A stretch of 32,739 nucleotides of DNA from Tissierellia bacterium (lineage in GTDB: Bacteria > Bacillota > Clostridia > Tissierellales > Tepidimicrobiaceae), in assembly GCA_012728075.1 (NCBI GenBank), contig JAAYFV010000157.1, positions 1-32,739 of the forward strand. The letters run 5' to 3'. The translations under genes and the position numbers were made by a program. Positions 1 through 32,739 of the stretch are shown piece by piece. Positions within the stretch are counted from its first letter, which is position 1. Every line of letters begins with the position of its first letter. The notes under the pieces were generated by a model. The model did not search any database. It worked only from the letters and a program-made list of their open reading frames with translations, and was not told the origin of the DNA.

Positions 1-29
1 AAAAGTATCTTTGCCGTAAGTGTAATCAC
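1..29 (-). CDS. Possible start of a gene running off the left edge
   Basis: A GTG codon at 27-29 is preceded by AAGGAG (37-42) at a 7-base spacing on the minus strand. The frame reads V/M-I-T-L-T-A-K-I-L and leaves the window open. It lies just beyond the terminator of the aldehyde oxidoreductase gene. Genes for small ThiS/MoaD-like proteins often follow AOR genes, and this start would not contradict that, but nine codons cannot identify a family. It could also be chance. Confidence 0.25.
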
Positions 30-138
30 TAATTTGCTCCTTATAGACCAGCGTCTAAAAAGGTGCCCAAATACCCTTGTTATGTTAGTATATAACTATG
101 GACACAAAAAACAAAACCTTTAATATCTCTAATCAAAC

Positions 139-159
139 AAGGTCACCAATGGTGACCTT
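139..159 (-). terminator. Terminator after the aldehyde oxidoreductase gene
   Basis: A perfect 9-bp stem (AAGGTCACC, three-base loop, GGTGACCTT) begins 6 bases beyond the stop codon. On the minus strand it is followed by GTTTGATT, a short and imperfect T-rich tail. Confidence 0.65.
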
Positions 160-164
160 AATAA

Positions 165-2051
165 CTACATAGTTAACCAGCCTAAAGATAATCTTTTTAA
201 AGTTCCCTCCGTTGGGTTGCCAGTTTTCTTATCCCAACCTGCTATTTCATAATACAATTCTTTTGATTTTTCATATTTTTCTCTATCTAAAGCCACTCCT
301 TTAGAAGGTCCATCTTTAAAAGGTTCAAATAATCTTTCAGGTAAAGTATCATCTTCTTTGGTAAATCCTTCTCTAGCATTGAAATGCCTCATCATATTTA
401 TCTTTCTCTCACCTATTTCCATAAGCTCATAAAGGGAAGTATCCCAGTCTATACCATATTTAGCTAATGAAATTAAATCCTTTGGCCCATATAAAGCTGC
501 AACTCCCCATAGAAATTGACATAGGGATAATGTATCTATAGTAGATTCAAGACATTGAGTATTAAAAGCAAACCTAGTCTTCTCATCGTCTAATTCAAAA
601 TTGTCATCATACCCCTTATAAATTCCTATCATGGCTAGGTTCTTCCTTGCCTGACTTTCTGGAGGTAATGTAAGAACTGAGTCATGTTCTGAAGATTGAT
701 GATCAGCTCCAAAAGGATTTACTGCATATATTAGCCCTAAGGAAGGTTTATACTGAGGCATATGGGCAGGTAATTCTTGCTTCTTTACACTCATACTATA
801 TTTCTCAGCACCCTTACCTATTTTCTGTGCTGCTCTATAGCTTCCTTCTGCTAATATATTCCCTATCCCTTCTCTTTTCCCAATTTTTTCTATTAATTCA
901 ATTAATACTTCATCATTTCCAAAGGTCAGTTCTAATCCATCTGTATCTTCCTTGGTCAATATTCCCTCTTCAAAACATTCCATGGCAAAGGATATGGTAG
1001 CACCACAGGATATAGTATCTAATCCATACATATTACATAATTGGTTTGCAATTGCAACAGTTTCCAAATTAGTAATGCCACAATAAGAACCTAGTGCTGC
1101 TGCTGTTTCATATTCGGGTCCACCATATAGAGGGTCAACTTTTCCTTCTATTTCTACTACCCTTTTACACCTTACCGGGCAGGCATAACAAGTATCTCTT
1201 TTCTTTAATATGGTTTCAGTCATAGTAGTTCCAGTGATATTTTCTGCTCCTTCAGGAAAATATCCAGATATCCAATTCCTAGTAGCTAAAAATCCATTTT
1301 TATGATGACTAATAAGACCTCTATTGGTACCATGCTCTCCTAATTGCTGTAATCCATGGTTATTATTAAATCTATCTACCCCTTCTCTAGCTAATGTTTT
1401 GAAATTTTCTTCATCAGCCGGTTTAAGGCCTAATTTCTTCTTTACAACTACGGCTTTTAAATTTTTAGAACCCATTACTGCTCCTGTGCCATTTCTACCG
1501 TTGGCCCTATTACACATATTTATTATATTTGCAAACTTTACTAAATTTTCACCTCCAGGTCCAATTTGAGCTATATCTATATCCTCTATACCTAAATCCT
1601 CTCTTATCAATCTTTCTGCCTCTCCGGTAACTTCCCCCCATATATTTGAAGCGTCTTTCAACTCTATTTCATCACCATCTATGTATAAATACACTGGTTT
1701 TTCTGCCTTCCCCTTAAACACTAAAGCATTCCAACCATTTCCCTTCAAATAAGCAGGGAAAAAACCTCCAGCCTGACTATCCCCTATACCATTGGTTAAT
1801 GGGCTTTTAGTAGTTACAGTTATCCTATTAGCCCCCGCTATAGGAAGCCCTGTAAATGGAGAAACAGATAAAACTAGAACATTATCTGGCGAAAGGGGAT
1901 CCACCTTTGGTTTTAACTCTTTTAATAATATATAGGTACCTAGAGCAGAACCGCCTGGATAGAGTCTATGGGTTTCTCCATCTAATATAATCTTCTTAAT
2001 AGTACCCTTAGTTAAATCCACTTCTAAAATATTTGCATTTGGAAAATTCAT
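165..2051 (-). CDS. aor: Tungsten-containing aldehyde:ferredoxin oxidoreductase
   Basis: The product oxidises aldehydes to carboxylic acids, or runs in reverse, with ferredoxin as electron carrier. It should bind a tungsto-bispyranopterin cofactor and one [4Fe-4S] cluster in the cytoplasm. The 628 residues match the family length. Cluster ligands are visible as C288-x2-C291-x3-C295 (DTCYACPVRC) and a distant C511 (DTLSLCQF). The cofactor-site motif GPEYET is at 311-316 and a GADHQ motif with His451 lies later. The ATG at 2049-2051 has AGGAGGT upstream at good spacing. It is a single-gene unit with its own terminator, facing the same way as gdhA. Next to a 2-oxo-acid oxidoreductase operon it probably handles aldehydes formed from amino acids; the substrate range is inferred. 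Confidence 0.93.
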   Translation of the reverse strand: MNFPNANILEVDLTKGTIKKIILDGETHRLYPGGSALGTYILLKELKPKVDPLSPDNVLVLSVSPFTGLPIAGANRITVTTKSPLTNGIGDSQAGGFFPAYLKGNGWNALVFKGKAEKPVYLYIDGDEIELKDASNIWGEVTGEAERLIREDLGIEDIDIAQIGPGGENLVKFANIINMCNRANGRNGTGAVMGSKNLKAVVVKKKLGLKPADEENFKTLAREGVDRFNNNHGLQQLGEHGTNRGLISHHKNGFLATRNWISGYFPEGAENITGTTMTETILKKRDTCYACPVRCKRVVEIEGKVDPLYGGPEYETAAALGSYCGITNLETVAIANQLCNMYGLDTISCGATISFAMECFEEGILTKEDTDGLELTFGNDEVLIELIEKIGKREGIGNILAEGSYRAAQKIGKGAEKYSMSVKKQELPAHMPQYKPSLGLIYAVNPFGADHQSSEHDSVLTLPPESQARKNLAMIGIYKGYDDNFELDDEKTRFAFNTQCLESTIDTLSLCQFLWGVAALYGPKDLISLAKYGIDWDTSLYELMEIGERKINMMRHFNAREGFTKEDDTLPERLFEPFKDGPSKGVALDREKYEKSKELYYEIAGWDKKTGNPTEGTLKRLSLGWLTM

Positions 2052-2070
2052 GCCTACACCTCCTAAATAG

Positions 2071-2292
2071 TTATGTACTTGTGATATAGCACCATAATAT
2101 TATTCTTTTATCTTTTTTTATAGCAAAATTAAGACATTCCCTATTATCAGTATGAGCTAATAGATTGCGGTTTTCTAGCATATCCATCCACACCTCTACA
2201 TCTTGAATAATTTCATAGTGAAAGGCAGATTTTATTATTTCTCTTGGAAATTTGACTATATCAATTATATTCCCCCAAGATTTATAATCAAA
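2071..2292 (-). pseudogene. Decayed HEPN-type (HI0074-like) nucleotidyltransferase partner
   Basis: Reading the minus strand between stops at 2293-2295 and 2071-2073 gives about 73 codons. They contain FPREIIKSAF, then QDVEVWMDMLENRNLLAH. This matches the C-terminal half of the HI0074/HEPN family that partners MNT minimal nucleotidyltransferases in toxin-antitoxin modules (usual pattern: SPRD-I-x-A, then W-x-x-M-L-x-x-RN-x-x-x-H). The RNxxxH motif (RNLLAH) is intact. There is no usable start codon with a ribosome site, a TAA interrupts the frame at the expected mid-protein point, and the tail after RNLLAHTD departs from the family. No MNT partner is visible in the rest of the gap. I read it as a relic; the family call rests on motif memory only. 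Confidence 0.55.
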
Positions 2293-2555
2293 TTATCTAT
2301 TATAGTGATTATTATAGTACCCCAATATAGTCTATACAAAACAAAAATAAATAAAATCTCAGATGTAGATTCTGTGCCCATCCGAGTACTATTAACTCTA
2401 CTAACAATCAATAATCACATTTATCTACTTTCTGAATAATTCCTTCAAATATGGATAAATTTGTCCATTTTTTTGCTACCAATTAATTGTCTAATGTGTT
2501 CCCTTTTCTTGTTTTTAGTGATCTTGTTTTTATGCAAAAAATACCTTTTTTTGAT

Positions 2556-2617
2556 ATTTTTCGTCTTTGTTATTCCTTGACTATAGTTATAACATGATAA
2601 AAACAAAGATGAAAAAT
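2556..2617. repeat. 16-bp inverted repeat upstream of the gdhA terminator
   Basis: The left arm ATTTTTCGTCTTTGTT (2556-2571) pairs with AACAAAGATGAAAAAT (2602-2617). There is one non-Watson-Crick position, which would be G-U in RNA. About 30 bases separate the arms. No gene is attached to it. It could be a structured RNA, a mobile-element remnant or a protein site. Confidence 0.5.
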
Positions 2618-2627
2618 CAAACATAAA

Positions 2628-2656
2628 AAATAGGACGGTAAAAAACCGTCCTATTT
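2628..2656 (-). terminator. Rho-independent terminator of gdhA
   Basis: A 12-bp perfect stem (core TAGGACGGT / ACCGTCCTA, 2631-2639 and 2645-2653) encloses an A5 loop. On the minus strand the stem ends in a TTTT run. It begins 15 bases past the gdhA stop. Confidence 0.9.
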
Positions 2657-2670
2657 ATCCCCATTTTATA

Positions 2671-3936
2671 TTAATACCATCCTCTTAATTTCATTACATC
2701 AGCAATTTTTTTAACTGATAACATATAAGCTGCTTCTCTTATTGTAACATCATACTCTTCTTTTAATGCCCAAATATCATTAAAAGCTTTGACCATTTCT
2801 ACTTCTTGCTTTTCTTCTACTTCTTTTTCACTCCAATAGTATCCATATAGATTTTGTACCCATTCGAAATAGGATACTGTGACCCCTCCTGCATTTGTTA
2901 ATATGTCTGGTGTTACTGGAATTCCCCTTTTATTAAGTACTTCATCAGCCTCTGGAGTTATTGGTCCATTGGCTGCTTCACATATCAATTTGGTATTTAC
3001 TTTTTCTGCTACTTCAGCTGTAATGGCATTTTCTAAAGCAGCTGGTATAAGTATATCCACTTCTAATTTCCAAAACTCATCAAGGGAAATCTGTTTAGCT
3101 TTTGGATAGCCAACCAAATTTTTATGCTCATCCATATAAGCTTTTAGATCCTCAAAATCTAAACCATCTTCGTTGTATAGTGCATAAGTTCCAATTGATG
3201 GTGTCCACTCACCTATAGCTACAATCTTAGCCCCTTGACGTTGTACATTCTTAACAGTATAAGAGCCAACATTTCCAAAACCTTGTACTGCTACTTTTGC
3301 GCCTTCTATTTCTATACCAAATTTTTTAGCTGCTTCCCTAGTAATAACAGATACTCCAAAACCTGTAGCTTCATTTCTTCCTTCAGAACCCCCCCATGCA
3401 ACTGGTTTGCCAGTTAAAACTCCGAGAGAGGATTCACCAGCTAATTTATTATATTCATCTGCCATCCAAGCCATTACTTGTCCATTGCTCCCAACGTCTG
3501 GAGCGGGTATATCAATTTTTTCTCCTAAATACTTGTGCAATCCTTGTATATAACCTCTAGACAACCTCTCCAATTCCCCTTGAGATAAACTTTGAGGGTC
3601 TACTTTAATACCCCCTTTTCCTCCACCATAAGGTACACCCATAACCCCACATTTAAAAGTCATCCATACGGATAGGGCTTTTACTTCATCAGGATTTACT
3701 CCTGGATGGAATCTAATCCCACCTTTACCAGGTCCTATAGCATCGTTGTGTACAGCTCTGTAACCCTTAAACACCTTAGTAGTACCATCATCCATCTTAA
3801 CTGGTATAGATATTTCAATCATTCGTTGGGGCTCTTTTAATATCTCATATACTGCGGGATCCAATCCTAAAGCATCACAAGCAGCCTTAACTTGTTTTTG
3901 TGCACTCTCTAATGGGTTTAAACTTTCTTTTGCCAT
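2671..3936 (-). CDS. gdhA: NAD(P)-dependent glutamate dehydrogenase
   Basis: The enzyme converts glutamate to 2-oxoglutarate and ammonia. In fermenters it normally runs in this catabolic direction with NAD. The 421 residues form the ELFV dehydrogenase fold. The substrate and catalytic lysines K71 (GPGKGGIRFHP), K95 and K107 (GGGKGGI) and catalytic D147 (PAPDVGSNG) show the spacing known from hexameric clostridial GDH. A Rossmann motif QGFGNVGS is at 218-225. The ATG at 3934-3936 follows GGGAGGTAG. It lies 166 bp after buk, behind its own probable promoter. Beside an aminotransferase and 2-oxo-acid oxidoreductase operon, it would regenerate the 2-oxoglutarate that accepts amino groups. NAD versus NADP preference is not clear from sequence. 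Confidence 0.95.
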   Translation of the reverse strand: MAKESLNPLESAQKQVKAACDALGLDPAVYEILKEPQRMIEISIPVKMDDGTTKVFKGYRAVHNDAIGPGKGGIRFHPGVNPDEVKALSVWMTFKCGVMGVPYGGGKGGIKVDPQSLSQGELERLSRGYIQGLHKYLGEKIDIPAPDVGSNGQVMAWMADEYNKLAGESSLGVLTGKPVAWGGSEGRNEATGFGVSVITREAAKKFGIEIEGAKVAVQGFGNVGSYTVKNVQRQGAKIVAIGEWTPSIGTYALYNEDGLDFEDLKAYMDEHKNLVGYPKAKQISLDEFWKLEVDILIPAALENAITAEVAEKVNTKLICEAANGPITPEADEVLNKRGIPVTPDILTNAGGVTVSYFEWVQNLYGYYWSEKEVEEKQEVEMVKAFNDIWALKEEYDVTIREAAYMLSVKKIADVMKLRGWY

Positions 3937-4034
3937 AAATACTACCTCCCTTGATTTGTTAGTGAAAACCTTTTCAATTAAATCCTATTTTCAATTTTAT
4001 ACTATACTTTGTGATTTTTTTAATTACCACATTT

Positions 4035-4063
4035 ATTTTATCATTGGACTAGCATAAGTTCAA
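4035..4063 (-). promoter_or_regulatory. Probable gdhA promoter
   Basis: On the minus strand TTGAAC (4058-4063) and TAAAAT (4035-4040) are separated by exactly 17 bases, giving a leader of about 90 bases. The -35 region sits in an imperfect dyad (TTGGACT, 6 bases, AGTTCAA). It shares the 9-mer TAAGTTCAA (plus-strand reading) with the iorA -35 region. A small TGAAAA-CC-TTTTCA dyad (3963-3976) lies in the leader. Confidence 0.5.
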
Positions 4064-4102
4064 GTATAACTAAGGATAATTAGGCTTTCTATCCTAGTAC
4101 TA

Positions 4103-5170
4103 TTATTCAGTATACTCTCTAGCTTTTTCTTCGCCTCTTAACACCCTTAAAATTCCATAAGCTAAGGATTCCATTTCATTTTCTCCTGGCATTATTTCAA
4201 CTGGTGCAATATATTCTACACGCTTTTTAATCCATGAAGTAATCATTTTAGAATATGCAATTCCACCTGTTAGAATAATTAAATCTACATTGCCTTCTAC
4301 CACAGTTGAAAGTTCTCCTATACCTTTAGCAACCTGATAAGCCATAGCTTCATATATAAGTTTAGCTTTTTCATCACCATTTTCAATCATCTTCTCAACT
4401 TCCCTAGCATCTAATGTACCTAGATAGGCTTTTAATCCACCATTTCCCCTTAATTTTTTAAGCATGGTAACTTTATCATACTTTCCTGAATAACATAATT
4501 CAATAAGTTCTCTACAAGGTACCCTGCCTGCCCTTTCTGGTGAAAAAGGTCCTTCATCATCAGAGATAATATCCACAATTCGACCTTTTTCATGAACATT
4601 CAAGGATATCCCACCACCTAAATGAGCAACTACAATATTCATATCTTGATATTTTTTCCCATATTTTTTAGCTGCTTTTATGGCCATAGCTCTAGTATTT
4701 AATACATGACAAGTACTTGTCCTCTCTATCTCTGACATGCCAGAGATCCTTGCTATATCATGTAATTCATCAGTTCTTACCGAATCATATATATATGCTT
4801 TAACTCCAGCATCTTTTGCTATTGCATATGCAATAGGCGCCCCCAAGTTTGAAGCATGTTCCATAACAGGTCTATTTTTAAGGGTATCAAGCATACTTTC
4901 ATTTACTATATAAGCACCAGATTTTACTCGGGGAAGCATACCTCCTCTTCCTACTACAGCAGACAATTCTTTAATATTTAAATCCTTCTCTTCTAAAAAT
5001 GACAATACCAAATCTTTTCTCATCTCATATTGCCCTTGTACATTTTCAAATTTCTCTATGACTTCAATAGGGTGTTCTAAGGTTTCGGTAAAAACTTCTC
5101 TTTCATCTTCATATAATGCTATTTTTGTTGAAGTTGAACCTGGATTAATAGCCAATATCTTGTAGCTCAT
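4103..5170 (-). CDS. buk: Butyrate kinase family (acyl phosphate:ADP phosphotransferase)
   Basis: The product makes ATP and a free acid from butyryl phosphate or another short or branched acyl phosphate. It belongs to the acetokinase (ASKHA) family: the first phosphate-binding motif is INPGSTSTK near the N-terminus, and HLGGGISLNVHEKGR and SDDEGPFSPERAG follow mid-protein. The length (about 355 residues) is normal. Two ATG codons stand in tandem (5171-5173 and 5168-5170). AGGAG is 4 bases from the first and 7 from the second, so I take the second. It is the last gene of the iorA-iorB-ptb-aminotransferase-buk operon, 30 bases after the aminotransferase. That context suggests the acyl group comes from 2-oxo-acid oxidation rather than from butyrate synthesis (inference). 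Confidence 0.93.
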   Translation of the reverse strand: MSYKILAINPGSTSTKIALYEDEREVFTETLEHPIEVIEKFENVQGQYEMRKDLVLSFLEEKDLNIKELSAVVGRGGMLPRVKSGAYIVNESMLDTLKNRPVMEHASNLGAPIAYAIAKDAGVKAYIYDSVRTDELHDIARISGMSEIERTSTCHVLNTRAMAIKAAKKYGKKYQDMNIVVAHLGGGISLNVHEKGRIVDIISDDEGPFSPERAGRVPCRELIELCYSGKYDKVTMLKKLRGNGGLKAYLGTLDAREVEKMIENGDEKAKLIYEAMAYQVAKGIGELSTVVEGNVDLIILTGGIAYSKMITSWIKKRVEYIAPVEIMPGENEMESLAYGILRVLRGEEKAREYTE

Positions 5171-5200
5171 CATAGGTCTCCTTTCTTCCTTATAAAATAT

Positions 5201-6301
5201 TTATTTGTTTAATACCGCTTTAAGTTCAGTTATAAATTTCTCCGTTTGCTCTACGGTTCCAGTACTAACCCTAAGCCAATTATCCCATCCCCATAGGTAT
5301 CCTGGTCTTATTATTACTCCTCTTTTCATTAGCTCTTCAAATGCAATCTTTGAGCTAGTTCCAATATTAACCCATGTAAAATTAGCATTGGATTTTACAT
5401 ATTCAAGCCCTAAGCTATCGAAGAATTCCTCCATCATCTCTAAAGATTTATAATTTAATTTAACTGTTTTATCAATATGCTCTTGGTCTTCTAATGCTGC
5501 TAAAGCTGCAACTTGAGCAAGTCTGTTGACATTAAACACACCTTTAACTTTACTCATTTCTGTAGCAATCTCCTTTGATGTAAGGGCAAAGCCTACACGT
5601 ACAGCTGCTAAACCACTTACTTTGGAAAAAGTTCTTAAAATAATAGTATTTGGTCTTTTATTTAATATTTCCAAAGTTTCAGGATAATCTGGATTAACCC
5701 TAGCAAAATCATAATATGCTTCATCAAATACAATAACTATATCCTCTGGCACATTGTCAACTAGATAATTGATCTCTTCTCTTGTCATTATATTGGGTAT
5801 AGGATTATTTGGATTACATACATATATTAATTTAGTCTTATCATTTATATTCTCAACAAAAGCTTCAAAATCATGTTTGTAATCTTCTGTAAGAGGAATT
5901 TCCACTGGTACTCCTCCCATATGAGTTACACTATTAGAGTATATATTAAAAGTTGTATCAGCCATAATTGCTTCATCGTCAGTATTTATAAAAGTCTGAG
6001 CAATTATTCTTAATACCTGCTCACCCCCGTTCCCTATAACTATGTTTTCATAATCTAATCCATATTTTTTAGCTAATGCATGTCTTAATTCCATGGCTCC
6101 AGCATCAGGATAAACATTTAAATTTTTTAATTCATTTTTTACAGCTTCAACAGCCTTTGGAGATGGTCCTAGTTGGTTTTCATTAGATGCTAACTTTACA
6201 ACATCTGTCAAACCATATTCCTTTTGTACCTCCTCTACAGGTTTCCCAGGTACATAAGGTTGTAACTTTGATAATTCATTTCTAAATAGACTTTTTGACA
6301 T
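5201..6301 (-). CDS. HisC-like class I/II aminotransferase
   Basis: A PLP-dependent aminotransferase of 366 residues, most like histidinol-phosphate/aromatic aminotransferases. The N-terminal [12 protein letters not shown], the PLP lysine K227 in RTFSK, R235 in RVGF and the carboxylate-binding R344 (LRVSTG) are in place. The usual HisC stretch NPNNPTGT reads NPNNPIPN (163-170), a clear departure. There are no other histidine-biosynthesis genes here. It lies inside the operon between ptb and buk, downstream of iorAB, so a catabolic role feeding 2-oxo acids (aromatic or branched-chain) to IorAB is more likely than histidine synthesis. The ATG at 6299-6301 is preceded by AAGGAGA. Substrate is inferred. 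Confidence 0.85.
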
Positions 6302-6365
6302 ATTATCATTCTCCTTTTCAATTTAATATATGAATAATAATAACTTTAATATATAATCTTTAATA

Positions 6366-7268
6366 TTAAACTGCAGCTGCAGATAATACTAAAGATAAGT
6401 ATTTTTCTTCTGTCGAAGAACCTCTAGATGTTAATACAACAGGAGCTTTTGCTCCAACAATAAATCCTGCCATCTTAGAATTACCTGAATATATAAGGGA
6501 TTTTGCCAAAATATTACCTACTGTTATATTAGAAGCTAATAATATATCTACATCTCCAGCAACGGGACTATTAAAACCTTTTACCTCTGCAGATTCCTTG
6601 TTTATCGATAGATCATAAGATATTGGGCCTTCTATGATACAATTTTTTATTTCTCCATTTTGATTCATCTTCTTTAATTCTGCTCCATCTACTGTTTCTG
6701 GCATCTTTGGATTAACGTTCTCTACTGCTGCTAAAACTCCAATCTTCGGTTTTTTATAACCAAGGGATAGCATAACATCTACTGCATTTTCTATTATCTT
6801 CCTTTTTTCTTCAAGATCAGGATACATAACCATACCCCCATCAGTAATAACCAATAATTTATGGTAAGTAGGTACTTCTAAAATTGCAAAATGTGACATA
6901 AGTTTATCTGTTCTAATTCCTTTTTCTTTATCAACAACAGCTTTTAAAAGATCGGCAGTTTGGATTTTCCCTTTCATTATAAAATCAGCTTCACCCATAT
7001 TTACCAATTCAACAGATTTATAAGCAGCAGCTCTTTCATCTTTCACATCTATAATAAATTCATCATTAATAGAATGATCTTTTTTGTATAAAATTTCACT
7101 TATTTTCTTCTTGTTCCCAATAAGTATAGGATCTATAATTCCTTCTTCATTAGCTTTAAATATCGCTTCTAAAGTATGTGTATCTTCAGCAACTACTACT
7201 GCTACTTTTCTTCTTCTCTCAAATTTGCTAACTTTTTTTATTAATTGCTCAAAATTATTAATCGTCAT
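6366..7268 (-). CDS. ptb: Phosphate butyryltransferase family
   Basis: The enzyme exchanges CoA for phosphate on butyryl-CoA or related acyl-CoAs, making the acyl phosphate used by Buk. The 300 residues fit the PTA/PTB family. The body shows EVPTYHKLLVITDGGM, then GFNSPVAGDVDILLASNI and a C-terminal SRGSSTEEKYLS. The ATG at 7266-7268 follows AAGGAGAGGG. It is third in the operon, 83 bases after iorB, and a strong hairpin lies in that gap. Close relatives accept valeryl, isobutyryl and isovaleryl-CoA; acceptance of arylacetyl-CoA is possible but not shown by sequence. Confidence 0.93.
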   Translation of the reverse strand: MTINNFEQLIKKVSKFERRRKVAVVVAEDTHTLEAIFKANEEGIIDPILIGNKKKISEILYKKDHSINDEFIIDVKDERAAAYKSVELVNMGEADFIMKGKIQTADLLKAVVDKEKGIRTDKLMSHFAILEVPTYHKLLVITDGGMVMYPDLEEKRKIIENAVDVMLSLGYKKPKIGVLAAVENVNPKMPETVDGAELKKMNQNGEIKNCIIEGPISYDLSINKESAEVKGFNSPVAGDVDILLASNITVGNILAKSLIYSGNSKMAGFIVGAKAPVVLTSRGSSTEEKYLSLVLSAAAV

Positions 7269-7296
7269 AATCCCTCTCCTTATGAAAGTTTAATCA

Positions 7297-7333
7297 ATTG
7301 TTCAGTAAGAAATGCAGATTCTTACTGAACAAT
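7297..7333 (-). other. 15-bp perfect hairpin inside the operon, between iorB and ptb
   Basis: ATTGTTCAGTAAGAA (7297-7311) and its exact reverse complement (7319-7333) flank a 7-base loop. No T-run follows on either strand, so a simple terminator is unlikely. An RNA processing or stabilising element is a better guess. It lies between the iorB stop and the ptb ribosome site. Confidence 0.75.
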
Positions 7334-7351
7334 CTATTTTATAAAAAATAA

Positions 7352-7927
7352 CTATACAGCATCCATTCCTCTCTGAAATGCTTTAAGGTTTATATCAACA
7401 AATTTTTCTTTTACATTGTCTTTTATTGCCTTTTCCCAGTCAATATCTGATAAATCCATTGCTTTAACTAATGCCCCAAGTAATACAATATTCATAACCT
7501 TCATATTTCCTAGTTCCTCCGCTATATTTGCTGCATTTATTACGCTAGTATTAGATTTACTTTTAATAATATCTATTACTCCCTCTGGATAATCTTCTTT
7601 TCCCATAAGTATTGGAGCTGAAGGAATCTTATAATCGTTCACCACAACTTTACCATTAGGTTTTAAATATTCTAACCATCTTAAAGCTTCCATAGCTTCA
7701 AAAGAAACTAATACATCTGCTTCTCCTCTACCAATAATAGGTGAAAAAACTTCATCTCCATACCTTACTTGGGTAGAAACACTTCCCCCTCTTTGTGCCA
7801 TACCGTGAATTTCAGACATCTTAACATCATAACCTGCTTCAACAAGTCCTGCAGATAAAATTTTACTCGCAAGAATTGTTCCTTGTCCTCCTACCCCTAC
7901 CAATAATACACTCTTTGTTTCTGCCAT
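7352..7927 (-). CDS. iorB: Indolepyruvate:ferredoxin oxidoreductase, beta subunit
   Basis: This is the gamma-domain-type subunit (2-oxo-acid oxidoreductase, POR-gamma family) that pairs with IorA to decarboxylate aryl or branched 2-oxo acids to acyl-CoA with reduction of ferredoxin. VLLVGVGGQGTILASKIL is at the N-terminus and EIHGMAQRGGSVSTQVRYG follows, both family signatures. I start it at the ATG 7925-7927, one base past the iorA stop, because AGGTGG lies 9 bases upstream. A GTG three codons earlier overlaps iorA but directly abuts the ribosome site. That gives 191 residues, usual for IorB. The one-base spacing implies translational coupling with iorA. Confidence 0.92.
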   Translation of the reverse strand: MAETKSVLLVGVGGQGTILASKILSAGLVEAGYDVKMSEIHGMAQRGGSVSTQVRYGDEVFSPIIGRGEADVLVSFEAMEALRWLEYLKPNGKVVVNDYKIPSAPILMGKEDYPEGVIDIIKSKSNTSVINAANIAEELGNMKVMNIVLLGALVKAMDLSDIDWEKAIKDNVKEKFVDINLKAFQRGMDAV

Positions 7928-7928
7928 T

Positions 7929-9707
7929 TTATTCACCCACCTTGCTTATTGCTTTTACTGGACATACTTGCATACATAGTTCACAGCCTACACATTGTAC
8001 TTCATCAATACTTGATTTTTTAGTTTCCTTATCAAAGTATATTGCTGGGCATCCAGTATTTACACACATTTTGCAGCCAATACATTTCTCTTGATCTACT
8101 TCACATACACCTGGTACATATTTAAATTCTTTTTTATCATATTCAGACAATCTCTTAAGTGCACAAGGCCATCTTGAAATAATTACAGAAGGCTCATCAA
8201 GATCATAAGCCCAATCAAAAGCTTCTTTTAATTCATTTAGTTTTAAAGGATTAATAGTCCTAACATGTTCTACTCCTAAAGCCTTAACGATTTCAGGAAT
8301 GTTTGCCATCTTAGTCGTTTCTCCTTGAAGAGTATATCCAGTTCCTGGATTATCCTGATGTCCAGTCATACCAGTTACTCTATTATCAAGTATACAAGTA
8401 ATAGTATTACTCTTATTGTATACTACATCTAGTAGACTAGTCATTCCAGAATGAAAAAAAGTAGAATCGCCAATAACACTTACCACTCTTCTATCATCAT
8501 TATATTTATTGATTAATTTTTCCATACCATGTCCTAAACTAACACTAGCACCCATACATATAGTTGTATCCATAGCATTTAATGGTTCTGCACCACCTAA
8601 TGTATAGCAGCCTATATCTCCAGTTATTATAGTATTTTTCCTTTTCCCTAGTTCATAGAAAAATGCCCTGTGAGGACATCCTGCACATAAAGTAGGGGGC
8701 CTATTTACCACAATAGATTTATCATATTTAATAGTTTCTCGTTCATTGCCAAGTAAAGATTTTTCTACAATTTCTGGATTCAATTCCCAAATATTAGGGA
8801 TTTTGTCTTTCCCTATACAGTCTATCCCCAAAGCCTTAACTTGTTCTTCTATAAATGGTTCCAATTCTTCTACTACATATATAGTTTCTACCTCTTGAGC
8901 AAATTTTTTTATTTTATCTACAGGAAGAGGGTTGGTAAAGCCTAATTTTAAATAAGATGCATTGTTCCCAAATACTTCCTTGGCATATTGGTAGGCTATT
9001 CCAGATGAAATTATACCTATTTTTTTGTCATTCCATTCAATATAGTTTAAATCCGTTTCATTAGAAAATTTTTCTAATCTTTTTAACCTTTCTTCTACTT
9101 TTACATGTAATTGTTTAGCAACTGCAGGAGCTACATAATATTTCATTAAATTCTTTTTATATGGTTTTAGAGGTACTTCTTTTCTTTCCCCTACTTCTAC
9201 TAAAGATTTACTATGGCATACTCTTGTAGTCAATCTCATTAAAACAAGGGTATCAAATTCTTCACTTATTTCCATAGCAATCTTAACCATATCCTTAGCC
9301 TCTTGGCTATCACTTGGCTCTATCATGGCAACTTTACCAAATTTGGCATAATATCTGTTGTCTTGTTCATTTTGAGAGGAATGTAGTCCAGGGTCATCTG
9401 CAGTAATTAATACCATTCCTCCATTAACCCCAGTATAACCTGCAGTAAAGAATGGATCCGCAGCCACATTTAATCCCACATGCTTCATAGCAGCAAGGGA
9501 TCTTGCTCCAAATATGGAAGCTCCTAAAGCTGATTCTAATGCAACTTTTTCATTTGGTGCCCACTCTGCTATTATTTTTTCTTTATAACGGGCTAATTCT
9601 TCTAATATCTCTGTACTTGGTGTTCCAGGATAAGCAGAAGCATAATGAATACCAGCTTCATAAGCTCCAAGAGCTATGGCTTCATTTCCTGTCAATAGCT
9701 TTTTCAT
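7929..9707 (-). CDS. iorA: Indolepyruvate:ferredoxin oxidoreductase, alpha subunit
   Basis: The large TPP-dependent subunit makes arylacetyl-CoA (or a related acyl-CoA) and CO2 from the 2-oxo acid, passing electrons to ferredoxin. The 592 residues run: pyrimidine-binding domain (GNEAIALGAYEAG, YPGTPSTEI), a middle domain, a TPP domain (CAGCPHR, GDIGCYTLGG, then GDSTFFHSG for Mg-TPP), and a C-terminal two-cluster ferredoxin domain. The clusters are C-x2-C-x2-C-x4-CP and C-x2-C-x2-C-x3-CP. The ATG at 9705-9707 follows AAAGGAGGA. It is the first gene of the operon, behind a near-consensus promoter and a leader hairpin. Aromatic 2-oxo acids are the family's classical substrates. Confidence 0.95.
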   Translation of the reverse strand: MKKLLTGNEAIALGAYEAGIHYASAYPGTPSTEILEELARYKEKIIAEWAPNEKVALESALGASIFGARSLAAMKHVGLNVAADPFFTAGYTGVNGGMVLITADDPGLHSSQNEQDNRYYAKFGKVAMIEPSDSQEAKDMVKIAMEISEEFDTLVLMRLTTRVCHSKSLVEVGERKEVPLKPYKKNLMKYYVAPAVAKQLHVKVEERLKRLEKFSNETDLNYIEWNDKKIGIISSGIAYQYAKEVFGNNASYLKLGFTNPLPVDKIKKFAQEVETIYVVEELEPFIEEQVKALGIDCIGKDKIPNIWELNPEIVEKSLLGNERETIKYDKSIVVNRPPTLCAGCPHRAFFYELGKRKNTIITGDIGCYTLGGAEPLNAMDTTICMGASVSLGHGMEKLINKYNDDRRVVSVIGDSTFFHSGMTSLLDVVYNKSNTITCILDNRVTGMTGHQDNPGTGYTLQGETTKMANIPEIVKALGVEHVRTINPLKLNELKEAFDWAYDLDEPSVIISRWPCALKRLSEYDKKEFKYVPGVCEVDQEKCIGCKMCVNTGCPAIYFDKETKKSSIDEVQCVGCELCMQVCPVKAISKVGE

Positions 9708-9739
9708 TTAACGTCCTCCTTTTCATCAATTGATGTTCT

Positions 9740-9811
9740 AAAAAAAGGTTTTCCTTTCTTCTTTATATAAACATATTAATAATATTACAAAAATATAAAA
9801 AGGAAAACCTT
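9740..9811 (-). terminator. Terminator-like hairpin in the iorA leader (attenuator candidate)
   Basis: AAGGTTTTCCTTT (9745-9757) pairs perfectly with AAAGGAAAACCTT (9799-9811) across a 41-base AT-rich loop. On the minus strand the 3' arm runs into seven T residues. The predicted iorA transcript starts at about 9811, so both arms would lie in its leader, about 35 bases before the ATG. It could equally end read-through from the symporter gene, which has no other terminator. Confidence 0.65.
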
Positions 9812-9817
9812 AAATAT

Positions 9818-9846
9818 ATTATATAATCCCATGAACTTAAGTTCAA
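9818..9846 (-). promoter_or_regulatory. Promoter of the iorA operon
   Basis: On the minus strand TTGAAC (9841-9846) and TATAAT (9818-9823) are exactly 17 bases apart. This is the best promoter in the catabolic region. It lies between the symporter stop and iorA, giving a leader of about 104 bases. Confidence 0.75.
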
Positions 9847-9858
9847 AGACTTAAGTTC
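9832..9858. promoter_or_regulatory. Tandem operator-like sites at the iorA promoter
   Basis: A 14-bp perfect palindrome, TGAACTTAAGTTCA (9832-9845), covers the -35 box and part of the spacer. Its half ACTTAAGTTC (9835-9844) recurs at 9849-9858, 14 bp away and just upstream of -35. Position and symmetry suggest binding by a dimeric regulator. I do not recognise the family. Confidence 0.55.
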
Positions 9859-9894
9859 TACAATAATTATATAACGCAAATTACATGCCATTAA

Positions 9895-11262
9895 TTATAT
9901 TTTTAAAATACCAGTAGCAGTTAAAAATACAAATATTAATAATATAGGAACAATATATTTAGTTACATTATACCATATATTAAATAATTTAAATTCAAAT
10001 TTACCATTACTAGTAACTTCATCTTTAGCAACTTGTTTGTCCCATACCCAGCATATCACCAAAGCTCCAGCTAATCCAACTAAAGGCATAGAAATATTGG
10101 ATACAAAATAATCATATAAATCAAATAGTCCTAAACCAAATATTTCAACATGGCTCCATCCTCCAAAACTCATTAAAGGTGGAATACCTAAAAGCATAAC
10201 TACTATACTCATAATAATAGCTGCTTTTTTCCTTTTTATATTGGTATTTTCAATAATGTATGTTACAGATACTTCTAACATAGAAATAGAAGATGTTAGA
10301 GCAGCAAGAAAAAAGAATACAAAAAATATTGCTGCAAAAAAAGTCCCAAAAGGCATTTGCCCAAAAACACTTGGTAAAGTTACAAAAACTAATCCTGGGC
10401 CTTCACCTGGTGATACTCCAAATGCAAATACAGCAGGTAAAATAGCCAATCCAGCTAAAAGTGCAACAATTGTATCAGCTACTACAACCGAATATGTTGC
10501 CTTAGGTAGACTTTCATCTTTACTAAAATAACTTGCATATGTTGCCATGGCTCCTGAACCAAGACTTAAAGTGAAAAATGCCTGTCCTACAGCAGCAACA
10601 AAGGTTGAACCTGTTACTTTAGAAAAGTCTGGCTTTAAATACCATATTATACCATCCTTTGCACCTGGAAGGGTCACAGAACGAATAACTAATACAATTA
10701 ACAATACAAGTAATGCAGGCATCACAATAGATGAAACTTTTTCTATACCTTCTGTAATACCTTTAATTATTACCATGGTATTAATCGCTAAATATATAAT
10801 TGTAAATAGGGCAACTTGAGGAGAATTAATAACAAAATTACCAAAAGTTGCTTCTACTTGTGCCGAACTTAAACCAATTAATTTGCCTGATATAGTTTGA
10901 ATAAAATAATAGATTGACCAACCTCCAATTATATTATAGAAAGATAGAAGAACTGTAACTGCTATCATTGAAAGATATCCAGGAATTTTAAATTTTCTAT
11001 TATACTGGCCATATGCTTCAACAACATCTGAACCTCCATGTCTACCTATAGCCATCTCAGTTAGTGCAATAGTAACTCCAATTACAAGGATACTAACTAA
11101 ATAAATCATGACAAATGCCCCACCGCCGTGGACACCAGTAATATATGGAAATCTCCATATATTACCTAAACCTACTGCAGAACCAGCTACTGCCATGATA
11201 AATCCAAAATTTGATTTAAACTGTTCTCTATTGTCTTTTATTTGTAATTCCTTATTGTTCAC
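9895..11262 (-). CDS. Sodium:neurotransmitter symporter family amino-acid transporter
   Basis: An integral membrane protein of the NSS/SNF (LeuT, MhsT) family that imports amino acids with Na+. The diagnostic TM1 motif GSAVGLGNIWRFPY is at 27-40, with the unwound substrate- and sodium-binding stretch. The TM8 Na2-site motif (LTSSISMLEV) lies about two thirds along. I count 11-12 hydrophobic segments in 455 residues, typical of bacterial members. The start is GTG (11260-11262) with AAAGGAGGA 6 bases upstream. It faces the same way as the iorA operon next door, so it probably supplies an aromatic or branched-chain amino acid to it. Substrate cannot be read directly. Confidence 0.92.
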   Translation of the reverse strand: MNNKELQIKDNREQFKSNFGFIMAVAGSAVGLGNIWRFPYITGVHGGGAFVMIYLVSILVIGVTIALTEMAIGRHGGSDVVEAYGQYNRKFKIPGYLSMIAVTVLLSFYNIIGGWSIYYFIQTISGKLIGLSSAQVEATFGNFVINSPQVALFTIIYLAINTMVIIKGITEGIEKVSSIVMPALLVLLIVLVIRSVTLPGAKDGIIWYLKPDFSKVTGSTFVAAVGQAFFTLSLGSGAMATYASYFSKDESLPKATYSVVVADTIVALLAGLAILPAVFAFGVSPGEGPGLVFVTLPSVFGQMPFGTFFAAIFFVFFFLAALTSSISMLEVSVTYIIENTNIKRKKAAIIMSIVVMLLGIPPLMSFGGWSHVEIFGLGLFDLYDYFVSNISMPLVGLAGALVICWVWDKQVAKDEVTSNGKFEFKLFNIWYNVTKYIVPILLIFVFLTATGILKI

Positions 11263-11319
11263 AATGATCCTCCTTTATTCTTTTTTATTTTGTTAAATAT
11301 GTAAAATGACTTTATTTAA

Positions 11320-11334
11320 TTATCCATAATTCAT
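11320..11334 (-). other. Four-codon leader ORF upstream of the symporter
   Basis: ATG-AAT-TAT-GGA-TAA (Met-Asn-Tyr-Gly-stop) is preceded by GGGAGG at 8 bases, a better ribosome site than many real genes here. It lies 57 bases before the symporter GTG. It may be a regulatory leader peptide or the end of a decayed gene. Confidence 0.4.
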
Positions 11335-11686
11335 GTATACTACCTCCCTCTTTAAATTTAAATATATTAAGGACGCACTTTCTGTGGCAATAAACCTCGG
11401 TTAGAATATTATGAATATTTTAACTATTCTTGATATAAATGCCCTTGACTTCTTAAAGCCTTTCTATATATTTAGGTTAAATGGTATTAAAATTTAACAC
11501 CCTTTAACCAAATCTAATATATTCTAAAATACTTAGTCCTTCCTTAGCTAGGTTTTTTTCATAGAGTTCGCCACCTACTTCTAAATTGCCTATACTTAAA
11601 TCTATCATAAAAAGACTAAGTATTCAATTTATAATTAGATAAAGGTAAATTTTGTCTTTACAAATATGAATAAAACAATAAAAATA

Positions 11687-11708
11687 GCATGAGGTTTTAA
11701 TCTCATGC
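11687..11708 (-). terminator. Terminator of the acd-etfB-etfA operon
   Basis: GCATGAG (11687-11693) and CTCATGC (11702-11708) form the stem. On the minus strand it continues into TATTTTTATTG. It starts about 9 bases after the etfA stop. Confidence 0.85.
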
Positions 11709-11717
11709 CATTATTAA

Positions 11718-12926
11718 TTAATTTACACTTTCTAGTATCTCATCTATATTATCCAAAGCCTCAATTAACTCTGGTAATACTTCATATACATCTCCTACTA
11801 CGCCATAGTCTGCTATTTTAAATATGGGGGCATTTTTGTCCTTATTTATAGCTACAATAACCTCAGATTCCTGCATTCCAGCTAAATGCTGTATTGCTCC
11901 CGATATTCCACAGGCTATATATAAGGTAGGCCTTACTGTTTTACCTGTTTGGCCAACCTGATGGGATTGATCTATCCAACCTGCATCTACTGTAGCACGA
12001 CTAGCTCCCACTACTGCTCCTAATTTTTCTGCTAATTGTTCTATTAACTTAAATCCTTCAGGATTACCTAATCCCCTGCCACCAGATACTATTATATTAG
12101 CCTCTTCCAATTTTATCTGAGCTTTTGCTTCTTTTACTACTTCTAATACTTTAGCCTTGATATCTTCTTCCCTTAAATTTGGAACGAACTTTTCAATATT
12201 TCCTAATCTGCTTTCATCATATTTAGCCTTTTCCATAACCCCTGGTCTTACTGTAGACATTTGAGGTCTATGGTTGGGACAAATAATAGTTGCCATAAGG
12301 TTTCCGCCAAAGGCAGGACGTGTCTGAAGTAATCTTCTATTTTCCTTATCCACTTCTAATCTAGTACAATCAGCTGTTAAACCTGTATGGATTCTTGCTG
12401 AAATTCTTGGCCCTAAATCCCTTCCTATATTAGTAGCACCTATTAACATAATCTCAGGCTTTCTCTCTTTAATCAAATCACATATCACCTTTGTGTATCC
12501 ATCAGTAGTATATATTTGTAATAATTCCGATTCCCCATATAGTACATTGTCTGCTCCATATTTGATAAGCTGTTTTGCTAAATCTTCTACATCTTTACCC
12601 AAAAGTATTGCTGTCAATTCTGTATCTAATTCATCAGCTATTTTTCTTCCTTCTCCAATCAATTCTATAGATACATTGAGTAATTTTCCTTCCCTTTGTT
12701 CAGCAAACACCCAAACACCTTTATATTCATCTATATTTATAATATTTTTTTCCCTTTCTTCCATTATTATAGCTTCTTTAGGACAAACGTCTATACAATT
12801 CCCACAAGCAGTACATTTATCCGTTATTACTGCTTTTTCATCTACCATGTCTATAGCATCAAAGGGACAGGTATCAATACATATTCCACAACCTATACAC
12901 TTTTCTTGTATAACTTTTACTGCCAT
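11718..12926 (-). CDS. etfA: Electron transfer flavoprotein alpha subunit with N-terminal ferredoxin domain
   Basis: The product carries electrons to or from the acyl-CoA dehydrogenase encoded just upstream. The first 60 residues are a two-[4Fe-4S] ferredoxin domain ([13 protein letters not shown] and [13 protein letters not shown]). After this comes the EtfA N-domain from about residue 68, and the FAD domain with [23 protein letters not shown] and [12 protein letters not shown]. Plain EtfA is about 320-340 residues; the extra domain makes 402. Similar fusions occur in anaerobe EtfA proteins such as CarE of caffeyl-CoA reductase. The ATG at 12924-12926 follows AAAGGGGG. It is third in acd-etfB-etfA, 22 bases after etfB. 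Electron bifurcation with ferredoxin is plausible, not proven. Confidence 0.95.
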
Positions 12927-12948
12927 GATATTTCCCCCTTTCCATATA

Positions 12949-13740
12949 CTATATTAACTTTTCTTCTTTTAATCTTACTATCAATTCCCTTGCTTGCTCT
13001 TTTGGACTTCCTTCGATTATTTCCGATTCTCCGCCTCTTCCAGGAGGGGTAAAGGATTTATTCACTTGAGTAGGTGATCCATCTAATCCTATATTCTTCT
13101 CATCTACATTTATATCCTTTGCAGATAAAATTTTTATTCTATCTCCCTTAAATCCCTCATATATACCCCTTATAGATGGATATCTAGGTTCATTTAATTC
13201 CTTTATGGCTGTAATTAAAACAGGTAATTCAGCTTCTATTACAAAGTACCCATCTTCAAGGGCTCTTTTTGCCTTTACTTTTTTACCTTCAAGCTTTAGC
13301 TCCTTTACATAAGTAATCTGAGGTATCCCTAGATGTTCTGCAATCTGCGGTCCTACTTGAGCAGTATCTCCATCTATAGCCTGCCTTCCACAAAATATGA
13401 TGTCATAATCCCCTATGGCCTTAATCCCCGCTGTTAATGCTGTTGACGTAGCCCATGTATCTGAACCAGCAAAGGCTCTATCGCTTAACAATATAGCTTC
13501 ATCTGCTCCCATAGCAATAGCCTCTACCAATGCTACCTCCGCTTGAGGTGGTCCCATGCTAAGTACTACTACTTCTACACCTTCACATTCATCTTTTATC
13601 TTTAAAGCTTCTTCTAGGGCATTTCTATCATCTGGATTTATAATACTAGGTACTCCTTCTCGAATCAAAGTTCCTTTAACTGGATCTATCCTTACTTCAT
13701 TGGTATCAGGAACTTGTTTTATACAGACTATAATTTTCAT
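12949..13740 (-). CDS. etfB: Electron transfer flavoprotein beta subunit
   Basis: This subunit forms the EtfAB dimer that serves the neighbouring acyl-CoA dehydrogenase. N-terminal [13 protein letters not shown] is the family hallmark, with [16 protein letters not shown] (nucleotide or FAD contact) mid-protein and [12 protein letters not shown] near the end. I use the ATG at 13738-13740 because AGGAGG lies 7 bases upstream; a TTG one codon earlier is too close. This gives 263 residues, normal length. It lies 20 bases after acd and 22 before etfA. In bifurcating EtfB proteins the bound flavin and NADH meet here. Confidence 0.95.
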
Positions 13741-13760
13741 CAAAATACCTCCTCTATCTT

Positions 13761-14900
13761 TTATCTTAATAGATTAGCTGCAATAACCATTTGTTGCACT
13801 TGGGAAGTTCCTTCATATATTTCAGTAATCTTAGCATCTCTCATCATTCTCTCCACAGGATAATCCTTTGTAAATCCATATCCTCCATGTAGCTGAACAC
13901 ACTTTGTTGTTACATCCATAGCTGTATTAGCTGCAAACAATTTTGCCATAGCTGCTTCTTTATTATAAGGTAGATCATTTGCTTTATTATAAGCTGCTTT
14001 ATATACCAATAATCGACTTGCTTCTATATCAGTTGCCATATCAGCTACCATCCATTGTAAGCCCTGGAATTTAGCTAATGGCCTTCCAAATTGTTCCCTT
14101 TCTTTAATATATTGAATAGTCTTTTCTAAGGCACCTGCTGCTATACCAAGGGCCTGTGCTGCTATACCTATTCGCCCTCCATCCAATGTGGACATAGCAA
14201 TTTTAAAACCTTGTCCTTCTTTTCCTAGAAGATTAGACTTAGGTACTATACAGTCTCTAAATATTAACTCTGTAGTAGAAGAGCCTCGAATACCCATTTT
14301 ATCCTCTACCTTACCTATACTGAATCCTGGGAAATCCTTTTCCACTATAAAAGCAGAAATACCCCTAGTACCTTTCGTCCTATCAGTCATAGCAAATACA
14401 ATATATACATCTGCTTGTCCACCGTTGGTTATGAATATCTTCGTCCCATTTAATATATAGTTATCTCCATCTAGCATTGCTACAGTCTGTTGACCAGCCG
14501 CATCAGTGCCAGCATTAGGCTCTGTTAGTGCAAAAGCACCTAGTTTTTCACCTTTTGCTAAGGGGACTAAATACTTTTGTTTTTGCTCTTCTGTTCCATA
14601 TCTATATATAGGCCAACATCCTAGAGAAGTGTGAGCCGAGCAAATAACACCAGTGGTAGCACACGCCTTAGATAATTCTTCAACAGCAATAGCATAGGCT
14701 ATTTCGTCTCCACCTGCACCTCCATATTCTACAGGAAAAGGTATACCTAGCATATTATATCTAGCCATTTTTCCCACTGTTTCTCTAGGAAACCTGCCTT
14801 GTTCATCGATCTCTGCAGCTATAGGTTCAACTTCTGATTCTGTAAACTTTCTCATAACTTCCCTTACCATTTCCTGCTCCCTCGTTAAATTGAAATTCAT
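13761..14900 (-). CDS. acd: Acyl-CoA dehydrogenase (butyryl-CoA dehydrogenase-like)
   Basis: A FAD enzyme that interconverts acyl-CoA and 2-enoyl-CoA. In anaerobes it usually reduces the enoyl-CoA using electrons from EtfAB. At 379 residues it is standard. [13 protein letters not shown] and [17 protein letters not shown] are the family signatures, [15 protein letters not shown] lies near the C-terminus, and Glu363 is in the catalytic position. The ATG at 14898-14900 follows AGGGAGGG. It is first in the operon with etfB and etfA. No thiolase, crotonase or hydroxyacyl-CoA dehydrogenase is in the window, so the acyl chain could be butyryl or another acrylyl-type CoA, including aryl-acrylyl-CoA. 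Confidence 0.93.
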
Positions 14901-14938
14901 ACATTTCCCTCCCTAATATTAAGCGTAGTATCAAATAT

Positions 14939-14944
14939 ATTATA
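14939..14944 (-). promoter_or_regulatory. Possible -10 element of the acd operon
   Basis: On the minus strand a TATAAT lies about 40 bases before the acd ATG. The -35 at 17-base spacing is weak (TGGAAT), as expected for a regulated promoter. A lone TTGTTAA Rex-like half-site is at 14974-14980. Confidence 0.35.
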
Positions 14945-15030
14945 ATCCATTTACATGTTTAATTCCATAAAATTTGTTAATTTTTTGTCTTTATAATTGG
15001 ATTTTAAACTATAAAATTTCATTAATTTAC

Positions 15031-15080
15031 AATAAAATGTCCATAATTCGCTAATATTATGGAATTATGGACATTTTATT
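15031..15080. repeat. 19-bp perfect inverted repeat between rex and acd
   Basis: AATAAAATGTCCATAATTC (15031-15049) is exactly repeated in reverse complement at 15062-15080, around a 12-base spacer. A T-rich stretch follows on the plus strand (TTTTTCTTTT), but no plus-strand gene enters from that side. On the minus strand the flank is poorer in T. It lies downstream of the separate rex terminator, so it is not needed to end rex. Confidence 0.85.
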
Positions 15081-15131
15081 TTTCTTTTATATGTATTTAA
15101 CGTAGTAATTTTAACAATATAAAATAATAAA

Positions 15132-15159
15132 AAGAGATTATAGCTGAAAACTATAATCC
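15132..15159 (-). terminator. Terminator of rex
   Basis: On the minus strand GATTATAG and CTATAATC form a stem with loop TTTTCAG, extended by G/C pairs at the base. TTTTTATT follows. It begins about 12 bases past the rex stop. Confidence 0.8.
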
Positions 15160-15171
15160 CTTTAATCCTTA

Positions 15172-15819
15172 TTAGTTTCTAACATAATCGGATTTGTTGT
15201 TCAAGAAATAGGACAAAGTAAACAAGGATTCATTTAAATGAACATTTTCTATTATTATATCATCATCCACTTTTAAATCTGCTGGTGCAAAGTTCCAAAT
15301 ACCTTTTATTCCACTTCTCACATATATATCTGCTATATCCTGAGCATTTTCTTTAGGAGTAGTAATAATGCCTATTTCCACATCATTTTCTTTGATAAAC
15401 TCCTCAAGTTCATCCACATCTCTTATTTCTATATCTCTAATCTTAAGCCCTATTAATTTGGGATTCTTATCAAATAAAGAAAGTATCTTAAATCCAGCAT
15501 CTTCAAATCCTTTGTAATTGGCTACTGCCTGACCTAAATTTCCAGCACCTACTATTACAGTATTATATGTTTTATCCAAACCTAATATCTTACCTAATTG
15601 GTGATGTAATTCTTCTACATTATATCCATATCCTTGTTGTCCAAATCCACCAAAATTGTTCAAATCTTGTCTTATCTGGGATGCAGTAAAACCAGTCATC
15701 TTACTCAACTCTTGGGATGATATTCTATTTATACCCTTCTTAAGTAGCTCTCCCAAATATCTATAGTATTTAGGTAGTCTTCGAATAACAGTTATGGATA
15801 CTCTATTCTCTTTATCCAC
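15172..15819 (-). CDS. rex: Redox-sensing transcriptional repressor Rex
   Basis: Rex binds DNA when NADH is low and lets go when NADH rises, controlling fermentation and electron-transfer genes. An N-terminal winged-helix part (ISSQELSKMTGFTASQIRQDLNNFG) precedes a Rossmann domain with VIVGAGNLGQAVANY, and a C-terminal swapped helix closes the protein. I start it at GTG 15817-15819: a GGGGGG ribosome site is 6 bases upstream, and the protein then begins M-DKENRVS like other Rex proteins, 215 residues. An upstream ATG at 15862-15864 lies only 14 bases after the -10 box, with no ribosome site. It sits directly upstream of the acd-etfBA operon, a usual Rex target. Confidence 0.95.
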   Translation of the reverse strand: MDKENRVSITVIRRLPKYYRYLGELLKKGINRISSQELSKMTGFTASQIRQDLNNFGGFGQQGYGYNVEELHHQLGKILGLDKTYNTVIVGAGNLGQAVANYKGFEDAGFKILSLFDKNPKLIGLKIRDIEIRDVDELEEFIKENDVEIGIITTPKENAQDIADIYVRSGIKGIWNFAPADLKVDDDIIIENVHLNESLFTLSYFLNNKSDYVRN

Positions 15820-15878
15820 TTGTTTCCCCCCTATTCGTCCTCGTCTATAAATATATCTTTCCATTTTATTTTATTTTT

Positions 15879-15908
15879 ATTATAACAGATTGACATCAAT
15901 AGGTCAAT
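15879..15908 (-). promoter_or_regulatory. rex promoter with an overlapping 20-bp dyad
   Basis: On the minus strand TTGACC (15902-15907) and TATAAT (15879-15884) have a 17-base spacer. A dyad ATTGAC-N8-GTCAAT (15889-15908) covers the -35 box and most of the spacer. The inner 18 bp have the same overall length as the Rex consensus TTGTTAA-N4-TTAACAA, though the inner bases differ. Autoregulation is a guess. Confidence 0.7.
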
Positions 15909-16022
15909 TTATCCATTTAACGCATCCATTTAATATGCTGTCTAATTCAATTAATTTTAAATGTATATAATTTTTTCAAATACTAATAATATTACCATCA
16001 CTATAATATGGGAGGTTTTATT

Positions 16023-16247
16023 ATGGCAAGTAAAGAACAACTTAGAAAGATAGCAATTTATTGTGATTCCTATACCCCAAAGGAAGATGAGAATTCCTTA
16101 AATCTATACTCTAACATAAATGTATATGATAAAAAATTTGAAAGTTGTGAAAACTGTACTCATTTCACCAAAGAGGGTAAATGTGATATAGACTTAATAG
16201 ATAAGGTATTATCCAGCCTTGCTATGGAATTGGATTTAAAAAGCTAG
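16023..16247 (+). CDS. Small four-cysteine protein of unknown function
   Basis: A 74-residue soluble protein that I cannot assign. Cysteines are at 14, 42, 45 and 54 (YCDSYTP, then SCENCTHFTKEGKC), arranged like a zinc or iron-sulphur knuckle. The C-terminus (DLIDKVLSSLAMEL) looks helical. The start is ATG 16023, 7 bases after GGGAGG; the in-frame ATG at 16008 overlaps that ribosome site. It is divergent from rex and has its own terminator before the ABC-F gene. Codon use and the strong ribosome site support a real gene. Confidence 0.8.
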   Translation: MASKEQLRKIAIYCDSYTPKEDENSLNLYSNINVYDKKFESCENCTHFTKEGKCDIDLIDKVLSSLAMELDLKS

Positions 16248-16275
16248 TCCTTACTTTTAAAGGACTATTTTTTTT
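16245..16275 (+). terminator. Terminator after the small cysteine protein gene
   Basis: TAGTCCTT (16245-16252) pairs with AAGGACTA (16260-16267), followed by eight T residues. The stem includes the stop codon. Confidence 0.9.
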
Positions 16276-16318
16276 GATAAAATAGATTATATAGTATTTA
16301 GAAAGTAGGAGATATAGT

Positions 16319-18226
16319 ATGATAATTCTTTCATGTAATAATATATCAAAATCTTATGGAACAGATGAAATATTAAAGGATATATCCTTTACCGTAGAAG
16401 ATAGAGATAAAATTGGACTTATAGGTCTTAATGGTTCAGGTAAAACCACCCTTTTTAATATATTATCGGGAGAAACATATATGGACAATGGGAAAATATA
16501 CTTTCAAAAAGATTTAAAAATAGGTTATCTAAAACAACATACCAATATAAAAAGCAACGATTCCATCTTTGACGAATGCTTGAAAGTATTTGAACCTCTT
16601 ATTCAAATGGAAAAAGAATTGAGAAAAATGGAACAGGATATGAGTATAGAGGGTAGTAAATCTAATTCTACTAAATTAGAAAAACTGATGAATGACTATG
16701 CCCAGCTTATGGAGAGCTTTAATAATAGCAATGGTTATGGTTATAGATCAGAGATCAAGGGAGTTCTAAAAGGTTTAGGTTTTAAAGAAGAAGAAATGAA
16801 TAAGAAGGTAAATCTACTAAGTGGAGGTCAAAAAGCTAGATTATCTTTGGCTAAATTGCTTCTAGAAAAACCAGAGTTATTGCTATTAGACGAACCTACT
16901 AATCATTTAGATATAGAGGCTATTAGTTGGTTAGAAAATTATCTAAAAGAATACTCTGGTGCAATGCTAATCATATCCCATGATAGATATTTTTTAGATA
17001 ATATAGTGTCTAGAATATTCTTATTGGAAAATAAAGAAATTAAAGTATATAATATGAACTATTCTAAATATACAGAACAAAGAAAAAAAGATATAGAATT
17101 GTTAAAAAAGAAATATGAAGATCAGCAAAAGGAAATAAAAAGACAAGAAGAAATAATAAAAAGATTTTCTAACTATGGTGGTAGTCGCTATATAAAGCAA
17201 GCCCAATCTCGACAAAAGATGTTAAATAAAATGAAGCTAATAGATAAACCAATGGACAATAAAAAAGCTAAAATAACCTTTGAACCAAAGATCAAAAGCG
17301 GTAGAGATGTTTTAAGAGTTGAAAAACTTTGTAAATCCTTTGATGGAGAAAAACTTTTAGAAAATATTGATTTTGCTATATATAGAGGGGAAAAAGTTGG
17401 TTTAATTGGGCCTAATGGAATTGGAAAAACTACCCTATTCAAGATGATATTGAACCAAATTCCTTACGATAGCGGTATTATATCCCTAGGTCATCATGTT
17501 CATATTGGATATTTTGATCAGGAACAGACTAAGCTTAATCTAGATAAAACCGTAATAGATGAAATATGGGATGATAATCCTAAACTAAATTATTATGAAA
17601 TTCGCTCTATACTAAGCAGATTTCTATTCATTGGAGACGATATATTCAAAGAAGTAGGAGAATTAAGTGGAGGAGAAAGAAGTAGACTTGCCCTTCTAAA
17701 GATGATGCTTTCTAATGCTAATTTCCTCCTTATGGATGAACCTACCAATCATTTAGATATTGATTCAAAAGAAGTTTTAGAGGATGCTCTAATAGATTAT
17801 GAAGGCACTTTGTTTGTCATATCTCATGATAGATATTTTTTAAATAAAGTAGTGGACAAGATATTAGAATTAACAGAAGAAGGTATAAAAGAGTATATTG
17901 GGAACTATGATTATTACTTGGAAAAGAAAAATGAAATTATAGTTGAAGAAGAAGAGGATTATAAGACAAAGACCCAAATAAAACTAGAACGAAAAAAAGA
18001 AAGAGAAGAATTAGAATTTATAAAGAAAAAGAAAGAGGAGATAATAAGATTAGAGAAAAGGATTGAGCAAAAAGAAATGGATATAGAAAAGATTGATATG
18101 TTACTTTGTAAGCCAAATATATATGATGAGCCTGAAAAAGTGATAGAGCTTACTAAAAAAAGAGAAGCTTTAGAGGCAAAAATCAATTCCCTTTATGAAC
18201 AATGGATAATATTAACAGAAGAATAG
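16319..18226 (+). CDS. ABC-F family ATPase (YdiF/Uup-like)
   Basis: A soluble twin-ATPase of the ABC-F class, which act on ribosomes. It has no membrane segments. Domain 1: Walker A GLNGSGKT (36-43), signature LSGGQ (about 167), Walker B LLLDEPTNHLD. The interdomain linker (about 245-310) is highly charged. Domain 2: Walker A GPNGIGKT (about 364), signature LSGGE (about 448), Walker B LLMDEPTNHLD. A Lys/Glu-rich coiled coil fills about 540-635, as in Uup and YdiF. The 635-residue length fits. ATG 16319 follows AGGAG. A housekeeping translation role is more likely than antibiotic resistance because no drug-specific linker features or leader are evident. Confidence 0.92.
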   Translation: MIILSCNNISKSYGTDEILKDISFTVEDRDKIGLIGLNGSGKTTLFNILSGETYMDNGKIYFQKDLKIGYLKQHTNIKSNDSIFDECLKVFEPLIQMEKELRKMEQDMSIEGSKSNSTKLEKLMNDYAQLMESFNNSNGYGYRSEIKGVLKGLGFKEEEMNKKVNLLSGGQKARLSLAKLLLEKPELLLLDEPTNHLDIEAISWLENYLKEYSGAMLIISHDRYFLDNIVSRIFLLENKEIKVYNMNYSKYTEQRKKDIELLKKKYEDQQKEIKRQEEIIKRFSNYGGSRYIKQAQSRQKMLNKMKLIDKPMDNKKAKITFEPKIKSGRDVLRVEKLCKSFDGEKLLENIDFAIYRGEKVGLIGPNGIGKTTLFKMILNQIPYDSGIISLGHHVHIGYFDQEQTKLNLDKTVIDEIWDDNPKLNYYEIRSILSRFLFIGDDIFKEVGELSGGERSRLALLKMMLSNANFLLMDEPTNHLDIDSKEVLEDALIDYEGTLFVISHDRYFLNKVVDKILELTEEGIKEYIGNYDYYLEKKNEIIVEEEEDYKTKTQIKLERKKEREELEFIKKKKEEIIRLEKRIEQKEMDIEKIDMLLCKPNIYDEPEKVIELTKKREALEAKINSLYEQWIILTEE

Positions 18227-18236
18227 TTTCCCCATT

Positions 18237-18388
18237 TTATCCACAAACTATGCACAGAATCCACAGAATTATCCCCAATAGTATGTCCCATTGTTAAGGG
18301 ATGGAGAGGAATTTCCCACATTATCCACATTTTTTTATGGTAAACCAAATCCCTATCTGTGGAAATAATGTGGAAAAATTGTTGATAA
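18237..18388. promoter_or_regulatory. Cluster of DnaA-box-like sequences
   Basis: Two exact TTATCCACA boxes (18237-18245 and 18321-18329) lie in the gap between the convergent ABC-F and tsaD genes. Single-mismatch boxes are TTATCCCCA (18269-18277), TGTGGAAAA (18369-18377) and TGTTGATAA (18380-18388). Two-mismatch copies are at 18257-18265 (GAATCCACA), 18312-18320 (TTTCCCACA) and 18358-18366 (TGTGGAAAT). Some form an inverted pair that could fold as a bulged stem (about 18316-18374) and double as a bidirectional terminator. There is no dnaA, dnaN or AT-rich unwinding element next to it, so it is not an obvious origin. Confidence 0.6.
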
Positions 18389-19399
18389 TTATCCTTTTAG
18401 CTCTAAATTTGGTTCTACGTTTAAATGTAAATCTGAGACATGCCCTTTTATATAATGAAAATAAGCGGCCGATCCTATCATAGCTCCATTGTCTGTGCAT
18501 AATATTTTAGAAGGATAAAGTACTTTTATTCCTTCTTCCTTTCCCCTATCCATCATCAAATTCCTCAATCCTTCATTAGCTGCCACCCCACCAGCCATAA
18601 CTATTTTATCCGATTTCCTCTCTTTGGCTAATCTTATGGATTTTTCCACTAGTACTTCTATTACAGAATGTTGGAAGGAAGCTGCCACATCTTCAATTAT
18701 TATTTTTTCATCCTTTTGTTTCTTTTGATTCAAATAATTTAATACAGCTGTTTTTAAGCCGCTAAAACTAAAATCATAGCTATCCTGTTCCAAATATACC
18801 CTAGGGAATTCTATCGCATCTTTATCTCCTTCTTTAGCTAATTTATCTATTAAAGGCCCTCCAGGATAAGATAGACCTAAAGCCCTGGCTACTTTATCAA
18901 AAGCTTCCCCTGCAGCATCATCTCTTGTCCTACCTACTAATTCATATTCTGTATAGGATTTGACTTGGACTAAATAAGTATGTCCTCCTGATACCACTAA
19001 ACATGTAAAGGGAGGTTCTAAATCCTTATGAACAATATAATTTGCACATACATGTCCTTCTATATGGTTTACCCCCACTATAGGTTTATCAAGAGCATAG
19101 GCTATACCCTTTGCACTGGATATTCCTACTAATAAAGCACCTACTAATCCAGGTCCTTGGGTAACGCCAACTAAATCTATATCGTTAAAGCCTATATTGG
19201 CTTCATCTAAAGCTTGTTGAATTATCATATTAATATTTTCTATATGTTTTCTAGAGGCTACTTCAGGTACTACTCCTCCATACTCTCTGTGAATTTCAAT
19301 CTGGGAAGATATAATATTGGACAATACTTCCCTTCCACCTCTTAAAACAGCACAAGAGGTTTCGTCACAGGAAGTTTCTATTGCTAATGTTATGGTCAT
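18389..19399 (-). CDS. tsaD: tRNA N6-adenosine threonylcarbamoyltransferase TsaD
   Basis: TsaD transfers the threonylcarbamoyl group to A37 of ANN-decoding tRNAs, working with TsaB and TsaE. It is an ASKHA-fold metalloenzyme. [15 protein letters not shown] is at the N-terminus, metal-binding His112 and His116 are in NHIEGH, and VSGGHTYL and [12 protein letters not shown] follow. The 336 residues are standard. ATG 19397-19399 follows GAGGTGA. It is last of tsaE-tsaB-rimI-tsaD, 12 bases after rimI, and ends at the DnaA-box cluster. Confidence 0.97.
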
Positions 19400-19411
19400 T
19401 TTATCACCTCT

Positions 19412-19861
19412 CTAAAATTCAATAGTTTTCCACATTATTATTGCATCTTCATTGTTATCCGTATAATATCCTGGCCTAATACCACATTCTTTAAATCCAT
19501 ATTTTTTATACAAGCCTTTGGCCACTTCGTTGGATTTTCGTACTTCTAATGTAATATGCTTTATGTCTCTATCTATGCACAATTGAATCAATCCTTCTAA
19601 TAGTTTGTTGCCTAAACCCAATCCTCTATATTCCTTATCTACTGCAATATTAGTTACATGGCCTTCATCTATTATGAGCCATATACCTCCATACCCTACT
19701 ACCTTTCCATCTACTTCTACTACTATATATTTAGCCAGTATATTTTTAGTTAGTTCTAATAAAAATGCCTCCCTTGACCAAGGAGGAGAAAAACTTTCCC
19801 GTTCTATTTCTAATATCCTATCTATATCTGATTCCCTCATTTCCCTAACAGATACATTCAT
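19412..19861 (-). CDS. rimI: Ribosomal-protein-alanine N-acetyltransferase RimI
   Basis: A GNAT acetyltransferase of 149 residues, expected to acetylate the N-terminus of ribosomal protein S18 with acetyl-CoA. VTNIAVDKEYRGLGLGNKLL carries the acetyl-CoA binding motif (RGLGLG), and the C-terminal YKKYGF segment is typical. It starts one base after the tsaB stop, with AGAGGG inside tsaB as its ribosome site. The tsaB-rimI-tsaD order is common in Firmicutes. Confidence 0.92.
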   Translation of the reverse strand: MNVSVREMRESDIDRILEIERESFSPPWSREAFLLELTKNILAKYIVVEVDGKVVGYGGIWLIIDEGHVTNIAVDKEYRGLGLGNKLLEGLIQLCIDRDIKHITLEVRKSNEVAKGLYKKYGFKECGIRPGYYTDNNEDAIIMWKTIEF

Positions 19862-19862
19862 A

Positions 19863-20561
19863 CTATTTATCCCTCTTTCTTAATTCTCTTTGGGCTTGGG
19901 ACTCTCTAAGATATTCTGGAACTAAATGGTAATAACTATCCCTCTGTCCTTCCTTATATTTTAATAAGGCTAATTCTCCAATACTAGAGGCTCTACAACT
20001 ATTTAAATTCTTAGGAGCCATAATCACTTGATCTCCAAGTGCCTCTAATATAATATCCCTATAGACTAATGTGCCATTCCCATTTACAATTATATGGTCA
20101 TATTCCTCTTGTAACAATTCCATCAATTTGTCCACTTCCATTATGGTAGGTTCTACTATATTTATAAGATTACCCTTAATCCTATTATATATACCTGTAT
20201 ATATTCTATTCCTTCGAGCATCTATTATAGGTACTATATAGCCTTTATAGGGTAGATTAAAAGCTAATCCTTCTAAAGTAGAAACTCCTATTACAGGCTT
20301 ATCAAATACATGAGCAAAGGATTTTATAGTTGCTATTCCAATCCTCAATCCAGTAAAAGAACCAGGACCTATTGCAACTCCAAATAGATCTATATCCTTT
20401 ACCTTTAGATTTAAATTATCCAACATCTCCTTTATCATAGGAACTAGATTTTCAGAATGGGTCATATCCTGATTTAATGAAAACTCCCCCAATAATCTAT
20501 CCTCATCTAATAGGGCACAAGTGGCCATCATAGTAGATGTATCTACAGCTAATGTTTTCAA
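19863..20561 (-). CDS. tsaB: tRNA threonylcarbamoyladenosine biosynthesis protein TsaB
   Basis: A non-catalytic ASKHA-fold partner that dimerises with TsaD in t6A synthesis. The N-terminal KTLAVDTSTMMATCALL and GPGSFTGLRIGIATIKS motifs are clear. At 232 residues it has full length. The start is TTG at 20559-20561, because the conserved N-terminus begins there; AAGGAG is about 11 bases upstream. It overlaps the tsaE stop by four bases (TTGA), so translation is coupled. Confidence 0.95.
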   Translation of the reverse strand: MKTLAVDTSTMMATCALLDEDRLLGEFSLNQDMTHSENLVPMIKEMLDNLNLKVKDIDLFGVAIGPGSFTGLRIGIATIKSFAHVFDKPVIGVSTLEGLAFNLPYKGYIVPIIDARRNRIYTGIYNRIKGNLINIVEPTIMEVDKLMELLQEEYDHIIVNGNGTLVYRDIILEALGDQVIMAPKNLNSCRASSIGELALLKYKEGQRDSYYHLVPEYLRESQAQRELRKRDK

Positions 20562-21019
20562 TCTATATTCAACTCCTTAATCAATTGTTTAAATCTTTCC
20601 CCTTCTCCATATAGATATATTATCCTCTCATCTAATTCTACACTTTTTTCAATTTGAATATTAATCCTTTCTTCAGGAAGTATTTCTTCTATTTTGTCCC
20701 CCCATTCTATAATAGAAACCCCATTAGAATAGATATATTCTTCAAAACCTAAATCGTATAAATCTATAGGCCCTTCCAATCTATATACATCAAAATGATA
20801 TAGATTTAATCTCCCCTTGTATTCATTTATCAAGGTAAAAGTAGGACTGGTTATATAGTCCTCTACTCCTAAACCCTTGCCAATTGATTTGGTTAAAGTA
20901 GTCTTTCCTGCACCTAAATCTCCAGTTAAGGATATAATATCTCCAGGTTTTAATATACTGCCTAATTTCTCTCCAAACTCTTCCATTTCTTTTAAGCCTT
21001 TTAATACTATTCTTACCAT
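20558..21019 (-). CDS. tsaE: t6A biosynthesis ATPase TsaE
   Basis: A small P-loop ATPase that resets the TsaBD complex. Walker A GDLGAGKT is at 33-40, followed by a threonine-rich segment SPTFTLINEY and FDVYRL. The C-terminus carries WGDKIEEILPEE, as in the family. The 153 residues are normal. ATG 21017-21019 follows AGGAAGG. It is first in the operon behind a TATAAT promoter. Confidence 0.95.
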   Translation of the reverse strand: MVRIVLKGLKEMEEFGEKLGSILKPGDIISLTGDLGAGKTTLTKSIGKGLGVEDYITSPTFTLINEYKGRLNLYHFDVYRLEGPIDLYDLGFEEYIYSNGVSIIEWGDKIEEILPEERINIQIEKSVELDERIIYLYGEGERFKQLIKELNID

Positions 21020-21053
21020 TTAATCAACCTTCCTATTCCTTAAACTACCTTTT

Positions 21054-21082
21054 ATTATAGCATTTAGTCATCTAATGCACAA
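21054..21082 (-). promoter_or_regulatory. Promoter of the tsaE-tsaB-rimI-tsaD operon
   Basis: TTGTGC (21077-21082) and TATAAT (21054-21059) on the minus strand have a 17-base spacer. It lies just after the ribU terminator. Confidence 0.7.
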
Positions 21083-21085
21083 TTA

Positions 21086-21112
21086 AAAATACGGGTCTAA
21101 GACCCGCATTTT
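21086..21112 (-). terminator. Terminator of ribU
   Basis: Stem ATGCGGGTC / GACCCGTAT on the minus strand (one G-U pair) with TTA loop, flanked by A and T runs, followed by TTTTTAATT. Confidence 0.85.
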
Positions 21113-21139
21113 ATAAAACATAATTTATATAATATGTTT

Positions 21140-21745
21140 TTAACTTTTTAAAATTGGTGACACCCTTTTATATAAAAATATGGTAATCAAACTAACTACA
21201 ACTCCTTTTAATAAATTAAAAGGTATTACAGCAAATATGATAAGGCTTTTTAAATCCACTACATATTTATTTACCGCTCCACTTATAGTGATAATCTTGT
21301 CTAAAGGCATACCATAGGCCTTTGCATAAAAAGGTATCATAATATAGTAATTAGCTATGGAAATAGCTACAGTCATAGCTATAGTTCCTACTACTAGACC
21401 AATTACTGCATTTTTAAAGGTCTTTTCCTTATAATAAATCAAACCTGCCACATAGGCAAATACACTACCTACTATAAAATTAGCAATCTCCCCTACAACT
21501 GCAGTATTGGTACCAGCTAATAGTATCTTCAACAGATTCTTAACCAATTGAACTATAACCCCTGCCATAGGTCCCAATGCAAAAGAACCAATTAATGCTG
21601 GTACATCGGATACGTCAAATTTTAAAAAAGGTGGTGTAAACCAAAGGGGGAAATCCAATAGCATAAGTATAAAAGCTATCACCCCAAGTACTGAAATCTT
21701 TACCATGGTTCTAGTGTTGAAATCTTCCTTCCTCAACGTATACAT
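21140..21745 (-). CDS. ribU: Riboflavin ECF transporter substrate-binding component RibU
   Basis: A membrane S component that captures riboflavin and works with a shared energy-coupling module encoded elsewhere. About five or six hydrophobic segments cover the 201 residues. FDVSDVPALIGSFALGP and the conserved KNLLKILLAGT segment match RibU. ATG 21743-21745 follows GGAGGG. It stands alone behind an FMN riboswitch, which supports the substrate assignment. Riboflavin would supply FAD for the acyl-CoA dehydrogenase and EtfAB encoded nearby. Confidence 0.93.
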   Translation of the reverse strand: MYTLRKEDFNTRTMVKISVLGVIAFILMLLDFPLWFTPPFLKFDVSDVPALIGSFALGPMAGVIVQLVKNLLKILLAGTNTAVVGEIANFIVGSVFAYVAGLIYYKEKTFKNAVIGLVVGTIAMTVAISIANYYIMIPFYAKAYGMPLDKIITISGAVNKYVVDLKSLIIFAVIPFNLLKGVVVSLITIFLYKRVSPILKS

Positions 21746-21797
21746 AAAAATCCCTCCAAGTAATTATTTCTTCAGGGATATTTTAAAAAATGAACAA

Positions 21798-21820
21798 GCC
21801 CCGAGGAAAATCTTCGGGGC
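21798..21820 (-). terminator. Expression-platform hairpin of the FMN riboswitch
   Basis: GCCCCGA (21798-21804) and TCGGGGC (21814-21820) form a GC-rich stem between the aptamer and ribU. The T-rich run (ATTTTTT) comes about 7 bases after the stem on the minus strand, so termination is likely but not ideal. Confidence 0.65.
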
Positions 21821-21850
21821 GTGACAAACACATTTAATAGTTCAAGTATA

Positions 21851-21962
21851 ATCTTCTCCCATCCAGACTTTCACTGTCGGCCTTGGAATTTCACCAAGTC
21901 AACTGGATTTACCAGCTCGCGGGCTATACCGCCGGTGAGGAATTGCACCTCGCCCTGAAGAT
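21851..21962 (-). ncRNA. FMN riboswitch (RFN element)
   Basis: On the minus strand the leader carries AGGGCGAGGTGCAATTCC, then CACCGGCGGTA, GCCCGCGAG, CCGACAGTGAAAGTC and GGATGGGAGAAG, the conserved core of the FMN aptamer. The closing P1 helix is ATCTTC (complement of 21957-21962) with GAAGAT (complement of 21851-21856). When FMN is bound, ribU expression should fall. Confidence 0.97.
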
Positions 21963-21980
21963 GTTTATTTAGTTATATCA

Positions 21981-22009
21981 ATTATAATATTTATCATTAA
22001 TATTGTCAA
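21981..22009 (-). promoter_or_regulatory. Consensus promoter of the FMN riboswitch/ribU transcript
   Basis: TTGACA (22004-22009) and TATAAT (21981-21986) on the minus strand have a 17-base spacer: an exact sigma-A consensus. Transcription would start about 12 bases before the aptamer. Confidence 0.9.
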
Positions 22010-22051
22010 ACACAAAGGTATAATAACTTACTTTAGCATAATATCATAAAA

Positions 22052-23164
22052 TCAAAGTCCTTTCACCATATGAACCACTTCTTCTGTATAGGAAGTTCTA
22101 ACCCTCATATATCCATTAAACATCTTATTTACCTCATCATCTCCAGTATCTACCAACAAAGGTCTTCTTCCTAAGGACATTAGTTTTTTCTTTGTGGCTA
22201 TTATTATAACATTCTCTTTGCCTACTTTCTTAATTACCTGAGCACTTATCTGTTGATTTCCTCTACCAAATATATATCCTTGCCCTCCTATTACGGTAAC
22301 TATTATCTTAGCTTTATTATCTTTTAAATACTGAAGTATCTCCTTTTCATTTACATCTGAAGCTACTAATTTCTTGTTCTTAACTAAATCTATGCCTAAT
22401 AAAGTATTGGGAAGCCCAAGTTTTTCCATAATAGGTCTAGTAGTTGTACCTGAGCCAATTATATAAAGTACATCTTCCTCCATATCTTCTATAATCCTAT
22501 CAGATATACCATCTAGTGCTGCTTCTTCTCCTTCTATACCACCAGATTTTTGGTTTTGTATTAGATCTGGTTCAAAAGGAACCTTCATATAGCCATATAG
22601 TTTTGCTGTTACTATACCTTCCCGGAAGGCTTCCTCATCAATATCCATTACTTCAACTTCTTTTACGTCCATTTCTTCACCTTTTAAGTATTTCAAGGCT
22701 ATTTCGCCTGCAGCTCTTGGATGATTAGCATAGACTCCTGAATGAATTTTTACTCCTGCAGGTATTCCAATAACTGGAATCTTATTCCCAATAGCATTAT
22801 ATATATTTCTTGCAGTGCCATCTCCACCAGCAAATAAGAGTAAGTCTATTCCCTTGTGAATCATCTCTTTTGCTGCCATCTCCGTATCTTTTGGTCCTGT
22901 AGTATCTTTAATCTTTCCTATTACTATGGGCTTAAATCCAACTTCTTTGGATATCTCTTCTCCCATAGAGCCTGGAGATGTGATTATTTCAATCTGTTCT
23001 TTATAAGGAACAAGGACTTCTAATGCTTTTTTTGCTTTTATACCTGCTTCAGGATAGGCTCCTAATTCAATGGCTCTTTTTAGTACTTCAGCACCATCAG
23101 TACCTTTTAGACCAACTTTACCTCCCATACCTGCAATAGGATTTACTATAAATCCTAGTTTCAA
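22052..23164 (-). CDS. ATP-NAD kinase / AcoX-family protein
   Basis: A predicted nucleotide kinase of the COG3199 type (NAD-kinase-like fold). The Gly-rich LLLFAGGDGTARNIYNAIG motif near residue 105 is the NAD kinase signature, preceded by the N-terminal LGFIVNPIAGMGGKVGLKG. Later VIPAGVK-like (IGIPAGVKIHSGVYA) and IGSGTTTRPIMEKLGL segments fit the family. I start it at TTG 23162-23164, which places the conserved N-terminus directly after the start. A GTG three codons upstream would abut the ribosome site AGGAAAGG. The protein is about 370 residues. It is last in the tex run, 26 bases after the amidohydrolase. Real NAD kinase activity is not assured; members of this branch are poorly characterised. 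Confidence 0.8.
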   Translation of the reverse strand: MKLGFIVNPIAGMGGKVGLKGTDGAEVLKRAIELGAYPEAGIKAKKALEVLVPYKEQIEIITSPGSMGEEISKEVGFKPIVIGKIKDTTGPKDTEMAAKEMIHKGIDLLLFAGGDGTARNIYNAIGNKIPVIGIPAGVKIHSGVYANHPRAAGEIALKYLKGEEMDVKEVEVMDIDEEAFREGIVTAKLYGYMKVPFEPDLIQNQKSGGIEGEEAALDGISDRIIEDMEEDVLYIIGSGTTTRPIMEKLGLPNTLLGIDLVKNKKLVASDVNEKEILQYLKDNKAKIIVTVIGGQGYIFGRGNQQISAQVIKKVGKENVIIIATKKKLMSLGRRPLLVDTGDDEVNKMFNGYMRVRTSYTEEVVHMVKGL

Positions 23165-23190
23165 AGTATACACCCTTTCCTAGTAAATTT

Positions 23191-24357
23191 TTATCTATCC
23201 ATTTGATAGACTATTTCTCCATCTATAATCGTGGCAAAAGTTTTACATCCAATATCCTTAATAGGATTTCCATCAAATATTACTATATCTGCGTCTTTTC
23301 CTACTTCTATACTACCCACTCTATCATCAATTCCAACAATTTCTGCAGGATTTATAGTAATAGCTTTTAAAGCTTCTATTTCATCTAATCCAGACTTTAC
23401 TGCCAAGCCTGCACATATAGGCAAATAATGGAGAGGTATTACTGGGGAATCGGTCATTATAGCTATTTTAACTCCTGCTTCATGAAGTATCCTAGGGGTA
23501 TCAAAGGTTAAATTTCTTAATTCAACTTTTGATCTATTAGAAAGAGTTGGTCCAACTATAGCTCCTCTCCCTTCATCTTTTAGATAGTCTGCTATTAAGT
23601 GACCTTCTGTGCAATGATCTAATGTTATATCTAAATCAAATTCCTTTGCTATCCTAAGGGCAGTAAATATATCATCAGCTCTATGAGCATGAGCTTTTAA
23701 AGGTATCTCCTTATTTAACACTTTAAGTAGTGCTTCCATCTTCATATCAAACTCTGGCATCTTAGATGGATCATCTTTTGCTTTTTCTTTCTTTTCTTGA
23801 TAAACTTTAGCTTTATATAGAGTTTCCCTCAATACTGCTGCTGTTGCCATTCTAGTTATAGGTGATTTCTTTTGGGATTCATAAACACGTTTTGGATTCT
23901 CTCCAAAAGCTATTTTCATAGCTACTGGTTCTTTAAGTATCATATCATCTACTCTTTTACCACAAGTTTTTATAGCAACAAACATACCTCCTATTACATT
24001 AGCAGAACCTGGTCCTGTAACAGCTGTGGTTACTCCTCCTGTATAAGCTTCTTTAAAAGCCTCATCCATTGGGTTTATAGCATCTATAGCCCTAAGGTGG
24101 GGAGTTACTGGATCTACCCACTCATTACCATCATCGCCTTCAAATCCCATGCCTTCTTCCCACATACCAATATGACAATGAGCATCTATAAAACCAGGCA
24201 ATACCATTTTCCCTTCTGCATCGATAACCTTAGCGTCTAGTGGTGCTACTAAGTTCTCTCCCACTTCTATTATTTTGCCCTCATCAATAAGAATATCACC
24301 TTTTTCCATTGTTTCTCCTGCCATCGTAAATACTTTTCCATTTTTTATAAAAAGCAT
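23191..24357 (-). CDS. Metal-dependent amidohydrolase (imidazolonepropionase-like)
   Basis: A TIM-barrel hydrolase of the amidohydrolase superfamily. GFIDAHCHIG gives the HxH metal pair. Further metal and catalytic residues appear in LKAHAHRADD, DHCTEGH and MTDSPV (Asp). A small beta-sandwich formed from both termini (LFIKNGKVFTM, then GKDADIVIFDGNP) frames the barrel. Length about 388. Two in-frame ATGs lie two codons apart; GGGGG is 7 bases from the second (24355-24357), which I choose. It lies between the histidine kinase and the NAD-kinase-like gene. The substrate is unknown; a cyclic amide or a dipeptide-like compound is usual for this branch. Confidence 0.85.
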   Translation of the reverse strand: MLFIKNGKVFTMAGETMEKGDILIDEGKIIEVGENLVAPLDAKVIDAEGKMVLPGFIDAHCHIGMWEEGMGFEGDDGNEWVDPVTPHLRAIDAINPMDEAFKEAYTGGVTTAVTGPGSANVIGGMFVAIKTCGKRVDDMILKEPVAMKIAFGENPKRVYESQKKSPITRMATAAVLRETLYKAKVYQEKKEKAKDDPSKMPEFDMKMEALLKVLNKEIPLKAHAHRADDIFTALRIAKEFDLDITLDHCTEGHLIADYLKDEGRGAIVGPTLSNRSKVELRNLTFDTPRILHEAGVKIAIMTDSPVIPLHYLPICAGLAVKSGLDEIEALKAITINPAEIVGIDDRVGSIEVGKDADIVIFDGNPIKDIGCKTFATIIDGEIVYQMDR

Positions 24358-24387
24358 ACTCATTCCCCCTTAAATTATTTCGTTTCT

Positions 24388-25755
24388 CTAATTAATATTA
24401 TATCCTTCATCTTTTAATTGGGCAATACTATATATCTTTTCTTCCATTGGAAAAAATATAGTAAATTTAGTTCCTTGTCCCAACTCACTATCTACAAGAA
24501 CTTTAGCTCTATGATTATCGAATATTCTTTTAGCTATGTGTAGCCCTAATCCTGTTCCCATATCCCCTTTAGTAGTAAAATAAGGCTTAAATATCATATC
24601 CTTAGTGTTCTCATCCATCCCTTTCCCCGTATCAGATATTTCTAATACCACTTGATTACCAATATCATAAGTCCTTATAAGCATTTTTCCATTTCTATCC
24701 ATAGCATCTATACCATTTAATATTATATTTATAATGGCTTGTCTTATTTCATATTCATTGGCGTAAATAAAACCATTAGATTGTAAATCCGTTGTCAATT
24801 CTAAATTACTATTTCTATTACCGGTAGGTTTAAATTTGTGTTTAGTCATATCTATACATGAATTTATTATACTATTAAATTTATATATATCTTTTAACGA
24901 ATCATAACTACCTCTAATGTGGTGTTGAATTCTATCTGTAATTGCTTTTCCATCCATAGCTGTTCTATGGATTATACCTAGATAATCTTCTATTTCTTTT
25001 TTATCTTCAACGCTCATAGATAGCTGAGCATAACCTAATATGGTAATTAATAGATTATTTATATCATGAACTGTCCCCTCCATCAATTCACCTAAGGTCC
25101 TTAAATATTCAACTCTCATCATTTCCTTTTCGTATATTTTCCTAATAACATTGTGCTTAGACATAATATTTATAGATTGATATATTAATTCATTAGGCCT
25201 ATATACTTCAAAATCCTCTATTCCATCCACTAATAGATAATCATGATTATTCAATATAATATCAATATGTCCTTCTTTTAATTCCTCTATTAAATACCTA
25301 AGCACTATATTGGTACTTCCATTTTTATACAGCTTTGATAACATAATATATATATCTTGAAACTTTCCATCAAAGAAATCATCCCAAAAAGAATCCACTA
25401 TAATATAAACATATTTTTCCTTAATTCCCTTTACACTTAATCGATTTAAATCCTCTGTTAACTTTTGGACAATAGTGTAGTTATTCATAGGTTCATCATT
25501 GAAAAAATCTTCCCTACACATGAATAATATCTGTCCTTTATTATATAAGCGATGTACATCTAAATCCCACCGTTTTGTCAAATAATCTATGGCTTGTCTT
25601 TTATTATTTTTAAAACAAACATATACTATACCACCTCCCTGATTGAAATAATTAAAAATACCAGTTTTATATGGTTTCATATCCTCCCCCTGATAGTTAG
25701 AGCTAATGATTCCAATTAAAGGGTTGTTGCTTTTTTTTATTATTTCCTTGAACAA
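24388..25755 (-). CDS. Orphan soluble sensor histidine kinase, MEDS-like N-domain
   Basis: A cytoplasmic kinase of 455 residues with no membrane segment. The first ~185 residues resemble a MEDS/DcmR-type sensory domain (GIFNYFNQGGGIVYVCFKNN, then DVHRLYNKGQILFM); this is a weak call. The HisKA region has His230 in EGTVHDINNLLITILGYAQL. The ATPase domain shows the N-box NIILNGIDAM, ISDTGKGM, and GTGLGLHIAKRIF. The start is TTG 25753-25755 with AAGGGGGAG upstream. It follows tex by 19 bases and precedes the amidohydrolase. No response regulator is nearby. Confidence 0.85.
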   Translation of the reverse strand: MFKEIIKKSNNPLIGIISSNYQGEDMKPYKTGIFNYFNQGGGIVYVCFKNNKRQAIDYLTKRWDLDVHRLYNKGQILFMCREDFFNDEPMNNYTIVQKLTEDLNRLSVKGIKEKYVYIIVDSFWDDFFDGKFQDIYIMLSKLYKNGSTNIVLRYLIEELKEGHIDIILNNHDYLLVDGIEDFEVYRPNELIYQSINIMSKHNVIRKIYEKEMMRVEYLRTLGELMEGTVHDINNLLITILGYAQLSMSVEDKKEIEDYLGIIHRTAMDGKAITDRIQHHIRGSYDSLKDIYKFNSIINSCIDMTKHKFKPTGNRNSNLELTTDLQSNGFIYANEYEIRQAIINIILNGIDAMDRNGKMLIRTYDIGNQVVLEISDTGKGMDENTKDMIFKPYFTTKGDMGTGLGLHIAKRIFDNHRAKVLVDSELGQGTKFTIFFPMEEKIYSIAQLKDEGYNIN

Positions 25756-25774
25756 TATTGACTCCCCCTTATAG

Positions 25775-27874
25775 TTAAAGTTGCTTCATACTAAGTGAAA
25801 TTCTTCCCCTATCTTTATCTACATTTAGTATCCTTACTTTAACTATGTCCCCTATTTGGACTATTTCCTTTGGATGCTTAATATACCTATTGGACAACTC
25901 CGATATATGAATTAATCCGTCCTCCTTTACTCCTATGTCTACAAAGGCACCAAAATCTACTACATTCCTAACTGTCCCCGTAAGAACCATATCCTCTTTT
26001 AAATCTTCCATTTTAAGTATATCTGTTCTGAATATTGGTTTTGGCATCTCATCCCTAGGATCTCTACCAGGCTTTTTAAGTTCCTCTATTATGTCCTTAA
26101 GAGTATGATAACCCACATCTAGTTTTTTAGATAATTGTCCTATATTTCCCTCATCTAATTCCATATTTAATAGTTTTTCTGCAATATCATAGGATTCAGG
26201 ATGAACTCCTGTATTGTCTAATATATTCTTGCCATCAGGTATCCTTAAAAATCCAGCACACTGAGTGAAGGTTTTTATTCCAATTCCTTTTACCTCTAAT
26301 AACTCTTCTCTACTTATAAATTTCCCATTTTGTTCCCGATATTTAACTATATTATAAGCAACTCTAGAAGATATCCCAGATACATATTTTAAAAGGGATA
26401 TACTGGCAGTATTTAAATCCACTCCTACTGTATTTACACAATCCTCCACAACTGCCGTTAAGGCTTCATCCAATCTACTTTGGTTTAAATCATGTTGATA
26501 TTGGCCTACCCCTATATGTCTTGGCTCAATCTTTACCAATTCAGCCAAAGGATCTTGAAGTCTTCTAGCTATAGATATAGCACCTCTAAGGGATACATCT
26601 AAATCTGGAAACTCCTCTTGAGCTACTTTTGAAGCTGAGTATATAGAAGCTCCAGCTTCACTCACTATTATATAAGATAAATCTCTATCCAAATCCCCTA
26701 ATAGTTCTGCTATCACTAACTCCGTCTCCCTAGATGCAGTACCATTCCCAATAGCTATTATATCTACATTGTACTCATTAATTAAAGCTTTTAATTCCTC
26801 TTTTGTCTCCTTCACTTTGTTTTGTGGTTCTGTAGGGTATACAGTAATAGTGGATAATAGTTTCCCTGTATCATCTATTACAGCTACCTTACACCCAGTC
26901 CTAAAGCCTGGATCTATTCCCATGACCACCTTACCCCTTATAGGAGGCTGCATCAATAGAGGTTTTAAATTAAGTGCAAATACCTTTATAGCCTCTTCTT
27001 CTGCTCTTTCTGTTAAACTAGTACGAACTTCTCTTTCTATAGATGGAAATATAAGCCTTTTATAGCTATCTTCAATGGCCAACTCTAAATACTTATAACT
27101 ATCTGCATCTTGGTCAGTTATGATAATAGATTTAAGCTTTGATAATATATCTTCATCTGGTAATATTAAGTTAACCTTTAAAAATTTCTCCTTCTCTCCA
27201 CGATTTATTGCTAATATTCTATGATTGGCAATAGTCTTCACAGATTCCTTATAATCATAGTACATCTCATATACTGATTGTTTTTCCTCTTGGGTAGCTT
27301 CTATTTGTATAATTCCTTTTTCATATGCTATCTTTCTTATTATATCCCTATATTCTGCAGCATCAGAAATAATTTCTGCAATTATATCCATAGCCCCATA
27401 TAAAGCATCTTCTTCGCTATTTACTCCCTTTTCTTCATCTATGTATTTTGATGCTTCTTGTTTTAAATATCCTTTTTTTATATTTTGTTGCCATATAATA
27501 TTAGCTAAGCCTTCTAATCCCTTTTCCTTAGCAATGGTAGCCCTTGTTCTTCTCTTAGGCCTATAGGGCCTATATAGATCCTCCACTCTTTGAATAGTTT
27601 GTGCCTTTAATATATCATTTTTTAGCTCCTCAGTAAGTTTCCCCTGTTCCTCTATTAGACGAATTACCTCTTCTTGCTTTCCTTTTAAATTTCTTAAATA
27701 ATTTAATCTATCATATAGTTCCCTTAAAATAACATCATTTAAATTTCCCGTTTGCTCCTTACGATATCTAGCAATAAAAGGTATAGTATTCCCTTCGTCT
27801 ATTAGTTTTATTGTATTTTCCACCTGAAAAGGCTTTAGTTTGAATTCTTCTATTAATATTCTATTTATATCCAT
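25775..27874 (-). CDS. tex: Tex family RNA-binding transcription accessory protein
   Basis: A nucleic-acid-binding protein of 699 residues, near the family norm. The order is an N-terminal helical region, a YqgF/RNase H-like domain (MGIDPGFRTGCKVAVID, about 320-440), helix-hairpin-helix segments (VSGISSRVAYNIV, LLEVKGIGIKTFTQCAGFLRI), and a C-terminal S1 domain (MVLTGTVRNVVDFGAFVDIG to ISLSMKQL). ATG 27872-27874 follows GAGAGGAG. It is first of the tex-kinase-amidohydrolase-AcoX run, with a plausible promoter just upstream. Confidence 0.95.
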   Translation of the reverse strand: MDINRILIEEFKLKPFQVENTIKLIDEGNTIPFIARYRKEQTGNLNDVILRELYDRLNYLRNLKGKQEEVIRLIEEQGKLTEELKNDILKAQTIQRVEDLYRPYRPKRRTRATIAKEKGLEGLANIIWQQNIKKGYLKQEASKYIDEEKGVNSEEDALYGAMDIIAEIISDAAEYRDIIRKIAYEKGIIQIEATQEEKQSVYEMYYDYKESVKTIANHRILAINRGEKEKFLKVNLILPDEDILSKLKSIIITDQDADSYKYLELAIEDSYKRLIFPSIEREVRTSLTERAEEEAIKVFALNLKPLLMQPPIRGKVVMGIDPGFRTGCKVAVIDDTGKLLSTITVYPTEPQNKVKETKEELKALINEYNVDIIAIGNGTASRETELVIAELLGDLDRDLSYIIVSEAGASIYSASKVAQEEFPDLDVSLRGAISIARRLQDPLAELVKIEPRHIGVGQYQHDLNQSRLDEALTAVVEDCVNTVGVDLNTASISLLKYVSGISSRVAYNIVKYREQNGKFISREELLEVKGIGIKTFTQCAGFLRIPDGKNILDNTGVHPESYDIAEKLLNMELDEGNIGQLSKKLDVGYHTLKDIIEELKKPGRDPRDEMPKPIFRTDILKMEDLKEDMVLTGTVRNVVDFGAFVDIGVKEDGLIHISELSNRYIKHPKEIVQIGDIVKVRILNVDKDRGRISLSMKQL

Positions 27875-27904
27875 GCTATCTCCTCTCTATGATTAATATT
27901 GTAA

Positions 27905-27933
27905 TTTATATTTATATACTGTTATTCTGTAAA
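27905..27933 (-). promoter_or_regulatory. Possible tex promoter
   Basis: TTTACA (27928-27933) and TATAAA (27905-27910) on the minus strand have a 17-base spacer, between the prfB terminator and tex. The region is AT-rich, so this is tentative. Confidence 0.4.
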
Positions 27934-27954
27934 ATAATATATTCTACAATTTCC

Positions 27955-27980
27955 AAAAAAACAGCCCTTTTTAAAGGGCT
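27955..27980 (-). terminator. Terminator of prfB
   Basis: AGCCCTTT and AAAGGGCT (27963-27970 and 27973-27980) form a stem with a two-base loop, and seven T residues follow on the minus strand. The prfB stop codon lies inside the hairpin. Confidence 0.92.
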
Positions 27981-29075
27981 TTTTGTTTTAAATATTCATT
28001 TATAAATATATCTATATCCCCATCCATTATCCTGTTTATATCCCCTACTTCCACATCTGTTCTATGATCCTTTACCATACTATAGGGATGAAATATATAG
28101 GAACGAATTTGGGAGCCCCAGGCTATCTGTGTGTATTGACCCTGAAGATCCTCTATTTTTTCCTTCTGTTCTTCCTCTTTAAGTTGAATAAGCTTTGCCT
28201 TTAGCATTTTCATTGCTGTTATCTTATTGCTATGTTGAGATCTTTCGTTTTGACATTGAACTATAATCCCTGTAGGTATATGGGTAATCCTTACAGCTGA
28301 ATCAGTAGTATTTACATGTTGTCCACCAGCACCACTAGCTCTATAGGTATCTATTTTTAAATCTGATTCCTCTATCTCTATTTCTATTTCATCATCTAAT
28401 TCTGGATACACGTCTATGCTAGCAAAAGAAGTATGTCTCCTATTAGATGAATCAAAAGGGGATATCCTCACTAATCTATGGACCCCTTTTTCGGCTTTTA
28501 AATAGCCATAAGCATTGAATCCTTTTATGAGCATAGTTACAGATTTTATTCCACCTTCCGTGTCCGATTGATAATCTAATATTTCCACCTGAAACCCTTT
28601 TCTATCTGCCCATCTTTTATACATCCTAAACAACATCTCCGCCCAATCCTGGGCTTCCAATCCTCCTGCTCCTGAGTGGATAGAAAGTATAGCATTGTTC
28701 TTATCATAGGGGCCATTAAGTAAAGTGGATAATTTAAATTCTTCTGCTTCCTTTGATATCCTATTAAAATGTTCTTTTATTTCCCCATATACCTGATAAT
28801 CTTCCTCTTCTATAGCTAATTCAATTAGTACCTTTAAATCTTCAAGGGAACCTTTTAAGTTTTCAAACTCCTCTACTTTTTTCTTTAGATTATTTATCTC
28901 CCGCATTATATTTTGAGCTTTGTCTACATCTTGCCAAAAATCTTCTTCAAAAGTTTTGGATTCCAATTCTATTATTCTTTTTTTCAATCCTTCTAGGTCA
29001 AAGAGAAACACCTAATTCCTCTATCATTTGTTCGATTCCTTCTAATTTTCCCTTATATAAATAAATTTCTTCCAT
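27971..29075 (-). CDS. prfB: Peptide chain release factor 2, with programmed +1 frameshift
   Basis: RF2 ends translation at UGA and UAA. Translation starts at ATG 29073-29075 (AAAGGAG upstream) and runs 25 codons to an in-frame TGA at 28998-29000. The context CTT-TGA-C is the classical prfB slip site. Shifting +1 continues at GAC (28997-28999) as LDLEGLKKR and gives about 367 residues in total. AGGTG lies a few bases before the slip site and could act as the internal Shine-Dalgarno stimulator. GGQ is present (RASGAGGQHVNTTDSAVRI). Low RF2 favours frameshifting, so the gene is self-regulated. It is downstream of secA, as in other Firmicutes. Confidence 0.95.
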
Positions 29076-29129
29076 AGTTACTCCTTTCTGTTTTAGCGAC
29101 TTCAAATCATCCCCAAAATTGTATATTGT

Positions 29130-31853
29130 CTAAGCTCCACAACATTTTTTGTATTTTTTCCCACTACCACAAGGGCAAGGATCGTTTCTGCCTATTTTCT
29201 TACCTTTAACTATAGGTTGTTGAGGCTTGTTTTTAGTAGATATTGGTTTAGCTACTCTTTTTCTTTCCATCTTATCAGGAGTTTGTACATTGAAAAGATA
29301 TCTTAGGGTATCCTCCTGTATGCTATGATTCATCTCCTCAAACATATCAAAACCTTCTATTTGATAAGCTCTTACTGGATCTTCTTGACCATATGCCCTT
29401 AGACCTATTCCTTGTCTCAACTGATCCATAGCATCAATAAGATCCATCCATTTACTATCTACAACTTGAAGAAGTATAACCCTTTCTATTTCCCTAAAGG
29501 TTTCTTCACCTATTTCCTCTTCCTTTAGTTTATATCTTTCTTCTCCAATATTATATAATCTATCTACCAATGAATCCTTATCTAAAGATTCTATATCTTC
29601 AATTTTCAATATACCTTTAGGTAAAAATATATTACTTAAATAATTTTCTAATCCTATTATATCCCATTCTTCTGGATATTTGCTCTCCATAGTATACATT
29701 TCTACAGCTTTTTCTATTATACTCCTTAACATTCCTAATATGTGCTCTCTTAAGTTTTCTCCTTCTAATACTCTCCTTCTCTCTCCGTATATTACTTCTC
29801 TTTGTTTATTCATCACATCATCATATTGTAGTACATGCTTTCTTATGGCAAAGTTATTGCCTTCTACTTTCCTTTGAGCATTTTCTATAGATCTAGTGAG
29901 TAATTTATGTTCCAAAGGTTCATCATCAGGCATATTTAGATTGTCAACCATTTCCCTAATCTTATCTCCACCAAAAAGTCTCATTAAATCATCTTCTAAG
30001 GATATATAAAATCTAGATGAACCTGGATCTCCTTGACGTCCTGAACGTCCACGAAGCTGATTGTCAATTCTCCTGGATTCATGTCTTTCAGTTCCTATTA
30101 TGTGAAGTCCCCCTACCTGTATCACCTTTTCTGCATTTTTATCTGTTTCTATTTTATGCTTTTCATATAGTTTTCTATACTCTTCTCTAGCCTTAAGGAC
30201 TTCTTCATCATCGGTTTCAATGAAACTATCCACAATTGATATTACTTCCTCTGAATAACCCTTTTTCTTTAAATCAAGTTTTGCCAAATATTCAGGATTT
30301 CCTCCAAGAACAATGTCCGTACCCCTACCAGCCATATTGGTAGCTATAGTTACAGCACCAAACCTTCCAGCTTGTGCCACTATTTCTGCTTCCTTTTCAT
30401 GGTATTTAGCATTTAATACTTGATGAGGTATGCCCTCTTTTTTCAACATATTACTCAATAATTCAGATTTTTCAATGGAAATAGTACCTACTAAAATAGG
30501 TTGCCCAGTACTATGCCTTTCCTTTATCTCCTCTACTATAGCTCGAAATTTAGCTTCTTCGTTCTTATATACTACATCGGGAAAATCTTTCCTTATTACT
30601 GGTTTATTAGTAGGAATCTCTACTACATCCATTCCATATATTTCGGTAAACTCAGCTTCTTCCGTCTTAGCAGTACCTGTCATACCAGCTAGTTTTTCAT
30701 ACATTCTAAAATAATTCTGGAATGTTATTGTAGCTAAAGTCTTAGATTCACTTTTAACATGTAATCCTTCTTTAGCTTCTATGGCTTGATGTAATCCCTC
30801 ACTATATCTTCTACCATACATTAACCTTCCTGTAAATTCATCTACTATAATTACTTCCCCATCTTTTACTACATAATCTATATCCCTTTTCATAATATAT
30901 CTAGCCTTCAAAGCTTGATTTATATGATGGGCTATCTCCATATTGTTTGGATCAGCTAAGTTTTCTAAGCCAAAGTAGCTTTCTGCCTTTGCAGTCCCTT
31001 TTTCAGTAAGATTACAAGATCTAGCCTTTTCATCTATGACAAAATCTACTACTTCCTCTTTAATCTCTCGGTCAAAAGGATCACTTTTCTCCTCTTGGGG
31101 ATCGATAATCCTTCCTGTTAAGGTCTTTACAAATGCATCTGCTGTTCTATATAATTCTGTAGATTGTTCTCCTCTACCAGATATTATAAGGGGTGTCCTA
31201 GCTTCGTCTATTAATATACTATCTACTTCGTCTACTATGGCATAGTATAATTTTCTCTGTACCATTTCCTCTTTATAGATAACCATATTATCCCTTAAAT
31301 AGTCAAAACCAAATTCATTATTGGTTCCATAAGTTATATCACAATTATAGGCCATCTTCCTTTCGGAACTATTCATACCATGGACTATACAACCTACAGA
31401 TAAGCCTAAAAATTCATATACTTTCCCCATCCATTGTCTGTCCCTTTTAGCTAAATAGTCATTTACTGTTACTATATGAACCCCTTTCCCTGTTAAACCA
31501 TTTAAATATGCAGGTAAAGTGGCTACCAAGGTCTTTCCCTCTCCTGTCTTCATCTCAGCTATCCTGCCTTGATGAAGAATTATTCCTCCCATTAGTTGTA
31601 CCCTAAAATGTTTCATACCTAGCACTCTATGAGAAGCCTCCCTCACAACCCCATAGGCTTCTGGTAAAATATCATCTAATGTTTCTCCTTTATTTAATCT
31701 TTCTTTAAATTCAACAGTTTTATATTGAAGTTCCTCATCGGATAAGCTTTGCATATCTTTATCTAAAGCTTCTATCCTGTCTACCAAAGGCTCAATACGC
31801 TTCAATTCCCTATCGCTATATGAGCCAAATACCTTTTCAAAAAAGCTTTTCAT
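29130..31853 (-). CDS. secA: Preprotein translocase ATPase SecA
   Basis: SecA drives export of unfolded proteins through SecYEG. The 907 residues show Walker [10 protein letters not shown] (about 101-109), [19 protein letters not shown], the second nucleotide-binding domain ([18 protein letters not shown] and [16 protein letters not shown]), and a C-terminal zinc finger [14 protein letters not shown] start at ATG 31851-31853 (AGGTGG 8 bases upstream) rather than the GTG four codons earlier. It is followed by prfB after 54 bases, an order found in many Firmicutes. Confidence 0.97.
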
Positions 31854-31900
31854 TCTTTGGACCACCTTTCAGTATTGACTAATATATCTCTTACGTTTAT

Positions 31901-31929
31901 ATTTTATCATTTATCAATATTTCTTACAA
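31901..31929 (-). promoter_or_regulatory. Possible secA promoter
   Basis: TTGTAA (31924-31929) and TAAAAT (31901-31906) on the minus strand have a 17-base spacer, in the short gap between the DUF5317 gene and secA. Confidence 0.45.
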
Positions 31930-31938
31930 TGAAATACA

Positions 31939-32523
31939 TTACCATCTATAATCCCCCATGAAAGAATCTTCACCTAGCATTATCTCTAGAATAAAAGCAA
32001 ATATACCAAAACTAATAATCATATCTCCTAAACTTATTATTCTAGTAATTGGATAGGGATTAGAAAATATAATTATATCCCCTAATATTGGATATTTTGT
32101 ACTTTGTGAAATAGGTATATACAAACTGCTACTTCCCTTTTCTATTAATTCATATAATCCATCAAGCCCAGTTAATGCCACTCCTTCTAGTAAAATAGGC
32201 ATCTTCCAACCATTAGCAGCCAACGCTATAAAATTAAGTACAAAACCAACTAATAGAGCCCCTAGGGATCTAAATTTAATATTTGTAATTATCCCAATTA
32301 AAATCAATATATAGGAGATTACAATAATTTCTCTAGTATAGACGAGTATATTGTCTATACTCTTCATCTCTTCAATCCTATTCAGAAAAATTAAAATATA
32401 TTGAATTAACATTCCCAATATCAATCCCCATAAAGTTTTATGGTTTATCCCCCTAAAACGTCTAAGTTTTCCTCCTCTAATTAGTCCAATAATTAATGAA
32501 AGTAATATAGCCTCAATAAACAT
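31939..32523 (-). CDS. DUF5317 family membrane protein
   Basis: A 194-residue membrane protein of unknown function. I see about five hydrophobic segments (near 1-16, 30-48, 62-82, 87-103 and 160-182) with a short polar loop, GWKMPI then LDGLYELIEKG, after the fourth. The N-terminal IGLIRGGKLRRFRGI and the GWKMP segment match DUF5317 proteins as I recall them. ATG 32521-32523 follows AAGGAGATG. It lies upstream of secA on the same strand, behind a long perfect hairpin. Confidence 0.8.
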   Translation of the reverse strand: MFIEAILLSLIIGLIRGGKLRRFRGINHKTLWGLILGMLIQYILIFLNRIEEMKSIDNILVYTREIIVISYILILIGIITNIKFRSLGALLVGFVLNFIALAANGWKMPILLEGVALTGLDGLYELIEKGSSSLYIPISQSTKYPILGDIIIFSNPYPITRIISLGDMIISFGIFAFILEIMLGEDSFMGDYRW

Positions 32524-32550
32524 ACTATCATCTCCTTTTATCCCAATAAA

Positions 32551-32586
32551 ATTAAAATTGCAGGATAATTATCCTGCAATTTTAAT
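32551..32586 (-). terminator. 36-bp perfect palindrome upstream of the DUF5317 gene
   Basis: The two 18-bp halves (centre CAGGATAATTATCCTG) are exact reverse complements. On the minus strand it is followed by AATTTTATT, fitting a terminator. A TATAAT at 32595-32600 just upstream would instead place it at the 5' end of the DUF5317 transcript. Confidence 0.6.
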
Positions 32587-32620
32587 CTATATCAATTATA
32601 CTATTAAAACTCGGTTCTAT

Positions 32621-32666
32621 AATAAATGTTGGGGTGGAAAATAATTTACCCTAACATTTATTTTTT
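32621..32666 (+). terminator. Second hairpin near the right edge
   Basis: AATAAATGTTGGGGT (32621-32635) pairs with ACCCTAACATTTATT (32648-32662), with one mismatch that is G-U in RNA, and a 12-base loop. A T-run follows on the plus strand (32661-32666). No plus-strand gene ends here, so its role is unclear. Confidence 0.5.
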
Positions 32667-32727
32667 CTAAAAATAAAATGCACTCGTGAAATAAACCTGC
32701 TAAAATGTTAATTGGCTAAAAAAAACA

Positions 32728-32739
32728 TAGAAAGGAGGT
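32728..32739. other. Shine-Dalgarno-like (or 16S 3'-end-like) sequence at the right edge
   Basis: The window ends in TAGAAAGGAGGT. Read on the plus strand this is an excellent ribosome site for a gene starting just outside. Read on the minus strand it is ACCTCCTTTCTA, the 3' end of 16S rRNA. Twelve bases cannot separate the two. Confidence 0.5.

Follow-up and report, generated by a model that had tools for sequence, protein, structure and literature searches.

A conserved iorAB-ptb-aminotransferase-buk operon in a Tissierellia bacterium probably encodes an oxidative Stickland branch for aromatic amino acids

Analysis of a 32,739-nucleotide stretch of DNA from a Tissierellia bacterium (the window) indicated that iorA, iorB, ptb, a HisC-like aminotransferase gene (AT) and buk form an operon that probably serves as an oxidative Stickland branch for aromatic amino acids, turning Phe, Tyr and Trp into arylacetates with a yield of ATP. 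In the proposed pathway, an NSS-family transporter probably brings in the amino acid, and AT would convert Phe, Tyr or Trp to the arylpyruvate while passing the amino group to 2-oxoglutarate, which glutamate dehydrogenase (Gdh) would regenerate. IorAB would then oxidatively decarboxylate the arylpyruvate to arylacetyl-CoA with reduction of ferredoxin, Ptb would form arylacetyl-phosphate, and Buk would release ATP and the arylacetate: phenylacetate, hydroxyphenylacetate or perhaps indoleacetate. An operon joining transamination, ferredoxin-linked decarboxylation and substrate-level phosphorylation had been proposed in an earlier note on this DNA, and the gene families, synteny and clades all support that proposal.

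The five ORFs share one orientation on the minus strand and span 9707-4103, with intervals of -8, 83, 64 and 27 bp from iorA to buk, the first being an 8 bp overlap between iorA and iorB; the co-directional arrangement with short gaps described earlier was thus confirmed. iorA (7929..9707, minus strand, as are all features below) encodes the alpha subunit of an indolepyruvate/arylpyruvate:ferredoxin oxidoreductase (TIGR03336, 733 bits; cut-off 650.9) and iorB (7352..7936) the beta subunit (NF005325, 295 bits; cut-off 230), both exceeding the curated cut-offs. The enzyme is of the two-subunit form with a fused alpha subunit: IorA matched the POR_N, TPP_enzyme_C and Fer4 profiles and carries a TPP site and two C-terminal 4Fe-4S clusters. 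Intestinibacter bartlettii has an IOR-like enzyme that favours aromatic 2-oxoacids, according to a study of OFORs which also warns that aromatic specificity is not always predictable from sequence (PMC13290082). ptb (6366..7268) encodes a Ptb family member predicted to be a phosphate arylacetyltransferase, AT (5201..6301; TIGR01141, 335 bits) a predicted aromatic amino acid aminotransferase, and buk (4103..5173; TIGR02707, 484 bits; cut-off 289) a predicted arylacetate kinase.

Upstream of the operon lies an NSS-family sodium:amino-acid symporter gene (9895..11262; PF00209, best solved match 4us3), a probable substrate importer that also adjoins the operon in Cult2, C. ultunense, G011 and G007. 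Downstream, gdh (2671..3936; PF00208/PF02812), whose product would probably regenerate 2-oxoglutarate for the transaminase, follows buk in most relatives within the family. Further upstream are bcd, etfB and etfA (11718..14900), encoding butyryl-CoA dehydrogenase (Bcd) and an electron transfer flavoprotein with a ferredoxin-fused EtfA (closest solved structures 5ol2_C and CarE, 6fah_A). We considered whether this acyl-CoA dehydrogenase and EtfBA might instead reduce aryl-acrylyl-CoA as part of a reductive branch. The assignment to Bcd was preferred because the dehydrogenase scored 592 bits against 5ol2_C and 381 against CarC, and because the two HGD-D dehydratase genes are solitary and lack an FldBC-like pair.

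Searching other genomes, as the earlier note had suggested, recovered the gene order in other genera and families, which indicates that the five-gene grouping is not due to chance. Across related genera, the locus reads rex-bcd-etfBA-(activator)-(transporter)-iorA-iorB-ptb-AT-buk-gdh. Some relatives lack ptb but retain iorAB-AT-buk, and in two others (G031 and G057) a BrnQ transporter takes the slot of the NSS symporter.

The evidence on substrate came chiefly from Ptb and Buk. The window proteins are 65% (Ptb) and 78% (Buk) identical to their counterparts in the Hpd cluster of C. carboxidivorans, which we recognised through its hydroxyphenylacetate decarboxylase (NF033715, 1707 bits), but only 46-48% identical to the second copies in the same genome, which are of the VOR-linked type. 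These comparisons used orthologues from a sister species rather than HpdJ and HpdK of C. scatologenes themselves, the enzymes shown by assay to act on hydroxyphenylacetyl groups; Hpd clusters identical to that of C. scatologenes have been reported for C. carboxidivorans and C. drakei (PMC13285125). The window Ptb fell below the phosphate butyryltransferase equivalog TIGR02706 (338.2 bits; cut-off 410.5), as did the C. carboxidivorans HpdJ orthologue (339.5), and the VOR-linked Ptb of a relative (G001) passed it (411.9). In trees, the window Ptb and Buk grouped with the Hpd and IOR-linked copies, apart from the genome's own second Ptb and Buk and from C. acetobutylicum Ptb (separation values of 99 for Ptb, and of 100 and 97 for Buk), with the Ptb clade also including some VOR-linked sequences from other organisms. 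In C. difficile, the IOR-linked Buk homologue prefers phenylacetate and hydroxyphenylacetate, with less activity on indoleacetate, whereas the kinase linked to VOR works best with propionate, isobutyrate and isovalerate (PMC13285125). Together, the match of the window Ptb-Buk pair to arylacetyl groups, as predicted from these relationships, is well supported.

The same clade evidence bears on whether the main role of Ptb and Buk is instead to process butyryl-CoA supplied by the neighbouring Bcd-EtfBA, with IorAB and AT merely co-regulated and feeding other acyl-CoA sinks. The earlier note had set arylacetyl or branched groups against butyrate from chain elongation; the clades make the arylacetyl assignment likely, but the gene context does not show it. 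On context alone, butyrate would be a plausible substrate, because Bcd-EtfBA adjoins the operon and the genome carries thiolase, crotonase and hydroxyacyl-CoA dehydrogenase genes (thl, crt and hbd). Moreover, rex-bcd-etfBA is the upstream neighbour, etfA abuts iorA with no activator gene between them in two loci (L053 and L054), and Bcd is nearest to that of C. difficile. We nevertheless regard butyrate as an unlikely main substrate: the sub-threshold Ptb groups with Hpd enzymes and Buk is close to the HpdK orthologue, another Ptb and Buk (on contig C127) and a CoA-transferase gene pair could finish butyrate, and the operon persists in a locus that lacks bcd-etf genes (L051). Oxidation of branched-chain amino acids to branched acids, alone or together with the aromatic class, struck us as slightly less probable again. 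It would suit the BrnQ-type branched-chain transporter found in the transporter slot of G031 and G057, as well as the closeness of the window symporter to 4us3, which we take to be MhsT, a transporter that handles hydrophobic amino acids from either class. Certain VOR-like enzymes act on aromatics, so that specificities can shift (PMC13290082). However, aryl acids are the favoured substrates of IOR-linked kinases in published work, and branched acids those of VOR-linked kinases (PMC13285125), and the family has a separate VOR-Ptb-Buk locus, which in this genome is divided by contig ends but includes a VorG 95% identical to that of G001. Of the "aromatic or branched" substrates first envisaged, the aromatic part is thus favoured by clade and published assays, and the branched part is weakened by the presence of parts of this separate locus.

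A further alternative concerns direction: Buk and Ptb might activate exogenous arylacetates at the expense of ATP, with IorAB carboxylating and AT aminating the products to yield aromatic amino acids. Every reaction in the Hpd pathway has been described as thermodynamically reversible, and an anabolic IOR has been proposed for methanogens and Bacteroides (PMC13285125), but the Bacteroides locus has an AMP-forming ligase instead. The locus studied here holds amino-acid importers and Gdh, and clostridial sigma-54 activators, a type encoded at this locus in relatives, largely govern fermentation and amino-acid catabolism (PMC6615313). We therefore consider operation in the biosynthetic direction very improbable, and the oxidative route from aromatic amino acids to arylacetates remains our preferred reading.

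The aminotransferase passes the "hisC" cut-off of TIGR01141 (335 vs 277 bits), but a role as the biosynthetic HisC was ruled out: a separate hisC sits in a his operon elsewhere in the genome (contig C40), and HisD (histidinol dehydrogenase) is absent from 13 of the 15 AT-bearing genomes tested. AT lies between ptb and buk in nine lineages. This placement, which the earlier note had thought unusual, is indeed uncommon, but it is not unique for a deaminating enzyme, as the ptb-bcd-buk order of B. subtilis illustrates (PMC2788229).

Support for the "one good promoter" first reported proved weak, and the conserved promoter is of the sigma-54 type. The sigma-70-like site (TTGAAC-17-TATAAT, 9846-9818) was rejected as the main promoter given that the region shows no excess of such sites over shuffled sequence (36 vs 42 +/- 6), that its -35 box is not conserved, and that its score was matched in 20% of shuffled leaders. 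A perfect -24/-12 match, TGGCATGTAATTTGC (9876..9890), precedes iorA and is kept in activator-bearing relatives; the site and the activator gene tend to occur together (24 of 29 vs 3 of 30 loci). The activator gene is intact in relatives, but in this genome tblastn with the C. ultunense activator recovered only its start and end regions (11507..11627), with about 2 kb lost between them, and no orthologue was found elsewhere in the genome. The ancestral switch was probably a sigma-54 promoter turned on by the activator encoded next door, a mode of control predicted for tyrB-iorAB-butK in 2019 (PMC6615313). With the activator deleted, expression here would rest on another activator or on the secondary sigma-70-like site. 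The iorA leader also contains a long stem-loop upstream of the ribosome site, AAGGTTTTCC...GGAAAACCTTTTTTT (9716..9815; folding z = -4.45 for 9700-9866), which recurs in three relatives.

A second structured element, a hairpin directly 3' of iorB (7297..7333), is kept in nine lineages, with 98.4% of cells in the alignment paired and three pairs changed on both sides. Single copies occurred in 8 of 249 genomes, always after iorB, and none was found at any other site in the 249. The hairpin has no consistent U-run behind it, which argued against an intrinsic terminator; its arm spacing is variable and its one-sided changes give G-U pairs on the transcribed strand, which argued against a DNA operator. 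An Rfam search of the window returned a sole match, an FMN riboswitch elsewhere in it, and the covarying hairpin is apparently unreported. We tentatively suggest, at rather less than even confidence, that it is an RNA element specific to this operon and so far unrecognised, which perhaps adjusts how much IorAB is made relative to Ptb-AT-Buk, and that the operon may have been rewired from sigma-54 to sigma-70-type control after deletion of the activator.

The OFOR-Ptb-Buk arylacetate pathway has already been published (2026), and several known systems resemble the window operon. Like the Hpd cluster of C. scatologenes, C. carboxidivorans and C. drakei (HpdDEFG-HpdJ-HpdK; PMC13285125), it clusters a 2-oxoacid:ferredoxin oxidoreductase with Ptb and Buk homologues, and in C. 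carboxidivorans a sigma-54 activator gene and a -24/-12 site likewise lie upstream of ptb. Unlike that cluster, with its VOR-like four-subunit enzyme, the locus studied here has a two-subunit fused IOR, lacks hydroxyphenylacetate decarboxylase and includes an aminotransferase. The ZypR regulon tyrB-iorAB-butK of Clostridioides, Clostridium and Romboutsia (PMC6615313) similarly combines an aminotransferase, iorAB and butyrate kinase under sigma-54, whereas the window operon contains ptb and has lost the adjacent activator gene. The IOR loci of I. bartlettii and C. difficile are alike by description, with an aromatic preference, an OFOR beside aminotransferase, Ptb and Buk homologues, and an IOR-linked kinase that prefers phenylacetate and hydroxyphenylacetate (PMC13290082, PMC13285125). 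The B. subtilis bkd operon (ptb-bcd-buk-lpdV-bkdAABB; BkdR, SigL; PMC2788229) also places a deaminating enzyme between ptb and buk under a sigma-54 activator and passes a 2-oxoacid through acyl-CoA to Ptb and Buk, but it uses leucine dehydrogenase and an NAD-linked dehydrogenase complex on branched substrates rather than AT and ferredoxin-linked IorAB. In Geosporobacter and C. magnum, the buk-adjacent aminotransferase belongs to another subfamily (NF005305), whereas the window AT is HisC-like. Overall, the kind of pathway and the style of gene control have been described before, while only details look new, such as the type of aminotransferase, its position and the conserved RNA hairpin.

Arylacetates, among them phenylacetate and hydroxyphenylacetate, give rise to p-cresol and to metabolites active in the host, yet genes of this operon are annotated as "butyrate kinase," "phosphate butyryltransferase" and "histidinol-phosphate aminotransferase." Should our reading be true, name-based counts of butyrate producers or of histidine pathways in Tissierellia would be too high, and annotation might be corrected by considering clade, genomic neighbourhood and a short set of signature residues in Ptb, a proposed pocket signature that includes Gly144, Gly145 and Gly283. 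Moreover, the conserved hairpin, together with the recurrent loss of activator, transporter or ptb, makes regulation of this operon open to comparative tests.

The earlier note's five-gene co-directional operon was borne out: iorA (9707-7929), iorB (7936-7352), ptb (7268-6366), the HisC-like aminotransferase gene (AT, 6301-5201) and buk (5173-4103) all lie on the - strand, with gaps of -8, 83, 64 and 27 bp. The window is contig C113 of a draft genome that spans 2.38 Mb over 229 contigs, with a completeness of 98.6% and a contamination of 3.2%. gdh (3936-2671, -) begins 166 bp past buk, and an NSS sodium:amino-acid symporter gene (11262-9895, -) and rex-bcd-etfB-etfA lie upstream; the block rex-bcd-etfB-etfA-activator-(transporter)-iorA-iorB-ptb-AT-buk-gdh was found again in genomes of the same family. 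Downstream of gdh, outside the conserved block, is an aldehyde:ferredoxin oxidoreductase gene (165-2051, -), whose product could interconvert aryl acids and aldehydes. Elsewhere in the window, a gene for an ECF-transporter S component (21745-21140), probably of a riboflavin transporter, is preceded by an FMN riboswitch (RF00050, 115.7 bits; 21847-21966, -).

A scan of named genomes identified [Clostridium] ultunense DSM 10521, Clostridium sp. Cult1 and Cult2, Anaerosalibacter massiliensis and several Tissierellia MAGs as operon carriers. The order ptb-AT-buk, which the earlier note had proposed seeking in other genomes, was present in nine lineages: the window, its sister genome G001, Cult1, Cult2, C. 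ultunense, Anaerosalibacter and the fetched loci L112, L113 and L116. Other genomes displayed variants: AT is missing from the G006 locus, ptb from G011, G007, G031 and G057 (iorA-iorB-AT-buk), G056 has iorA-iorB-buk-AT, and in G048 activator-transporter-AT stands apart from ptb-iorA-iorB-buk. Some other clostridia have ptb-iorA-iorB-buk without AT, and Geosporobacter and C. magnum carry an aminotransferase of a different subfamily 3' of buk. Given these variants among relatives and other clostridia, the operon is a module whose parts (transporter, aminotransferase, IorAB, Ptb and Buk) have been reshuffled, and its order is not frozen. Loci L218, L220, L221 and L222 hold iorAB-AT-buk operons without ptb. 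In Geosporobacter, Dethiosulfatibacter and some Clostridium (L117, L120, L122, L123, L127), a gene for a protein of ~223-230 aa separates buk from iorB or ptb; the L117 copy gave no match in a Pfam search and appears membrane-bound.

In C. scatologenes, HpdDEFG together with HpdJ (a Ptb homologue) and HpdK (a Buk homologue) converts hydroxyphenylpyruvate to hydroxyphenylacetate plus ATP (Jiang et al., 2026, PMC13285125), and identical clusters are stated for C. drakei and C. carboxidivorans P7 (PMC13285125). In C. difficile, the kinase adjacent to indolepyruvate:ferredoxin oxidoreductase (IOR) works best on phenylacetate and hydroxyphenylacetate, with indoleacetate lower, and the kinase linked to the branched-chain 2-oxoacid enzyme (VOR) prefers propionate, isobutyrate and isovalerate (PMC13285125). 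Two genes, for an activase and a hydroxyphenylacetate decarboxylase (NF033715, 1707 bits against a cut-off of 1150), identified L119 as the Hpd cluster of C. carboxidivorans; its Ptb and Buk are 65 and 78% identical to those of the window. The genome's second Ptb and Buk, on contig C127, are 46 and 48% identical to the window copies. In trees, window Ptb and Buk grouped with Hpd- and IOR-linked proteins, and branches with 97-100% SH-aLRT split them from the C127 copies and C. acetobutylicum Ptb (7vg9). Some VOR-linked Ptbs from elsewhere, chiefly from Lachnospiraceae, also fall inside the larger Ptb clade, so the clade alone is no proof of substrate. Against the phosphate-butyryltransferase cut-off of 410.5, window Ptb (338) and the HpdJ orthologue (339.5) both fell below, and the VOR-linked Ptb of G001 cleared it (411.9). 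In a comparison of Ptb sequences, all 36 linked to IOR or Hpd had glycine at window Ptb positions 144, 145 and 283; the six of VOR type or from C. acetobutylicum had alanine at 145 and 283 in all cases and at 144 in five. Positions 144-145 fall within a TD(GG/AA)M motif and 283 immediately follows a conserved Ser-Arg; a roomier acyl pocket would be an attractive explanation of this signature.

Branched-chain and butyrate substrates were the alternatives to arylacetyl groups. A further locus in relatives combines ptb and VorABG with either one or two copies of buk; in the window's genome its parts are split over C127 and C15 (VorG 95% identical to that of G001); this VOR locus is the natural branched-chain arm. 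The transporter slot of G031 and G057 holds a BrnQ transporter, given which a mixed substrate range is possible. That Ptb and Buk do not serve butyrate from chain elongation, as the earlier note held, is plausible from the clade evidence but gains no support from context, since the genome encodes thiolase, hydroxyacyl-CoA dehydrogenase and crotonase, with Bcd-EtfBA near the operon.

AT scored as a histidinol-phosphate transaminase (TIGR01141, 335 vs a cut-off of 277), and a distinct hisC, 32% identical to it, adjoins hisD on contig C40. HisD was sought in G006, which has no AT, and in 15 genomes that carry AT, the window's among them; it occurred only in the window's genome and G001, and was thus absent from 13/15 AT carriers. 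Retention of AT without histidine biosynthesis, together with its transporter and IorAB neighbours, points to an aromatic aminotransferase as the best reading of AT.

A perfect sigma-54 site, TGGCATGTAATTTGC (9876-9890), lies immediately past the transporter stop codon, 183 bp upstream of iorA; it is the sole perfect match in the window, and the background rate was 5/792 genes preceded by such a site. In relatives an intact sigma-54 activator gene, encoding PAS and AAA+ domains, separates etfA from the operon, and the site is retained; in two relatives without activator (L053, L054) the site is also missing. When every fetched locus with such a cluster was counted, 24/29 with a nearby activator had a site with no more than one mismatch, vs 3/30 without (Fisher p = 1.1e-8, which overstates the case, as loci are phylogenetically non-independent and some duplicates remain). 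The window has only an activator remnant (11507-11627, -): the start region (11627-11553) and last 15 codons (11551-11507) are in different frames, and ~2 kb between them is gone. No orthologue was found elsewhere in the genome (best match 47%), and the remnant may reflect either a genuine deletion or a misassembly of the draft. In G001 and Cult1 the transporter, not the activator, is cut down to a 3' remnant; upstream of iorA at L047 (G001) and L050 (G017) we observed NSS 3' remnants with the activator kept, the reverse of the window. In relatives L108, L109, L218 and L222 a separate sigma-54 site, one mismatch away from consensus, precedes the NSS gene; none was found upstream of the window's NSS gene. 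The promoter singled out earlier, TTGAAC-17-TATAAT, outscored the other sigma-70-like sites in the compared leaders but was not significant alone; with the activator gone, it might matter now.

Directly 3' of iorB is an intercistronic hairpin with a 14-bp stem (7297-7333). Nine lineages carry it at this position; 98.4% of cells are paired, and three pairs are changed on both sides; one-sided changes all gave G-U on the transcribed strand. A strict pattern matched 8/249 genomes, at a single site each, all in the post-iorB gap of the operon. The hairpin is kept in G031, G057 and G007 despite the missing ptb; in G001 and G011 it has decayed or is missing. Our best guess is an mRNA-stabilising or processing element that would tune the ratio of iorAB to downstream genes. 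The iorA leader has another long stem (AAGGTTTTCC/GGAAAACCTT; 9716-9815, -), found again in three relatives and followed by a T-run immediately upstream of the ribosome site; the stem is terminator-like, making attenuation possible.

Related arrangements are known: tyrB-iorAB-butK under sigma-54 was predicted in 2019 (PMC6615313), a 2026 paper reports that 2-oxoacid:ferredoxin oxidoreductase, aminotransferase, Ptb and Buk co-occur (PMC13290082), and the B. subtilis bkd operon, with its sigma-54 activator, likewise has ptb separated from buk by the gene of a deaminating enzyme (PMC2788229). Additions of the present case are a HisC-type aminotransferase between ptb and buk with a two-subunit IOR in Tissierellia, the conserved hairpin, and activator loss in the window's own genome. 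On present evidence, the names "butyrate" and "histidinol" are misleading for the genes of this operon.

Follow-up and report, generated by a model that had tools for sequence, protein, structure and literature searches.

The window analysed here is a 32,739-nt stretch from a Tissierellia bacterium (contig JAAYFV010000157.1 of assembly GCA_012728075.1), in which two convergent genes flank a short intergenic region that is densely populated with matches to the DnaA box. One of these genes, tsaD, serves t6A synthesis and was identified by profile TIGR03723, scoring 449.8 bits where the cut-off is 296.1; the family name gcp_kae1 agrees with gcp being the older name of tsaD. The other encodes an ABC-F family ATPase and occupies the position of ydiF in B. 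subtilis, which we take to be an ABC-F gene. The two stop codons are separated by 162 bp, with the ABC-F stop at 18226 and the tsaD end at 18389, and the box cluster at 18237-18388 falls within this interval. Beyond the ABC-F gene lies rex (15172-15864, reverse strand), while rimI, tsaB and tsaE come after tsaD. The features of the junction are listed below, with offsets that refer to the box geometry described further on.

16319 to 18226, forward strand: gene for the ABC-F family ATPase, corresponding in position to ydiF of B. subtilis and running towards tsaD
18237 to 18245, forward strand: DnaA box TTATCCACA, exact match, geometry offset 84
18248 to 18256, forward strand: weak DnaA box CTATGCACA, two mismatches, offset 73, a position predicted by relatives
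18257 to 18265, forward strand: weak DnaA box GAATCCACA, two mismatches, offset 64, a position predicted by relatives
18269 to 18277, forward strand: DnaA box TTATCCCCA, one mismatch, geometry offset 52
18312 to 18320, forward strand: weak DnaA box TTTCCCACA, two mismatches, offset 9, abutting the box at 18321, a position predicted by relatives
18321 to 18329, forward strand: DnaA box TTATCCACA, exact match, geometry offset 0
18358 to 18366, reverse strand: weak inverted DnaA box ATTTCCACA, two mismatches
18369 to 18377, reverse strand: inverted DnaA box TTTTCCACA, one mismatch
18380 to 18388, reverse strand: inverted DnaA box TTATCAACA, one mismatch, immediately past the tsaD stop codon
18389 to 19399, reverse strand: tsaD (gcp), t6A synthesis, its 3′ end adjoining the cluster

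The first-pass annotation had described two exact and three one-mismatch boxes, plus weaker copies, between 18237 and 18388. These boxes were confirmed and four two-mismatch boxes were added, giving nine boxes with at most two mismatches in 152 bp, six of them on the forward strand (opposite to tsaD) and three on the reverse strand. At this density the cluster is unusual for its surroundings, as 784 of the 858 overlapping 152-bp segments of the window contain no box with at most one mismatch and only 5 contain at least three. The window as a whole is mildly enriched, with 23 sites against 13.4 expected, a number reached in 4 of 100 shuffles. Throughout the 2.38-Mb assembly the exact box occurs 58 times, compared with 33 occurrences of the reversed word, and 4 of the 58 belong to a duplicated contig end. 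Contig C124 of genome G000 opens with 3.2 kb that recur as the reverse complement at its far end, probably an assembly artefact, and this duplicated end doubles one cluster in the genome counts.

Comparison with relatives drew on two samples. tsaD was sought in 100 genomes of the window's GTDB order, where 97 had a match over the cut-off, and 12 kb around the gene were retrieved from the 96 of these other than the window's own, yielding 95 usable loci. The wider phylum sample comprised 119 searched genomes, from which 69 loci were read, the window's own being excluded. In the order, 63 of 95 loci had at least three boxes in the first 250 bp downstream of the tsaD stop, as did 6 of 3,999 other 250-bp intervals of the same stretches; a density comparable to that noted in the first-pass annotation is thus rare at other sites. 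These 250-bp regions together hold 310 boxes, whereas 60 permuted versions of the consensus word gave a mean of 8.9 matches and a largest count of 60, and placed three or more matches in at most 6 of the 95 loci for any word.

These counts bear on the possibility that the cluster reflects base composition or chance descent, with box-like words occurring in AT-rich intergenic DNA free of any function. The DnaA-box 9-mer does suit AT-rich DNA, and the permuted words that reached 60 matches or occupied 6 loci illustrate what composition can produce. Against the 310 boxes and 63 loci observed, however, and with a box geometry that is retained across spacers of random sequence (see below), we regard this explanation as very improbable.

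When the limit was set at 450 bp from the tsaD stop, a cluster of at least three boxes was found in 65 of the 95 loci of the order. In the phylum sample, at least three boxes follow tsaD in 40 of 69 loci, or in 34 of 60 families when a single locus is taken from each. Close relatives of the window's host, Gudongella and Soehngenia, carry it. Fewer than three boxes were present at this place in 30 of the 95 order loci and in 26 of the 60 phylum families, and C. difficile, Acetoanaerobium, Monoglobus, Paenibacillus cellulosilyticus, Listeria and Enterococcus gallinarum showed no cluster behind tsaD, which indicates that the element is dispensable. Several apparent losses are displacements: in five loci (L066, L111, L177, L189 and L202) clusters with recognisable spacing start 423 to 2,534 bp downstream, and a sixth (L199) is less regular. 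In Staphylococcus aureus a MutS-like gene separates the ABC-F gene from tsaD, and seven boxes lie between this inserted gene and the ABC-F 3′ end (L216:6344-6513, NZ_CP077935.1). The corresponding region behind the ABC-F gene holds no cluster in Paenibacillus (L219) or Latilactobacillus (L220). No tsaD was found in viral contigs, and Bacillus is absent among the best 40 of 65 tsaD matches in the plasmid collection. Some megabase records of that collection (for example NZ_CP154629.1 and NZ_CP054613.1) contain tsaD and resemble whole or partial chromosomes.

The conserved clusters share not only their location but also an internal arrangement. Along the direction of tsaD, boxes on the opposite strand recur at offsets of 0, 9, about 52, about 64 and about 73, forming an abutting pair followed at a distance by an ordered triple. 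The window has boxes at 0, 9, 52, 64, 73 and 84 and a composite score of 13, although three of these six are weak and are singled out only by the geometry of the relatives. A composite score of at least 12 was obtained for 48 of the 65 cluster loci of the order and for 0 of 95 in the remaining stretches, where the maximum was 6; in 44 of the 48 the gap between pair and triple is 51 or 52. Scored on the phylum sample, the true geometry yields a mean of 11.5, compared with a mean of 7.1 and a maximum of 8.9 for 60 altered geometries. The inter-box distances 9, 12 and 21 were seen 40, 17 and 20 times in that sample, and 1,000 random placements gave at most 15, 15 and 14, respectively.

Among 29 aligned loci, pairwise identity in the long spacer is 0.32, against 0.29 expected from composition, so that it is the distance that has been kept and not the sequence. 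The boxes in these alignments are 0.80 identical, a value that is partly built in and is not independent evidence, because box score decided which loci were aligned. Such fixed spacing suggests a role for an ordered complex, and it amounts to more than passive titration would need.

The direction of the gene beyond the cluster differs between the two samples. Among cluster loci of the order it is convergent with tsaD in 60 of 65, whereas among those of the phylum sample it is co-directional with tsaD in 29 of 34, and the cluster persists despite this change. The earlier statement that no promoter is expected here accordingly holds within the order, where the neighbour is mostly convergent, but less so in the other phylum families, where, with a next ORF that is mostly co-directional, the cluster could be a promoter region. 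The suggestion that the same DNA doubles as a terminator did not hold up, as a consensus scan of 18150-18480 found no G+C-rich hairpin followed by a T run. RNA of the tsaD strand is predicted to fold 18358-18377 against 18312-18329 into a long hairpin (z -2.1), but this stem has no U run behind it, and the terminator reading was not adopted. A similar inverted-box pair is also found in a congener (L104).

DnaA bound at the 3′ ends might instead make the locus a site of gene control, affecting termination of tsaD and the ABC-F gene, antisense transcription, or the promoter of the next gene. The co-directional ORFs of the phylum sample and the capacity of the inverted boxes to pair within the tsaD transcript would fit such a role. 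It accords poorly with the convergent neighbours that prevail in the order, with the result of the terminator scan and with the persistence of the cluster beside differing neighbours in differing orientations, and we therefore consider it distinctly improbable.

The observation that the cluster is not near dnaA was correct: dnaA is located on another contig, C139, and none of the window neighbours tested is dnaA. In G006, a complete genome from the same genus, the cluster lies about 402 kb from dnaA, or 17% of the chromosome. Among 23 one-chromosome genomes measured (seven further ones were left out of the table), the distance from tsaD to dnaA is 6-33% of the chromosome in all. The range is 6-33% in the 16 genomes with the cluster and 10-30% in the 7 without, which makes nearness to the origin a property of tsaD; as the two groups do not differ, a specific chromosomal position was not used as evidence. 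The density of boxes resembles that of oriC, which could prompt the idea of a secondary or former replication origin. An oriC would be expected adjacent to dnaA or dnaN, however, and in this genome dnaA on C139 has dense boxes of its own on both sides (C139:7057-7421 and 5477-5605). Moreover, DnaA-box clusters (DBCs) in B. subtilis sequester DnaA and do not act as origins (PMC11019786). An origin at the tsaD junction is, in our estimation, scarcely credible.

The closest known counterpart is the region between gcp and ydiF in B. subtilis, one of six DBCs reportedly described by Okumura in 2012. Like that region, the window cluster is flanked by the 3′ ends of a tsaD (gcp) and an ABC-F (ydiF) gene, has about ten DnaA boxes, and is far from dnaA in what may be an origin-proximal part of the chromosome. 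In the in vitro study of Smith and Grossman (2015), the region downstream of gcp and of ydiF (region 4, with 10 sites) is among those most strongly bound by DnaA, with a Kd of 0.15 uM for ATP-DnaA and 0.33 for ADP-DnaA, and, with a 16-fold preference for ATP-DnaA at 55 nM, it is also among the most selective for this form (PMC4447404). Two reviews describe six DnaA-box clusters outside oriC in B. subtilis and report that deletion of all six leads to early initiation (PMC13220808, PMC5295017), and a cluster relocated to the terminus works less well (PMC5010248). The two systems also differ, as the window's host belongs to a different class of bacteria, YabA was not found in the host's order, and DnaA binding at the window cluster is predicted from its boxes. 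The likeness rests on the junction and the number of boxes, the 0/9/52/64/73 geometry being known from the sampled loci, outside which B. subtilis lies.

Dense DnaA boxes outside oriC, a feature of DBCs, are present in the window, and the junction is matched by a tsaD gene over the cut-off, a convergent ABC-F neighbour and rex beyond it. We therefore consider it likely that the window cluster is a DBC, a DnaA-binding array outside oriC that titrates DnaA-ATP, at the junction where B. subtilis has its gcp/ydiF cluster. The same place and spacing in relatives, together with the match to a DnaA-binding site of B. subtilis, make a long-standing brake on chromosome replication its probable role; in the Tissierellia bacterium itself, binding to this ancient array and a restraint on initiation are probable by analogy. 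In such a scheme, DnaA-ATP would load cooperatively onto the ordered boxes, with the abutting pair about 43 bp from the ordered triple, and the loaded array would take initiator DnaA out of circulation. Because the array would be copied early in the cycle, its binding capacity would double soon after initiation, which might discourage a second firing of oriC.

The first-pass annotation had proposed a site resembling datA or a DBC. The DBC half is favoured by the tsaD/ABC-F junction, the conserved geometry and the rarity of such density elsewhere, and the datA half found no support in the form of DnaA-ATP hydrolysis. The window cluster does resemble datA of E. coli in comprising several DnaA boxes outside oriC that are proposed to lower free DnaA-ATP after initiation. 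The E. coli DARS1 and DARS2 loci are likewise intergenic and contain ordered DnaA boxes in a conserved arrangement, features that the window cluster shares; DARS reactivates DnaA, an activity that is unsupported for the cluster considered here. According to a 2026 review, datA acts together with IHF to promote hydrolysis of ATP, and datA and DARS loci are absent from B. subtilis (PMC13220808); the window site is predicted from its boxes.

A counterpart of datA or DARS could nevertheless take the form of an ordered regulatory platform, in which the geometry builds a DnaA complex that alters the nucleotide state of DnaA (by ATP hydrolysis or exchange) or passes DnaA to partners. Conservation of the geometry between families with dissimilar spacers would be in keeping with such a platform, as would the selectivity of the B. 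subtilis gcp/ydiF region for ATP-DnaA, which few other sites equal (PMC4447404). In addition, YabA (PF06156) was over the cut-off in 0 of the 100 genomes of the order, although the control search recovers it from both B. subtilis and L. lactis, so that other brakes on DnaA may be needed. On the other side, a B. subtilis DBC has been shown only to titrate DnaA-ATP (PMC5010248); the spacing could also be fixed by cooperative binding alone. We keep a datA-like activity as a rival to titration by a DBC, albeit a rather unlikely one.

We also put forward one broader proposal, which is speculative and rather unlikely. On this view the tsaD-linked array would be an ancient DnaA-controlling device of fixed architecture (an abutting box pair, a spacer of about four turns and an ordered triple), common to Bacillota and Bacillota_A. 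It would act as an ordered ATP-DnaA assembly that sets the timing of initiation, in the role of E. coli datA and DARS, in bacteria that are not known to have such elements. The DBC as a kind of element is already known, and the conserved architecture is the part worth following. What is known of extra-origin DnaA-box clusters in Gram-positive bacteria comes mainly from a single species, in which they are regarded as a titration system and their effect is debated. That the same junction and the same box spacing are kept across the phylum is an argument for selection on the arrangement itself, and the conserved spacing turns a loose idea of titration into a testable one. It also provides a clear element to study in clostridia, whose control of DnaA is poorly understood; in the order sampled, YabA is missing from the matches over the cut-off. 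Among the papers listed by the literature search, one alone ties the gcp/ydiF junction to DnaA (PMC4447404), and none treats its conservation or box spacing beyond B. subtilis, although Okumura 2012 and Ishikawa 2007, which lay outside the search, may discuss conservation. New here are the tsaD-linked conservation, the fixed geometry and the displaced but intact clusters.

Presence of the cluster is associated with Spo0A. Within the order, the cluster occurs at 57 of the 63 loci whose genomes have Spo0A over the cut-off and at 8 of the 32 whose genomes do not (Fisher p 1.6e-10, uncorrected for relatedness), and when one family (f4) is removed the counts are 57 of 63 and 6 of 15 (p 8e-5). The phylum sample gives 38 of 62 with Spo0A and 2 of 7 without, which is not significant (p 0.12). 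S. aureus, a non-spore-former, has a cluster, and the spore-formers C. difficile and P. cellulosilyticus have none after tsaD. The link between cluster and Spo0A is a correlation.

Two other clusters of the window's genome, which also stand out in G006, resemble the one at tsaD in having at least five DnaA boxes in 200 bp outside oriC, and differ from it in their spacings. The first, between cwlD and gcvT and upstream of the latter (the genes were identified in G006, L167), occurs at C124:2814-2955 of G000 (L033) and is kept in G006 (C1:1922281-1922421, L167) and G058 (C1:1354077-1354225, L168), with box spacing that is alike in the three genomes and unlike that of the tsaD cluster. The second is found on C208 of G000 (L036:2871-2953) and is kept in G006 (C1:380914-380997, L166), where it was identified as lying upstream of the ribosome hibernation factor gene hpf and downstream of a fliS-linked ORF. 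Scored against the tsaD geometry, the cwlD/gcvT clusters reach at best 8-10 and the hpf clusters 11-12, below the median of 15 for clusters at tsaD.
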